Position numbers and translations under genes: made by a program. The notes beneath the pieces are model-generated. The model was not told the DNA's origin and ran no database searches. It saw only the letters and a list, made by a program, of their open reading frames with translations. Shown one piece after another: positions 1 to 64,000 of a stretch of DNA of 64,000 bases. The number at the start of each line of letters is the position of its first letter. Position 1 is the first letter of the stretch. The DNA is from an uncultured Hyphomicrobiales bacterium (lineage in GTDB: Bacteria > Pseudomonadota > Alphaproteobacteria > Rhizobiales > Beijerinckiaceae), in the NCBI GenBank assembly GCA_903900975.1, contig CAIUPE010000094.1, positions 1 to 64,000 on the forward strand, given 5' to 3'.

Positions 1-34
1 GCGTGAGCTTACGGGTTTAATGTTGCCGTTTACC

Positions 35-120
35 CGTCCTTGCGAGGAGCAAAGCGACGAAGCAATCCAGCCTCTTCTTTAGGCTTCAACTGGATTGCTT
101 CGCGTTCGCTCGCAAGGACG
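35..120. repeat. Palindromic interspersed repeat after pyrG
   Basis: The arms at 35-70 and 90-120 are inverted copies of each other. Both read CGTCCTTGCGAG at the outer end and GAAGCAATCCAG at the inner end; the left arm carries 5 extra bases in the middle. The 19-base centre is A/T-rich. The general form (tccttgcgaggagcgaag...gcaatccag) resembles dispersed palindromic repeats common in Hyphomicrobiales genomes. It lies just past the pyrG stop, so a hairpin here could also protect or end the pyrG transcript. Only one copy is visible in this window. Confidence 0.75.
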
Positions 121-140
121 GAAGAAAGCAGTGCCTTCTT

Positions 141-1781
<1,641 letters not shown>

Positions 1782-1860
1782 CTAATGATAAACAATCGAT
1801 TCGACAAAACATCAGGCGGTTGAATCGGGGTCTATCCACACCCAATCGCAATCACGCCGT

Positions 1861-1896
1861 CCAAACTAAAAACGCCGGAAGCTAAACTTCCGGCGT
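1861..1896 (-). terminator. Rho-independent terminator after secG
   Basis: A perfect 10-bp stem (1872-1881 with 1887-1896, ACGCCGGAAG/CTTCCGGCGT) has a 5-base loop. On the minus strand it is followed by a short T-rich run (TTTTAGTTT). It sits 28 bases past the secG stop and should end the tpiA-secG transcript. Confidence 0.8.
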
Positions 1897-1923
1897 CTTA
1901 AAATTTTGGGACGGATAATACCC

Positions 1924-2277
1924 TTATTGCGCTGGCTTTGGCTGGCCCTCAAGCTGCTTCAACTGGTCCAAAACACCACCCGGTTGCGCAGGTGCCGTCC
2001 CAGTTGCAGCAGGTGTGGCCTGATCAATAACCGACTTTGGCGCGCTCGAATGGCCCGAAATAATAGCAAGCAACAGACTGGTGCCAAAAAAAGCCGCAGC
2101 AAGGATGGCCGTAGTACGCGTTAGAAGATTGGCTTGGCCGCGTCCCGTCATCAAACCACCCAGCCCGCCACCGCCGCCAAGACCACTCAAAGCGCCCTGC
2201 TCGGAGCGTTGCAGCAAAATCACCGCGACAAGCGCGATAACGATGAGAAGATGGATGACGATGAGAACTTGTTGCAT
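1924..2277 (-). CDS. secG: Preprotein translocase subunit SecG
   Basis: SecG is the small accessory subunit of the SecYEG inner-membrane channel and helps SecA-driven protein export. The start chosen is the ATG at 2277 (MQQVLIVIHLL), giving 117 residues; an in-frame ATG 72 bases upstream would add a non-homologous, charged N-terminus. Two membrane segments are visible (about 3-20 and 53-75), linked by the family motif LLQRSEQGAL and a Gly-rich loop. The Pro/Ala/Gln-rich tail is typical of alphaproteobacterial SecG. The gene follows tpiA by 123 bp, the common tpiA-secG-pyrG order. Confidence 0.93.
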   Translation of the reverse strand: MQQVLIVIHLLIVIALVAVILLQRSEQGALSGLGGGGGLGGLMTGRGQANLLTRTTAILAAAFFGTSLLLAIISGHSSAPKSVIDQATPAATGTAPAQPGGVLDQLKQLEGQPKPAQ

Positions 2278-2400
2278 ATCAGCATGCGCTTTCAGAAAAC
2301 GGGTAATACATTCAAGCCGCACTTTAGCACGCGGCAGCCTCAGGATCAAAGCACGAAAATGAGGCTAGTCAGCGAGAGCAGCTTACCAACCTCAATGACA

Positions 2401-3162
2401 TCAACGATAGGCCGATGCAATTCCCAAGAAATCATCGGCCTTTAGGCTCGCTCCACCCACTAACGCACCATCAACATTGGCTACCCCCATTAATTCTATG
2501 GCATTGGAGGGCTTCACCGAGCCGCCATACAGAATGCGAACTTTGTCCGATTCATCCTTACCAACCAACTTTTTTAGATCGGTACGGATCAGCGCATGAA
2601 CCTCTTCCACGTCTTTGGCCGTTGGGGTCAGTCCGGTGCCAATCGCCCATACGGGTTCATAGGCGATGACGATATCCCGTGCTGTCATGCCATCTGGCAC
2701 GGAGCCCTTCAATTGGCGCCGGACGATGGCAAGTGTCTTACCCGCTTCGCGCTCAGTGCGGGTTTCGCCGACACAAATAATGGCCAAAAGTCCATTGCGA
2801 TGCGCCGCTTCGGCTTTCGCGCGCACCGTCGAATCGGTTTCGCCGTGGTCGGCACGACGTTCGGAGTGGCCAACGATCACTGCTGTTGCACCGGCATCGG
2901 CCAACATCGCAGCGGAAATATCGCCCGTATGCGCACCGTTGTCTCTGGCATGACAATCCTGCGCACCAATCAGAATGGCTTGGCCGATAGCCGCATGCGA
3001 CAAGGCCGAAACCAGTGTGGCGGGTGGGCAGATCATTAGATCGACCACGCGACGCAAGCCAATATCATTTCCAGCGCCAATCTTATCAAATTCATCCAAC
3101 GAAACCTGCAAGCCGTTCATTTTCCAATTACCGGCAACTAGAGGGCGGATAGAGCGGGACAT
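2401..3162 (-). CDS. tpiA: Triosephosphate isomerase
   Basis: TpiA interconverts dihydroxyacetone phosphate and glyceraldehyde 3-phosphate in glycolysis and gluconeogenesis. The protein is 253 residues, the normal length of this TIM barrel. Catalytic elements are all present: Asn/Lys in VAGNWKMNG (about 9-17), His in VGHSERR (about 98), Glu in [11 protein letters not shown] (about 170) and the phosphate loop YGGSV near 215. The ATG at 3162 has AAAGGA upstream. It diverges from ppiD across a 220-bp gap that must hold both promoters; I could not assign clear -10/-35 boxes there. Confidence 0.97.
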
Positions 3163-3382
3163 GAATTTCCTTTCTGAACCAAAATCGAGCCTTGGATAGC
3201 TTTCTCCTTAAAAGACATAAGATCCAGCAGAAATAAACCGTCATCGCGCTAGTTTTACTTGCATCCTGTCGTTAAACGCGCTTTGCCAGCTTTTTGTTGG
3301 ATCTTCGATCCGATTGCAGGTTGCCGACGCGCTCTTTATGATGGGGCGTAACGCAAGACACGAGTAGAATGGATCGCTTCTT

Positions 3383-5290
3383 ATGATGGACGGTTTTCGC
3401 AAGGCATCGCGCAGCATCGCTGGTCGAATTGTTATGACGGCCATGTTTGGCTTTTTGATTTTCAGCTTTGCACTGTGGGGCATTGGCGACATTTTCCGGG
3501 GCTATGGGATGCGGACTGTCGCAACGGTCGGGTCGACTGAAATCGACGTTCAGGCCTATCGCGCAGCATTCCAGACGGAACTACAAACCATGTCACGCCG
3601 ATATGGTCACGCGATTACGACGGAGCAGGCTCTGTCCACCGGCCTCGATCGTGAAGTTCTTGGCCGACTCGTGTCGGAAGCCGCCTTGGATGACCGCGCC
3701 CATGCCATGAAGCTCGGTATTTCCGACGAAGCGATCGTCAAAAAAATTCTGACCAATAGTCCCTTCATTGGCTCAAATGGGCAATTCGACAAAGCGCGGT
3801 TTAATGAAGCTCTACGGCAAGCAGGCTACACAGAAGCTAGTTTCATTGCCGAGCAACATCGGCTTGATATTCGGCAGCAAATCATTCAGTCGCTATCCGG
3901 ATTGCCAGACGCACCGGGCCTAATCGGCGACGCTATGGGCCTATATGCGAATGAAGAACGCGCGATCGAATATGTCGAGTTTGGCAAAGATCAAATGCCA
4001 GCGTCCCAAGTTCCGGATGAAGAAACTCTGAAGAAATTTTTTGAAGAAAACCAAGCCAATTTCCGCGCACCGGATTATCGTAAAATCGCCTATGTTGCGC
4101 TTTCTCCAGCTGATCTCGTCGATCCGGCCACGCTCTCCGAAGCGGAGACGAAAGCCAAATATGATGCAGAACTTGCAACCCGTTATACAAATGTTGAAAA
4201 GCGGGCCGTCCGGCAAATCATCTTCCAAACCGAGGACGACGCCAAAGCAGCATCGGAGAGGATCAAGGCTGGCACTTCTTTTGACGATATTGTTGCCGAG
4301 AAAAAGCTCCAAGCCTCGGACACCGATCTCGGCCTTGTTGCCAAAACAGGTATTATTGATCCAGCGGTGGCCGACGCAGCCTTTGGTCTCGAGGCGAATG
4401 GAATCAGTGATGTCGTGAAGGGTAAATTCGGATTTATTTTGGTAACTGTCGGCGAAATCAAAGCAGCCGAAATCCGGTCCTACGAGTCGGCACTCCCCGA
4501 AATCCGCGCCAGCCTTGCAATAGCAAAGGGCAAAGAACTAATCCGCGATTTACACGATAAAATTGAGGATCAACGCGCAGCGGCCAAGCCATTGCCGGAA
4601 ATCGCAAAAGATTTGTCTCTCAAACTCGTGACTCTTGACGCCACGGACCGCTCCGGGCGGGGTTCGGACGGTGCGGTGATTGAAGGTATTCCGGATCGGG
4701 ATACGCTCTTAAATGCGGCGTTTAGCTCAGACGTCGGCGTCGATAACGAAGCCCTTTCAACATCGACCGGAGGCTATGTTTGGTTTGATGTGCTCGGCAT
4801 TAAACCCGCGCATGATCTGCCACTTGAAACGGTCAAAGAAAAGGTCATCGCCGCGTGGCAAGATGACGATGCCAATAGTCGTCTGGCGACTAAGTCGGCT
4901 GAGCTGGTTGTCGCATTAAGCAGCGGCAAGTCGATGCAAGAGATCGCGGGAATGCTCGGCGTTGAGGTTAAAACGATGGCGGGTATCAAGCGCGATACGA
5001 AATCCAAAGAACTCGGTCAGGGTGCCGTTAATCGTGTCTTTGGTGTACCGGAAGGTGGTGCCGGATTTGCCACAGGCACTCTACCCTTACAGCGCATTAT
5101 TCTACGCGTGACCAAGGCAGGGCTTGGAACGGCGTCGGCGACGGCACTTGCCGATGCTGGTAAAATCAACAAGGAAATCAAACTTTCTTTGGCTGATGAT
5201 TATGCGAATGTTTACGTTGGCGACACACAAAAGGAACTGGGTGTAAAGGTTAATGACAAGGTCATTGGCTTGGCACTCGGGACAAACTGA
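3383..5290 (+). CDS. ppiD: Membrane-anchored peptidyl-prolyl isomerase, PpiD/SurA type
   Basis: A periplasmic folding factor tethered to the inner membrane, 635 residues. It has a single membrane anchor (about 13-35, TAMFGFLIFSFALWG), a SurA-like N-terminal chaperone region, a parvulin-type rotamase domain in the middle (about 265-355, from KRAVRQIIF to FGFILVTVGEI), and a second SurA/PpiD-like C-terminal region. This is the architecture of PpiD, which assists newly secreted proteins at the Sec exit. Two ATGs are adjacent (3383 and 3386); either may be used. trpE starts 7 bases after its stop, so trpE is probably read from the ppiD transcript. The family is certain; the PpiD label is by architecture only. 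Confidence 0.88.
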   Translation: MMDGFRKASRSIAGRIVMTAMFGFLIFSFALWGIGDIFRGYGMRTVATVGSTEIDVQAYRAAFQTELQTMSRRYGHAITTEQALSTGLDREVLGRLVSEAALDDRAHAMKLGISDEAIVKKILTNSPFIGSNGQFDKARFNEALRQAGYTEASFIAEQHRLDIRQQIIQSLSGLPDAPGLIGDAMGLYANEERAIEYVEFGKDQMPASQVPDEETLKKFFEENQANFRAPDYRKIAYVALSPADLVDPATLSEAETKAKYDAELATRYTNVEKRAVRQIIFQTEDDAKAASERIKAGTSFDDIVAEKKLQASDTDLGLVAKTGIIDPAVADAAFGLEANGISDVVKGKFGFILVTVGEIKAAEIRSYESALPEIRASLAIAKGKELIRDLHDKIEDQRAAAKPLPEIAKDLSLKLVTLDATDRSGRGSDGAVIEGIPDRDTLLNAAFSSDVGVDNEALSTSTGGYVWFDVLGIKPAHDLPLETVKEKVIAAWQDDDANSRLATKSAELVVALSSGKSMQEIAGMLGVEVKTMAGIKRDTKSKELGQGAVNRVFGVPEGGAGFATGTLPLQRIILRVTKAGLGTASATALADAGKINKEIKLSLADDYANVYVGDTQKELGVKVNDKVIGLALGTN

Positions 5291-5297
5291 GGTCTCG

Positions 5298-6818
5298 ATG
5301 ATCCTTCAGCCTGAATTTGGTGCCTTTGAGGACGCCTATCTCGACGGTGAAACCCAACTGGTTCGCACCGTGCTGGTCGGCGATCTTGAAACACCCGTGT
5401 CCGCCTTTTTGAAACTGACGGCTGAGGATGGCCGGAACGCCTTCCTACTGGAATCAGTTGAGGGTGGCACGGTACGCGGACGATACTCGATCATTGGGCT
5501 TATGCCTGATGTAATCTGGCGTTGCCGCGGTTTCGACGCGGAAATCAATCGGAACGCACTGACAGACCGAACCCATTTCGAACCCTGTGGCAAGCCACCT
5601 TTGGCAGCCCTTCGTGATCTTTTGGCGGAAAGCGCCATCCCGGGTGACCGTACTTTGCCTCCGATGGCCAATGGTGTGTTTGGCTATCTTGGCTATGACA
5701 TGGTGCGCCACATGGAGCGGCTGGGTGAACCCAATCCGGACGCGCTCGGCGTGCCGGATGCGATCATGGTTCGGCCAACCGTGATGGTTATTTTCGACTC
5801 GGTGAAGGATGAGATTACGATCATTACACCGGTGCGCCCGAAAGATGGCGTCAGCCCAAAAGCCGCTTATGAAGCCGCTATCCTGCGGTTGGAAGCAGCG
5901 AGCGATGCGCTTGACCAGCCGCTTCCCGCCGGCGCGCAGGCTCCCGCTTCACTTGCCCCAATTGCCCCTCCGCAATCCAATACGACCGAGGCTGAGTATC
6001 TGGGCATGGTGGAGCGGGCGAAAGAATATATCCGCGCAGGTGATATTTTTCAGGTGGTGCTGTCACAACGGTTTGAGACGCAATTCCAACTTCCACCCTT
6101 TTCGCTCTATCGCGCTTTGCGCCGCGTCAATCCCGCGCCGTTTCTGAGCTTTCTCGATTTTGATGGCTTCCAGTTGATTTGCTCCTCGCCCGAAATTCTT
6201 GTTCGGGTACGCAATAACCGCGTCACAATCCGCCCGATTGCCGGCACACGTCCACGCGGTGCCACCGAAGCGCAGGACATTGCGCTCGGCGAAGAATTGC
6301 TGGCGGATGAGAAAGAGCGCGCCGAACATCTGATGTTGCTCGATCTCGGCCGCAACGATGTGGGCCGTGTCGCAAAGACTGGAACGGTGGACGTCACCAA
6401 CTCCTTCTTCCTCGAACGCTATAGCCATGTGATGCACATCGTGTCGAATGTAGAGGGCGATCTCGACCCGAAATATGATGTGCTTGATGCGCTTGCCGCG
6501 GGCTTCCCTGCGGGCACCGTTTCGGGTGCGCCCAAAGTTCGCGCGATGCAGATCATCGACGAGCTGGAACGCGACAAACGCGGGCCTTATGGCGGATGCA
6601 TCGGCTATTTTGGTGCGAATGGCGAAATGGATACCTGCATCGTGTTACGCACGGCTATCGTCAAAGACGGCAAAATGCATGTGCAGGCGGGTGCGGGCAT
6701 TGTGTATGATTCAAACCCGATGTCCGAGCAGCAAGAATGCATCAATAAATCCAAAGCACTGTTTAGAGCGGCAGACGAGGCGGTGCGCTTTGCTAGCTTT
6801 GCTAAACGGGGGCAATAA
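5298..6818 (+). CDS. trpE: Anthranilate synthase component I
   Basis: TrpE makes anthranilate from chorismate, using ammonia supplied by TrpG; it is the first step of tryptophan synthesis. I chose the ATG at 5298 (MILQPEFGAF, 506 residues). A longer frame would run back into ppiD. The chorismate-binding domain fills the C-terminal half, with RPIAGTRPRG, GTVSGAPKVRAM and the closing AGAGIVYDSNP motif. An N-terminal feedback domain carries LLESVEGG, the region that usually senses tryptophan. There is no room for a leader peptide or attenuator between ppiD and trpE. The partner trpG is displaced 0.8 kb downstream by a toxin-antitoxin pair. Confidence 0.97.
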   Translation: MILQPEFGAFEDAYLDGETQLVRTVLVGDLETPVSAFLKLTAEDGRNAFLLESVEGGTVRGRYSIIGLMPDVIWRCRGFDAEINRNALTDRTHFEPCGKPPLAALRDLLAESAIPGDRTLPPMANGVFGYLGYDMVRHMERLGEPNPDALGVPDAIMVRPTVMVIFDSVKDEITIITPVRPKDGVSPKAAYEAAILRLEAASDALDQPLPAGAQAPASLAPIAPPQSNTTEAEYLGMVERAKEYIRAGDIFQVVLSQRFETQFQLPPFSLYRALRRVNPAPFLSFLDFDGFQLICSSPEILVRVRNNRVTIRPIAGTRPRGATEAQDIALGEELLADEKERAEHLMLLDLGRNDVGRVAKTGTVDVTNSFFLERYSHVMHIVSNVEGDLDPKYDVLDALAAGFPAGTVSGAPKVRAMQIIDELERDKRGPYGGCIGYFGANGEMDTCIVLRTAIVKDGKMHVQAGAGIVYDSNPMSEQQECINKSKALFRAADEAVRFASFAKRGQ

Positions 6819-6842
6819 AGCGCTGTTTTGACCAGGCGATCC

Positions 6843-6872
6843 ATGATATACATTCATCACATTGTATATCAT
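6843..6872. promoter_or_regulatory. Operator palindrome of the vapBC-type module
   Basis: A perfect inverted repeat ATGATATACA (6843-6852) and TGTATATCAT (6863-6872) with a 10-base spacer lies immediately upstream of the antitoxin start. AbrB-type antitoxins bind such repeats to repress their own operon, with the toxin acting as co-repressor. The position fits autoregulation; binding itself is inferred. Confidence 0.7.
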
Positions 6873-6882
6873 GGAGGGTCCG

Positions 6883-7137
6883 ATGTTGGTCTCAAAATGG
6901 GGAAATTCGCTCGCCATTCGCCTGCCTAAGGAAATTGTCGATCAATTGGGCCTGAAAGAGGGCGACGACATCAAAGTGACGATGAAAGCCGAAGACGGCT
7001 CGTCCATGCTGGTCGAAAAGCCTCGCAAAAAGCATGAATTGCTTGAAGGCTTGCGGAAATATCGGATTCAATTTCCGGATGACTACAAATTCGATCGGGA
7101 AGAAGCCAATGCCCGCGGTAAGTGGGACGACAAGTGA
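6883..7137 (+). CDS. Antitoxin, AbrB/MazE-like (VapB type)
   Basis: An 84-residue protein starting at the ATG at 6883 (MLVSKWGNS), with GGAGGG just upstream; an in-frame ATG at 6871 would add four residues but lies inside the operator palindrome. The N-terminal half is a SpoVT/AbrB swapped-hairpin DNA-binding domain (VSKWGNSLAIRLPKEIV). The charged C-terminus (from about residue 45, rich in Lys, Glu and Asp) is the usual toxin-wrapping tail. Its TGA overlaps the GTG of the PIN toxin, so the two are translationally coupled. It should neutralise that toxin and repress the pair. The module interrupts trpE-trpG, which points to insertion. Confidence 0.88.
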   Translation: MLVSKWGNSLAIRLPKEIVDQLGLKEGDDIKVTMKAEDGSSMLVEKPRKKHELLEGLRKYRIQFPDDYKFDREEANARGKWDDK

Positions 7138-7538
7138 GCCCCCGCGTCTTTTTCGATACGAATATAATCGTCTATCTCTACACGCTTGAGCGGACGAAAT
7201 CTGAACGTGCGCTTGAACTGGTATCTGAGGGGGGAATTGTCAGCGTACAAGTGCTCAATGAATTTATCTCGGTTGCACGAAAAAAGCTGAAGCTCGGTTG
7301 GAACGACATTGAGGCAGGTCTCACAGCCATCCGCGAAGAATGCGATGTCATCCCGCTCGACCTCGCCATCCATCAGCAAGCCTTGGAGCTTTGCCAGGAA
7401 TCCAATCTCTCGATTTACGACGGATTGATCGTCGCAGCCGCTCTCACCGCAGGCTGTGACACGCTCTACAGCGAAGACATGAATCACGGCCAAAAGATTG
7501 GATCGCTAACGATCATCAATCCATTCCGCCCGGCATGA
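7134..7538 (+). CDS. PIN-domain ribonuclease toxin (VapC type)
   Basis: A 134-residue PIN-domain nuclease. The four acidic metal-binding positions are visible: Asp8 (FFDTN), Glu43 (LNEF), Asp96 (IYDG) and Asp115 (SEDM). VapC-type toxins cut tRNA or rRNA when the antitoxin is degraded; the target here is unknown. The start is taken as the GTG at 7134, overlapping the antitoxin stop as GTGA; a GTG at 7122 is an alternative. Nothing suggests inactivation. The pair may act as an addiction module stabilising the trp locus, but that is inference. Confidence 0.9.
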   Translation: MSPRVFFDTNIIVYLYTLERTKSERALELVSEGGIVSVQVLNEFISVARKKLKLGWNDIEAGLTAIREECDVIPLDLAIHQQALELCQESNLSIYDGLIVAAALTAGCDTLYSEDMNHGQKIGSLTIINPFRPA

Positions 7539-7606
7539 ACCCTTTCGCTTGACGAGACGGGCCCAAATCGTCGAAATGCTTCTCGCAATAAGGATCAAGC
7601 CTTTCC

Positions 7607-8221
7607 ATGACGCGCGTCACATTGATCGACAATTACGACAGCTTCACCTTCAACCTGTTTCACGATCTCGGGAAACTGGGAGCGGACGTGACCGTCATCC
7701 GCAATGACGATATTACCACCGAAGCGCTGATCGCCTCGTCGCCTGACGCGATTGTGCTGTCGCCCGGCCCCGGAACGCCAAGCGAGTCCGGCATTTGTCT
7801 CGAAGTGTTGGAAAAAGCCAGCGCAACCATCCCGATTTTTGGCGTTTGTCTCGGCATGCAGGCCATGGGGCAATGTTTTGGCGGCGATGTCATCCGCGCG
7901 CCATTGCCGATGCACGGCAAGATGTCGACCATCCACCATCAGGGTAAAACGGTATTTCGCGGCATCAACGGACCGTTTCGGGCCACCCGCTATCATTCAC
8001 TCATTGTGAATCGGGCCACCTGCCCTGCCGCTTTTGATGTAACGGCTGAAACCGATGACGGCTTGATTATGGGCCTTTCGCATAAAGCCTTGCCCGTCCA
8101 TGGCGTGCAGTTTCATCCAGAGAGTATTTTGTCCGAGCACGGGCTGGTGATGTTTAAGAATTTCCTCGATATGGCCGCGGCTTGGAATGCTAAAACCGGT
8201 CGCAACCAAGGGCGTGCCTGA
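7607..8221 (+). CDS. trpG: Anthranilate synthase component II (glutamine amidotransferase)
   Basis: TrpG releases ammonia from glutamine for TrpE. The 204 residues form a class I glutamine amidotransferase with catalytic Cys81 (GVCLGMQ), His170 and Glu172 (HPES), and the LSPGPGTP loop at 51-58. The closely related PabA cannot be excluded by sequence alone, but the place directly before trpD and trpC favours TrpG (it may serve both). The stop overlaps the trpD start by one base (TGATG). A TTGACG hexamer at 7549-7554 in the 68-bp gap might be a -35 box, so the genes downstream of the toxin may have their own weak promoter. Confidence 0.95.
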
Positions 8222-9234
8222 TGGACACGATCAAGCCAATCATAGCCAAACTCGCCAATGGCGCGACGCTTAAGCGCATCGAAGCCGAGGACGCGTTCGG
8301 CCAGATGCTGTCGGGTGAGACGACACAGGCGCAGACGGCGGCTTTTCTCATGGCGTTGCGCCTTCGGGGCGAAACGGTTGACGAGATAGCTGGCGCTGTA
8401 ACCGCCATGCGGGCGCGGATGCTGCGGGTGGAAGCGCCCACCGACGCCATTGATATTGTGGGCACCGGTGGCGATAATTCGGGCAGTTATAATGTCTCGA
8501 CGCTGGCAGCCATCATCGTTGCCGCAGCCGGTGTGCCCGTGGCCAAGCATGGTAACCGCGCCTTGTCGTCCCGCTCGGGTGCCGCCGATGTGCTCACCGC
8601 GCTGGGGGTTAAAGTTGGGCTGGAGCCGGAAGGCGTAACCCGCTGCATCGCTCAAGCAGGCGTTGGTTTTATGTTCGCGCCAACCCACCACGCCTCGATG
8701 CGCCATGTCGGGCCGGTGCGGGTTGAACTTGGCACCCGGACGATTTTCAATCTTTTAGGCCCGCTCTCCAACCCAGCAGGTGTAAAGCGGCAATTGCTCG
8801 GCACTTTCTCGTCGCATTGGCTGGAGCCGATGGCGGATACGCTGCGCACGCTCGGCTCAGAACGAGTCTGGCTGGTGCACGGCTCGGACGGGCTCGATGA
8901 GATCACCACCACGGGACCAACTGAGGTGGTTGAGTTGCGCGACGGTACCTTGCATCGCTTCTCAGTTACCCCAGAAGACGTCGGGCTTCGTCGCGCGGAT
9001 CCTGCCGAGCTTAAAGGCGGCGATGCAGAGCATAATGCCAAAGCCTTGATGGCGGTGTTGCAGGGCGAACCCTCCGCCTATCGCGATATCGCGCTGATCA
9101 ATGCCGGCGCGGCGCTCGTGATTGCCGACAAAGCCCCCAATTTAAAGGAAGGCGTAGCGTTGGCAGCCCAGGCGATCGATAGCGGAGCCGCGAAAGTCAC
9201 GCTTGAGCGTCTTGTGCTGGCCTCGAATGCGTAA
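8221..9234 (+). CDS. trpD: Anthranilate phosphoribosyltransferase
   Basis: TrpD joins anthranilate to PRPP, the second step of tryptophan synthesis. The protein has 337 residues with the glycine-rich PRPP loop [14 protein letters not shown] (about 80-93), [13 protein letters not shown], and the anthranilate-side segment [12 protein letters not shown]. The length and motifs are normal for the family. It is coupled to trpG by a one-base overlap and followed by trpC after 6 bases, so the three are surely one transcript. Confidence 0.97.
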
Positions 9235-9240
9235 CAGATC

Positions 9241-10041
9241 ATGACCGATATTCTAGCCAAGATCGAAGCCTATAAGCGCGTCGAAATCGCCGAGGCCAAG
9301 GCCCGCATTTCGGAAAGTGAAATTCGCCAAATGGCAGAAAAAGCCGCTGCCCCACGCGGATTTGCGAAAGCCATCGCTGCCCATCTGGCAGAAGGCCGTC
9401 CAGCGCTGATAGCCGAAATCAAGAAAGCGAGCCCGTCGAAAGGCTTGATCCGCGCAGATTTTGACCCGCCATCGCTGGCGCGGGCCTATGAGAAAGGCGG
9501 CGCCACTTGCTTGTCGGTTTTGACCGATACACCCTCCTTTCAAGGCCATCCTGATTTTCTAAGACAGGCGCAAGCGGCAACCGCCATGCCCGCTCTCCGA
9601 AAAGATTTTCTCTACGAGCCCTATCAGGTCTATGAGGCCCGCGCTTGGGGCGCCGATTGCATTTTGGTGATCATGGCGGGCGTGGATGACGCAACCGCGC
9701 GGCTTTTGACCGATACGGCGCATGAGCTTGGCATGGATGTGCTGGTGGAAGTGCATAACCGCACCGAGCTTGAACGCGCCGTCCCCCTTGGCACCAAGCT
9801 CTTAGGCATCAACAACCGCGATTTGCGGACGTTTGAGGTATCGCTGACCGTTTCCGAAACTTTGGCCCCCTTGGTTCCCGCTGACCGCATCATTGTGGGC
9901 GAAAGCGGTATCTTCACGCATGACGATGTGACAAGGCTCTCAAAGTCCAACATCAACACGCTGCTCGTTGGCGAGAGCTTGATGCGGCAAGCAGATGTGG
10001 CTGCAGCAACCCATTCGCTTTTATTTGGAAACGCCGCATGA
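9241..10041 (+). CDS. trpC: Indole-3-glycerol phosphate synthase
   Basis: TrpC closes the ring of carboxyphenylamino-deoxyribulose phosphate to indole glycerol phosphate. It is a 266-residue TIM barrel. Visible signatures are [12 protein letters not shown] (about 58-69, with the catalytic Lys), [21 protein letters not shown], and the phosphate-binding end segments GINNRDL and [10 protein letters not shown]. It is the stand-alone form, not fused to TrpF. Its TGA overlaps the moaC ATG (ATGA), so molybdopterin genes are coupled to the trp genes, as is usual in Hyphomicrobiales. trpF, trpB and trpA are not in this window. Confidence 0.97.
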
Positions 10042-10517
10042 GCAAGCTCACCCATATTGACGAGACGGGCGCGGCCTCCATGGTCGATGTCTCCGATAAA
10101 GCGATGACGGAACGCGAAGCAACCGCTGAGGGGTGCGTGGTAATGGAGCCCGCAACGCTTGCTTTGATCCAAGCAGGCAACGCCAAAAAGGGCGATGTGC
10201 TGGGCGTGGCGCGGATTGCGGGCATTATGGCGGCTAAGAAAACGCATGAGCTGATACCGCTGTGTCATCCTTTGATGCTGTCGAAAATTTCGCTGGAACT
10301 GGAACCCGATGAGGCGTTGCCCGGTATACGCATCAAAGCGACGGCCAAACTTTCTGGCCAAACGGGCGTTGAGATGGAAGCGCTGACCGCTGTATCCATC
10401 GCGTGCTTGACCATTTACGATATGGTGAAGGCGGCGGATCGCGGCATGAGCATAGAAGGCATAAGACTAATTGAAAAGCGGGGCGGAAAATCTGGCCATT
10501 TCCGCGCGGGGGAATAA
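10038..10517 (+). CDS. moaC: Cyclic pyranopterin monophosphate synthase
   Basis: MoaC, with MoaA, converts GTP to cyclic pyranopterin monophosphate at the start of molybdenum cofactor synthesis. The 159 residues match the family, with the active-site stretches [13 protein letters not shown] (about 70-82) and [20 protein letters not shown] (about 117-136) and a Lys/Asp-containing KAADRGM. The start overlaps the trpC stop by 4 bases, and moeA follows after 3 bases. The pair moaC-moeA next to trpC and lexA is a known alphaproteobacterial order. Confidence 0.97.
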
Positions 10518-10520
10518 GAC

Positions 10521-11729
10521 ATGTCGCTGATCAGCGTCGAGGAAGCCCTCAACCGCGTTCTAGCATCCGCGCATCAGCTTGAGCCCGAAACCGTCTCGAT
10601 TGATGAAGCGCATGGCCGCACGCTGTCAGCGCCCTTACGGGCCAAGCGCACGCAACCGCCCTTCGATGCCTCCGCCATGGATGGCTATGCCGTGCGCGGT
10701 GTCGATATCGCGAAAATCGGATCAGCGCTGCGTGTCATCGGTGAATCAGCCGCAGGACACGCCTTTCAGGGCGAGCTCGGCGCGATGGAAGCCGTCCGCA
10801 TCTTTACTGGCGCACCGGTGCCTGATGGGGGCGATACCATCCTGTTGCAGGAATACGCCAAGCGCGAAGGCGATACGGTTATTGTCGAGACATCGGAAGC
10901 GATAGGCCGCCACATCCGCAAAACCGGTCTCGATTTCGCAGAAGGCGCTATTTTGCTTGAAGCAGGCCATCGCCTGAACGAGCGCAGCCTCGCGCTGGCC
11001 GCCGCGATGGATCACGGCCATGTCGAGGTGTACCGAAAGCCCCGCGTCGCGATCCTTGCCACCGGCGATGAGCTGGTGCGCCCGGGCGAAGCCGCGCGCC
11101 ATGACCAGATTGTGGCCTCAAACCACCTGACCGTTGCAGCCTTTGTGCGGGCTGCAGGCGGCGAACCACTTCAACTCGGCATTGCAGGCGATAGTTTTTT
11201 CGCGCTTGAACGCGGCATTCTGGCCGCCGAGGCCGAGCGCGCCGATGTGTTGATCACACTTGGCGGCGCCTCTGTCGGCGATCATGATCTCGTTCAATCA
11301 GTGCTTATACGACGCGGCATGGAACTCGGCTTCTGGCGCATCGCGATGCGTCCGGGCAAACCCCTGATCCATGGCAAATTGGGCGATATGTCGATTTTAG
11401 GCCTGCCGGGAAACCCCGTTTCATCCTATGTGTGCGCCCGCCTTTTCCTCACCCCGCTGATCCGCGCCATGCAAGGCGACCCGAATGCCGCGTCTGATCC
11501 GTCCGAGCCCGCGATTTTAGGCTGCGCGGTACGGCAGAATGACAAGAGGCAGGATTATCTACGCTCTGAACTCGTGATCGATCCGGACGGATTGCCGGTG
11601 GTAACGCCTTATGAGGTGCAAGATTCCTCAATGATCCGAGTATGCGCTGAAGCCGGCGCGCTTGTGATCAGGATGCCGAACGCGCCCGCGCAAGAAAAGG
11701 GCGAGAAATGCCGGATTTTTCGGTTGTAA
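10521..11729 (+). CDS. moeA: Molybdopterin molybdotransferase
   Basis: MoeA inserts molybdate into adenylylated molybdopterin to finish the molybdenum cofactor. The 402 residues show the four-domain MoeA layout. [13 protein letters not shown] lies near 48-60. The molybdopterin-binding domain has [20 protein letters not shown] (catalytic Asp) and the family signature [11 protein letters not shown]. Domain IV closes the protein ([14 protein letters not shown]). It is tightly packed behind moaC. The lexA promoter follows its stop, so transcription probably restarts there. Confidence 0.96.
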
Positions 11730-11741
11730 GCTAAAAGCCTC

Positions 11742-11786
11742 TTGCAGAACACATAGAGAACAGATAGGTTTGTTCATCTTTTGTTT
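11742..11786 (+). promoter_or_regulatory. lexA promoter with two SOS boxes
   Basis: Two LexA sites of the alphaproteobacterial kind lie 25 bp apart: GAAC-N7-GAAC at 11747-11761 (the reverse complement of GTTC-N7-GTTC, perfect) and GTTC-N7-GTTT at 11772-11786 (one mismatch). TTGCAG at 11742-11747 can serve as the -35 box, with a weak -10 at about 11765. Binding of LexA to its own promoter is the standard SOS feedback loop. The lexA ATG is 40 bases past the second box. Confidence 0.85.
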
Positions 11787-11826
11787 TAGTCCGCGAGTCG
11801 GACTAATTAACGGAGCGAACCGCCCT

Positions 11827-12525
11827 ATGTTGACCCGCAAGCAGATTGAACTTCTTCGCTTTATTCAAGACAGCCTTGCGCGGGACGGTGTGCCGCCTTC
11901 GTTTGATGAAATGAAGGATGCGTTGGATTTGAAATCTAAATCCGGCATTCATCGGCTGATTACAGCTTTGGAAGAGCGTGGGTTTATACGTCGTTTGGCC
12001 AACCGGGCGCGGGCGATTGAGGTGATCAAGCTGCCGGAACAGGCGCTGCCGAACCATACGCCGCGGGCCAAATTCAACCCGAGCGTGATAGAGGGTGATT
12101 TAGGGCGCATTCGACCGAGTGCAGCCAATGATGCGCCGCCTTATGTCTCGATCCCCGTAATGGGACGGATCGCCGCCGGTACGCCGATCTCGGCCATTCA
12201 ATCGCGCAGCCATACGATTGGCATGCCGCCGGATATGCTTTCGAGCGGGGATCATTATGCGCTCGAAGTGCGCGGTGATTCGATGATAGATGCCGGCATT
12301 TTTGATGGCGATACGGTCATCATCAAACGGCAGGAAACGGCTGATACGGGCGACATTGTGGTGGCGCTGATTGATGATGAGGAAGCAACCTTGAAGCGGT
12401 TGCGCCGTCGTGGCTCCTCCATTGCGCTTGAAGCGGCCAATCCAGCCTATGAGACCCGTGTATTGGGGCCTGATCGCGTGCGTATTCAAGGCAAATTGGT
12501 AAGCTTGATGCGGCGCTACCATTGA
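11827..12525 (+). CDS. lexA: SOS repressor LexA
   Basis: LexA represses DNA-damage genes and cleaves itself when RecA is activated. I chose the ATG at 11827 ([10 protein letters not shown]), since the longer frame runs back across the SOS boxes. The 232-residue product has a winged-helix DNA-binding domain (1-65), a long linker typical of Hyphomicrobiales, the Ala117-Gly118 cleavage site, and the Ser152/Lys190 catalytic pair (GDSM; EEATLK). All key residues are intact. Two SOS boxes precede it, and another perfect box lies at 42.06 kb in this window. The gene converges with comEC, with only 5 bases between stops. Confidence 0.98.
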
Positions 12526-12530
12526 GCGCA

Positions 12531-14828
12531 TCATCGAGGCGTGATTGGTTCAAGCGTTGGATCGTCTGGTTCAACCGTGAGGGATGCTTCGGATTGAGAT
12601 TGGCGTTCGGGCGGCTTAAGGGACCAAGGTCGGTCATAATTGGCCCGTCGGGCACCGTGGATGCGGTAGCCCCCCTCGCCATCGGCAAACAACTCGATGC
12701 TTCCTAATGCCGCAGAACGTGGTTGATCGATGGCCAAAGCCTTACATCCCATTGGCGCTTCCAACGGCGTCACAAGTACCGTTGCTATTGCACAATCCTC
12801 TGACAAATCTCGGGGCCGAAGCGTCAAAGTCAACACTTTGCCGTCAACAAGGTGAGCAATGCAGCCACGGGCGTTACACAGGGGGCCACGCTTGACACTC
12901 GGGTCGGCGGGCTGTCGCATGTCGCCATCGGCCGAAAGCCATTGTGACACCACAAAGGTCGATGCTCCCTTCCCCATGACCGCTAAGGCACCGTCCGGTC
13001 CCCGAGCAGCCAAGGATAATCCATCACGTGCCACGACAATGTCAGGTCGCTGTCCAAGGAATGCCAACGTGATACCGACACCGACAGGCAATAGGCCAGC
13101 CAAGCGGAGCCGGGTCGACCACAAGGTAAGCCATAACAAGCCAAGCGAGAGGCAAAGGACGGAAGGTATCGAAATAGCGGGCAGTGCTCGTGTGGCATAA
13201 GGCGTCGAAGCAACAAGACTTGATACGTAAAGCATCAGATCGACCGAATACCCCATGATGCTCCAGAACGGTCGATCGAGGCCGAAAGGAATGGCCATAA
13301 CCCCGATGAAGCCGATGGGCATGGCAAGGCTTTCGATAAGGGGAATCGTCAATGCATTTCCAATCAAACCCAAAGGCTGAAAGCGTTGAAAATGAAAGGC
13401 CGAAAATGGTCCAGTGGCGGCTTCCGCCAACAGCGTGGTTAAAAATACAGTTTTGCCATGGCCAACCAGCCAATCACCGGCCCTTTGAACAAGGCCCTTT
13501 GGCGGCCGTTCGATCACTGGGGAGACGCGAGGCGGTACCATCACAGGCGAGCGGTCAGCCTGAGGTGGCAACCGCTCAAAGGCAGCAATTAAGGCAGCCA
13601 CGGCTGCAAACGACATCTGAAAGCTTGGGCCCAACACACTTTCTGGTTCCATTGCCACAATAACAAAAGCGGAAAGAACCAGATTTCGCATCGACATCGC
13701 TCGTCGACCGACCAAAACCGCGCCAAAGAGAATCAGCGTCATGATCAGCGAACGCTCGGTGGCGACTTCCGACCCGGCAAATATATCATAGGCAACGGCA
13801 CCGATCATGGCGGCCCCCGCAGCCCATCGCTTGATCGGATGGCGGAGGGCAACACTGGGGATAAGTACTAAAAAGCCACGCACAAGAAAAAATACCATTC
13901 CGGCTGCCAGCACCATATGAAGACCGGAAATCGAGACCACGTGGTAAATGCCTGCGGCGCGCAAAATATCGTTGGTTTGATCGGTGATATAGCCGCGTTT
14001 GCCAGTAAACAGCGCTGCAGCTACCGCGCCGCTCTGCCCACCTATGGCCTTTGCGATGCGATCTGTCAGCGCAAGGCGCAGGCGATCAACCATCGTCATA
14101 AGATTCAAGCGCCATCCCATTTCCGCCAGGGGCAAGATGGTGACGGGCCCAACCAACGATCCGACGCCGCCAATCCTGGCAAAATAGGCGTCGCGGGCAA
14201 AATCATACCCCCCCGGCCTTGCTGGAACCGGCGGCGGCATCAATCGGATCGTTCCACTGATATGATCCCCCGGCGCAAGCGCTGGATGCCCCGAAAGCGT
14301 TGCACGAATCCGATAAGGTAATTCAAGCGCACGACCCCGCAAGCTTAAGGGCCGAAGCAGCAAATGGCCGCCACTGGCACCCCAGTCGATGGTTTCAATA
14401 ATGGCGTCGATGCGTCCTGATACGTCGCTGGGCAGGATCGGCGCGCCTGTCCATTCGGTTCGAAGCGTGGCTGATAAGAAGCCGAATGCAATCGCGAGCA
14501 GCGCATATAGTAGATAGCGTATGCTCGCCCGGGCCTCGCGGAAGACAATAACCGACCCAACCATCACGAGCGATACGATAAGCACCGCCCATAAGGTCGG
14601 CTCTTCATCAGCGGCAAAATATAGCAAGACGCCAATTATACTGAGGGGCGCAAGCCATAAGAAGGGACGCCGGGCGGCAATTTCGGCATCCACGAGTTGA
14701 GCAAGTTCGGTACCCAAGGCTCGAAGCGCCTCGCCAAAACTTAGCGATGCAGTCCGCCCCCATAGCCCTGAGATCGAAGCCACTGCAGAGCGCATACGCG
14801 GGATGGGATAATGGGGCTCCTTATCCAT
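12531..14828 (-). CDS. comEC: ComEC/Rec2-family DNA-uptake channel protein
   Basis: ComEC forms the inner-membrane channel that brings transforming single-stranded DNA into the cytoplasm. This 765-residue protein has an N-terminal membrane pair, an OB-like DUF4131 region (about 130-220), and the core competence domain with the signature VSISGLHMVLAAGM and about ten hydrophobic segments. The C-terminus (about 610-765) lacks the zinc-binding HxHxDH motif of the beta-lactamase-like domain found in Firmicute ComEC; a shortened, degenerate version seems usual in related bacteria. It may work in natural transformation, but no other com genes are here. It converges with lexA and diverges from gltX. 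Confidence 0.9.
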   Translation of the reverse strand: MDKEPHYPIPRMRSAVASISGLWGRTASLSFGEALRALGTELAQLVDAEIAARRPFLWLAPLSIIGVLLYFAADEEPTLWAVLIVSLVMVGSVIVFREARASIRYLLYALLAIAFGFLSATLRTEWTGAPILPSDVSGRIDAIIETIDWGASGGHLLLRPLSLRGRALELPYRIRATLSGHPALAPGDHISGTIRLMPPPVPARPGGYDFARDAYFARIGGVGSLVGPVTILPLAEMGWRLNLMTMVDRLRLALTDRIAKAIGGQSGAVAAALFTGKRGYITDQTNDILRAAGIYHVVSISGLHMVLAAGMVFFLVRGFLVLIPSVALRHPIKRWAAGAAMIGAVAYDIFAGSEVATERSLIMTLILFGAVLVGRRAMSMRNLVLSAFVIVAMEPESVLGPSFQMSFAAVAALIAAFERLPPQADRSPVMVPPRVSPVIERPPKGLVQRAGDWLVGHGKTVFLTTLLAEAATGPFSAFHFQRFQPLGLIGNALTIPLIESLAMPIGFIGVMAIPFGLDRPFWSIMGYSVDLMLYVSSLVASTPYATRALPAISIPSVLCLSLGLLWLTLWSTRLRLAGLLPVGVGITLAFLGQRPDIVVARDGLSLAARGPDGALAVMGKGASTFVVSQWLSADGDMRQPADPSVKRGPLCNARGCIAHLVDGKVLTLTLRPRDLSEDCAIATVLVTPLEAPMGCKALAIDQPRSAALGSIELFADGEGGYRIHGARRANYDRPWSLKPPERQSQSEASLTVEPDDPTLEPITPR

Positions 14829-14958
14829 CCCGTTCTCATGCCTTTCATCGATCCGCGCTTAACCTTCGTCGTGTTCAATGCTACATGACCTGCGCGAGGA
14901 GGCTAGAACCGCAAAGTTGCGTCGCGGCCTTTTGCAATCATTACGTTTAGGAAATTCT

Positions 14959-16395
14959 ATGTCCACACCCATCGTTACCCGCTTTGCGCCTTCGCCGACT
15001 GGCTTTCTGCATATTGGCGGCGGTCGTACTGCCCTGTTTAATTGGCTATTCGCAAAGCGCTTTGGCGGAAAAATGCTGCTGCGGATCGAAGATACCGACC
15101 GAGAACGCTCAACGGATGCTGCGATTGAAGCCATTCTCGACGGACTGAGGTGGCTCGGAATCGATTGGGATGGCGACGTTGTATACCAATATTCGCGCGC
15201 GGCCCGTCATCGGGAAGTAGCCGAACAGCTTTTAGCGTCGGGAAACGCCTATTATTGCTATGCCTCGCAGCAGGAGTTGGAGGCCATGCGCGAGAAAGCT
15301 CGCGCTGAGGGCAAACCGATGCGCTATGATGGCCGTTGGCGCGATCTTGGCGGCACGGACGCTGAGAAACAGGCCATTGCTGAAGGACGTAAGCCAGTAA
15401 TCCGCCTCAAAGCCCCGCAAGACGGAGAAACAGTGGTTAATGACCACGTGCAAGGCCGCGTCGTTTGGCAGAACAAGGATCTCGATGATCTGGTGCTACT
15501 GCGTTCCGACGGTAATCCGACTTATATGCTCGCTGTCGTGGTCGATGATCACGATATGGCGGTTACCCATGTCATTCGCGGTGACGATCACCTGACCAAT
15601 GCGGCACGCCAGACGCATATTTATCAAGCGGCCGGCTGGAAAGTGCCTGAAATGGCGCATATTCCTCTGATTCACGGTCCTGACGGTGCAAAACTCTCCA
15701 AGCGACATGGTGCGCTCGGGGTCGATGCGTACCGCGCAATGGGATATTTGCCCGCAGCCATGCGGAATTACCTCGTTCGTCTCGGCTGGAGCCACGGTGA
15801 TCAGGAGTTTTTTACGACCGACGAAATGAAGGACGTGTTTGGCCTTGAAACCATCGGCCGGTCACCGGCACGGTTTGATTTTGCAAAATTGGAACATATC
15901 AACGGCCATTATATGCGGGCCAGCGCGGATACTGACCTTTTGGCCGCCATTGAAGTGATCTTGCCCGACGTTGGTCCTGAGCGCGGATGGCCACAATCGC
16001 TCTCCGAAAAAGCACGGAGCGATTTCTTGACGGCGATGCCTGGATTAAAAGAACGTGCGAAGACGTTGATCGAACTCGTTGATTCTGCATATTTTATTTA
16101 TGCAACGCGCCCCTTGAATTTTGAACCCAAAGCCGAAACGATTTTGGCCGATGGCGGACGGGAACGAATTGCGGCGTTGCTGCCACGACTGGCGGCATTA
16201 ACGGAATGGTCGGCCCATAGCACCGAAACGGCCGTTCGTTCTTTTGCTGAGGAAAGTGGCCTGAAATTGGGTCAAGCCGCTCAGCCGTTGCGTGCCGCTT
16301 TGACCGGACGATCCACATCGCCTGGACTTTTCGACGTCATGGCTGTTCTGGGACGGGACGAATGTCTGGCACGCCTTGGCGATATCACCGCATGA
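14959..16395 (+). CDS. gltX: Glutamyl-tRNA synthetase
   Basis: GltX charges tRNA(Glu); in bacteria without GlnRS it also misacylates tRNA(Gln) for the GatCAB route. The ATG at 14959 ([15 protein letters not shown]) is chosen because the longer frame adds 27 residues with no homology and the ATG follows TTAGGAAATTCT. The 478-residue protein has the class I HIGH-type motif ([11 protein letters not shown], 11-21) and KMSKS-type motif KLSKRHG (near 240), with the C-terminal anticodon-binding region complete. It is followed by gltA after a structured 152-bp gap. Confidence 0.97.
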
Positions 16396-16417
16396 CTTTA
16401 TGTCACAAAACGGTATT

Positions 16418-16515
16418 GCTGCACTGCGAGAATTAGCCTTTAGCGTGATTGTGCAGCGCTCCCAAGTGGAGTAGCTTTTCACGTGTCGATCACTTGGCGG
16501 CAGCCCTTCCGGGCT
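16418..16515 (+). promoter_or_regulatory. Three consecutive hairpins in the gltX-gltA gap
   Basis: The 152 bases before gltA hold three inverted repeats in a row: GCTGCAC (16418-16424) with GTGCAGC (16451-16457), CCAAGTG (16462-16468) with CACTTGG (16491-16497), and AGCCC/GGGCT (16502-16506 with 16511-16515, tetraloop TTCC). None is followed by a T run, so a simple terminator is unlikely. It may be a structured 5' leader of gltA or overlapping operator sites. No known riboswitch class was recognised. Confidence 0.4.
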
Positions 16516-16547
16516 GATCCGTCGGCTCCGTTTAGGAAAGCTACCGC

Positions 16548-17834
16548 ATGTCCAACCCTGTCACTCTGAATGTTGCTGATCATTCCCTCGAACTTCCCGT
16601 CAAGGACGGTTCGATTGGTCCCAGCGTTGTCGATATCGGCAAGCTTTATGCACAATCCGGCATGTTCACCTATGATCCGGGGTTTACGTCGACGGCAAGC
16701 TGCGAATCGAAAATTACCTATATCGATGGCGATGAAGGCGTGTTGCTTTATCGCGGCTTCCCCATCGATCAGTTGGCCGAACATGGTGATTTCCTCGAGA
16801 CCTGCTACCTGCTGCTCTATGGAGAATTGCCAACCGCTTCCCAGCGAACCGATTTCAACTATCGCGTCACGCGCCATACGATGGTGCATGAGCAGATGAT
16901 GCGCTTCTTCCAGGGCTTCCGCCGCGACGCACATCCCATGTCCGTGATGGTGGCAAGTGTTGGCGCACTCTCGGCTTTCTATCACGACTCCACCGATATC
17001 GCGGACGAGAACCAGCGCATGATCGCTTCAATGCGCATGATCGCAAAGTTCCCAACACTTGCAGCTATGGCCTATAAATATTCGATCGGCCAACCTTTTG
17101 TGTATCCGCAGAACGATCTCGACTATACCTCGAATTTCTTGCGTATGTGCTTTGCAGTGCCTTGCGAGGAATACAAGGTCAATCCAGTGCTCTCACGCGC
17201 GCTTGACCGTATCTTTATCTTACATGCCGATCACGAACAGAATGCGTCGACATCGACCGTTCGGCTTGCCGGCTCATCGGGTGCCAATCCGTTCGCTTGT
17301 ATTGCGGCGGGTGTCGCTTGCCTTTGGGGGCCAGCGCATGGTGGGGCCAATGAAGCTGCCCTCAAAATGCTTCAGGAAATCGGCACGGTTGACCGGATAC
17401 CGGAGTTCATCGCCCGCGCCAAGGACAAGAACGATCCCTTCCGCCTAATGGGTTTTGGCCATCGTGTTTATAAAAACTACGATCCGCGTGCCAAAATCAT
17501 GCAAAAGACGGCCCATGAAGTGCTTAACGAACTCGGCATCAAGGATGATCCGTTGCTCGATATCGCAGTTGAGCTAGAACGTATTGCGCTCAGCGATCCC
17601 TACTTCATCGAAAAGAAGCTGTATCCGAATGTCGACTTCTATTCCGGCATCACACTGAAGGCGATGGGATTCCCTACCTCGATGTTTACCGCCCTCTTCG
17701 CACTGGCTCGCACCGTCGGTTGGATCGCGCAATGGAAGGAAATGATTGAGGATCCGTCGCAAAAAATCGGGCGGCCGCGCCAGCTTTATACGGGTTCTCC
17801 AAAGCGCGATTATGTCCCATCCCATATGCGGTAA
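16548..17834 (+). CDS. gltA: Citrate synthase
   Basis: GltA condenses oxaloacetate and acetyl-CoA to citrate, the entry reaction of the TCA cycle. The 428-residue length is that of the hexameric, NADH-sensitive proteobacterial type. Active-site elements: [10 protein letters not shown] (about 226-235), the conserved His in [27 protein letters not shown], and the catalytic Asp in VDFYSGI. The ATG at 16548 has AGGAAAG upstream. A strong terminator follows 40 bases after the stop. The neighbours upstream (gltX) and the lpx cluster further on are a standard order in this group. Confidence 0.98.
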
Positions 17835-17874
17835 TTGCGGCCAACTGATTTCATCAGCCTTAGGCCAATCATGT

Positions 17875-17906
17875 CCCGCCGGATTTATGTTCCGGCGGGC
17901 TTTTTT
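17875..17906 (+). terminator. Rho-independent terminator of gltA
   Basis: A perfect 9-bp GC-rich stem (CCCGCCGGA 17875-17883 with TCCGGCGGG 17891-17899), a 7-base loop and six T residues at 17901-17906. It ends gltA and overlaps the last codons of the convergent regulator gene. Confidence 0.93.
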
Positions 17907-18643
17907 CTAAAGCGACGGCCGATCCAACCGATGCGTCCGATCAGCGTCAATGGTGCTGAATGAGTCGCATCCGATATCCGAACATACCCGTTCTCACGAT
18001 AGAGCCATGAAGTCTCTTCATGAGCATTGGCGTCTAAAAGGTCAATCATTGGCTCCGAATGGCGTCCCCAGGCTTTCTGGTTTGTATCCAGCAATAAGAG
18101 ATCACCCTGTGCTAGGTTGTTGCCATTATCGGCGCTATTTACCACGACAAGCTTGGCATCTTTTACATCAATACCAGCAGCCATAATCACATCGGCTGGA
18201 AAATGAGCTTGGCCGGCCCGCGGCGTAAAATTGAACTTTTCTGTTCCCTTTACCTGCTCCAGATCAAAAACATCCAATTCAACAAGCAATTCAGGCGAAG
18301 CGCCAACAGCACGCTTCGTGCCTCCTACAATCCAGTCAATCGGTACGCCGGACGCCTCGGCCAAGGCCTTGACCACATCCGTTTTAGGAATTTGATCGCC
18401 ACCGACAAGATAACGCTGAAATTGACGCCATGACCGACCTAAAGCGTCAACCGCCATCTCCGGCTCACACCCCATCAATACCAAATAGCGCAAGAATGCC
18501 GCCGTGAAACGATCTCTAAATTCGATGCCAGCCATATCCGGCAAACGGTTGAGATTCCCTGGTGAAAATCTGATAAAATCAAAAAAATATATTTTTATCA
18601 ATTCACTATCAAGAATTGTTGGCAATTTACGCCAACTGTCCAT
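17885..18643 (-). CDS. Phage-repressor-like HTH regulator with S24-type C-terminal domain
   Basis: A predicted 252-residue transcription factor. The start is the ATG at 18643 because a strong GGGGGAGG lies 6 bases upstream; the longer frame to 18697 has none. Residues about 60-125 carry a helix-turn-helix (LGRSWRQFQRYLVGGDQIPKTDVVKALAEA) followed by GVPIDWIVGG, as in phage CI-type repressors. The C-terminal half (about 150-245) resembles an S24/LexA-fold dimerisation domain (QGDLLLLDTNQ), but the GDSM-type catalytic Ser motif is replaced by NSADNG, so self-cleavage is doubtful. It diverges from a glycosyltransferase and sits in AT-rich DNA with repeated GATAA-like sites, suggesting an acquired pair. 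The target genes are unknown. Confidence 0.75.
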   Translation of the reverse strand: MDSWRKLPTILDSELIKIYFFDFIRFSPGNLNRLPDMAGIEFRDRFTAAFLRYLVLMGCEPEMAVDALGRSWRQFQRYLVGGDQIPKTDVVKALAEASGVPIDWIVGGTKRAVGASPELLVELDVFDLEQVKGTEKFNFTPRAGQAHFPADVIMAAGIDVKDAKLVVVNSADNGNNLAQGDLLLLDTNQKAWGRHSEPMIDLLDANAHEETSWLYRENGYVRISDATHSAPLTLIGRIGWIGRRFRKKPAGT

Positions 18644-18683
18644 CCGCGGCCTCCCCCGTTTGATAAGACCCTCTTGATTTTTA

Positions 18684-18881
18684 GATAATTTTATCATTTA
18701 ATCAATATCACTTACGGGCTACAATCAAACGGATCGGAAAGTAAGAAAATATAGGAGTTGGACGACCACAGAACTCTGCCTTCCTTCTACAAATCAATGC
18801 AACGCAAAGTTGTTGCGATAAATATACAACCACAATTCCGCCAAACATTCATTTTTTGGCCGGTCTAAGGATGATTTTATC
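18684..18881. promoter_or_regulatory. AT-rich divergent promoter region with repeated GATAATTTTATC-type sites
   Basis: The gap between the repressor gene and the glycosyltransferase is AT-rich against the background. GATAATTTTATC (18684-18695, GATAA/TTATC palindrome) and GATGATTTTATC (18870-18881) are near-identical 12-mers; each is followed within a few bases by a related TTAATCAATATC or TTAATATC segment. One copy lies next to each divergent gene, as expected for operators of the adjacent repressor. Inference only. Confidence 0.5.
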
Positions 18882-18920
18882 TAATTAATATCGCTGAGTA
18901 ATGAAAGGAACCGAATTTCG

Positions 18921-19748
18921 GTGATTTCGATCGTTACAACTTGCAAAAACAGACTTTCACACCTCCAACAATCCTTGCCGAGCTTGCTCCAGCAATCGTT
19001 AACCGAAGTGATCGTTGTTGACTATGGGTGCGAGCAAGGAACGGCAGATTGGGTTAAGAAGACCTATCCAGCCGTCAAAATTCTTGAAATCAACGATGAT
19101 CCGACTTTTTGCGTCGCACGCGCGCGAAATCTCGGTGCCAAACGTGCCAACAACCCCATCCTCGCCTTTGTTGATGCCGATATTATCGTAAATAGCGATC
19201 TTGCATCATGGATTAGGCATCCGCCAACGGAACCTTTGTATTATGCCAATCTTCCGGGGACGTGGGAATGCGGCGGGTTCATCGTATGCCGTGCCGACAG
19301 TTTCAACGAGATCGGCGGATTTGATGAGGCTTTTCGAGGGTGGGGCCACGAGGATACCGACTTTATCGAACGGTTGGGAATGGCCGGATATAGACGTGTG
19401 GACATCCCGTCCAATTTCTTTACCGTTATCCACCACAGTAACAATATGCGGCAGGTAGGCGCAGGGACTGGTGGCTTTCAAACCCTACTTCAAGCCTATT
19501 ATTTGGGTGAATTTTACCGCCGCATCAAGACTGACATGGTCAATCTAACAGGCCATCCCATTCCCCTTCCCACGCGCACCGATTTAATGCGGGCTATCAA
19601 ATCAGAATTTGAGAGAGCCTGCCAAGCCGAAAACACCGAGCTTGTGCTCTCCGTTGCAATCGAACAGACTACGTTTGCGAACCACGTGATCGAAACTGAA
19701 AGCGAATTAATCTACAGGTTGAAAATAGATCACCTTCGATCGGGATGA
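18921..19748 (+). CDS. Glycosyltransferase family 2 protein (GT-A fold)
   Basis: A 275-residue soluble glycosyltransferase. It starts ISIVTTCKNRLSHLQQSL, the usual GT2 nucleotide-sugar-binding strand; the metal-binding DxD is FVDADI (about 74-79). GGFDEAFRGWGHEDTDF (about 133-149) is the galactosyltransferase-like C-terminal motif whose ED acts in catalysis. The start is a GTG at 18921, with GGAA 10 bases upstream. A 7-codon frame from the ATG at 18901 ends in a TGA overlapping this GTG and could couple translation. The acceptor is unknown; a surface polysaccharide or lipid-linked sugar is likely. It overlaps lpxB tail to tail by 19 bases. Together with the divergent repressor it appears inserted between gltA and lpxB. 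Confidence 0.82.
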   Translation: MISIVTTCKNRLSHLQQSLPSLLQQSLTEVIVVDYGCEQGTADWVKKTYPAVKILEINDDPTFCVARARNLGAKRANNPILAFVDADIIVNSDLASWIRHPPTEPLYYANLPGTWECGGFIVCRADSFNEIGGFDEAFRGWGHEDTDFIERLGMAGYRRVDIPSNFFTVIHHSNNMRQVGAGTGGFQTLLQAYYLGEFYRRIKTDMVNLTGHPIPLPTRTDLMRAIKSEFERACQAENTELVLSVAIEQTTFANHVIETESELIYRLKIDHLRSG

Positions 19749-20908
19749 TCCAATACGCCTGCAATCACTTTGGCCGCCTTTGCGCTTGGCCATTCATCGC
19801 CAATGGCCATTGCCGTATCCAATGCAGCAAAACCGGCCATCTGGCGCCTTCGCTCAATACCATTGTGGAGAAGCGGAAGCAGATCGGCCGTCAATTGTGC
19901 CGCGTTACATGTCCCCTGAATGCGCTCCGGAACGACATTTTCACCGATGATTAGATTGGCCAACACGATCGACGACACGCTGATCAGATGCCGGATCTGC
20001 CCTTCCAATGCACCGACACGATAACCAACGACCATCGGCACTTGCGCCAGCGCCAACTCAAGCGTCACGGTGCCGGAGGCAGCTAGAGCCGCGCGAGCAC
20101 CCCGAAAGGCACGATATTTTTCTGCCTCACCGGCCACTAAGATAGGCTTGATCTGCCAATCGGCAATTGAGCGTTCAATTTCCGAACGCAGATGTTCAAC
20201 GGCCGGTAAAATGAAGGAAATAGGTCGCCCATATGCTTCGGTCACCGAAACCAACGTATCGCGAAATACGGGCATCATCCGAATGATTTCTGAGCGCCGA
20301 CTACCCGGAAGTACCACAACAGACGGCGGCTCGGTATTGCGTTGATCCAGCTCAATGGCATTCGGCCGCAAAACATCCAAGCGCTCAATCAAGGGATGCC
20401 CAACATAAGTACACGCTGGCCCGGAAAGCCGACGATGCGCCTCGGGTTCAAATGGCAAAATGGCGAGCACTTGATCGATATATTCCGCCATCGACTTGGC
20501 ACGCCCCGGCCGCCAAGCCCAAACCGACGGGCTGACATAGTCGACGACCGGCAGATCACCCATCACCGCCCGCACGCGTTTTGCTACGCGATGGGTAAAA
20601 TCAGGGCTATCGATCAGAATGAGAAGGTTGGGCCGAAAGGCCAGCAACGCTGTTGCCGTCTCCCGTATCCGCCGCAACAGAGCAGGCAACCGCTTTAAAA
20701 CAGGCACAATTCCCATGACCGCAATTTCTTCAAGCGGAAACAGGCTTGCCACCCCCTCGCGGGTCATCGATGGCCCCGATACACCACAAAAGACAAGCTC
20801 GCGGTTAGAAAACTGCGCGCGCAACGCCGGAATGAGTTTCGCACCAAGCGCGTCGCCCGATAATTCCCCGACGACAATACCTATACGAAGCGGCGGCATA
20901 GCGGTCAT
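19730..20908 (-). CDS. lpxB: Lipid-A-disaccharide synthase
   Basis: LpxB joins lipid X and UDP-2,3-diacylglucosamine into the lipid A disaccharide at the inner face of the inner membrane. The protein has 392 residues, with the N-terminal signature VVGELSGDALGAKL (about 11-24), YVSPSVWAWRPGRA and the C-terminal nucleotide-sugar site (TVTLELALAQVPMVVGYR). The ATG at 20908 overlaps the lpxI stop (ATGA), so they are coupled. It is the last gene of the lipid A cluster. Confidence 0.96.
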   Translation of the reverse strand: MTAMPPLRIGIVVGELSGDALGAKLIPALRAQFSNRELVFCGVSGPSMTREGVASLFPLEEIAVMGIVPVLKRLPALLRRIRETATALLAFRPNLLILIDSPDFTHRVAKRVRAVMGDLPVVDYVSPSVWAWRPGRAKSMAEYIDQVLAILPFEPEAHRRLSGPACTYVGHPLIERLDVLRPNAIELDQRNTEPPSVVVLPGSRRSEIIRMMPVFRDTLVSVTEAYGRPISFILPAVEHLRSEIERSIADWQIKPILVAGEAEKYRAFRGARAALAASGTVTLELALAQVPMVVGYRVGALEGQIRHLISVSSIVLANLIIGENVVPERIQGTCNAAQLTADLLPLLHNGIERRRQMAGFAALDTAMAIGDEWPSAKAAKVIAGVLDHPDRR

Positions 20909-21753
20909 CGGATGGTTACTCCCGTCACGAACATTCCATTTCGATCGGCTGCGTCTAACAAGGCCTGCCGCTCCACCAAAATCACCTGATCGGCCTCCAC
21001 GGCGATACCGATCAAGCCAGCCCGCTTAGCCAGTTCGATGGTCCTCGGACCGATGGCCGGAAGATCGACCCGACGGTCTTGCCCCTTCTTCGACGCCTTC
21101 ACCAAAATCGCACTCTGCCGATCGAGCGTTACGCGACGATTCTTTTGCATTTCGTAAACGCGTTTCAGCATCGCGTCGGTACCTTCCGGCCCCTCCACCG
21201 CGAGAATACGTCCGTCGGCTACCACAACGCCTTGCCCAAAATCGAATTGAGCCATTTTAGCAAGACATTCCAGCGCCAGATCTATGTCTTGGTCGACGGC
21301 AGGCGGCGGCGCAATCTGCCCCATCGTACCCTTTTGGGCCAAGAGGTCAGCCGCAGCTTCGCCGACGCCCAAAACCTTAATCCCCGCCTCCTCAAAGAGC
21401 CGGATCACGCCTCGCAAAATTCGGTCGTCGCCGCCGGTTACAATTTTTCGTAACTCATCCCGATTACGAAAAAACGTGTAAATCGATAGCAACGCTAATG
21501 GTCCCGGACGAGAAACGCCGCCGGCTAAAATGACCGAGCTGATGTTCCGTTGTTTAAGCGCCGACAAGAGGGCATGCGGATCAAGCATATCGGCGTAAAG
21601 ATGCGGAAAGTCCCTGATCCGACGCTCGGCAAAGCCCCGCAGCCCGACAACGAATACCTTGCGTCCTGAACGTTGTAACGATGCAGCTATTTCAACGGGA
21701 AATGCACCACTTCCTGCTATGATGCCAATTGAATCGCCGGACGGCCCGGACAA
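20905..21753 (-). CDS. lpxI: UDP-2,3-diacylglucosamine pyrophosphohydrolase LpxI
   Basis: LpxI hydrolyses UDP-2,3-diacylglucosamine to lipid X (the alphaproteobacterial alternative to LpxH). The 282-residue protein opens with IGIIAGSGAFPVEIA and ends with the conserved C-terminal domain (AILVKASKKGQDRRVDLPAIGP, GLIGIAVEADQVILVER), both diagnostic of the DUF1009 family. The only usable start is a TTG at 21753, three bases after the lpxA stop and preceded by AAGGA about 10 bases upstream; there is no nearby ATG or GTG. Its place between lpxA and lpxB supports the role. Confidence 0.94.
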   Translation of the reverse strand: MSGPSGDSIGIIAGSGAFPVEIAASLQRSGRKVFVVGLRGFAERRIRDFPHLYADMLDPHALLSALKQRNISSVILAGGVSRPGPLALLSIYTFFRNRDELRKIVTGGDDRILRGVIRLFEEAGIKVLGVGEAAADLLAQKGTMGQIAPPPAVDQDIDLALECLAKMAQFDFGQGVVVADGRILAVEGPEGTDAMLKRVYEMQKNRRVTLDRQSAILVKASKKGQDRRVDLPAIGPRTIELAKRAGLIGIAVEADQVILVERQALLDAADRNGMFVTGVTIR

Positions 21754-21756
21754 AGA

Positions 21757-22563
21757 TCAAGAATCCTTGCTATCGCGTGGCGTGCATACCGATCGGGTGC
21801 CAGCTCCACGCAGAAAATCAACGATCTCGGTCACAATCCGGTCTTCAGCAAAGTCACCCGCCACATCTTCAATACGCTCTTGCAGCGTACCTTCTTCAGC
21901 AAACAGCAAACGATAGGCCCGACGGATGTCCTGAATAGCGTCTCGCGAAAAACCCCGCCGCTTCAACCCAACAATGTTCAGTCCGGCGAGATGGGCGCGA
22001 TTACCCAAGGCAATTCCATAGGGAATGACATCATTCTCGACGCCAGACAAACCACCAATGAAGGCATGAGCACCAACGCGACAGAACTGATGAACCGCTG
22101 CACTGCCGCCCAAAATGGCGTAATCGCCAACCTGACAATGGCCCGCCAACATCACATTGTTCGAAAAAATGACGTCATTACCGACGATACAATCATGCGC
22201 GACATGCGAATTAGCCAAAAACGTACAGCGATCACCAATTTTTGTGACAAGACCGCCACCTTCCGTACCCGGATTCATTGTGACCCCTTCACGGATCATG
22301 CATTTCGAACCAATTTCGAGAATCGATTCTTCACCGTGGAACTTAAGGTCCTGCGGAATATGCCCAATCGATGCAAATGGATAAATCCGCGCGTCCGGAC
22401 CAATATGGGTACGTCCAGCTAACGCAACATGGCTTACCAATTCACTGCCATCGCCAAGTTCAACATTTGGGCCGATGGTACAAAATGGACCAACCAGAAC
22501 GCCACGTCCAAGCTTTGCGCCGGAATCAACCACCGACAATGGGTGGATCACTGTATCCCGCAT
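21757..22563 (-). CDS. lpxA: UDP-N-acetylglucosamine acyltransferase
   Basis: LpxA adds the first acyl chain (from acyl-ACP) to UDP-GlcNAc, the first step of lipid A synthesis. The 268-residue protein is a left-handed beta-helix of hexapeptide repeats. The catalytic His lies in NNVMLAGHCQVGDYAILGG, and AVHQFCRVGAHAFIGG is the typical substrate-side strand. The C-terminal helical domain is complete. fabZ lies 13 bases upstream and lpxI 3 bases downstream. Confidence 0.97.
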   Translation of the reverse strand: MRDTVIHPLSVVDSGAKLGRGVLVGPFCTIGPNVELGDGSELVSHVALAGRTHIGPDARIYPFASIGHIPQDLKFHGEESILEIGSKCMIREGVTMNPGTEGGGLVTKIGDRCTFLANSHVAHDCIVGNDVIFSNNVMLAGHCQVGDYAILGGSAAVHQFCRVGAHAFIGGLSGVENDVIPYGIALGNRAHLAGLNIVGLKRRGFSRDAIQDIRRAYRLLFAEEGTLQERIEDVAGDFAEDRIVTEIVDFLRGAGTRSVCTPRDSKDS

Positions 22564-22576
22564 GATGGTCCTACTT

Positions 22577-23035
22577 TCAGCTCACTAGCATCGCGCTTAA
22601 TTCGGCCTCGCAGACGGTCTTACCGTCCACTTTGGCAATCCCCTGGAACCACCACATATTGGCGCGCTGTTTCATTTTCTTAAGGTGATAATGCACAACA
22701 TCACCCGGACCGACGGGCTTACGAAATTTTGCATTGTCGATGGTCATAAAATAGACCAAACGGGGCGCGGCATCGTCTTTTGACGCAACACACAACGCCC
22801 CAGCTGTTTGAGCCATGCCTTCGATCAGCATCACGCCTGGCATAACAGGGCGTCCAGGAAAATGTCCGTTAAATTGTGGCTCGTTAAAGGTCACATTTTT
22901 GATACCGATGCAGGAATCGTCGCCGTCCATTTCAATAATCTTATCGACCAGCAAAAATGGGTAGCGGTGCGGTAAGAGTTCCAGAATCCGAATAATGTCG
23001 GCTGTACCCAGCTCTTTCTTCTCGGTCTCACTCAT
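22577..23035 (-). CDS. fabZ: 3-hydroxyacyl-ACP dehydratase
   Basis: FabZ dehydrates 3-hydroxyacyl-ACP in fatty acid elongation. It competes with LpxA and LpxD for the same acyl donors, which explains its place between them. The 152-residue hot-dog protein has the catalytic His and Glu in [22 protein letters not shown] (about 55-76), and ends with a regular C-terminal strand. The start overlaps the lpxD stop by 8 bases, so translation is coupled. Confidence 0.97.
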
Positions 23036-24131
23036 CCTCGGCCTCCATTTTTATCCGTGCCATATTCTTATCATCTACCGACACCCCGCCCCTCGTCAGG
23101 CGCGCGAGCTTCGCCGTCGCAGCTATTTCCCGGAACCATTGCTTCAACGGCCGCGCGGGGATACCGCCGACTTTCGACCCCGGCGGCAAATCCGAAAGCA
23201 CCGAACTTCCACCGGCTACCTGTGTGCCCCGACCAATCTTAATATGGCCGTTGATACCGACTTGCCCGCCGAAAATGCAGAAATCACCAATTTCCGAACT
23301 TCCCGCAATTCCGGTTTGCCCCGCAATCAGACAATGTCTGCCGACAACAACGTTGTGCCCGACATGGACCTGATTATCGATCTTACTGCCCTCTCCGATA
23401 ATCGTATCTCGAATACCGCCACGATCTATGGTGACATTGGCTCCAAGTTCTACCTTATCCTGAACAATCACACGCCCGATCTGTGGAACTTTGCTGTGTC
23501 CGTCGCGACCAATCGCAAACCCGAAACCGTCTTGTCCCAGACACGTACCCGAATGAATGATCACATCATTGCCGATCAAGGAATGAACGATGGTGACATT
23601 AGGGCCAATATGACAATGCCGACCGATGCGTACCAAGGGACCGATGACAGTGTTGGCGGCAATCGTCGTACCCTCACCGATTTCAACACCTGGCCCGATA
23701 ACGACACCTGGATCAAGCGAAACGCCCACTTCCAAACGCGCATCGGCATGTACAGTTGACCCCGGAAACACACCCGAGCGACCAAATACCGGGGATGGAA
23801 ATGCTGCTTCAGGGAAAAGGGCTAACGAGATTTTGGCAAACGAGGCGTAAGATTGTGGCACCACCAAAGCTACCGTTCCGACTGGAACCAAAGCCGCGTC
23901 CGAAGCGGACACAAAACAGGCTGCCGCACGCGTTTGCTTTAACTGGCCGCGATAGCGTGGATTATCGAGAAAAGAGAGCTCATTAGGGCCAGCGCGATCC
24001 AATGTCGCGACATTAGAAATAACGATCGACTGATCCGACTTACCGTCGATTGTCGCCCCAGAAAGCGCGACAATCTCCGACAGCCTTAACGGCGTATTCT
24101 CAAAAAATCCGCCCTCACCCGGTGTAGCCAA
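23028..24131 (-). CDS. lpxD: UDP-3-O-acylglucosamine N-acyltransferase
   Basis: LpxD adds the second hydroxyacyl chain to the glucosamine nitrogen during lipid A synthesis. The 367 residues comprise an N-terminal uridine-binding domain ([12 protein letters not shown] and following, about 15-105), then hexapeptide repeats forming a left-handed beta-helix with the catalytic His in [20 protein letters not shown], and a C-terminal helix. The best start is a TTG at 24131; there is no ATG nearby and the N-terminal domain needs this start. bamA lies 47 bases upstream. Confidence 0.95.
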
Positions 24132-24178
24132 AGCTCTTAAACCTGCCGTTGCCGTTGAAGGAAGAGACTGGTACCGCC

Positions 24179-26458
24179 TCAGAATACCGAACCGGCCGAG
24201 AACCGGAACACCTGCGTTTGATCGTAATCATTCTTGGTAATTGGGAATGCAAAATCAAGACGGATTGGACCAATCGGCGATGACCAAAGCACACCAGCAC
24301 CCACCGAACTGCGGATCGAGCGATCGTCACCCACCACTGTCAACCCGGTCGTTTTACCCGTGTAACCGAAGAGTGTGCCGGCATCAGCAAACACAGCACC
24401 CTTCATACCCGCTTCACGTGGCAAGCCGAAGATAGGGAACTGCAATTCGGACGAGCCGCCCAGATAAGTCGTGCCACCAAGGGCGTTCAAAGCTGAATTG
24501 CCGTTACTGTCATCACGCGCACCAATACCCGATGGCGTAAATCCTCGAACGAGATCCGGCCCCATAAAGAAACCATCGATGATCCGGAGATTATCCGAAT
24601 AGATATAACCAGCCTGACCACGCAACATGCCAACAAAATTATCCGAAATCTCGTGATAATATTTAACGTCAGCCGTCGTCTTGATGTAGTGCGAATCGCC
24701 GCCAAAGCCAGCCAGGTCCTGCTTCAGTTCGGACAACTGACCCATGCGCGGATCATTTCTATTGTCGAGCGTGTTGTAGCTCAGCGTATAACCCAACGCC
24801 GATGTCAGATTATTACCCTGCGCACTCTGAATAGCTTCGGAAGCATGGGTTGTATCGGTGATCGAAACATCGTTGTTATAGAGCGAGTAGCGACCAACAA
24901 TACCGAATTCTTCAGTTAATGGCGCACCGATGCGCAACGTGCCACCCGTTTTGACGTTCGAATAGTAAGCAAAGCGCGAATTGTCATTCTGCTTCGAATA
25001 CACGTCGAAACCACCCGCCAAATGGCGGTCGAGGAAATAAGGTTCAGTGAAGTTAAACTCGGCACCCTTCGAATACTGACCCGTCGACGCGGAAATGCGA
25101 GCGAACTGGCCACGACCCATCAAGTTCGATTCCGAAACGCTCACCTGCGCTAACATGCCTTCAGTCGTCGAATAGCCACCGCCGACAGAGAACTGTCCGG
25201 TTGACTTATCTTCAACATCAACATTGACGATCACCCGATCCGGCGTCGAGCCAGGCTCGTTCGAGATACGAACCGTTTTAAAGAAACCTAGATTGTTCAA
25301 ACGACGCTCGGTGCGATCAATCAGCACCTTGTTGTAGGCATCGCCCTCGCCGATATCGAATTCGCGGCGAATAACCAAATCACGCGTGCGGCTGTTGCCG
25401 CGAATGTTGATCCGCTCGATATAAACGCGCGGACCTTCTTCCACAACAAAGGACAGCTTGACTGTAGCATTGGCCGTATCACGATCACCCTTTGGACGAA
25501 TCTGGGAGAAGGCGTACCCTTTCGACGAAACTTCTGTCGTCAAACCAACAATCGTCTTCTCGACAAGGTCCGAGTTGTAGATATCGCCCGCATTCAGCAA
25601 CAACCGCGCCTTAAGACTGTCCGAAGGGATTTCGGCAATACGCGATTCAACCGATACTCCACTGACTTTATACTGCTTACCCTCATCAACCGTAATCAAC
25701 ACGCGATAGCCGGCAGCCTTCTCGTCATAATCGACCTTTGTGTCGACAATGCGCATATCAGCATAACCATGCTTCAGGTAAAGGCGGCGAACCAACTCGG
25801 CATCTGCAGCGAGACGATCTGCATCATAGACGTCGGTCGTCTTAATCCAGGACATCCAATTACTCTCGGTCGTCTGCATTTCGTCCCGCAAACGACCCGA
25901 TGAAAATGCTGTATTACCCGCGAAATCAATGGACTTCACACCGGTCTTTTCACCCTCATCAACAGTAAAGACCACATCGATCTTGCCGTTCTCGAGCTGA
26001 ACGATACGGGATTTGACACTCACATTCGAGCGACCAATGCGTTGATAAATTTCTTTGATGCGCGCTGTGTCTGCATCAAGCGCTGCTTGGGTAAATGCCC
26101 CGCGCGCCTTCAATTGCAATTCACCTTCAAACGCGTCGGACTTCAGGCGCTTGGTACCCTCAAACGCCACATGGTTGATGATGTTGTTTTCTTTGACCGT
26201 CACAACAATGCTGTCACCCTTTTTGACAACTTCAACGCTCGAAAAAAGCCCTGTCGCCAACAAATCTTTCTTCGCAGCCTCAACCGTCTGCCCGGTCACA
26301 TAGGACTGAATGGTCGTGGTATCGATTCGACTATTACCCTGAACCACGATGGTTTCAGCGTGACCGGGAACCGCCATCGCCAAGGAAAGGGCCAGAACAA
26401 CCAACCCCGGCAACACAACACGACGGGCGAGAGCAAAAATCGAAGGAGCAAAAGACAT
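24179..26458 (-). CDS. bamA: Outer-membrane protein assembly factor BamA
   Basis: BamA is the core of the machine that folds beta-barrel proteins into the outer membrane. From the ATG at 26458 the product is 759 residues. It has a signal peptide ending near AVPGHAET (about 34), five POTRA repeats (about 35-420, first ETIVVQGNSRID), and a 16-strand barrel with the conserved lid motif VRGF (LVRGFTPSGIG) and a C-terminal Phe (RFSAGSVF). A longer reading to 26581 would hide the signal peptide; ATG at 26479 is a lesser alternative. It follows rseP and leads into the lipid A genes. Confidence 0.96.
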   Translation of the reverse strand: MSFAPSIFALARRVVLPGLVVLALSLAMAVPGHAETIVVQGNSRIDTTTIQSYVTGQTVEAAKKDLLATGLFSSVEVVKKGDSIVVTVKENNIINHVAFEGTKRLKSDAFEGELQLKARGAFTQAALDADTARIKEIYQRIGRSNVSVKSRIVQLENGKIDVVFTVDEGEKTGVKSIDFAGNTAFSSGRLRDEMQTTESNWMSWIKTTDVYDADRLAADAELVRRLYLKHGYADMRIVDTKVDYDEKAAGYRVLITVDEGKQYKVSGVSVESRIAEIPSDSLKARLLLNAGDIYNSDLVEKTIVGLTTEVSSKGYAFSQIRPKGDRDTANATVKLSFVVEEGPRVYIERINIRGNSRTRDLVIRREFDIGEGDAYNKVLIDRTERRLNNLGFFKTVRISNEPGSTPDRVIVNVDVEDKSTGQFSVGGGYSTTEGMLAQVSVSESNLMGRGQFARISASTGQYSKGAEFNFTEPYFLDRHLAGGFDVYSKQNDNSRFAYYSNVKTGGTLRIGAPLTEEFGIVGRYSLYNNDVSITDTTHASEAIQSAQGNNLTSALGYTLSYNTLDNRNDPRMGQLSELKQDLAGFGGDSHYIKTTADVKYYHEISDNFVGMLRGQAGYIYSDNLRIIDGFFMGPDLVRGFTPSGIGARDDSNGNSALNALGGTTYLGGSSELQFPIFGLPREAGMKGAVFADAGTLFGYTGKTTGLTVVGDDRSIRSSVGAGVLWSSPIGPIRLDFAFPITKNDYDQTQVFRFSAGSVF

Positions 26459-26629
26459 TATGACGATATCCCAATCCATGCAGCAGCGCTCTCGGAAACA
26501 TCCGAAAACCTGATACGACAATTTCCTTTTAACGCTTTTGTGAGCAACTGCAAAGCGCCCGTAGGCTTTTTTCGGGCTCAATCACTCAAATTTTTCTTTC
26601 AGCATTATTAAAGAGTTAACGCCACGCCG

Positions 26630-27757
26630 CTACCGCAAATCGATATAGAGCGAATAGAGTGTCAAACAAAGGATGAGTACCATACCGATGCGGAAAACAA
26701 ATTCAGTAATGCGCTGATCCAACGCCCGACGGCGGACGGCTTCAATGGCATAAAAAACAAGGTAACCGCCGTCCAAAAGCGGAATCGGCATAAGATTAAG
26801 CAACCCAATGGATACCGAGATAAGGCCCGCAAAACCGATCAATGCACCAATGCCCGATTTAGCCACTTCACCCGACATTTTTGCGATTCCAATCGGCCCT
26901 GACAATTGATCCGGCGAGGCCCGTCCTGAAAACAATCCGGCGATAAAATCACCGCTGCTCGCAATCACTTCCCAACTTTGGCTAACCCCAAAGCCGATCG
27001 CACCAAAAAGCGTCTCATGCTTTAATTGGACTGTTGTCTCATCATGGGCCGCTGCAATTCCCAACACACCCATTCTGCGTTGACCAACAATGGACTCTCG
27101 GATCTGCAGACGAGGCGTGGCTGTCAATTCAATGTCGTTTCCGTCCCGCTCGACCCGAAACGGGAGCGCCACACCGGCATGTACACCGACGATACGTTGG
27201 ACATCCATAAAACTCTCGACGCGCACGCCGTCAACCGAGAGTATGATATCGCCCATTTTGAAGCCGGCATCAGCTGCCGCACTGTCCGGCATCACGCTGG
27301 CCACTTTTGGAATCAAGATATAGCGGCCGAATAGATAGGCATTGGACGAAAAAATGACGATACCCAATAAAATACTGGCAACAGGTCCGGCCAATACAAT
27401 GAGAAAGCGTTTCCAAACCGGCTGAAACACAAAACTGAACGCGCGCTCTTCAGCCGTCATTGTTTCCGCTGCTTCATAGTCTGGCTGGCTCGCAGCATCG
27501 GCATCGCCAAAAAAGCGAACAAAGCCACCTAAGGGTAGTAACGCAATCCGCCAGCGCGTTCCCGTTTGATCATTCCACCCGAGAAGTTCGGGTCCGAAGC
27601 CAATTGAAAAAGTAGAGACCCTTACGCCGCACCATCGCCCGACCAGAAAATGGCCTAATTCGTGAAAAAACACGATTAAAGTAATCACAAACAGGAAGGG
27701 AATGATGGTGTTCACGAAGCCACCTGCCAAATATCCTGGTAATTCTGACAGGGTCAT
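26630..27757 (-). CDS. rseP: Site-2 zinc metalloprotease RseP
   Basis: RseP is an inner-membrane protease that cuts anti-sigma factors and leftover signal peptides within the membrane. From the ATG at 27757 (MTLSELPGYL) the product is 375 residues. It has the zinc-binding FFHELGHFL (about 28-36) in the first membrane helix, GFGPELLGW, a PDZ domain (about 140-215, SVMPDSAAADAGFKMGDIILSVDG), and the second metal motif NLMPIPLLDGG in the third helix. The upstream neighbour is cdsA; dxr, which normally lies between them, is absent. Confidence 0.95.
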   Translation of the reverse strand: MTLSELPGYLAGGFVNTIIPFLFVITLIVFFHELGHFLVGRWCGVRVSTFSIGFGPELLGWNDQTGTRWRIALLPLGGFVRFFGDADAASQPDYEAAETMTAEERAFSFVFQPVWKRFLIVLAGPVASILLGIVIFSSNAYLFGRYILIPKVASVMPDSAAADAGFKMGDIILSVDGVRVESFMDVQRIVGVHAGVALPFRVERDGNDIELTATPRLQIRESIVGQRRMGVLGIAAAHDETTVQLKHETLFGAIGFGVSQSWEVIASSGDFIAGLFSGRASPDQLSGPIGIAKMSGEVAKSGIGALIGFAGLISVSIGLLNLMPIPLLDGGYLVFYAIEAVRRRALDQRITEFVFRIGMVLILCLTLYSLYIDLR

Positions 27758-27836
27758 CGTCCTAAACCTTCTGTAAACGCAAATGAGTTTGGCCAAAAAC
27801 CATGGCAACTCTGCGACAATCCGTAGGCATTAAGCA

Positions 27837-28679
27837 TCAAATGCCGAAAATTTCGCTGACAAAAAAAACGTAAAACGCGGCGGCTGCATAGGAATCAAGC
27901 CTATCCATAATGCCGCCATGCCCAGGTATGAGAGTGCCTGAGTCTTTCACACCGAAATGTCGCTTCATCGCTGATTCAAAAAGATCACCAAATTCCGCAA
28001 TAATTGCAGTCGATAGAGTCAACCCGATCAACCCAGCACCTGACAACCAGACCACACCAAAAATGGCCTTAACAGCCAGCACAAACCCGACCGGGACAAC
28101 CGTCCCCGCGATCAATCCGCCAAGGGATCCGGACCACGTTTTTTTCGGACTTACGGATGGCCACAATTTTGGACCCCCAACCGTTCGACCGGCAAAAAAC
28201 GCCCCGATGTCGGAAATCCAAACCACAAGAAAGAGCCAAACCAGAATCATCAAGCCGTCCGTCGCCCGGCCTCGCAGCGCAAGCGGTCCGACAATTACCG
28301 TCGATGAATATAGCGGGCCGAACAACTGCCAAGCCCACCCCATATCCTTCCGACGAAATAACGCTACAAGGACCAAGCCCGATAATACCGCGGGTAAAAA
28401 GGCCAAAATCATACTGTCTTTTAGCGTCATGACGGCTACAATCGAACCCGTGACACCCAAAGCACCAACCAAGAACCGCGCCGAACGTACATCACCCTGA
28501 ACGCCAATCACAAACAGCCATTCGCGCCAAACCGATAGGGCAGCAACGCCCCATACAAGAGCGAAAACAATGCCACCAAACCACGCGCTAACCAGTGCAA
28601 CCGATGCCAACGCTAATGACGATGCGACGCGCATCATCAATTCGCTGCGGCGACCTCTGCCGTGCGTATCTCGCGTCAT
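27837..28679 (-). CDS. cdsA: Phosphatidate cytidylyltransferase
   Basis: CdsA makes CDP-diacylglycerol from phosphatidic acid and CTP, the branch point for phospholipids. It is an integral membrane protein of 280 residues with about eight hydrophobic segments. The C-terminal signature is intact (SAMKRHFGVKDSGTLIPGHGGIMDRLDS), as is SPKKTWSGSLGG before it. I chose the ATG at 28679; a TTG at 28700 overlapping the uppS stop (TTGA) is possible and would add 7 residues. It follows uppS closely, the common uppS-cdsA pair. Confidence 0.94.
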   Translation of the reverse strand: MTRDTHGRGRRSELMMRVASSLALASVALVSAWFGGIVFALVWGVAALSVWREWLFVIGVQGDVRSARFLVGALGVTGSIVAVMTLKDSMILAFLPAVLSGLVLVALFRRKDMGWAWQLFGPLYSSTVIVGPLALRGRATDGLMILVWLFLVVWISDIGAFFAGRTVGGPKLWPSVSPKKTWSGSLGGLIAGTVVPVGFVLAVKAIFGVVWLSGAGLIGLTLSTAIIAEFGDLFESAMKRHFGVKDSGTLIPGHGGIMDRLDSYAAAAFYVFFVSEIFGI

Positions 28680-28696
28680 TGGTGGCCAAGGACGGC

Positions 28697-29434
28697 TCAA
28701 AGCACACCGCCAACGGCTGAAGGCGTGCCACCAAAACGGCGGTCCCGCTGCCGAAATTCTTCAATCGCCGCCACTAAAGCGTTACGGTCGAAATCTGGCC
28801 ATAAAACAGGGCTGAAAACGAGTTCAGAATAGGACGCCTGCCACAAAAGAAAATTCGATAACCGCTGTTCGCCGGAGGTCCGCACGACCAAATCAGGATC
28901 GGGAATACCACGGGTATCGAGCCGGTCGGAAAACAGTTCCTCGGTAATATCGGCCGGGCTCAACCGACCCAAGCGAACCTCGTCGGCCAGATCGCGGACA
29001 GCATCGATCATTTCCCGCCGCGATCCATAATTAAACGCTACAATAAACGTCAGACCGGTATTGTGCGCCGTCAACTTCTCGGCATCATCCAACAACGCAA
29101 TAATATCGGGCGAAAGGCCATCCTGGACGCCAATGACCCGAATTCGGACATTGCGCGCATGAAGAGTGGCCAGATCATGCTGAATGAACCGACGTAACAA
29201 GCCCATCAACTCTGCAATTTCCGGCAAAGGCCGCCGCCAGTTTTCCGAGGAAAAACTGTAAACCGTTAAATAGCGGATGCCCGCTTCTTCCGCCGCAATA
29301 ATCGTGCGCCGCAAAGCCTCTACACCACGCCGATGCCCCTCAAAGCGGGGTAGTCCCCGTTGAGTCGCCCAACGGCCATTGCCATCCATTATAATGGCGA
29401 CATGCGCGGGAATGCAGGGGCTCTCATCGTTCAT
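28697..29434 (-). CDS. uppS: Undecaprenyl diphosphate synthase
   Basis: UppS extends farnesyl diphosphate to the C55 lipid carrier used for peptidoglycan and O-antigen building. The 245-residue protein has the cis-prenyltransferase signature [13 protein letters not shown] (about 11-23, catalytic Asp) and the C-terminal [27 protein letters not shown]. The ATG at 29434 is preferred; a TTG four codons upstream is possible. The 87-bp gap to frr contains A/T runs but no clear terminator. Confidence 0.96.
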
Positions 29435-29521
29435 GGACACTAGCAATCAGGTTGACCGATGTCGGGTGCAACAAAACCCAGCAAAAAAAATTTTACTGAT
29501 AAAAAAAAGCTCATGCGTGGA

Positions 29522-30082
29522 CTAAACCTGCATAATTTCCTTTTCCTTCACACCGAGGATTTGATCGATCTCGACAATCGACTGGTCCGTTGCCTTCTGG
29601 ACCTGATCAGACTGCCGACCAACATCATCCTCGCTCATTTTACCGTCTTTTTCGAGTTTCTTCAGCAGATCCATTCCGTCACGGCGAACGTGACGAACGG
29701 CAATACGTGCATCCTCAGCATATTTATGGGCCGTTTTGACCATTTCCTTGCGGCGCTGCTCATTCAACTCTGGAATGCGAACGCGAATGATTTGTCCCTC
29801 GGTCTGCGGATTAAGGCCAAGGTTTGCTTCGCGAATCGCCTTGTCGACGGCCATCGCCATCGACCGGTCCCACACCTGAACGGACAACATTCGTGGCTCC
29901 GGCACCGTGACTGTTGCAACCTGATTGAGCGGCATGGCGGAGCCATACGCATCGACCTGCACAGCATCCAACATATTCGATGAGGCGCGCCCGGTCCGTA
30001 ATCCCGCAAGATCATGCTTGTAAGCCGCAATCGTCGCCTGCATACGCCGCTTGATATCGGCAAGATCAAAGGTTGAACTCAT
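29522..30082 (-). CDS. frr: Ribosome recycling factor
   Basis: Frr, with EF-G, splits the post-termination ribosome. The 186-residue length is standard: a three-helix bundle with a small insert domain (about 30-105). The recognisable stretches are [23 protein letters not shown] and, near the end, RNVRRDG-like [24 protein letters not shown]. It lies 64 bases after pyrH, the conserved pyrH-frr order. Confidence 0.97.
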
Positions 30083-30146
30083 GGTTTAGAAGGCTCCAAC
30101 TGATGACGGGTTATAACATATTGATTACGACGAAGACTTCAGCCGT

Positions 30147-30860
30147 TCAAGGCGTGACCAATGTCGATTTTGCCTCGCCGCGCAAAATAGCGGTTATCGC
30201 TCCCTCACCATGCGCCGAACCAACAAGAATATTAAGTTTATTTTCACGTGCCAGCGCAAAAGCCGCCGTATCCATGATTTTTAAATCACGCGCGATGGCG
30301 TCATCATGGGTCAAACGATCAAACCGCGTTGCCGTTGGGTCCTTGTTCGGATCAGCAGAATATACGCCGTCGACCTGTGTTGCTTTCAATACGGCGTCGC
30401 ATTTTAGCTCAACAGCCCGCAAAACCGCAGCCGTATCGGTCGTGAAAAACGGGCTGCCCGTTCCGCCGGCAAGCACGACAATTCGACCCTTCTGCATATG
30501 GTGCGAAGCAAGCTGACGCGCGTAGGTTTCGCAAATGGTAGGCACCGCTACAGCCGACAACGTACGTGCGGAGGTACCTTGTGCTTCGATCGCGCCCTCA
30601 AGCGCAATAGAATTCATGATTGTAGCCAACATGCCCATTGAATCGGCGGTTGCGCGGTCAATCCAACCGGCTGCACCCACTTTCGCACCACGGATGATGT
30701 TACCACCACCAATGACTACCGCAATTTCGTATCCGGCGCGCGAGGCTTCTGCGAGATCGGCAGCCAGACGCATCAGCGTTGCTGGAGCCAACCAATAGCC
30801 ATCGGAAGCAATGAGAGCTTCACCTGACAACTTAACAAGAACCCGCTTGATATCGGCCAT
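30147..30860 (-). CDS. pyrH: UMP kinase
   Basis: PyrH phosphorylates UMP to UDP and is regulated by GTP and UTP. The 237-residue amino-acid-kinase-fold protein starts with the nucleotide loop KRVLVKLSGEAL and contains VVIGGGNIIRG and the FTTDTAAVLRA substrate segment. The ATG at 30860 has GGGAGG just upstream. A terminator lies between it and tsf, so pyrH-frr and the genes beyond must have a promoter in the 69-bp gap or rely on read-through. Confidence 0.97.
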   Translation of the reverse strand: MADIKRVLVKLSGEALIASDGYWLAPATLMRLAADLAEASRAGYEIAVVIGGGNIIRGAKVGAAGWIDRATADSMGMLATIMNSIALEGAIEAQGTSARTLSAVAVPTICETYARQLASHHMQKGRIVVLAGGTGSPFFTTDTAAVLRAVELKCDAVLKATQVDGVYSADPNKDPTATRFDRLTHDDAIARDLKIMDTAAFALARENKLNILVGSAHGEGAITAILRGEAKSTLVTP

Positions 30861-30889
30861 AAGCGCCTCCCTGTAGGAACACTATTCAG

Positions 30890-30914
30890 AAAAAAGGCGG
30901 CGCTTGGCGCCGCC
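30890..30914 (-). terminator. Rho-independent terminator of rpsB-tsf
   Basis: An 8-bp GC-only stem (GGCGGCGC 30896-30903 with GCGCCGCC 30907-30914) with a 3-base loop, followed on the minus strand by six T residues (A run at 30890-30895). It separates the highly expressed rpsB-tsf unit from pyrH-frr. Confidence 0.9.
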
Positions 30915-30929
30915 CTTAATTCGTTTGGC

Positions 30930-31853
30930 TCAGGCCTTGACGCCCGATGCCGCCGCGACTTCCGCCGCGAAATCCGTCTCTTGTTTTTCGATGCCCTCGC
31001 CCAGCGCGTAGCGATAGAAGCCCTTCAGCTCAACCGCGACACCAAGCTTGTTGGCTGCTTCCTTCACAGCCTGAGCAACCGTCTTGGTCGAATCATGGAT
31101 GTAAGACTGCTCAAGCAGACAAACTTCCTTGTAATAGGTCTTGATGCCGCTCTCGACGATCTTCTCGAGAACATTGGCTGGCTTTCCAGCGTTCTTTTCA
31201 GCAAGAACGGCCTTTTCACGCGCAACGGTAGCGGGATCAAGACCAGCGGCCTCAAGCGCCTGCGGGTTGGCTGCAGCCACATGCATTGCAATCTGGCGAC
31301 CGAGCAAAGCAAGCTCGTCTGACTTTGAAGGCGATTCAAGGGCTACGATGACGCCAATCTTGCCAAGGCCGTCGGCAATCGACGAATGGATGTAGGAGCC
31401 GATAACGCCTTCATGCACCGTCAACTCGGCAGCGCGACGAAGGGTCATGTTCTCGCCAATCGTTGCAATCGCGTTCTGGATCGCTTCCTGAACGGTGCCA
31501 CCGCCCGGATAATGCGCGGCATTGAGCGCGTCGACATTGGCCGACTTCTCAAGCGCCACATTGGCGATGGTCAGCACCAGCGACTGGAACTCTTCGTTGC
31601 GGGCAACGAAGTCGGTCTCAGAGTTAACCTCGACCACAACGCCCTTATGGCCCGAAACGCGAAGACCGATAAGGCCCTCAGCTGCCACACGGCCCGACTT
31701 TTTCGCTGCTTTCGCTAGACCCTTGGTGCGCAACCAATCGATTGCTGCCTCAATATCACCGTTGTTCGAATCAAGTGCGGTTTTGCAATCCATCATGCCA
31801 GCGCCGGTCTTCTCGCGAAGATCCTTCACCATTGCTGCGGTAACAGTCGCCAT
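30930..31853 (-). CDS. tsf: Elongation factor Ts
   Basis: EF-Ts exchanges GDP for GTP on EF-Tu. The 307-residue protein has the N-terminal UBA-like domain with [20 protein letters not shown] (about 8-27), the dimerisation core ([12 protein letters not shown]) and the C-terminal module found in most proteobacteria. The ATG at 31853 has AAAGGA upstream. It pairs with rpsB 149 bases upstream, as in most bacteria. Confidence 0.97.
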
Positions 31854-31886
31854 GGACTATCCTTTCGTGTGTTTTTGAAGAGTGAC

Positions 31887-31946
31887 GCGGCAAAAATAAG
31901 CCGCCCTCGTGTTCATAAGAATGACGGCGACCCGAAAGCCGCCGTC
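31887..31946 (-). promoter_or_regulatory. Two hairpins in the rpsB-tsf gap
   Basis: On the minus strand, between rpsB and tsf, come a stem GACGGCG/CGCCGTC (31923-31929 with 31940-31946) and then a stem GCGGC/GCCGC (31887-31891 with 31900-31904). The first has no T run after it, so it is unlikely to be a full terminator. It may slow or partly end transcription to set the rpsB:tsf ratio, or mark an RNA processing site. Confidence 0.35.
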
Positions 31947-32002
31947 TCGATGATAACAAGCGCCGATTCGCATGATAGTTTTGCGTATCAGCCGACTTTA
32001 AA

Positions 32003-33010
32003 TCAGATGGCTTCGACGAAACCGCGCGCGGTTGCAATCCAGCCGTCACGGCCAACGCGGCCATTGAGCTTCAGCTCGGTGTCGAGCGTTGCAACGTCTG
32101 CATCGGTCATCGCAGCAACCTGCCAGTAATGATAGATGCCAGCCTCATTAAGCTTCTGCTCAAGCTGCGGGCCAACACCGGTGATCTTCTTCAAATCGTC
32201 CGGAGCGCCGCGTGGAACGGAAAGACGCTCGAACGCATCGCCCGAATAGGCGGAACCTTCAACAGGCAAGATTTCAGCAACAGGAGCAACCATCGCGCCG
32301 ATATCCATGCCCGACGAACCCTGGCTGCGCGAAATGCCGTCAAGTGCAGCACGAGCAACTAGGTCGCAATAGAGCGCAATTGCGCGGCCCGCGTCATCAT
32401 TGCCTGGAACTGGGAAGGTGATGCCATCCGGATCGCAATTCGTGTCGATGATCGCAGCAACTGGAATACCAAGGCGCTGCGCTTCCTGAATGGCGAGCTG
32501 CTCCTTGTTCGTGTCGATCACGAAGATCAGATCAGGCGTGCCACCCATTTCGCGAATGCCACCAAGCGCCTTGTCGAGCTTTTCCTTTTCACGGGCAAGC
32601 ATCAGACGCTCTTTCTTGGTGAGGCCAGTTGCGCCGGCTGAGAGCAATTCGTCGACCTTCTTGAGGCGCTGGATCGAGCCGGAAATGGTTTTCCAGTTCG
32701 TGAGCATGCCACCGAGCCAACGCGAATTGACATAATACTGAGCCGAACGACGGGCTGCATCGGCAACCAGCTCGGAAGCCTGACGCTTCGTGCCGACGAA
32801 CAGAACGCGGCCGCCATTGGCAACCGTATCCGAAACGGCCTGCAACGCACGGTGCAACATAGGCACTGACTGCGCGAGATCGATAATGTGGATGTTGTTA
32901 CGCGTGCCGAAAATGAACTGCTGCATTTTCGGGTTCCAGCGATGCGACTGGTGGCCGAAATGGGCACCCGCTTCGAGCAACTGACGCATAGAAAAATCTG
33001 GCAAAGCCAT
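32003..33010 (-). CDS. rpsB: 30S ribosomal protein S2 with C-terminal HhH extension
   Basis: S2 binds the small-subunit head-body junction and is needed for S1 docking. From the ATG at 33010 ([19 protein letters not shown] upstream) the product is 335 residues, about 95 longer than E. coli S2. The core (1 to about 240) has the usual [28 protein letters not shown] and [13 protein letters not shown] stretches. The extra C-terminus holds a helix-hairpin-helix unit ([19 protein letters not shown]), seen in S2 and L21 of many Hyphomicrobiales. Its role is not known to me. Confidence 0.97.
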
Positions 33011-33204
33011 TGGGTATTCTCCGGTTATGTCCTCTGCGGGGAATGTGGACCAGCCCTCATGGCCAGCCACCGGAAAGGACTAAAAAGCCCAGTCCCCGCA
33101 TGTGTGATGACCGGTCGTATACGCGGCAGGAGCCGGATTGGCAATAGGCTGCCGCAAGGCAACACTGATTTATGGCCAACACCGAAGCCTATCAGGCCAA
33201 TGAG

Positions 33205-33225
33205 ATTAATCCCCATTGGATTAAT
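33205..33225. promoter_or_regulatory. Perfect inverted repeat between rpsB and the TetR gene
   Basis: ATTAATCC (33205-33212) and GGATTAAT (33218-33225) are exact inverted copies around a 5-base spacer. The site is 10 bp upstream of the tetR -35 box and about 195 bp upstream of rpsB on the other strand. It looks like a dimeric regulator site; which gene it serves cannot be told from sequence. Confidence 0.5.
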
Positions 33226-33234
33226 GAATGTTCC

Positions 33235-33287
33235 TTGACGTCGAGGCACCATGCTATATATTGAGTGACGAATTTCTTAAATCGTCA
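33235..33287 (+). promoter_or_regulatory. tetR promoter and likely TetR operator
   Basis: TTGACG (33235-33240) and TATATT (33257-33262), 16 bp apart, make a good sigma-70 promoter. Just downstream TGACGA (33266-33271) and TCGTCA (33282-33287) form an inverted repeat around the likely transcription start, the usual place for a TetR-family operator. The TetR ATG is 34 bases further on. Confidence 0.6.
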
Positions 33288-33320
33288 GTCATCACACTTT
33301 TTCCTTTCGAGCCCGCCATC

Positions 33321-33920
33321 ATGTCAAATCCTCCTTCTGAATTAGGGCATGACACCCGAGAACGCATTCTCGGGGAGGCCGATCGTCTTTTTCGGCATTA
33401 TGGATACAGTAAAACAACGGTGGCTGATATTGCGCGGGCATTGGCGATGTCGCCTGCCAACATCTATCGATTTTTTCCATCCAAGCTGGCGATCACTGAA
33501 GCGATGGCGGACCGGATGTTATCCCATCGGGTTGCCCAAAGCGCTGAAATCGCCAACGGTCCTGGCGCGGCCTATGACCGCCTTCGAGCCCTCTTGCTCT
33601 TGAACCACGCGATGACCATCGATGTGCTTACAGAAGAGAAAAAGGTCCATGAAATGGTTGCCGTGGCGATGAGCCAGCAATGGGATGTGATCAAAACCCA
33701 TATCGCCAAAATCACCGCTTTAATGGCCGATATCATCGCTGAAGGGGTCGCATCGGGTGAGTTTCGCCCGCATGATCCTATTTTAACGGCCAAATGCCTG
33801 CATCAAGCTTTCATTGCCTTTGTTCATCCCAATGTCGTGGCTGAATGTATGATGGACAAGGACCGCACCACCGCCGACCAGATGGTTGAGTTTATTCTAT
33901 CTGGTCTACCCACACACTAG
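33321..33920 (+). CDS. TetR/AcrR-family transcriptional repressor
   Basis: A 199-residue regulator from the ATG at 33321 (MSNPPSELG); the longer frame would run through the promoter. The N-terminal helix-turn-helix is clear (TRERILGEADRLFRHYGYSKTTVADIARALAMSPANIYRFFPSKLAI, about 10-55). The C-terminal ligand domain ends in a TetR_C-like region with AFIAFVHPNVVAECM. It stands directly before an RND adaptor and pump in the same direction, so it most likely represses an efflux operon and itself. The inducer is unknown. Confidence 0.9.
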   Translation: MSNPPSELGHDTRERILGEADRLFRHYGYSKTTVADIARALAMSPANIYRFFPSKLAITEAMADRMLSHRVAQSAEIANGPGAAYDRLRALLLLNHAMTIDVLTEEKKVHEMVAVAMSQQWDVIKTHIAKITALMADIIAEGVASGEFRPHDPILTAKCLHQAFIAFVHPNVVAECMMDKDRTTADQMVEFILSGLPTH

Positions 33921-34063
33921 TGTTCACATGGGCCGCGCCAATAGCGCGGAATGGTGTTTGGGGTATACGCGATCCGACGGAGCGCCGTGCGCTTGAGTTT
34001 TGTCGAGTAGCTCGTTTTTGTTTTGCCAACCGCGTCGACGTCAAACGTTATGGGAGAAACCCG

Positions 34064-35176
34064 ATGTTGCATCGCAACCTTATTCTGCTCGCCGTTACGG
34101 CCACTTTATCGCTTGCCGGCTGTCAAAAGCAGGCTGCTATTGCCCCTGAGCCTCCTCGTCCGGTAAAAATGGCCATAGTGCCCGCCACGACCAATTTCCG
34201 CACGCTGATCCTCTCGGGCACCATCAAATCCCGCATCGAGTCAAATTTGAGTTTTCGCGTTTCGGGTAAAATTCTCGAACGGAAAGTTGATATTGGCCAA
34301 CGGGTTCGATCAGGCGATGTGTTGGCGCGGATCGACACCATCGATTTAAAGCTCGGCCTACGAACGGCAAATGCAGGCGTTGATGGGGCCAAAGCGCGCC
34401 TCCGGGTCGCGCAAGACGAGTTCAACCGCTACCAAAGCCTGTTTGACCATGGCATCGTCGCGCAGTCGGCATTGGATCGCACCAAGCTCGAGGCCGATCA
34501 GGCGGAAGCAGCCCTTAATCAAGCCATCGCCATGCGCGAGCAGTCTGCCAATCAAACGAACTATGCCGAGTTAACGGCCGATGCACCCGGTATTGTAACG
34601 GCTATTGCGGCGGAAGCTGGCCAAGTGGTGAGCCCTAGCACGCCTGTTGTTACCGTTTCTCGCGAGGATGAAATGGAGGCCGCGATCAATGTTCCAGAAC
34701 AAGAGATCCGCTATTTTAGCGAAAACATGCCGGTTGATGTGACTTATTAGGCGGAGCCTCAGTTGGTCACGCATGGCCATGTGCGAGAAATCGCAGGGGC
34801 AGCGGACACGGCGTCACGCACGTTTTCGGTCAAAGTATCGCTCACACCCGATAACCGTATCCGCTTGGGCCAGACCGCTACTGTTTCAGCACAGCTCCCG
34901 GTCCATCCAAGCGGCCCAACCCTTACGCTCTCAGCTCTTGTTCAGCACGACGGACAAATGGCGGTTTGGATCATCGATCCATTGACCGAGACCGTTCATG
35001 CGAGAGTCGTAGCAGCAGGCACGGCAGTTGACGAAGGGATCATCATCACAAATGGCCTAAGCCAAGGCGAGTGGGTTGTCACCGCAGGTACTCAATTTTT
35101 GGTCGACGGACAAAAAATCAAACCAATCAAGGCGAACCTCGCCCAAGCCAGTACGGCGGCTACACCCATCGACTGA
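34064..35176 (+). pseudogene. RND efflux periplasmic adaptor (HlyD/MFP family) broken by an in-frame TAG
   Basis: The start is the ATG at 34064 with GGGAGA upstream. The product begins with a lipoprotein signal (LLAVTATLSLAGC), then the usual adaptor parts: barrel-sandwich hybrid half (FRVSGKILERKVDIGQRVRSGDVLARID), alpha-hairpin (about 105-165), second half (ADAPGIVTAIAAEAGQVV) and beta-barrel. At codon 229 (34748-34750) the frame reads TAG. The same frame then continues to 35176 with AEPQL...GHVREIAGAADTASRTFSVKVSL, the expected rest of the barrel and membrane-proximal domain. Nothing else is damaged. The position commonly holds Trp in relatives (TGG to TAG fits), which is my inference. The truncated 228-residue product should not work unless the stop is suppressed or is a sequencing error. 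Confidence 0.9.
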
Positions 35177-35217
35177 TGACCCGTGAACCACTTTTCCTTA
35201 TATATGGAGCGCCGACC

Positions 35218-38200
35218 ATGTCAGCCCCTTCTCGCTTCTCATTTAATGTATCGACTTGGGCGATCCAGCATGTGGGTCTGACTCGGTTTTTGTTTGTACT
35301 GTTGATGTTATCCGGCATTTTTGCCGTCACCCATATGGGGCAAAAAGAGGATCCTGATTTTACGTTTCGGACCATGATCGTTCAGGCCGTCTGGCCCGGA
35401 GCAAATTTGCAAGAAATGCAGGATCAGGTCGTTGATAAAATTGAACGCAAACTGCAAGAGACGCCTAATCTGGATTATCTCAAATCCTACACGAGGGCGG
35501 GCAGTACCGTTATAACCGTCAATATCAAAGGCAGCGCGGTGGGCCGTGACGTCACTGACGCGTTTTATCAAGTCCGTAAGAAAGTGGGAGATATCGCAAG
35601 CGACTTGCCACAAGGTCTATTGGGTCCCTATTTCAATGATGAATTTGGCGATACCTTTATCGCGCTTTACGCCTTTACAGGCGATGGGTTCACCTCGCCC
35701 GAATTAGAAAAATACGCCAAGCAGGCGCGCGATATTGCCTTAGGTGTTCCGGGCATCGAGAAAGTTCAGGTTCTCGGCGCGCAAGACGAAAAAATCTTTA
35801 TTGATTTATCGACTAAAACGCTGGCCGAGCGCCGTCTTTCCATCGCCGACATTGCCGCCGCCTTGGCGGCCCAATCCGGCGTAGACCCTTCAGGCCGCGT
35901 TGAAACCGCGGAACGATCGGTGCGCCTATCGGTTGATGGCGGTGTGACATCACCGGATGATATTGTCGAACTCCGCCTGCGCGTTGGAGGGGCTGTGATC
36001 CGCCTTGGGGATATCGCGACCGTGACCCGTGGTACGATCGACCCGCCCGACCGTGTTCACCGCTATAATGGCAAAGATGCCGTCATTTTGGGCATGGTGA
36101 TGGCCAAAGGATTTAACGTCACCACGGTCGGCGACGAATTGCGTGCGGCCATGACTCATGTTCAATCCAGCCTACCCGTCGGTGTCGAGATTGGCCAGAT
36201 TTCAGATCAACCAGATATCGTTAAACACTCCATCTCCGAATTTGTCGAAGCGCTCGGCGAGGCTCTAGCTATTGTTCTCATCGTTTCGTTCATTTCGATT
36301 GGATGGCGGGCTGGTCTCGTGGTGGCCATCACCATTCCCTTGGTGCTGGCTGCAACCTTTGCGGTTATGTTCGCCATGGGCATTGATTTGCAGCGGATCT
36401 CACTCGGCGCTCTCATCATCGCGCTTGGCCTACTGGTCGACGATGCCATGATCGCCGTCGAGATGATGGAACGAAAACTTGAGGAAGGGCATCCCAAACT
36501 CGAAGCAGCAGGCTTTGCCTATACGTCGACCGCTTTCCCCATGCTGACGGGGACTTTAATCACCACGGCCGGTTTCATTCCCGTGGGATTTGCGGCCTCA
36601 ACGGCGGGCGAATATGTCAGCTCGATGTTTTGGGTCGTCGGCCTTTCGCTGGTCTTATCATGGTTTGCCGCCGTTTATTTCACCCCTTGGCTCGGCAGCA
36701 TCGTGCTGAAAGAACGCCATCGCTCGGGCGCGCACCACGATATTTACGATACGAAATTCTATCACGGGTTATGGCGTGTGATTTCCTTGGCCGTTCAACA
36801 CAGAGTCCTCGTGATCGCGCTGACGCTAGGGGCGTTTGGCCTTTCGGGCTTTGCAATGCAATTTGTACCGAAAAGCTTCTTTCCTGCGTCAACCCGCCTT
36901 GAAATTCTGGTCGATCTTTGGATGCCGGAGGGTACCAGCATTCAAGAAACCGGCCTGCAGGCCAAAGCCGTCGAAGCCCGCGTGCTAAACGACCCCGATC
37001 AGGCTTTTACCGCCACTTTTATTGGCGAAGGCGCACCACGCTTCTATCTGCCGCTCGATCAGCAATTAAGAAATCCGAATTTCGCCCAATTACTGATTGT
37101 GGCGAAAGATTTACCCGCCCGTGATCGGTTGATGGAAAAGACCCGCCAATGGCTGTCGGCCTACTTCCCGAGCATCCGCTATAAGGTTGATCGGCTCTTT
37201 AACGGTCCGCCGATTGGATGGCCCGTCCAAATCCGCGTCAGCGGTCCTGATCGCAACGAGGTTAGGCACATTGCCGATCAGGTTCGCGCAACCTTTGCCG
37301 CTGACCCTCGCCTATCCTCGATCCATGATGATTGGTTGGAACCGGTGCCCGCTTTGCGGCTGGTGATTGATCAGGACCGCGCGCGCGCTTTGGGTGTGTC
37401 CTCGCAACGCCTACGCCAAACCCTGCAAACGGCCATGTCCGGCTATCCCATTGGCACCTTCCGGGAGGGGGAACAAACGATTGCCGTTGTCCTGCGCGAA
37501 GAAGAAAAGAATCGCTCATTGCTGAGTGCGGTCGCAAACACCTATGTCACGACAGATACCGGCGCCAGCGTACCGATCTCGCAATTTGCCAAATTGGTGC
37601 CTGAGCTCGAACAGGGTATTGAATGGCGCCGCAACCGACTTTCTACCATCACCGTGCGCGGCGTTATCCCACCTGGGATCGAGCCTAATGACGTCACCCT
37701 CGATATGGTCGCCAAGCTTGGTAATCTGCGCGAAAGCCTGCCGCTTGGCTACTCGATAGCGCCACAAGGCGGCGTTGAGGAATCGGCTACGAGCCAAAAC
37801 TCGATTGCCGCCAAAGCACCTCTCATGGTCATGATCATGCTGGTCTTGTTGATGGTGCAATTGCAGCATTTTGGCAAAGCGATGCTGGTTTTCGTCACCG
37901 CGCCACTTGGCTTGATTGGTGCGGTGTCGGCGCTCTTGCTCACCAATTCCGCGTTCGGCTTTGTGGCGATTTTGGGTATTATTGCGCTAGCGGGTATCAT
38001 TATGCGCAATTCGATCATTCTGATCGATCAGATCGGCCAAGATATCGAAAGCGGTCATACGCCGTGGGAAGCAACCGTCGGTTCAGCGGTACGCCGGTTC
38101 CGTCCCATCATGCTTACCGCCGCCGCTGCCGTGTTGGCGCTTATCCCAATCGCCCAATCCACATTTTGGGGGCCAATGGCCTATGCGATGATGGGTGGCA

Positions 38201-38370
38201 TCTTGGCAGCCACCGTCTTGACGCTTCTGTTTCTGCCCGCCGCCTATGCTTTATTTTTCCGGGTTAAAGTTCCCGAGGTAGGCAAACGCGACATGCCAAG
38301 CCATGCGTCGATGCTCGAGCGTCCCGACCTCGCTCTGCTTGACCTCGATCTTCCAAGAGCGGCGGAGTAG
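35218..38370 (+). CDS. RND-family efflux pump permease (HAE1/AcrB type)
   Basis: A 1050-residue proton-driven exporter of the inner membrane. The start is the ATG at 35218 with GGAG 8 bases upstream; an ATG at 35176 overlapping the adaptor stop is an alternative. The two-fold layout is intact: membrane helix 1, large periplasmic loop, six helices including LGLLVDDAMIAVEMM with the paired Asp for proton transfer (about residue 405), then the repeat. The N-terminal GQKEDPDFTFRTMIVQAVWPGA is typical of a divergent HAE1 clade common in alphaproteobacteria. Substrates are unknown. It depends on the broken adaptor upstream or on one encoded elsewhere. It ends 12 bases from the dnaE stop. Confidence 0.93.
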   Translation: MSAPSRFSFNVSTWAIQHVGLTRFLFVLLMLSGIFAVTHMGQKEDPDFTFRTMIVQAVWPGANLQEMQDQVVDKIERKLQETPNLDYLKSYTRAGSTVITVNIKGSAVGRDVTDAFYQVRKKVGDIASDLPQGLLGPYFNDEFGDTFIALYAFTGDGFTSPELEKYAKQARDIALGVPGIEKVQVLGAQDEKIFIDLSTKTLAERRLSIADIAAALAAQSGVDPSGRVETAERSVRLSVDGGVTSPDDIVELRLRVGGAVIRLGDIATVTRGTIDPPDRVHRYNGKDAVILGMVMAKGFNVTTVGDELRAAMTHVQSSLPVGVEIGQISDQPDIVKHSISEFVEALGEALAIVLIVSFISIGWRAGLVVAITIPLVLAATFAVMFAMGIDLQRISLGALIIALGLLVDDAMIAVEMMERKLEEGHPKLEAAGFAYTSTAFPMLTGTLITTAGFIPVGFAASTAGEYVSSMFWVVGLSLVLSWFAAVYFTPWLGSIVLKERHRSGAHHDIYDTKFYHGLWRVISLAVQHRVLVIALTLGAFGLSGFAMQFVPKSFFPASTRLEILVDLWMPEGTSIQETGLQAKAVEARVLNDPDQAFTATFIGEGAPRFYLPLDQQLRNPNFAQLLIVAKDLPARDRLMEKTRQWLSAYFPSIRYKVDRLFNGPPIGWPVQIRVSGPDRNEVRHIADQVRATFAADPRLSSIHDDWLEPVPALRLVIDQDRARALGVSSQRLRQTLQTAMSGYPIGTFREGEQTIAVVLREEEKNRSLLSAVANTYVTTDTGASVPISQFAKLVPELEQGIEWRRNRLSTITVRGVIPPGIEPNDVTLDMVAKLGNLRESLPLGYSIAPQGGVEESATSQNSIAAKAPLMVMIMLVLLMVQLQHFGKAMLVFVTAPLGLIGAVSALLLTNSAFGFVAILGIIALAGIIMRNSIILIDQIGQDIESGHTPWEATVGSAVRRFRPIMLTAAAAVLALIPIAQSTFWGPMAYAMMGGILAATVLTLLFLPAAYALFFRVKVPEVGKRDMPSHASMLERPDLALLDLDLPRAAE

Positions 38371-38382
38371 CACGATAAACGC

Positions 38383-41300
38383 CTAACCGTGTTCGACCAT
38401 CACCACGCCCGGAATGGTACGAATAGCGCCTGCGATCTGTGGGGTGGCCCGAAAGCCACCCTGCAATTTCATCTCGACTTCGCGCAAGCCACCATCGATC
38501 GGCAAAACGATCAAAACCTCACCATCGCCGCGCTCTTTCAGCATGCCCGATAAAGCCGGCATCGGCGAAGCATCGGTGATCGTAATGCGCAAGGAACTTG
38601 GTAGGCGAGAGGCTGCGCGCTCCAAAGACTCGGCTGATTGGATGCGGATGCGGACATCCTCACCCTCAACCTGCGCCTGAACAATCAACACGACCGCCTG
38701 CCCCGGCTCCAAAATATCGCGGAACTGGTTGAGGCCCTCTTGGAAGATGATGGATTCAAAATGCCCCGTCTGATCAGAAAGCGCAAAAATCCCCATTTTG
38801 CTGCCCGATTTCGTGCGCCGTTCGCTCCGGTCCAGCACCGTGGCCGCAAGCTTGCCAACGGTCGCACCACTGCGGGCCGCACGGGCGAATTCGGTATAGG
38901 TTTGCACCTTCAACCGCTTGAGGATGCCCGCATAATCATCAAGCGGGTGGCCGGATAGAAAAAAACCTATGGCGTCATATTCACGTTGCAAGCGGTCGGA
39001 TGCCTGCCAAGGCGTATAGGGTGGAACGCGCAAAGCTTCCGGTTCGCCAAGACCGCCGAAAATATCGCCCTGCCCTGCAATCGCTTCTTCCTGCGAGCGG
39101 TTGGCCAACGCCATAATGCCGTCGACCTCCGCAAAGCATTTCGCGCGGTCTTTATCGATAGCATCCAGCGCACCGGCGGCGATCAGGCTTTCGAGCGTCT
39201 TTTTATTGAACACGCGCGGGTTAATCCGCCGCGCCAGATCGCCGAGATCTTTGAACGGCTTATCGCCTCGCGCCGTGACAAGGCTTTCAACCGCCTGCGC
39301 GCCGACGCCCTTAATCGCTGCCAGCGCATAGCGGATCGACAATTGCCCGTCGCTGTCTTGATGAACCTCAAAGGTAACGCCGGATTGATTGACGCTCGGC
39401 GGATCCACGCGGAAGCCAAGGCGCTGCGCTTCGCGGCGGAACTCCGACAGCTTGTCTGTGTTCGACATATCGAGCGTCATCGAGGCGGCTAAAAACTCGA
39501 CAGGGTAATTAGCCTTCAAATACGCCGTTTGATAGGCCACCAGCGCATAGGCAGCGGCATGGCTCTTGTTGAAGCCGTAATCGGCGAATTTCGCGAGCAG
39601 GTCGAAGATCGTATCCGCCGTCTTGGTATCAAGGCCGCGTTCAACAGCGCCGGTAACAAACCGCTCGCGCTGCTGGTCCATCTCCGATTTGATCTTCTTA
39701 CCCATGGCGCGGCGCAACAGATCGGCTTCACCGAGCGAATAGCCCGACAGGATCTGGGCGATCTGCATCACCTGTTCCTGATAAATGATGACGCCGTGGG
39801 TCTCTTTGAGCGAAACTTCAAGTTTCGGATGAAGATATTCCGGCACCTCATGCCCGTTTTTGCGGGCATTATAGACTGGAATATTGGCCATCGGGCCCGG
39901 ACGATAGAGCGCCACCAGCGCGATGATATCCTCGAAGCGGTCGGCCCGCATTTCTGCGAGCGCCTTGCGCATGCCCGCACTTTCGAGCTGGAACACGCCC
40001 ACCGTTTCGCCCCGCCCGAGCATGTCAAAGGTGCGGGTATCATCAATCGGGATCGACTCAAGATCGACAGTAATGCCGCGCGCCCGGATCAGCTCAACGG
40101 CCTTTTGCAGCACGGTAAGCGTTTTAAGGCCCAAAAAGTCGAATTTGACGAGGCCCGCCGGCTCAACCCATTTCATGTTGAATTGGGTCACCAGCATATC
40201 GGATTTAGGATCGCGGTAGAGCGGCACCAACTGTTCTAAGGGCCGATCCCCGATCACGACACCTGCCGCATGCGTTGAGGCGTGACGGTGCAGGCCTTCC
40301 AGCACCAGCGCGATATCCAATAGCCGCCGGACGGTGGGATCCTCATCAGCAGCCTGCCTCAAGCGAACCTCGGTCGAAATCGCCTGCTCAAGCGTCACCG
40401 GATTGGCAGGATTTTGCGGCACCAACTTGGTGAGTTTATCGACTTGGCCGTAAGGCAATTCCAACACGCGACCCACATCGCGCAACACGCCGCGGGCTTG
40501 CAGCGTTCCGAAGGTGATGATCTGCGCCACGCGGTCCGCGCCATATTTGCGTTGGACATAGCGAATGACCTCATCGCGCCGGTCTTGGCAGAAATCGATA
40601 TCGAAATCCGGCATCGACACACGATCCGGATTAAGAAAGCGCTCGAACAACAGGCCAAAGCGTAAAGGGTCAAGATCTGTAATCGTGGTTGCATAAGCAA
40701 CAAGCGATCCCGCACCCGAGCCACGCCCCGGCCCTACCGGAATGCCTTGCGCCTTGGCCCAGCGGATAAAATCGGCAACGATCAGAAAATAGCCCGGATA
40801 TTTCATCCGCTCGATCACGGATAATTCAAAATCGAGCCGCTTTTCATAATCATCAACGGTCAGACCTTCAGCTGGCCCATGCGCCTTTAACCGGACTTGT
40901 AAACCATTGACGGCTAGCTCGCGAAGGGCGGCCGCCTCATCGGTTGGCATATCCTGCTCGCCTACCGTGAAATTCGGCAAGATTGGCTTGCGGGTTTTAG
41001 GACGGAACGAGCACCGCAGGGCTATTTCGATGGTGTTGGTCAGCGCCTCGGGCAAATCGGCAAAGAGCTTTCGCATGGCAGAGCGCGATTTGAAATCATG
41101 TTCAGGTGTCACACGGCGGCGCTCGGGGTCTGAAACCAACCGCCCTTCGGCGATGGCAAGCAGCGCATCATGGGCAGCATAGGAATCCGGCTTGGCAAAA
41201 TAAGCTTCATTGGTCGCAACCAAAGCGATGTCCTGCGCATAGGCCAGACCAATCAAACCCGTCTCGGTCCCGGTCTCATCGGCGGAACCATGACGTTGAA

Positions 41301-41844
41301 TTTCAACGTAAAGCCGATCACCAAAAACGGATTTCAGCCGTTGCAGCCTTGCCTCGGCCAATTCGCTTTGCCCGGCCACCAAGGCGCGATCGAGCGGCCC
41401 TTTCGGACCTCCCGTCAAAACGATCAAACCATCCGCTGATGCACACAAAGTTTCAAATGACACATGCGGCGACCCTCCCATTTGCGGCGATAAATAAGCC
41501 AGCGACGAGAGCTTCATCAAATTGTCGTAACCTGCCTCGTTGGCCGCCAACAGTACAACCGACGGATAGACAAGATTGAGCGAAGACCCACGCCCGCCTG
41601 TTTGGTCCTGCATATCAAGCGCCAACTCGACACCAGTGATAGGTTGGATACCAGCACCCGCCAACTTTTCAGAAAATTCGAGCGCACCAAACAGATTATT
41701 AGTATCCGTCAAGGCAAGGGCCGGCATCCGGTCCTTGGTCGCAAGCTTTTTCAGCTCGTCAATCTTGAGTGCACCTTCGAGCAGCGAAAAGGATGAATGG
41801 ACATGGAGATGTACAAACCCAACCTCCTCCAAAATCCGACTCAT
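38383..41844 (-). CDS. dnaE: DNA polymerase III subunit alpha
   Basis: DnaE is the replicative polymerase. The 1153-residue protein has a PHP domain (HLHVHSSFSLLEGAL at about 12-26), the catalytic Asp residues in PDFDIDFCQDRRDEVIRYV (about 400), the fingers with YRPGPMANIPVYNARKNG, a tandem HhH region, and an OB domain near 1000 (IFALSDQTGHFESIIF). It is the essential DnaE1 type: it has full length, and no imuA/imuB mutagenesis genes are near. A 30-codon small ORF with an SOS promoter lies 88 bases upstream on the same strand, so part of dnaE transcription may be damage-inducible. Confidence 0.97.
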   Translation of the reverse strand: MSRILEEVGFVHLHVHSSFSLLEGALKIDELKKLATKDRMPALALTDTNNLFGALEFSEKLAGAGIQPITGVELALDMQDQTGGRGSSLNLVYPSVVLLAANEAGYDNLMKLSSLAYLSPQMGGSPHVSFETLCASADGLIVLTGGPKGPLDRALVAGQSELAEARLQRLKSVFGDRLYVEIQRHGSADETGTETGLIGLAYAQDIALVATNEAYFAKPDSYAAHDALLAIAEGRLVSDPERRRVTPEHDFKSRSAMRKLFADLPEALTNTIEIALRCSFRPKTRKPILPNFTVGEQDMPTDEAAALRELAVNGLQVRLKAHGPAEGLTVDDYEKRLDFELSVIERMKYPGYFLIVADFIRWAKAQGIPVGPGRGSGAGSLVAYATTITDLDPLRFGLLFERFLNPDRVSMPDFDIDFCQDRRDEVIRYVQRKYGADRVAQIITFGTLQARGVLRDVGRVLELPYGQVDKLTKLVPQNPANPVTLEQAISTEVRLRQAADEDPTVRRLLDIALVLEGLHRHASTHAAGVVIGDRPLEQLVPLYRDPKSDMLVTQFNMKWVEPAGLVKFDFLGLKTLTVLQKAVELIRARGITVDLESIPIDDTRTFDMLGRGETVGVFQLESAGMRKALAEMRADRFEDIIALVALYRPGPMANIPVYNARKNGHEVPEYLHPKLEVSLKETHGVIIYQEQVMQIAQILSGYSLGEADLLRRAMGKKIKSEMDQQRERFVTGAVERGLDTKTADTIFDLLAKFADYGFNKSHAAAYALVAYQTAYLKANYPVEFLAASMTLDMSNTDKLSEFRREAQRLGFRVDPPSVNQSGVTFEVHQDSDGQLSIRYALAAIKGVGAQAVESLVTARGDKPFKDLGDLARRINPRVFNKKTLESLIAAGALDAIDKDRAKCFAEVDGIMALANRSQEEAIAGQGDIFGGLGEPEALRVPPYTPWQASDRLQREYDAIGFFLSGHPLDDYAGILKRLKVQTYTEFARAARSGATVGKLAATVLDRSERRTKSGSKMGIFALSDQTGHFESIIFQEGLNQFRDILEPGQAVVLIVQAQVEGEDVRIRIQSAESLERAASRLPSSLRITITDASPMPALSGMLKERGDGEVLIVLPIDGGLREVEMKLQGGFRATPQIAGAIRTIPGVVMVEHG

Positions 41845-41932
41845 CTTCGCCCCCAGTGCTGCATGCTCCTGTCTTGCCCTGTTCGAGGCCTATCAGGCAA
41901 GCGGCAAGCGAACCGGCCAGCGTGGATAAATG

Positions 41933-42025
41933 TCAAATAAACACGCTCGACCAAGCATATATCGTACCCAGAAAAGCGGTGAGCGCTGCGAGTTCGGTAA
42001 TGTCTTCTACAAGTGCGCGAAGCAT
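41933..42025 (-). CDS. SOS-controlled 30-residue membrane small protein (SidA-like)
   Basis: ATG at 42025, stop at 41933. A strong GGAGG lies 5 bases upstream of the ATG. The peptide starts MLRALVEDITEL and continues with one hydrophobic segment (about residues 12-30, containing AALTAFLGTIYAW), so it should sit in the inner membrane with a short cytoplasmic end. Its promoter has a perfect GTTC-N7-GTTC box between -35 and -10. In Caulobacter crescentus the 29-residue inner-membrane protein SidA is SOS-induced and blocks cell division through late divisome proteins; as I recall it is also encoded next to dnaE. Size, topology, regulation and neighbour agree, but I cannot align the sequences here, so the role is an inference. 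It is easily missed by gene finders. Confidence 0.72.
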   Translation of the reverse strand: MLRALVEDITELAALTAFLGTIYAWSSVFI

Positions 42026-42053
42026 GAAAACCTCCATCCGATTGCGATGAAGC

Positions 42054-42083
42054 ATCATATGTTCACGTTTTGTTCTAATGCAA
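42054..42083 (-). promoter_or_regulatory. SOS promoter of the small ORF (and dnaE)
   Basis: On the minus strand: -35 TTGCAT (42078-42083), 18-bp spacer, -10 TATGAT (42054-42059). The LexA box GTTC-ACGTTTT-GTTC (42061-42075) fills the spacer, so LexA would block RNA polymerase. The small ORF begins 29 bases downstream of the -10 box. This is the same box type as in front of lexA at 11.75 kb. Confidence 0.85.
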
Positions 42084-42133
42084 GATAATTCTTCCTGGCC
42101 CGACCGACGCTCTTTGAAAGGGTTAATAAAACC

Positions 42134-42841
42134 TTAATTAAGCTCGACGACTACCCCGTCACGAATGGTCACTCGGCGATCCATCCGCGAGGCCAATTCG
42201 AGATTATGCGTGGCAATCAGTGCCGCCAATCCTGTTACCTTGACCAGAGATAGCAGGGTTTCAAATACATAAGACGAGGTCGCTGGATCCAGATTACCGG
42301 TCGGCTCATCAGCCAATAAAACACGAGGGCGATTGGCAACGGCCCGCGCAATGGCGACTCGTTGTTGCTCCCCGCCCGACAGCTCAGCAGGCCGATGGGT
42401 GAGCCGTTCACCAAGCCCCAGATAACGCAATAACTCTGTCGACCTTTGTCGCGCTTCGCCGCTTTCTAATCCACCAATCATCTGCGGCAACATAACGTTT
42501 TCAAGCGCCGTAAATTCCGGAAGCAAATGGTGGGCCTGATAGATAAAGCCCAGTTCATGGCGTCGAATCGCCGTTCGCGCACCGTCGGGCAAGCCAACCG
42601 TGGGTTTGCCGCCGATGAAAACTTCGCCTGCATCAGGCCTTTCCAATAATCCAGCCATCTGAAGCAAGGTCGACTTGCCCGTGCCGGATGGCGCAATCAG
42701 CGCAACAGACTGACCCGGCCAAACCGCAAGGTCCGCACCCTTAATGATATTCAACGTTTGTTCGGCATCGACAAACCGCCGCTCGACCTTCCACAGGAAG
42801 AGCATCGGATCTGGCCGTTCGGACGATTGGGTATCGGTCAT
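42134..42841 (-). CDS. lolD: Lipoprotein-releasing ABC transporter ATPase
   Basis: LolD powers release of outer-membrane lipoproteins from the inner membrane to the LolA carrier. From the ATG at 42841 the product is 235 residues. ABC motifs are intact: Walker [10 protein letters not shown] (about 48-56), signature [14 protein letters not shown], Walker [14 protein letters not shown] and the switch His (ATHNLEL). The start overlaps the lolC stop (ATGA). The MacB/FtsE-type relatives share the motifs, but the lolC neighbour settles it. Confidence 0.95.
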
Positions 42842-44133
42842 TCGTACCGCAAAGCCTCCACAGGATCGAGCTTTGCTGCCCGCCAAGCTGGGTAAAGCGT
42901 TGCCAACAGCGACAATAACAAGGCCATGCCAACGACAACACCCACTTCGCGGGGATCCACATCCGCAGGTAGATGGCTCAGAAAGTAAAATTCAGCCGGA
43001 AACAAATTGGTCTGAGTAAGTTTGGAGGCCAAAGCGCGCAGATTTTCGACATTCATCGCAACAACTGTACCGAGCGCAAATCCGGCAAACGTACCGACGA
43101 ACCCGATAGCGGCTCCTGTAATCAGAAAAATCCGCATGATGGCGCCACGCGTCGCACCCATTGTCCGAAGGATGGCAATATCCGCGCTCTTGTCTTTCAC
43201 CAGCATGATCAGGCCGGACACGATGTTCAGCGCTGCCACCAGCACGATCAAAGTGAGGATCAAAAACATCACGTTACGCTCGACTTCCAAAACGCCGAAA
43301 AACGTTTTGTTGCGTTGGCGCCAATCGGTCAAAAAGACGGGTCTTTCAATTTGCGTATTGATTGCGGCCTTGGCTTCATCCACCCGATCGGGATTGGCTA
43401 AAAACAATTCGATAGCGCTAACATCGCCATCCCGATTGAAATAGGCTTGCGCCTCGGTTAGCGGCATATAGACAAAGGCGGAATCAAATTCTGACATGCC
43501 AATCTCATAAACCGCTGCCACCGGATAGGTTTTGATCCGTGGTGCTGTTCCAAAGGCCGTTTGTGGCCCTTTGGGTGCCGTCAGTGTGATGTTGTCGCCC
43601 GGCCTAAGAAAAAGTTGCTCGGCCAGACGTTTACCGATCACGACGCCGGCATCGCCGTCAAAGCCCTCGAGAGTTCCTTGCTTGATATTGGTAGCAATAG
43701 CTGGAATGCGCTTGATATCACTCTCGCGCACACCACGCACGAGCACACCGCCCGCCCCTGCGGAAGTGGAAGCCAAGGCCTGCCCTTCAACCAGAGGCAA
43801 CGCCAACACGACAGATGGAATCCGCTCCAACGCTTTCGAGAGCGGACCATAATCGGTCAGCGGCTTATCGATCGCCCCAACGAATACATGGCCGTTAATG
43901 CCGACAATCTTGTCGAGTAATTCTTTCCGAAACCCGTTCATCACGGACAAGACAATGATCAGCGTTGCCACGCCCAACATGATGCCGATAAACGAGAAAC
44001 CGGCGATAACCGAGATAAAGCCCTCCTTGCGGCGCGCCCGCAGATAGCGCAACGCAATCAACCACTCGAAGGCGGAGAACACCCCCGAGCCAGCCAATCG
44101 ACGCTTTCCCTGATCTGAAGCCGAATCGGTCAT
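42838..44133 (-). CDS. lolC: Lipoprotein-releasing system permease
   Basis: The membrane partner of LolD. The 431-residue protein has the LolC/LolE layout: one N-terminal helix preceded by [34 protein letters not shown], a large periplasmic domain (about 70-290), then three C-terminal helices of the FtsX type. Only one permease gene is present; in many alphaproteobacteria one such protein (LolF-like) works as a dimer in place of LolC plus LolE. It follows proS after 4 bases, so proS-lolC-lolD form one operon. Confidence 0.94.
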
Positions 44134-44137
44134 GAAA

Positions 44138-45460
44138 TCAGGCCGAGAGCCGGGCGATAGTCTCTTCTACCGACAGCAACTCGCGTTCGCCCGTTTTCCG
44201 GCGCTTGAGTTCCACTTTGCCTTCCGCCAGTCCCTTCGGGCCGACGAGAACCTGCCAAGGCGAACCGATTAGGTCGGCGGTGGCAAATTTCGCACCCGTC
44301 CGCTCATCGCGATCATCATAGATCACGTCTTTACCGCGTGCGGTCAGCGCTTTGTAAAGCGTCGCGCAAGCTTCATCGGTGCCCGCATCGCCGATTTTCA
44401 AATTAAGCAGCGAGACGTCAAACGGAGCAACCGCATCCGGCCAGATAATGCCAGCCTCGTCATGCGAGGCTTCGATCAAGGCCGCCACCAGCCGTGATGG
44501 GCCAATACCATAAGAGCCCATGTGAACCGGCGTCTCACGGCCATCCGGCCCCGTAACGGTAGCCTTCATCGGTTCTGAATATTTGGTACCAAAATAGAAG
44601 ATATGACCCACTTCAATGCCGCGCGCCGATATCTGGCGATCGGCAGGAACGGAGTTGTAAGCCGCCTCGTCATGCATTTCTGACGTTGCCGCATAGGGCT
44701 TCGTCCAAGCTTGGAAAATGGTGTCGAGAGCTTCGCGGCTATCGAAATCGGTATCAACCGCTGGGATCGGCTGATCGAGCACCGCTTTATCGGCAAATAC
44801 TTCGCTTTCGCCGGTTGAGGCCAGAATGATGAATTCATGGCTGAGATCGCCACCAATCGGGCCGGTATCGGCGCGCATCGGAATGGCGGTCAGACCAAGC
44901 CGCGCAAAGGTGCGCAGATAGGCCACGAACATGCGGTTATAGGAGTGGCGCGCGCCTTCCTGATCGAGATCGAAGGAATAGGCGTCCTTCATCAAAAATT
45001 CGCGGCTACGCATCACGCCAAAACGCGGGCGCACCTCGTCGCGGAATTTCCACTGGATGTGATAAAGATTAAGCGGCAAATCCTTGTAGGACCGAACGGA
45101 GCCGCGGAAAATTTCCGTGATCATTTCCTCGTTCGTCGGCCCAAACAGCATTTCGCGCTGATGCCTGTCCTTAATCCGAAGCATTTCCTTGCCATAGGCA
45201 TCGTAACGGCCCGATTCCCGCCAGAGATCGGCCGATTGAATCACCGGCATCAAAAGTTCAACTGCACCAGAGCGGTTCTGCTCTTCGCGGATGATCGCAT
45301 TGATCTTGTTCAAAACCTTCAAGCCAAGCGGCAACCAAGCATAAATACCCGCGGATTCCTGCCGAATAAGGCCGGCCCGCAACATCAGGCGGTGAGACAC
45401 AATTTCCGCCTCTTTCGGCGTTTCGCGGAGGATAGGCAGGAAATATCGCGACAGGCGCAT
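44138..45460 (-). CDS. proS: Prolyl-tRNA synthetase, short form
   Basis: ProS charges tRNA(Pro). The ATG at 45460 ([13 protein letters not shown]) has AAGAAGAGA upstream; a TTG 7 codons earlier is unlikely. The 440-residue product is the short alphaproteobacterial form without the roughly 180-residue INS editing domain between motifs 2 and 3 seen in E. coli (572 residues). Class II motifs are visible: [27 protein letters not shown] (the TxE proline loop), [17 protein letters not shown], and [13 protein letters not shown] (motif 3). Misacylated Ala-tRNA(Pro) would have to be cleared by a separate editing protein. Confidence 0.97.
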
Positions 45461-45578
45461 GATGGATCTCTTCTTGGGCAAAACGGAATCAAAATCGAGC
45501 CTCGTTTGAACCGCATCGAAGCGAAAAACACAAGCGACGCTATGGCGTGTCTAAGACCCGAAAATAACAGAAAGCCTG

Positions 45579-45836
45579 TATAATGGGCGATCGTACTTTT
45601 TTATGGCATTTTAATGTCTCAAAGGATGACAGCCCCAAAAAAGTAGGGTAGCAATATGTCGCCTAGGATAAAATAGAGGTCGCGCCCATGCGGATGACGG
45701 CACATGGTCCAGGTCTGGGGAGGAATCTCCACCAGTAACGGAAGAGACGTTAAGTCCGGTCGCTTTTATCATGCGACTCCGTTTGGTGGTGTCAGGAATG
45801 AAATTAGAAGGCAGGGTTATCCCTGCCTTTTTTATT
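45579..45836 (+). ncRNA. Candidate structured small RNA with promoter and terminator
   Basis: The 399-bp space between proS and the DUF1467 gene holds no convincing ORF, yet on the plus strand it carries a perfect TATAAT (45579-45584). Downstream of it are a long stem with exact 9-bp arms TACTTTTTT/AAAAAAGTA (45594-45602 with 45637-45645), then CCATG/CATGG, then CTGG-GGAG/CTCC-CCAG around 45714-45734, then GTCGC/GCGAC (about 45759-45777), and finally a strong terminator. There is no plus-strand gene after the terminator. A transcript of about 245 bases would fit. I see no match to 6S, SRP, tmRNA or RNase P RNA. The -35 box is weak, so the promoter is tentative. Confidence 0.45.
45810..45833 (+). 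terminator. Rho-independent terminator of the candidate small RNA
   Basis: GGCAGGG (45810-45816), loop TTAT, CCCTGCC (45821-45827), then six T residues (45828-45833). The T run is on the plus strand, whereas both flanking genes are on the minus strand, so it must end a plus-strand transcript. Confidence 0.88.
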
Positions 45837-45859
45837 ATCAAATCAATGACTTAAGACGA

Positions 45860-46087
45860 CTATTCAACGTATTGAATAAAGAACGAGAGTGCGGCTGCAA
45901 CGGGCATTGCTACCAGGCTTGTGATAAGCACTTTACGCCATAGGCGGGGAATGGCCGGAGCGCCTGCTTCGGTTCCCGGTGTTACATTGCCCATCTCGGT
46001 CTGGCTTTTGACGCCAAGCGGAAGAATCGTGAACAAAGTGAGCCACCAGGAGATGCCGTAAATGGCGAGAATCGTTGCAATCGACAT
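45860..46087 (-). CDS. DUF1467 family membrane protein
   Basis: A 75-residue protein with two membrane segments (about 5-26 and 52-71, ISWWLTLFTILPLGVKSQ and VLITSLVAMPVAAALSFF). The motif WWLTLFxxLPxGV is the hallmark of the alphaproteobacterial DUF1467 family. The function is unknown; it is regularly found downstream of the methylmalonyl-CoA epimerase gene and upstream of proS, as here. The ATG at 46087 has GGAAAGC upstream, and mce ends 12 bases away. Confidence 0.9.
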   Translation of the reverse strand: MSIATILAIYGISWWLTLFTILPLGVKSQTEMGNVTPGTEAGAPAIPRLWRKVLITSLVAMPVAAALSFFIQYVE

Positions 46088-46099
46088 GGTGCCGCTTTC

Positions 46100-46504
46100 C
46101 TAGATTTGTTCGAGTTCGATCAGCGTGCCGTTGAAATCTTTGGGATGAAGAAACAGAACAGGCTTGCCATGGGCGCCAATCTTAGGCTCGCCATCGCCCA
46201 GCACCCGCGCGCCACCAGCTTTTAACCGATCGCGCGCGGCCAACAGATCATCGACCTCATAGCAAATATGGTGGATGCCGCCGTCGGGGTTGCGCTCCAA
46301 AAACTTGGCAATGGGGCTTGCCTCGCCTAACGGTTCCAACAGTTCGATCTTGGTATTGGGCAATTGGATGAACACGACCGTCACCCCATGCGCCGGTTGC
46401 GGCAGAGGCTCTGATACCTCGGCACCCAGCGTTTCGCGATAAAGTTTCATCGCGCTTGCCAGATTGCCCACCGCAATCGCTACATGGTTGAGACGTCCGA
46501 TCAT
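46100..46504 (-). CDS. mce: Methylmalonyl-CoA epimerase
   Basis: It interconverts (R)- and (S)-methylmalonyl-CoA in propionyl-CoA breakdown. The 134-residue protein is a VOC-superfamily fold with the expected metal ligands: His7 (LNHVAIAV), the His pair in GGIHHICYEV (about 76-85) and Glu in GTLIELEQ at the end. The sequence LNHVAIAVGNLASAMKLYRETLG is characteristic. The mutase genes are not in this window. It lies 10 bases after rnj. Confidence 0.95.
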   Translation of the reverse strand: MIGRLNHVAIAVGNLASAMKLYRETLGAEVSEPLPQPAHGVTVVFIQLPNTKIELLEPLGEASPIAKFLERNPDGGIHHICYEVDDLLAARDRLKAGGARVLGDGEPKIGAHGKPVLFLHPKDFNGTLIELEQI

Positions 46505-46514
46505 CCTTACCCCC

Positions 46515-48188
46515 TTAGATCAGCACTACTTGGACGTGGCAGACGGGCTTTTTACCCCAGCTGTGATTAACCGTGGACCGAACGGCCTTTTCAATCGCCG
46601 TCTCGACCAGATCCGCATCACGCCGTTTGCTCTTTGGCAAATTATCGAGCACGGCAAACACCGCCTCCTCGATCAGATCCTCAAACGAACGGCCCGCGCG
46701 ATCGACCTGCGGAATGCCTGATACGGCAAAGGCCGGATCGCCCAAAAGCTCGCCTTTGCTATCGAGTGCAATCGCCACCGATACAATACCCGCAAACGCC
46801 AATTTGCGACGCTCAGGAATAGCCGGATCGGCTGCGGGGGCTAAAACATCGCCATCCTTGTACAATTTGCCATGCGCAGCTTCGTCCACAATCGCAGGAT
46901 TACCCGGTGCAAGGCGCACAATATCGCCGTTCGACGCCATCACGACATCTGGAACACCGCAGGCAATTGCGTATTTGCGATGCTCATCCAGATGCAGCGG
47001 CTCGCCATGAGCGGGCACCAGCGTCTTTGGGCGCACCCATTCATACATCTGCTTCAATTCACCACGGCGCGGATGGCCGGAGACATGCACCAAAGCATGA
47101 CGATCCGTAATCACCTCGACGCCTTGTTGCACCAAACCGTTGATGATGCGGCCAACGGCCTTTTCATTGCCCGGAATCGTACGCGAAGAGAAAATTACCG
47201 TATCGCCAGCAGACAAGGTCACATCGGGATGCTGGTCTTCGGCAACGCGCGACAGCGCCGCACGCGGCTCGCCTTGGCTGCCTGTCAGCAAGCAAATGAC
47301 TTTATCGCGAGGTAAATAGCCATAAGTTTCAGGCGAGCGGAACTCGGCCACCCCTTCGAGATAGCCGCATTCGGTCGCAACCTGAATGGCGCGGTCCATC
47401 GCGCGGCCAATGGCCACCACTTCGCGGCCCAACTCTTTGGCAGCTAGGGCCACCGAGCGGATACGGGCGACGTTGGAAGCAAAGGTGGTAACCGCCACGC
47501 GGCCCTTCGCCTTGCTGATGACTTCCGCCAGTCCTTTGGCGACATCCGTCTCACTCAAGGATTCGCCTTCGCGCATCACATTGGTCGAGTCGCAGATCAG
47601 CGCCAGAACGCCCTCATCGCCAATTTCGGTCAGACGCTTTGAATCGGTCGACCAGCCAGCCACCGGTTGCTCGTCGATCTTCCAGTCGCCTGTGTGAACA
47701 ACCGTGCCCAAAGGGGTACGGATGGCTAAAGCAGTTGATTCCGGGATCGAATGGGCGACCGAGATGATCTCGACCTCGAACGGATCAAGCGCCAACCGGT
47801 CACCCGGCTTCATAATGTTGAGCTTGATGCGCTTGGCCCCCTGCTCGTTCTGGCGGCGAATATCGAACAGGCCTGCAGCGAACGGCGTGGCGTAAACCGG
47901 TGGCGCGCCGAGCCTTGGGTAAAGATCAAGCAAGGCGCCGATATGGTCTTCATGCGCATGGGTGATGATGATGGCTTTAAGCCGATTTTTCTGCCCCTCG
48001 ATAAATTTCAAATCGGGCATGATCAGATCAATGCCGGGCAGATCATCACCAGCAAAGCTGACGCCGCAATCCACCAAAATCCAATCGCGCTTGGCGGGCG
48101 GGCCATAGCCATAAAGCGCCGCATTCATACCAATTTCGCCGAGACCACCCAGCGCGCAAAACACAAAATCATCCTTGGGCCCAACCAT
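46515..48188 (-). CDS. rnj: Ribonuclease J
   Basis: RNase J is a 5'-3' exonuclease and endonuclease that matures and degrades RNA; it is common in alphaproteobacteria. The 557-residue protein has a split metallo-beta-lactamase domain with THAHEDHIG (about 75-83), a beta-CASP domain inserted in the middle (TTFASNVARIRSVALAAKELGREVV), the RNA-metabolising motif LVHVSGHPRRGELKQMYEWVRPKTLVPAHGE, and a C-terminal domain. The ATG at 48188 has AAGGAGGG upstream, a strong site that fits independent high translation within the operon. Confidence 0.96.
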   Translation of the reverse strand: MVGPKDDFVFCALGGLGEIGMNAALYGYGPPAKRDWILVDCGVSFAGDDLPGIDLIMPDLKFIEGQKNRLKAIIITHAHEDHIGALLDLYPRLGAPPVYATPFAAGLFDIRRQNEQGAKRIKLNIMKPGDRLALDPFEVEIISVAHSIPESTALAIRTPLGTVVHTGDWKIDEQPVAGWSTDSKRLTEIGDEGVLALICDSTNVMREGESLSETDVAKGLAEVISKAKGRVAVTTFASNVARIRSVALAAKELGREVVAIGRAMDRAIQVATECGYLEGVAEFRSPETYGYLPRDKVICLLTGSQGEPRAALSRVAEDQHPDVTLSAGDTVIFSSRTIPGNEKAVGRIINGLVQQGVEVITDRHALVHVSGHPRRGELKQMYEWVRPKTLVPAHGEPLHLDEHRKYAIACGVPDVVMASNGDIVRLAPGNPAIVDEAAHGKLYKDGDVLAPAADPAIPERRKLAFAGIVSVAIALDSKGELLGDPAFAVSGIPQVDRAGRSFEDLIEEAVFAVLDNLPKSKRRDADLVETAIEKAVRSTVNHSWGKKPVCHVQVVLI

Positions 48189-48263
48189 GGAGCCCTCCTT
48201 TCAGTCCATCATTTCAAGAAGTCAGCCCGAATGGTACTGACCTGTATTCGCCGTCATCATTTC

Positions 48264-49013
48264 TCAATAAAACACATCGCCCGCGATGACCGGTGTGACC
48301 GTGCCATCGCGTTCGAGCAATAATTTTCCTTGGGCGTCGAGGCCTCTAAAGATGCCTTCAAGAACACCATCCGATTGGCGAACCGTCACCGGTCCACCGA
48401 TACCGCGTGCCAGCGTGATCCACCGCTCGCGAAGAAGTCCAAAACCTGCGCCATGATCGAACTGGTCGAGCGAGGCGCGAAAAGCGGCAGCTAAAGCTGC
48501 AAACACTTCTGAAACCGAAGCTATGACGCCCGACGCCGCAAGATCGGTTGCGGGATAGGGCGTATCCTCCGGATGGAAGCCCACATTGATACCGCAGCCG
48601 ATCACAGCACCAAAATTGCCATTGGGGAGCGTGCCCCCTTCCACCAAAATGCCCGAAAGTTTTGCGCCATCCAGCAGCACATCGTTCGGCCACTTGAGGG
48701 AGAGATGGTGCGGGCCAACGCCTAGCGCAATGAGCACGTCGTAAATAGCCAGCGCTGCAACAAAGCCAAGCTGATATCCGCTCGCCATCGGGCAAGGGTC
48801 GCGCAACGCGAGCGAGGCGTAAAGATTACCCTTTGGCGAAATCCATTGCCGCCCGAGCCGCCCTTTGCCGCCGGATTGCTCATCGGCAACCACCCAGTGA
48901 TCCCCTGCCCCGCTTTTCCGCAAATGGGCCATGGCTTCGTCATTGGTCGAGCCGATGACGTCGAGATGGGTCAGGGTGAAGTGGTGCTCAGCGATGGCTG
49001 CAGTCAATGTCAC
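48264..49013 (-). CDS. birA: Biotin--[acetyl-CoA carboxylase] ligase
   Basis: BirA activates biotin and attaches it to carboxylase carrier domains. The start is taken as a GTG at 49013, one base after the nuoN stop, giving 249 residues; the longer frame lies inside nuoN. It has the catalytic domain only: GSTNDEAM, SGGKGRLGRQWISPKGNLYASL (biotinyl-AMP loop), SLKWPNDVLLDGAKLSGILVE (catalytic Lys), and a small SH3-like C-terminus. It lacks the N-terminal DNA-binding domain of E. coli BirA, so it should not repress biotin genes. Its place right behind nuoN is common in Hyphomicrobiales. Confidence 0.94.
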   Translation of the reverse strand: MTLTAAIAEHHFTLTHLDVIGSTNDEAMAHLRKSGAGDHWVVADEQSGGKGRLGRQWISPKGNLYASLALRDPCPMASGYQLGFVAALAIYDVLIALGVGPHHLSLKWPNDVLLDGAKLSGILVEGGTLPNGNFGAVIGCGINVGFHPEDTPYPATDLAASGVIASVSEVFAALAAAFRASLDQFDHGAGFGLLRERWITLARGIGGPVTVRQSDGVLEGIFRGLDAQGKLLLERDGTVTPVIAGDVFY

Positions 49014-49014
49014 G

Positions 49015-50457
49015 TCAGAACAAAGACCGTGCAGCGAAATTGGCAGCCTCAACCAAACTCGCAGGTGCCAGAGCGAAGGCAACAACCAGAACGGCAGCCA
49101 AAGCAGCGATCAAGCGAACCGGCGCGGCGGCAGGCGTGAAGGCCTCTTTCGGCTCGTCAAAATAAATGATCTTGACGACGCGAAGGTAATAGAAAGCACC
49201 CACAACGCTGGCGACCACACCCACAACGGCCAAGGCATTCAAGCCGGCATGGACGGCTGCGGCAAACACATACCATTTCGCAAAAAAGCCTGCGAGCGGC
49301 GGAATACCTGCCAGCGAGAACATGATCATCGCAAAGGCAAAGGCAAGCGCCGGATTAGTGCGCGACAGGCCTGCGAGATCATTGATGTCTTCGCAATAAT
49401 GCCCGTTACGCTCCATAGAGAGCACACAGGCGAACGCGCCAAGCGTGGTCACGATGTAAATCGCCATATAGGTGGCAACCCCTGCCACCCCATCGACGGT
49501 TCCGGCCGAAAGCCCGATCAGCACATAACCGATATGGCCGATGGAGGAATAGGCCAAGAGACGCTTAATGTTGGTCTGACCGATAGCAGCGAACGCGCCC
49601 AGCACCGTCGAGGCAATGGCAATGAACACAATGATCTGCTGCCACTGACCGCTGATCGAGGGGAAAGCTTGCTCAACCACGCGGACCAACAATGCCACGG
49701 CTGCCGTCTTAGGTGCCACGGCAAAAAAGGCGGTCACAGGCGTTGGTGCACCCTCATACACATCCGGCGTCCACATATGGAATGGCACGGCTGAAATCTT
49801 GAACGAGAGGCCCGCAAGCACAAAAGCGAGCCCGAAAATGGCACCTATGCCTGCGCCACCCTTTAGCGCTGTGGCAATGCCCGAAAACGATATCGTTCCG
49901 GTCATGCCGTAAACGAGTGACGCACCATAAAGCAGCATGCCAGAGGAAAGCGCGCCGAGCACAAAATATTTCAGGCCCGCTTCGGTCGACTTCACCGAGT
50001 CACGATCAAACGACGCCACAACATAAAGGGCGAGCGAGGACAGCTCCAGCCCAAGATACAGCGCGATCAGATCATGCGCCGAGATCATCAGCATCATGCC
50101 GATGGTGGAGATCAGCACGAGCAGCGGGAATTCAAAGGCCTGCCGTTTGGTGTTTTTCAAATAGGCTTCCGCCAAAAAAAGCGTGAGAACCGAACCGCTT
50201 AGCGTCGCAATTTTCATGAACTGCGCGAAGCTATCGGAGATAAACGAGCCGCCAAACGCCTCGACTGTCTGACCGCCACTGGTTGCCACCAAAATACCGG
50301 CAACGATCAGAACCAAAATCGTCAATCCGCGCACGAGGCCATAGGATTTATCGCCTCCCACAGCGCCAATCAGCACGAGAAGCAACGCTCCCGCACCTAT
50401 AACAATTTCGGGGAGCGCTGGGGCCATAACCGGCAAGAGAGAGAGGGTCGAAGACAT
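49015..50457 (-). CDS. nuoN: NADH-quinone oxidoreductase subunit N
   Basis: One of three antiporter-like proton-pumping subunits in the membrane arm of complex I, next to the peripheral arm. The 480-residue protein has about 14 hydrophobic segments, with the conserved Lys-bearing helix (VPFHMWTPDVYEGAPTPVTAFFAVAPKTAAVALLVRV) and the TM7-8 region NIKRLLAYSSIGHIGYVLIG. It is the last gene of the nuoA-N operon. birA follows after one base. Confidence 0.96.
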   Translation of the reverse strand: MSSTLSLLPVMAPALPEIVIGAGALLLVLIGAVGGDKSYGLVRGLTILVLIVAGILVATSGGQTVEAFGGSFISDSFAQFMKIATLSGSVLTLFLAEAYLKNTKRQAFEFPLLVLISTIGMMLMISAHDLIALYLGLELSSLALYVVASFDRDSVKSTEAGLKYFVLGALSSGMLLYGASLVYGMTGTISFSGIATALKGGAGIGAIFGLAFVLAGLSFKISAVPFHMWTPDVYEGAPTPVTAFFAVAPKTAAVALLVRVVEQAFPSISGQWQQIIVFIAIASTVLGAFAAIGQTNIKRLLAYSSIGHIGYVLIGLSAGTVDGVAGVATYMAIYIVTTLGAFACVLSMERNGHYCEDINDLAGLSRTNPALAFAFAMIMFSLAGIPPLAGFFAKWYVFAAAVHAGLNALAVVGVVASVVGAFYYLRVVKIIYFDEPKEAFTPAAAPVRLIAALAAVLVVAFALAPASLVEAANFAARSLF

Positions 50458-50471
50458 CGGGTTTTGTGACC

Positions 50472-51977
50472 TTATGGCAGGGTAAGAGCGGCTGTCTTCA
50501 CCGTGCCGACCGCCGCGTGGATCGCAGCAAGCAGAGGCTCGGTTGGAACAGCGAAGATGTCGAGAATGGCATTGGCATGGAAGCCAAAATAGATTGTAAG
50601 AAAAGCCAGCGGCGCCAGAAGCGCGAACTCGCGAACGCTGAGATCCTTGATATCCAGCAAAGCAGGCTTTTCAAGCTTGCCGAGCACCACGCGGGCATAC
50701 ATCCACAACGCATAGGCCGCCGACAGGATAACGCCCGTGGTCGCAAACACGGCAACCCAAGAATTGGCAATTCGCGAACCGAGCAGCGTCAGGAACTCGC
50801 CAATAAAGCCGCAAGTTCCGGGCAGACCGACATTGGCCATGGTGAACACCATCATAGCCGCCGCATAAAGCGGCATCCGGTTTACAAGGCCACCATAGGC
50901 CGCAATTTCGCGGGTGTGCATCCGGTCATAGATCACGCCGACGCTTAAGAAGAGCGCAGCCGATACAATGCCGTGGCTGATCATCTGGAACATCGCGCCT
51001 TCAATGCCCTGCGGCGTCAGCGTGAAAATACCCAGCGTCACATAGCCCATATGGGCAACAGACGAATAAGCGATCAGCTTCTTCACATCTTCCTGCACCA
51101 GCGCCACAAGCGAAGTGTAGACGATGGCACCCAGCGAGAGCGTGAACATGAATGGCGCGAAATAGGCCGACGCATTCGGGAACATCGGCAGCGAGAAGCG
51201 GATGAAGCCGTAACCACCCATCTTCAACAAAATCGCAGCCAGAATAACCGATCCCGCAGTTGGCGCTTCAACGTGGGCATCCGGCAACCAAGTATGCAGC
51301 GGCCACATCGGCATCTTCACCGCGAACGAGGCGAAGAAGCCGATCCAAAGCCATGTTTGCATATGGACCGGGAATTTGAAGTTCAGAAGCGTCGGAATAT
51401 CGGTCGTACCGGCCTGCCAATACATCGCCATAATCGCGACCAGCATCAAAACCGAGCCGAACAGCGTGTAGAGGAAGAATTTGAAGCTCGCATAAATGCG
51501 GCGCTTGCCACCCCAAATGCCGATGATCAGGAACATCGGGATCAGGCCAGCTTCAAAGAACAGATAGAACAGCACGAGATCGAGCGAGGAGAACACGCCG
51601 ATCATCAGCGCTTCAAGCACCAGAAACGCGATCATATATTCGGAAACGCGCTTCTCGATCGAAATCCACGATGCCACGATGCAGAACGGCATCAGGAAGG
51701 TAGAGAGCAGAATGAACGGCATCGAATAGCCGTCAACGCCCAACTTGAAGCGGATCGCATCCGAAATCCACGCGCCTTCTTCCACCAGCTGAAAAGCCGG
51801 GCTCGTCGCGTCAAAGCGGTGCCACGCGACCAAGGACAGCGCAAAGGTGATGATGGTGGTGGCAAGCGCAATCCAACGCACATTTTTGTGCGCAGCATCG
51901 CCCTCACCCGGCACGAACAGAATGGCCAGGGCGCCTGCCAGCGGCAGGAGGATGAGGCCAGAGAGAAGATGCGACAT
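50472..51977 (-). CDS. nuoM: NADH-quinone oxidoreductase subunit M
   Basis: A middle antiporter-like subunit of the complex I membrane arm. From the ATG at 51977 (sharing one base with the nuoL stop, TGATG) the product is 501 residues. It has [32 protein letters not shown], the proton-channel region of the family with its conserved Lys, the Glu in helix 5 ([16 protein letters not shown]), and [22 protein letters not shown] one codon earlier is a less likely start. Confidence 0.96.
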
Positions 51978-53965
51978 CAATGGACTCCGCCGAACATGTA
52001 CCAGGTCATAAAGCCCGCAAGCCCGATCAGCATCGCGAAAGCATAGTGGTAGAGATAGCCCGTCTGCATCCGAACGGCCCAGCCCGTGACATCGAGCACG
52101 CGAGCGGAAACACCATCTGGGCCCATCCCGTCGATCACGCGTCCATCACCTTGCTTCCACAAGAAGCGGCCAATGGCCTTGGCGGCACGCACGAAGATGA
52201 TGTCGTAGAGCTCGTCAAAATACCATTTGTTGAGCAGGAATTTATAAAGAAGCGGCTGGCTTTGGGCCAATTGGCCCGGCAGATGCGGCTTCCAGAGATA
52301 GAAGATCGAGGCCAGCACAAACCCGCCCAGCATCATAACGAAAGGAGACTGCTTCACCCATTCCGGCACTTCATGCATCGCGTGCAGAATATGGTTGTGT
52401 TCAGAGGTGAAAATCGCACCCTTCCAGAATTCACCATAGCCTTCGCCAATAAAGGCAGACGCAAACACCAGACCGGCGAACAAGGCACCCGCACCCAAAA
52501 GGATCAGCGGGATCGTCATCACCAGCGGCGATTCATGCGGCTCATGCGAGTGGCCGTGATCGTGATCATGGTCGCCATGCGCGTGGGCGTGGTGATCATG
52601 TGCATGATCGTCATGGCCCCAGCGGGGTTGGCCCATAAAAGTCATGAAGAACAAACGCCATGAATAGAAGCTCGTCATACCAGCAGCCAGCACCAGCAGG
52701 ATGAAAGCGTAGCTCTGAACCGGCGAATGCGAGGCAAACGCGGCCTCGATGATCGCGTCCTTCGAGAAGAAGCCTGCCGTCAGCGGAAAGCCGGTCAAGG
52801 CCAGCGTACCAATCGCCATCATGGTGCCGGTCAGCGGGATTTTCTTGAACAGGCCACCCATCTTCCGGATGTCTTGCTCATGATGCATGGCATGGATAAC
52901 CGAGCCCGCGCCTAAGAACAGCAACGCCTTGAAGAAGGCATGCGTGAAGAGGTGGAATATACCCGCGCCATACGCGCCTGAACCGAGGGCGACGAACATA
53001 TAGCCGAGCTGCGAGCAGGTCGAATACGCGATCACGCGCTTAATATCGTTTTGCACCAAGCCGATGGTGGCCGCAAAAAAGGCGGTTGTAGCGCCGACAA
53101 ACATCACCACGTTCATGGCCGAAGGCGAGGCTTCAAACAGCGGCGACAAACGCGCCACCATGAACACGCCAGCCGTCACCATGGTGGCGGCATGGATCAG
53201 CGCCGACACAGGGGTCGGGCCTTCCATCGCGTCCGGCAACCAGGTGTGGAGCAGGAACTGCGCCGATTTACCCATCGCGCCGACAAACAGCAGCAGGCAG
53301 ATAATCGTCATCGCGTCCCAATCGATCCCGAGGAAGTCGACTTTCAACGCCGAAAGATCGCCGATACGCGCGAAAACCGCGTCATAGCTGACCGAACCTG
53401 TGAGCACGAACACCACGAAAATACCAAAGGCAAAGCCGAAATCGCCAACGCGGTTGACGATGAACGCCTTCATAGCGGCGGCCACTGCCGTTGGCTTTTC
53501 ATACCAGAAGCCGATCAGCAGATAGGAGGCCAGACCAACGCCTTCCCAGCCGAAGAACATCTGCACGAGATTATCCGAAGTCACCAGCATCAGCATGGCG
53601 AACGTGAACAGCGACAAATAGGCAAAGAAGCGCGGCCGTGCCGGATCTTCATGCATATAGCCAATGGAGTAGAGATGAACGAGCGCCGAGACTGAGTTGA
53701 CGACGACCAGCATCACGGCGGTCAGCGTATCGACGCGGAAGGCCCAATCGACGGAGAGAGTACCCGAAGTGAACCAGTTGCCAAGCACCAGCGTCTTGCC
53801 GCCTTCACCATAGCCGGTTTTGATGAACACGATCCACGACATCACGGCAGACGCCATCAGCAGCCCCGTGGTGACGAGTTCGCTCGGGCGGGGGCCGATT
53901 ACGCGGCCAAACAGCCCCGCAATGAGAAAGCCTAAAAGTGGGAAAAGGACGATTGCTTGGATCAT
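51977..53965 (-). CDS. nuoL: NADH-quinone oxidoreductase subunit L
   Basis: The distal antiporter-like subunit of complex I, with the long lateral helix at its C-terminus. The start is unsure: GTG 53974, ATG 53971 and ATG 53965 are in frame; 53965 ([14 protein letters not shown]) best matches relatives and gives 662 residues. Conserved parts: [49 protein letters not shown], and [19 protein letters not shown]. Between helices lies a loop with 13 His in about 30 residues (encoded at about 52530-52620), a metal-binding-like insert seen in several alphaproteobacterial NuoL proteins. Confidence 0.96.
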
Positions 53966-53991
53966 GATCATCACACGGGGAATAAACCCGC

Positions 53992-54297
53992 TCAGCCCTT
54001 CATCATGTTGATGTCTTCAACCGCAATGGAACCACGGTTGCGATAATAGACGACGAGAATTGCAAGCCCGATGGCCGCTTCAGCCGCAGCTACGGTTAAA
54101 ACGAGCAAAGCAAAAACCTGCCCGATCAACGTGCCGCCAAAGGTCGAAAACGCCACAAGATTGATGTTGACCGAAAGCAGGATGAGTTCGATCGACATCA
54201 AGATGACGATCACGTTCTTCCGGTTGATAAAAATGCCCAACACGCCAAGCGTGAACAAGATGGCCGAGACGGTGAGATATTGCGCCAATCCGATCAT
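53992..54297 (-). CDS. nuoK: NADH-quinone oxidoreductase subunit K
   Basis: A small three-helix subunit (101 residues) linking the proton path from the quinone site to the antiporter subunits. The ATG at 54297 ([15 protein letters not shown]) has GGGAG upstream and fits family length; the GTG at 54306 overlapping nuoJ is less likely. The conserved Glu residues within the helices are seen in [17 protein letters not shown] and [13 protein letters not shown]. Confidence 0.96.
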
Positions 54298-54302
54298 AAC
54301 CG

Positions 54303-54920
54303 TCACTCCCCTCCCAAACCATGGCCGGGCGCGACTTTGCGCACTTCCATCGCCGTTTCCTTGGTGCGAGCGACCTGATCGGCAATGTTTTGCCGCTTCA
54401 CGCCCGTTTTATGGCGCAGCGTTAGCACAATCGCGCCAATCATGGCGACCAGCAGAATGAAGCCTGAAACTTCAAAGTAATAGACGTGCTCGGTGTAGAG
54501 CACCCGGCCCAGCGCTTCCGTATTCGAGATCGCGCTATCGGTTGGCTTAGCCACAGCCAATGCCGCATCAGGTGCCATGAAATAGGTCAGCACCAGCGAG
54601 AACAATTCGGCAAACACCAAAAGACCCAGCAAAGCACCCAAGGGTAAATGCTTGGAAAAGCCCTGCCGGAGTTCGGCGAAATCAACATCGAGCATCATCA
54701 CAACGAAGAGGAACAACACGGCTACAGCGCCGACATAGACGACGACCAAAATCATCGCCAAGAATTCAGCGCCCATCAGCAGAAAGAGACCCGCCGCGTT
54801 CACGAAGGCCAAAATCAGAAACAGCACCGAATGCACAGGATTGCGCGAGGTGATGACCATAAAGGCCGACCCGACCAAGACGGCCGAGAAGAGGTAAAAA
54901 AAGGCCTGAGCAGCGCTCAT
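54303..54920 (-). CDS. nuoJ: NADH-quinone oxidoreductase subunit J
   Basis: A 205-residue membrane subunit of complex I with five hydrophobic segments; it opens with [71 protein letters not shown], which is the family's most conserved stretch (the distorted third helix that couples quinone reduction to proton movement). The C-terminal tail is cytoplasmic and charged. It is followed by nuoK after 5 bases. Confidence 0.96.
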
Positions 54921-54984
54921 ATCTCATATCCCCAACGCGTTCCGGCTAAGCCGGACAATTCCAAAATTCTCAAAACCAAACCGC

Positions 54985-55473
54985 TCAGCGGTAAGGCGCA
55001 TCCTGCCGAATGTTGCGGGCAATCTCACGCTCCCAGCGCGCGCCGTTCTCCAACAGCCGGTCCTTGTCATAGAACAGCTCTTCGCGCGTCTCGGTCGCGA
55101 ATTCGAAATTCGGTCCCTCAACGATGGCATCCACCGGGCAGGCTTCTTGGCAGAAGCCGCAATAGATGCATTTCGTCATGTCGATATCGTAACGGGTGGT
55201 ACGGCGCGTGCCATCGTTGCGGCGTGGACCCGCTTCAATGGTGATGGCTTGAGCCGGGCAAATCGCCTCGCATAATTTGCACGCGATGCAACGCTCTTCC
55301 CCGTTTGGATAGCGACGCAACGCGTGCTCGCCCCGAAACCGCGGGCTAACCGGGTTTTTTTCAAACGGATAATTGATCGTAGCCTTCGGCTTGAAGAAAT
55401 AGCGCATCGACAGCGCGAACGCTGACACGAACTCTTTCAACAACAAGGATTTGGCGGCCTGATCTAATCTCAT
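54985..55473 (-). CDS. nuoI: NADH-quinone oxidoreductase subunit I
   Basis: The 162-residue connector subunit carrying two 4Fe-4S clusters (N6a, N6b). The start is the ATG at 55473 ([12 protein letters not shown]), as the longer frame enters nuoH. It has two ferredoxin motifs: [16 protein letters not shown] (about 62-77) and [16 protein letters not shown] (about 101-116). Both cluster motifs are complete, so electron transfer to the quinone should be normal. Confidence 0.97.
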
Positions 55474-55486
55474 GGTCGTAACCCTC

Positions 55487-56521
55487 TTAATGCCCCGGTG
55501 CCCAGCCCGTATATTGCAGCACACCGGCTACAACAACGACCATGAACAACGAAATCGGCAAAAACACCTTCCAGCCCAAACGCATCAGCTGGTCGTAGCG
55601 ATAGCGCGGCACAAAGGCCTTCACCATCGCAAACATGAAGAATACCGCACAAACTTTAACGACGAACCACACGACGCCCGGCACCCAAGTGAAGGGTGCA
55701 ACGTCAAACGGTGGCAACCAGCCGCCCAAGAAGAGGATCGTGGTCAACGCGCACATCGTGACGATGGCAACATATTCTCCAAGCATGAACATCATATACG
55801 GCGTCGAGCCATACTCCACCATGAAGCCCGCAACCAACTCCGATTCCGCTTCCGGCAAATCAAACGGCGGACGGTTGGTTTCAGCCAGTGCCGAGATGAA
55901 GAAGATCACAAACATCGGGAACAAAGGCAGCCAGAACCAACCGAACATCCCGAACTGGTTATGCTGTGCGTTCACAATATCCGTGAGATTGAGCGAACCG
56001 ACGCAAAGCAGAACGGTGATGATCACGAAGCCGATCGAGACTTCATACGATACCATCTGCGCCGCAGAACGGAGCGCGCCGAGGAACGGATATTTCGAAT
56101 TCGACGCCCAGCCACCCATGATGATGCCATAGACACCTAACGACGAGACCGCGAAAATATAGAGAATGCCGACATTGATATTGGCAACCGCCCAGCCATC
56201 CATCACCGGCACAACGGCCCAAGCCGACAGCGCCAGCGTGGTGGTGACGAGGGGAGCCAGCAAAAACACGCCCTTATTCGCGCCTGCCGGAATGGTAGGC
56301 TCTTTCAGCATGAATTTGAGCAAATCGGCGAAGCTTTGCAGTAGGCCAAAGGGCCCCACCACATTCGGGCCACGGCGAAGCTGCACCGCCGCCCAGATCT
56401 TGCGATCGGCCAGCAGGATGAAGGCGACAAAAATCAGCAGGATCACAATGGTGGCAACGCTTTTGAGAAGCGTCAGCCCCAAGGCCAAAATCCAACCGTA
56501 AGAAGCGATGTCTTGTACCAC
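55487..56521 (-). CDS. nuoH: NADH-quinone oxidoreductase subunit H
   Basis: The membrane subunit that shapes the quinone-binding chamber. The start is a GTG at 56521 ([10 protein letters not shown]) with AAGGAGAG directly upstream, giving 344 residues and eight hydrophobic segments; the longer frame to 56611 lies inside nuoG. Signature parts: [37 protein letters not shown] and [28 protein letters not shown]. It follows nuoG by 10 bases. Confidence 0.96.
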
Positions 56522-56531
56522 GTCGCTCTCC

Positions 56532-58595
56532 TTATTCCGCTGCCATGGTCTGGCGCGATGACGCCAGCGCCGAGCAATCGGCCATGATTTTTGAGGCGCG
56601 CGCCACCGCATTGGTCAGGTGGAAATCCTTGACCGGCGAATGGAACGCCTCTTTTCCCGCCTTGCCAGAAAGTCTGGCAAGGTTTGAAATATCGCCTGCC
56701 CCGCCGGCCGAAACGCCACCCAACACCGCAAAATGCGGATGCGCGGCGTAAAGTGCCTTACGAAGTGCTGTCAGCGTATCAAACGGAAGTGGCTTGCCGA
56801 CAACCGCCGAAAGGGCGCGAATAATCGCCCAATCTTCGCGGGCCTCGCCGAGCGGGAATACCGCACGGTTGGCCAGTTGCACGCGGCCTTCGGTGTTCAC
56901 ATAGAGGCCGGACTTTTCGCTAAACGCTGCGCCCGGCAAAATGACATCGGCGCGATGTGCGCCCGTATCGCCATGCGTGCCTTGATAGACAACGAACGCA
57001 CCTTCCGGCACCTCGATCTCGTCAACACCAAGCAAGAAAAGCACATCCAAAGCGCCGCTTTGGGTCATGCCCGCGGTATCAAGCCCGCCCTCGCCCGGCA
57101 CAAAGCCGATATCGAGCGCGCCGACCAGCGATGCTTCGGTATGAAGCACGTTAAAGCCGTTCCAACCGTCTTTCACCACGCCCGAGCTTGCCGCAATCTT
57201 GGCCAAGGACGCCAACACTGCTTCGCCATCCGCGCGGTTCAACGCGCCCTGGCCGATGATCAGCATGGGCTTTTCTTTGCCAGCGAACAGTTTTTCAGCG
57301 GCCCCTACGATGCTTTCAGGGCCAGCGCCGAGATAGGTATAGGGATAGGTCAAATCGGCCTGCTCGCCGACAACACCAATTGCAGCACCACCCTTCAAAT
57401 ACCGCTTGCGGATGCGAGCATTGAGCACCGCAGCCTCACGGCGAGGATTGGAACCAACGATCAGGATTGCATCGGCATCTTCAATGGCAGCAATGCCGGA
57501 ATTGAAGAGGTAAGAGCCGCGGCCATACTTCGGATGCAGCGGCGAGCCCGCATAGCGCGCGTCCATATTCTTGGAGCCGAGCGCACCCATCAACGCTTGC
57601 AGCGCAAACATATCCTCGACGCTTGCCAATTGACCGGCCAACGCACCAACGCGCTCAGGCGCAGCGGTTTTCAGCTTTTTGGCAATGGCTGCGAAAGCTT
57701 CCTGCCAGCTTACCGGCGTCAACTTGCCTTTCACGCGTAGATAGGGACGGTCAAGACGTTGTGTTTTCAAGCCATCGAAAATGAAACGGGCTTTGTCCGA
57801 GATCCATTCCTCGTTTACGGCCTCGTTCAAACGCGGCATCACGCGCATCACTTCATTGCCGCGGCTGTCAATGCGCGTGGCGGAGCCAACCGCATCCATA
57901 ACGTCAATCGACTCGGTCTTGGTCAATTCCCAAGGCCGCGCCTTAAATTCGTAGGGCTTCGAGGTCAACGCACCAACGGGGCAAAGATCGATGATATTGC
58001 CCTGCAACTCGCTCGTCATCGCCGCTTCGAGATAGGACGTGATCTCGACATCCTCACCACGACCGGTGAGGCCAAGATCGGTAACGCCCGCCACCTCAGT
58101 GGAGAACCGAACACAACGCGTGCATTGAATGCAGCGCGTCATCGTGGTTTTAACCAGCGGGCCGATATGCTTGTCTTCCACCGCGCGCTTGTTTTCAGCG
58201 TAACGCGAGGTATCGACGCCATAGGCCATGGCCTGATCTTGCAGATCGCACTCGCCGCCCTGATCGCAGATGGGGCAATCGAGCGGATGGTTGATCAGCA
58301 AAAATTCCATCACGCCTTCGCGTGCTTTTTTGACCATTGGCGAGGTGGTGAGCACCACTGGCGGCTCGCCATTCGGGCCGGGGCGCAGATCGCGCACATT
58401 CATCGCGCAAGACGCGGTTGGCTTTGGCGGGCCACCCTTCACTTCAACGAGGCACATGCGGCAATTGCCCGCAATCGATAGCCGCTCATGGAAGCAGAAA
58501 CGTGGCACTTCAGCGCCCGCCGCCTCACACGCCTGCAACAGCGTGTAATCGGCTGGAACATCAATCTCGGTGCCGTCGATGATGATCTTGCTCAT
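56532..58595 (-). CDS. nuoG: NADH-quinone oxidoreductase subunit G
   Basis: The largest peripheral-arm subunit (687 residues), holding 2Fe-2S N1b and 4Fe-4S N4 and N5. The N-terminal ferredoxin domain has [18 protein letters not shown], followed by [17 protein letters not shown] (the HxxxCxxC N5 site), then [10 protein letters not shown] for N4 (about residue 155). The rest is a molybdopterin-oxidoreductase-like domain without a cofactor role. There is no N7 cluster motif set, as in mitochondrial-type enzymes. Confidence 0.96.
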
Positions 58596-58604
58596 GACGT
58601 CCTC

Positions 58605-59909
58605 TTACTCCGCCGCCATCATGCGAACGGGATCGGAATGCGGATTAGCCGAATATTGGTCGATCCGCTCTTCAATTTCATGCCGGAAATGCGCGATCAG
58701 GCCCTGAATAGGCCAAGCCGCCGCATCGCCTAACGCGCAAATCGTATGGCCTTCGACCTGTTTGGTGACTTCCAGCAACATGTCGATTTCACGCTTCTGC
58801 GCGCGGCCCTCGGCCATACGCATCATGACACGCCACATCCAGCCGGTGCCTTCGCGGCACGGCGTGCATTGGCCACAGCTCTCATGCTTGTAGAAAGCCG
58901 AGAGACGCGCAATCGCCCGGATAATATCGGTCGACTTATCCATCACGATAACAGCCGCCGTGCCAAGACCCGAACGCAATTTCGAGAGTGAGTCAAAATC
59001 CATCGGCGTGTCGATGATCTGCTCGGCAGGCACCATACGGACCGACGAGCCACCCGGAATAACCGCTTTCAGATTGTCCCAACCGCCGCGAACACCGCCG
59101 CAATGGCGATCAATCAGCTCGCGGAAGGTGATGCCCATCACTTCTTCGACATTGCACGGCGTATTCACATGGCCGGAAATGCAGAAGAGCTTGGTGCCGA
59201 CATTGTTCGGATTGCCCATGGACGAGAACCAGCTCGCACCACGGCGCAAGATCGTGCCCGCCACCGCAATCGACTCTACATTGTTCACCGTCGTCGGGTT
59301 GCCATAAAGACCCATATTGGCCGGGAATGGCGGCTTTAAACGAGGCTGGCCCTTTTTGCCCTCAAGGCTCTCAAGAAGAGCGGTTTCTTCACCGCAAATA
59401 TAAGCGCCAGCGCCGTGATGCACGTAAAGATCAAACGGCCAGCCATGGACATTGTCCTTACCGATCAGCTTGGCCGCATAGGCCTCATCAACGGCCTTTT
59501 GAAGCGCCACGCGCTCGGCAATATATTCACCACGCACATAGATATAGCAGGCATTGGCACCCATCGCGAAGGACGCGATCAAGCAACCTTCGATCAAAAG
59601 ATGCGGGTCATGCCGCATGATTTCGCGGTCTTTGCAGGTGCCGGGCTCGGATTCATCGGCGTTGACCACGAGAAAATGCGGACGACCATCCGAAACCTTC
59701 GGCATAAACGACCATTTGAGCCCCGTCGGGAAGCCCGCGCCGCCACGTCCGCGAAGGCCTGACGCCTTCATCTCGTTGACGATCCAGTCGCGTCCCTTAT
59801 CGACAAACAGCTTTGTGCCATCCCAATTGCCACGCTTCAGCGCCGACGGAAGGTCCGCGCCATGAAAGCCATAGAGATTGGTGAAGATGCGGTCTTTATC
59901 AGCGAGCAT
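58605..59909 (-). CDS. nuoF: NADH-quinone oxidoreductase subunit F
   Basis: The 434-residue flavoprotein that takes electrons from NADH. It has the NADH/FMN-binding [13 protein letters not shown] (about 54-66), the FMN loop [18 protein letters not shown], and the 4Fe-4S N3 motif [14 protein letters not shown] (about 354-367) with the distant fourth Cys in [15 protein letters not shown]. It is directly next to its partner nuoE (5-base gap). The start ATG at 59909 is unambiguous. Confidence 0.97.
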
Positions 59910-59914
59910 CGGGC

Positions 59915-60658
59915 TTATCCTTTCGCCGCTTCAGCTGCAGCAGCGGCTTTTGCCGCCTCTGCCGCCTTGGCAGCTTCCGCTGCAGCAATGGCTTTTTTTG
60001 CCTCATCGGCCTCAAAACGCGCTTTCCACGAACCCACCACCGAGCCGTCATAGAGCGTTTCATCGGTCAAGGTCTTGGCGCCGCCTAGCGGCTCCGAACC
60101 CTTGCGGCTGTTTTGTGGGCCGACCTTAACCGGACGACCGGCTGCCATATCATCAAGCAGCTTGCCGAAATTCTCCGGCGTCAGATCTTCATAATAATCA
60201 TTGTTGATCTGGGCCATCGGCGCATTGCAGCACGAGCCCAAGCATTCCACTTCCAGCCAAGCGAAATTGCCGTCAGCCGACACATGGCGTTGCTCGCCGA
60301 TCCGCTCTTCGCAAACTTTGATAATCTTTTCAGCGCCATTCAACCGGCACGGCGTGGTGCCGCAGACTTGGATGAAATGCTTACCGACCGGCTCAAGATT
60401 ATACATGGAGTAGAAGGTCGCCACTTCCAGCACGCGGATTTTGGCCATGCCGAGCATCGCGGCTACATATTCAATCGCCGCACGCGGCAACCAATAGTGG
60501 TGCTGTTCCTGCGCGCGCCACAACAGCGGGATCACGGCGGAAGCCTGACGTCCTGTTGGGTATTTGGCAATAATGGTTTCAGCCCACGCCAAATTCTCAG
60601 GCGTAAAAGCAAAGCTTGCAGGCTGCAAAGCATCTGGTGCGAGGCGGCGGACGGACAT
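59915..60658 (-). CDS. nuoE: NADH-quinone oxidoreductase subunit E
   Basis: The 24-kDa-type subunit with 2Fe-2S cluster N1a. The thioredoxin-like fold carries the four Cys in CGTTPCRL and CLGSCCNAP (about 100-145). At 247 residues it is longer than E. coli NuoE (166) because of a C-terminal tail: after a conserved alphaproteobacterial segment ([21 protein letters not shown]) comes an Ala/Glu/Lys-rich stretch of about 30 residues ([22 protein letters not shown]) predicted to be a helix or coiled coil. The catalytic part is complete. Confidence 0.96.
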
Positions 60659-60692
60659 TAGCAGTCACCCGTTCTGGACAAAATAAGGATCA

Positions 60693-61883
60693 TTAGCGGT
60701 CAACCTCGCCAAACACGATATCGAGCGAGCCTAAAATGGCGGAAACGTCAGCCAACATATGGCCACGGCACATGAAATCCATCGATTGCAGATGGGCAAA
60801 TCCCGGCGCCTTGATGCGGCAGCGATACGGCTTGTTGGTGCCATCCGAGACGAGATAGACGCCGAATTCGCCCTTAGGCGCTTCAACAGCGGCATAGACC
60901 TCGCCCGCAGGCACTTTGTAGCCTTCCGTGTAGAGCTTGAAATGATGGATGAGCGCTTCCATCGACCGCTTCATCTCGGAGCGCTTCGGCGGCACAATCT
61001 TGCCATCAAACGAGGAGATCGCACCCCTGCCCTCGGGCTTCCGAAGCTCGGCGATGCACTGCTTCATGATGCGGATCGATTGGCGCATTTCTTCCATACG
61101 GATACAATAACGGTCATAATTATCGCCGTTTTTGCCAATCGGAATATCGAAATCCATTTCCGCATAGCACTCATAAGGCTGCGATTTCCGCAAATCCCAC
61201 GCAGCACCCGAGCCGCGCACCATAACGCCCGAGAAACCCCACGCCCAGCATTCGTCCAAGGAGACCACGCCGATATCGACGTTACGCTGCTTGAAAATGC
61301 GGTTCTCGGTCAAAAGCGTCTCAAGATCATCGCAAACCCGTAAGAACGGATCGCAGAACGCTTCCATATCGTCGATCAATGCCTCAGGCAGATCCTGATG
61401 CACGCCACCCGGACGGACATAGGCCGAATGCATGCGCGCGCCAGAGGCCCGCTCATAAAACATCATCAGCTTTTCGCGCTCTTCAAAGCCCCAGAGCGGC
61501 GGCGTCAAAGCGCCAACGTCCATGGCCTGCGTCGTCACGTTCAAAAGATGCGAAAGAAGACGGCCGACTTCCGAGAACAAAATACGGATCAATTGGCCAC
61601 GACGCGGGACGCTGATGCCCAGCAATTTCTCAACCGCGAGCGAATACGCGTGCTCTTGGTTCATGGGGGCTACGTAATCGAGCCGGTCGAAATACGGTAA
61701 AGCCTGCAAATAGGTCTTTGATTCGATCAGTTTCTCGGTGCCGCGATGCAACAGACCGATATGCGGATCGACACGCTCGACGACTTCGCCGTCAAGCTCG
61801 AGCACAAGGCGCAAAACGCCGTGGGCTGCCGGATGCTGCGGGCCAAAGTTAATGCTAAAGTTACGGATCTGATGTTCGGTCAT
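60693..61883 (-). CDS. nuoD: NADH-quinone oxidoreductase subunit D
   Basis: The 49-kDa-type subunit that lines the quinone site. The 396 residues match the unfused form (NuoC and NuoD separate). It has the N-terminal loop [21 protein letters not shown] with the key His (about 18), [14 protein letters not shown] and the Tyr/His-bearing quinone region, and ends with IVFGEVDR. A 491-bp insert carrying a four-helix-bundle pseudogene now separates it from nuoC; the element's repeat array ends only 13 bases before the nuoD ATG, so its ribosome binding site may have been changed. Confidence 0.97.
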
Positions 61884-61896
61884 GGAGCTGAATCCA

Positions 61897-61924
61897 GCGA
61901 ATAGCGAATGGCGAATGGCGAATA
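61897..61924 (-). repeat. Heptamer array, nuoD side (GCGAATR x4)
   Basis: Four direct 7-base units, GCGAATA GCGAATG GCGAATG GCGAATA, followed by GGGG. The same heptamer appears in inverted orientation 422 bp away at 62347-62374, on the other side of the four-helix-bundle pseudogene. I infer that the two arrays mark the ends of an inserted element. Confidence 0.85.
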
Positions 61925-61941
61925 GGGGAAGCGGAACATTT

Positions 61942-62328
61942 TCAGACTTTCCCTTCTATGCGCTTCTGCAATGCGCGGATGAGTGATCGCAACATACGGC
62001 CAATCTGGTCTGATTTTGCAAGCAAACGCGTCGACGTTTCCGACACAACCAAACCAACCCGCTGCGCCAAAATGACATGCGTCTCTAATTCCTTCAGCGA
62101 GCCTTGGGCAATACGCAATGACAGGACGAACGAGCCCGTATGCTCGCGCCCGTGTTCCTCGGCGATATTGGCAGCAACGGACGCTGCGGCTCATCGAATT
62201 TGTGATGTCATCCCGTACATTTCATCCTTTGGAAACAATTTCGTTGCCCGATAACATTCTTCCGCCAAATCCATCAAGTTTCGCCAAACCGCGAGATCCT
62301 GATAAGACTGAATTTCATCGTCAGCCAC
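61942..62328 (-). pseudogene. Four-helix-bundle protein (23S rRNA intervening-sequence/S23 type), nonsense-inactivated
   Basis: Read on the minus strand from a GTG at 62328, the frame gives ADDEIQSYQDLAVWRN, LFPKDEMYGMTSQIR, then TGA (62191-62193). In the same frame it continues AAASVAANIAEEHGRE...LRIAQGSLKELETHVILAQRVGL to a TGA at 61942-61944. This is the whole pattern of the four-helix-bundle family found in 23S rRNA intervening sequences and next to Avd-like proteins: TSQIRRAAxSVxANIAEG, then SLKELETxxxLA. The TGA replaces the second Arg of IRRA, so CGA to TGA is the likely change. Total length would be 128 codons, normal for the family. It is flanked by inverted heptamer arrays and sits between nuoC and nuoD. 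Confidence 0.88.
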
Positions 62329-62346
62329 GTTATTTGCCTCAGCCTC

Positions 62347-62374
62347 TATTCGCTATTCGCCACTCACCATTCGC
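62347..62374 (-). repeat. Heptamer array, nuoC side (YATTCGC x4)
   Basis: TATTCGC TATTCGC CACTCAC CATTCGC, four 7-base units (one diverged), directly abutting the nuoC stop codon at 62375. The units are the reverse complement of the GCGAATR units at 61897-61924, so the pair forms terminal inverted arrays around the pseudogene. Confidence 0.83.
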
Positions 62375-62974
62375 TCACTTCGCCTTTTCATCGCCCGGAA
62401 GCACATAATCCGTGCCTTCCCAAGGCGAGAGGAAATCGAAATTTCTAAATTCCTGCACCAACTTCACAGGTTCATAAACAACGCGCTTCTCTTCGTCGTC
62501 GTAACGCACCTCAACGTAACCCGTGGTTGGAAAGTCCTTGCGGAGCGGATGCCCCTCAAAACCGTAATCGGTCAGAATACGGCGCAGATCGGGATGGTCG
62601 GCAAACAGCACGCCATAAAGATCGTAAATCTCGCGCTCATACCAATTGGCCGCCGGAAACACCGAAATCGCCGATGGCACCAGCGTGCGCTCATCCGCTT
62701 CAAACGTGACGCGGACGCGATGATTGTGCTTTGGCGACAGAAGGTGCCAGACAAGATCAAACCGCTTTTCGCGGGCTGGATAATCCGCACCAGCCAAATC
62801 GGTAAAATTGATGAAGTTGAACCGGTTATCATCCCGCAAGGTCGTTAAAACCCTGATGGTTTCCGATGTTTCGGCCCGCACATTCAGCTCGCCATAGGCA
62901 ACCTCGAAGCCCGTCACCGAGCCAGGTAAAGCTGCAACAATCGCCTCGCCCAAAGAGTTCAACGCTTCAGTCAT
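62375..62974 (-). CDS. nuoC: NADH-quinone oxidoreductase subunit C
   Basis: The 30-kDa-type subunit of the peripheral arm, 199 residues. It binds NuoD and carries no cofactor. The family signature is clear: [45 protein letters not shown] (about 109-153), and the C-terminus [33 protein letters not shown] is typical for alphaproteobacteria. nuoB is 17 bases upstream; the inserted element begins right at its stop. Confidence 0.96.
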
Positions 62975-62991
62975 CGGATCCGAACCCTGCT

Positions 62992-63573
62992 TTACCGTTC
63001 AATCGTGCCGACGCGGCGGATCTTCTTCTGGAGAAGAAGCACACCATAGAGCAGCGCCTCGGCTGTTGGAGGGCAGCCGGGAACATAGATATCCACCGGA
63101 ACAACCCGGTCGCAGCCGCGCACAACCGAATAGGAATAATGGTAATAACCGCCGCCATTGGCGCATGAGCCCATGGAAATGACGTAACGCGGCTCCGGCA
63201 TCTGGTCATAGACCTTGCGGAGTGCGGGGGCCATTTTGTTGGTCAAAGTACCAGCGACGATCATCACATCCGACTGGCGTGGCGAGGCGCGGGGCGCGAA
63301 ACCAAAACGCTCAACGTCATAACGCGGCATGGAAAGCTGCATCATCTCGACGGCGCAGCACGCCAGACCAAAGGTCATCCACATCAGCGAGCCGGTGCGC
63401 GCCCAATGGATGAGATCATCGGTCGAGGTGACGATAAAGCCCTTATCGCCAAGCTCGGCGTTCACTTCCGAGAAAAACGGATCATTCGCGCCAATCGGCT
63501 TGCCGGTTGACGGATCAAGAATGCCACGTGGAGCTTCCGACACCATGGTGCCGGTTTGAGGGGTCAATCCCAT
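62992..63573 (-). CDS. nuoB: NADH-quinone oxidoreductase subunit B
   Basis: The subunit with the last cluster in the chain, 4Fe-4S N2, next to the quinone. The ATG at 63573 ([20 protein letters not shown] upstream) gives 193 residues; an ATG at 63594 inside nuoA would add seven. The N2 ligands are seen in [11 protein letters not shown] (the adjacent Cys pair), GSCANGGG and [11 protein letters not shown]. The start overlaps the end of nuoA by a few bases. Confidence 0.97.
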
Positions 63574-63941
63574 TCGAGCGCGCCCTTCTTCCATTCATAG
63601 ACAAAGCCGATGGTCAAAACGCCCAAAAACAGCATCATTGACCAGAAACCGAAAAGACCAACGCTTTTGAACGCCACAGCCCAAGGAAACAGGAAGGCGA
63701 CCTCAAGGTCGAAAATGATAAACAGGATTGAGACCAGATAAAAACGCACGTCGAATTTCATGCGCGCATCATCAAAGGCGTTAAAGCCGCACTCATAGGC
63801 CGACAATTTCTCGGCATCGGGCTTTGAATACGCCACCAGAAACGGAACAACCAACAGCACAAGGCCGATCACGACGCTCAAGCCGATAAAAACCACAAGC
63901 GGCAAATAATCCAGAAGTAGGTGGTCGAGGGTTTGTGCCAT
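63564..63941 (-). CDS. nuoA: NADH-quinone oxidoreductase subunit A
   Basis: A 125-residue three-helix membrane subunit at the arm junction and the first gene of the nuo operon. The family signature is [49 protein letters not shown] (about 37-85). The ATG at 63941 has GAGATAGG just upstream. The 59 bases before it end the window and are too short to show the operon promoter. Confidence 0.97.
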
Positions 63942-64000
63942 CCTATCTCACTCCGTTGAGGCCCATCTGACACGGCAAAACCCCGCATCAGCCCTTAGGG

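Follow-up and report, generated by a model that had tools for sequence, protein, structure and literature searches.

A 30-codon open reading frame (ORF) directly ahead of dnaE in the window, the 64,000-nucleotide stretch of DNA analyzed here, is most probably the SidA orthologue of this Hyphomicrobiales bacterium. We infer for its product the function of an SOS-induced, FtsW-directed division inhibitor and put the probability of this reading at roughly 0.8. The gene with its promoter, operator and ribosome-binding site, the selection at the protein level, and the membership in a Caulobacter-type family at a Caulobacter-type locus are all evident from the sequence.

The ORF, its promoter and its operator

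The elements of the locus, together with the lexA region of the window, are as follows.

42078 to 42083, minus strand: -35 hexamer TTGCAT, where all 12 genomes of the genus have TTG(C/T)
42061 to 42075, minus strand: predicted LexA operator GAACAAAACGTGAAC, a direct repeat GAAC-N7-GAAC, with a perfect box here in each of the 12 genomes of the genus
42054 to 42059, minus strand: -10 hexamer TATGAT, partially conserved in the genus
42031 to 42035, minus strand: Shine-Dalgarno sequence GGAGG, 5 bases ahead of the ATG, with GGAGG-N5-ATG unchanged across all 12 genomes of the genus
41933 to 42025, minus strand: gene for a predicted small membrane protein of the SidA family, 30 codons plus TGA (ORF list, conservation, family HMM)
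38383 to 41844, minus strand: dnaE, DNA polymerase III alpha subunit (Pfam PHP, DNA_pol3_alpha, finger, HHH_6)
42134 to 42886, minus strand: ABC transporter ATPase, the upstream neighbor (Pfam ABC_tran), behind a permease ORF at 42838-44133
11747 to 11761, plus strand: predicted LexA operator ahead of lexA, GAACACATAGAGAAC, a perfect box
11827 to 12525, plus strand: lexA, the presumed repressor (Pfam LexA_DNA_bind, Peptidase_S24)

The ORF runs from the ATG at 42025 to the TGA at 41935-41933 and encodes the 30-aa product MLRALVEDITELAALTAFLGTIYAWSSVFI. Its stop lies 88 bp from the ATG of dnaE at 41844, with dnaE downstream on the same strand, and the operator (GTTC-N7-GTTC when read on the plus strand) fills the 18-base spacer between TTGCAT and TATGAT. 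A sequence-only reading of the same DNA had described a 30-codon ORF with GGAGG 5 bases before its ATG, a promoter TTGCAT-18-TATGAT on the same strand with a perfect LexA box in its spacer, dnaE 88 bp downstream, and a lexA with the same box in the window. Each of these elements was recovered, the promoter at 42083-42054, the distance to dnaE from agreeing coordinates (41933 versus 41844), and lexA with the support of Pfam; the lexA start at 11827 was chosen by eye, the longest ORF being 11770-12525. By their position, the upstream ATPase and permease ORF are presumably lolD and lolC. A longer reading of 41 aa from an ATG at 42058 was rejected, as its start codon falls within the -10 hexamer and the start of the 30-aa form is the one that is kept throughout the genus.

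The peptide is moderately hydrophobic, with a best 19-residue Kyte-Doolittle mean of 1.67 compared to 2.06 for the Caulobacter ORF described below. A single-sequence AlphaFold2 model places residues 2-29 in one helix with a mean pLDDT of 96. The single membrane-spanning segment proposed earlier agrees with the model, and the peptide is predicted to be a membrane protein with one spanning helix.

Neither a short ORF nor a LexA box carries much weight by itself. Positions 38000-46500 are overlapped by 102 ORFs of 25 aa or more, so the mere presence of a short ORF has no evidential value. Perfect boxes numbered 4 in the window against a mean of 1.97 in shuffled sequences, with at least 4 in 11 of 100 shuffles, and the whole genome contained 69 perfect boxes versus 114 matches to a reversed control pattern; the box alone was rejected as evidence, perfect boxes being no commoner than the reversed pattern. 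As perfect boxes and short ORFs are both common, it is conservation, not the box or the ORF alone, that lifts the locus above chance. Furthermore, a promoter scan of the region did not list the TTGCAT-18-TATGAT promoter, and it should be noted that TTGCAT has only TTG in common with TTGACA. The scan for terminator-like sites found none between the ORF and dnaE on the minus strand, and read-through into dnaE is thus possible. The sole minus-strand site, at 42052-42032 with 3 G-C pairs, belongs to the leader ahead of the ATG, and the scanned region contained 2 such sites versus 0.6 in shuffles.

Perfect boxes elsewhere in the genome of the window were inspected for 15 stretches hand-picked out of the 69 box places, 4 of them with SOS-type genes (contigs C96, C131, C141, and C132) and 11 without a recognized SOS gene. 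Two boxes lie ahead of recA, one lies between the divergent ssb and uvrA, and one lies ahead of rmuC, also facing a divergent ORF that by eye looks def-like. One more is located 25 bases ahead of an ORF upstream of a second dnaE-type gene; this ORF gave no Pfam match, and its position suggests that it is ImuA-like. Together, the boxes at recA, the ImuA-like ORF, ssb/uvrA, and rmuC sketch the genome's SOS regulon in outline. A box identical to the 15-base box of the window was found on contig C31 (position 324 of L318), where no SidA-like ORF lies beside it; it follows an ORF resembling a ribosomal-protein gene, by eye rpsD, and probably reflects chance.

Conservation in the genus and distribution across the class

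All 12 genomes of the genus, among them that of the window, contain the peptide. Their alignment preserves the reading frame with its ATG, GGAGG, the operator, and TTG(C/T), while the stretch from the ORF stop to dnaE shows poor conservation even at genus level. Variable alignment columns are distributed over codon positions 1, 2, and 3 as 15, 7, and 25 across 28 codons. Moreover, dN was lower than dS in all 55 computable pairs (out of 66), with a median dN/dS of 0.085, a codon pattern indicating that the peptide sequence is under purifying selection. Genus-wide conservation combined with codon-level selection makes the ORF more than a chance reading frame.

For a wider view, genomes were drawn from the order (121) and from the class (192); dnaE was found in 119 and 180 of them, respectively, and the 2 and 12 genomes that gave no dnaE match were left out. 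The 600 bases upstream of dnaE were taken for 60 regions from the order (57 from other families and 3 from the window's own family) and 80 from the class. From the 118 other genomes of the order in which dnaE was matched, the order regions were chosen by hand so that most families contributed one or two; the class regions were likewise hand-picked out of the 180 genomes with a match, among the matches listed and with larger genomes preferred. Two regions (L021 and L022) were included owing to a peptide match, and L023 was dropped as its dnaE start was not found. Two genomes appear twice across the sets (G047/G350 and G074/G347). G350 is Rhizobium ecuadorense, a member of Hyphomicrobiales, and shares its match coordinates and upstream sequence exactly with G047, which is labeled as belonging to the order of the window; the window is placed in Hyphomicrobiales on this basis.

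A region was counted as positive when the combined HMM matched with E <= 0.05 (the worst counted match had 0.044), and a box was counted anywhere in the 630-base stretch. On this basis, a SidA-like ORF lies ahead of dnaE in 28 of 57 order regions and in 7 of 80 class regions, with no match of the combined HMM in the remaining 29 and 73. A perfect box in the same orientation is present in 33 of the 35 HMM-positive regions, and the other 2 carry a box with a single mismatch. A test set out in advance for the sequence-only reading was whether relatives that retain the SOS box also retain the peptide, and the 137 regions support the reading: 33 contain both peptide and box, 2 the peptide only, 13 the box only, and 89 neither (Fisher p 8e-19). 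Oppositely oriented boxes are present in 12 of the 137 regions. As 19 HMM seeds were drawn from the order set and 9 from the Caulobacterales-type set, matches of the combined HMM within these sets are partly circular, and the count was therefore repeated with the seed regions removed, giving 14, 2, 13, and 89 regions, respectively (Fisher p 4e-9).

The arrangement of the locus is kept along with the peptide. In 32 of the 33 double positives, the box lies no more than 250 bases before the stop of the ORF, the exception being L037 with 384 bases, and the distance from the ORF stop to the anchor near the dnaE start ranges from 64 to 335 bases among the order and class matches. Most of the 13 regions with a box only show a short hydrophobic ORF, as judged by eye, so that the 35 positives are perhaps an undercount. 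Such an ORF with a box, below the HMM threshold and upstream of dnaE in other families or orders, was seen in L049, L052, L075, L108, L124, L125, L127, L137, L141, and L147; these may be further, more diverged SidA relatives.

The surroundings of the box were compared in 36 operator regions with perfect boxes, namely 33 from the order and class, 2 of the window's family, and the window itself. The GAAC half-sites are fixed in the resulting consensus because only perfect boxes were included. Positions that were not fixed by this selection are also skewed, with A at box positions 5-8 in 31, 31, 35, and 31 of the 36 regions and directly after the box in 35; a weak TTGAC stands ahead of the box and AT behind it.

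Within the window's own family, 2 of the 3 regions that had not been selected by peptide match were positive (G012 and G104) and one was negative (G019). Outside the genus, a plain search with the 30-aa peptide (E <= 0.1) detected relatives in G015 and G021 only, representing 2 of the family's 13 other genera, and missed G012, which the HMM detected. A match in G022 (E 0.6) sits in a 396-aa frame and was taken as chance. The family is unrecognized by Pfam and NCBIfam, where seven member peptides yielded three weak matches to unrelated families, far under the cut-offs. A PDB search with the peptide of one relative (not that of the window) gave no match.

Relationship to the Caulobacter ORF and the question of FtsW

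For comparison with Caulobacter, we used named genomes found via a Caulobacter pilin query, a taxonomically skewed set for which 30 of 80 loci were selected and 29 used (L204 was left out), and a draw of 41 genomes from the genus of Caulobacter sp. HMWF025, of which 4 overlap the 29 and 9 were left out. G188, considered at one point as a Caulobacter relative from a large family, was discarded because its family comprised a single genome. A related ORF of about 29 residues, exemplified by the 29-residue ORF of G397, lies ahead of dnaE in the same orientation in all 35 Caulobacter regions covered. A Met-initiated reading of 28-30 residues exists in 34 of them, and HMWF025 uses a GTG start. The combined HMM matched 55 of the 57 named and Caulobacter-genus regions, the exceptions being a Methylobacteriaceae MAG and an Enterovirga MAG. 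In Caulobacter, sidA and dnaE are presumably neighbors, a gene order that fits the genomes compared. From its length, its operator, and this presumed gene order, we infer that the 29-aa Caulobacter ORF ahead of dnaE is SidA. Caulobacter SidA is an inner-membrane protein of 29 residues, induced in the SOS response and interacting with FtsW (PMC4211646); its locus tag is CCNA_02004 (PMC10769358), and dnaE is CC1926 (PMC1839093).

Profile searches connect the peptide of the window to this ORF. An HMM of 19 Hyphomicrobiales peptides, from which the genus of the window was excluded, matched the window with E 1.4e-8 and a Maricaulis ORF with E 4.6e-5. It listed all 35 Caulobacter regions, albeit weakly, with E 0.0034 to 2.4 (4 of 35 at <= 0.01 and 19 of 35 at <= 0.1). 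In the other direction, an HMM of nine Caulobacter, Phenylobacterium, Brevundimonas, and Maricaulis peptides matched its best order members with 1.3e-4 and 2.4e-4. None of 1772 control ORFs reached E <= 0.1 with either HMM, and among the decoys (951 reversed and 2040 shuffled), E <= 0.01 was reached by 0 with the Hyphomicrobiales HMM, 1 with the Caulobacterales-type HMM, and 1 with the combined HMM.

The profile-profile comparisons with hhalign gave 95% and E 2.6e-8 for an 18-peptide Hyphomicrobiales profile against the Caulobacterales-type profile, and 97% and E 4.7e-11 for the genus of the window against the Hyphomicrobiales profile. The direct comparison of the genus with the Caulobacterales-type profile was weak, at 38% and E 3.4e-4 over 28 columns from residue 1. 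In 200 column permutations per comparison, none equaled the real score, the best control of the direct comparison scoring 17.8 versus 17.9. Since the direct match is weak, family membership runs through intermediates together with the common locus and operator, and by these sequence profiles the peptide of the window is homologous to the Caulobacterales family through intermediates. The earlier suggestion of a SidA-type device in another order is thus supported by these links via intermediates as well as by the common orientation, the site before dnaE, and the operator.

The supposed target, FtsW, was compared as well. In Caulobacter FtsW, A31K relieves inhibition by SidA but not by DidA and is thought to prevent binding, which makes A31 a likely SidA contact. 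Mutations at F145 and A246 relieve both inhibitors, F145L being among those that relieve SidA, and have been read as activating division (PMC4211646). Furthermore, AlphaFold 3 models place Caulobacter SidA against TM7 of FtsW, although their authors describe the models as not of high confidence (PMC13396833, 2026). All three residues, A31, F145, and A246, are present in the FtsW of G397, which fits a Caulobacter crescentus-like genome in the terms of PMC4211646.

FtsW is also encoded in the genome of the window, where F145 is kept and A31 and A246 are replaced by L and S, respectively; these replacements count against carrying the Caulobacter picture over unchanged. The conservation of F145, which extends to 9 of 9 FtsW proteins compared, says little on binding, as mutations at F145 and A246 have been interpreted as switching division on, not as marking a contact. 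Moreover, Caulobacter sp. HMWF025 bears a SidA-like ORF and yet has G at FtsW position 31, so A31 is not strictly required. Searches for FtsW/RodA-family proteins gave one protein over the cut-off in each of six Hyphomicrobiales genomes (G000, G004, G058, G350, G353, and G354) and two in each of three Caulobacterales genomes. With one per genome over the cut-off in the six searched, the peptide in Hyphomicrobiales would face a single FtsW/RodA-type enzyme.

Proposed mechanism, alternatives, and related systems

In the mechanism that we propose, LexA bound to GAAC-N7-GAAC between the -35 and -10 hexamers would block RNA polymerase. DNA damage would activate RecA, LexA would be cleaved, and a short transcript would be made. 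The resulting 30-residue single-helix peptide would enter the inner membrane and hold the FtsW-centered septal wall complex inactive, such that division would wait during DNA repair. LexA binding, induction, membrane insertion, FtsW binding, and division arrest are carried over here from the work on Caulobacter. With less assurance, we also lean towards the view that SidA is an old, dnaE-linked alphaproteobacterial SOS checkpoint, kept in many Hyphomicrobiales families and some other orders, which there would act on the sole FtsW/RodA-type enzyme and perhaps also raise dnaE transcription.

A SidA-derived peptide might have acquired another partner or outcome in Hyphomicrobiales, such as the polar growth machinery or a different protein of the divisome. 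The replaced FtsW residues 31 and 246, the strong divergence of the peptide from the Caulobacter form, and the differing numbers of FtsW/RodA-family proteins in the six Hyphomicrobiales and the three Caulobacterales would fit such a shift; however, family, locus, operator, and size are all common to the Caulobacter form, and HMWF025, with G31 and a SidA-like ORF, takes weight from the residue at position 31, rendering this explanation unlikely. A different role would be that of an SOS-induced hydrophobic peptide that disturbs the membrane and is no divisome inhibitor. SOS membrane peptides of the DinQ/TisB type cause membrane depolarization and are controlled by antisense RNA. The product of the ORF would be a small single-helix SOS peptide, and SOS membrane peptides are known, DinQ (PMC3567139) and also TisB among them, but its membership in a specific sequence family linked to SidA and its conserved site ahead of dnaE make this role very unlikely.

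The same site would suit a leader peptide or attenuator that regulates dnaE through its own translation, as the ORF is directly upstream on the same strand at 88 bp, with no terminator-like site found in between. It is the amino acid sequence that is under purifying selection, however, and the spacer to dnaE is unconserved within the genus and of variable length (64 to 335 bases to the dnaE anchor) across the order and class, leaving this explanation with a very slim chance. Finally, a chance ORF next to a chance box, conceivable in view of how common perfect boxes are, is refuted by the conservation in the genus and the codon-level selection, and we give it practically no weight.

SidA itself is already known from Caulobacter, and what is new here is a member in another order. 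If the ORF is a SidA orthologue as we propose, the distribution described above suggests that the SidA damage checkpoint is far more widespread than Caulobacter. SidA-type genes are easily overlooked, since genes of 30 codons are often unannotated. The literature covered discusses SidA only for Caulobacter; the founding paper lies outside this coverage, and an earlier mention of relatives is possible. In the literature listings covered, no description was found of the mechanism by which Hyphomicrobiales (Rhizobium, Bosea, Microvirga, and relatives) halt division after DNA damage. For each genome that carries it, our analysis provides a candidate division-inhibitor gene together with its operator, its start codon, and a conserved motif. 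It also yields dozens of natural SidA variants for mapping the contact to FtsW.

Among known systems, SidA of Caulobacter crescentus (CCNA_02004) is the closest, sharing with the peptide of the window a length of 29-30 residues, one hydrophobic helix, a LexA-type operator in the promoter, and a position directly upstream of dnaE in the same orientation, as far as the Caulobacter ORF is indeed sidA. In contrast, the peptide of the window comes from another order, is strongly diverged in sequence and is known from sequence alone, and it would meet an FtsW with L for A31 and S for A246. YneA, SosA, ChiZ, and DivS of Gram-positive bacteria are likewise damage-induced division inhibitors, but they come from other lineages, are set apart by description, and are longer than SidA-type peptides. 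YneA, SosA, and ChiZ have been described as membrane proteins that act late and are predicted to touch FtsW (PMC13396833). DidA of Caulobacter is a small membrane division inhibitor acting after DNA damage as well, but is set apart by its description as a 71-residue, SOS-independent protein that binds FtsN (PMC4211646). SulA of Escherichia coli, while also an SOS-induced division inhibitor (PMC4211646), is cytosolic and disrupts FtsZ polymerization (PMC6851548, PMC4211646).
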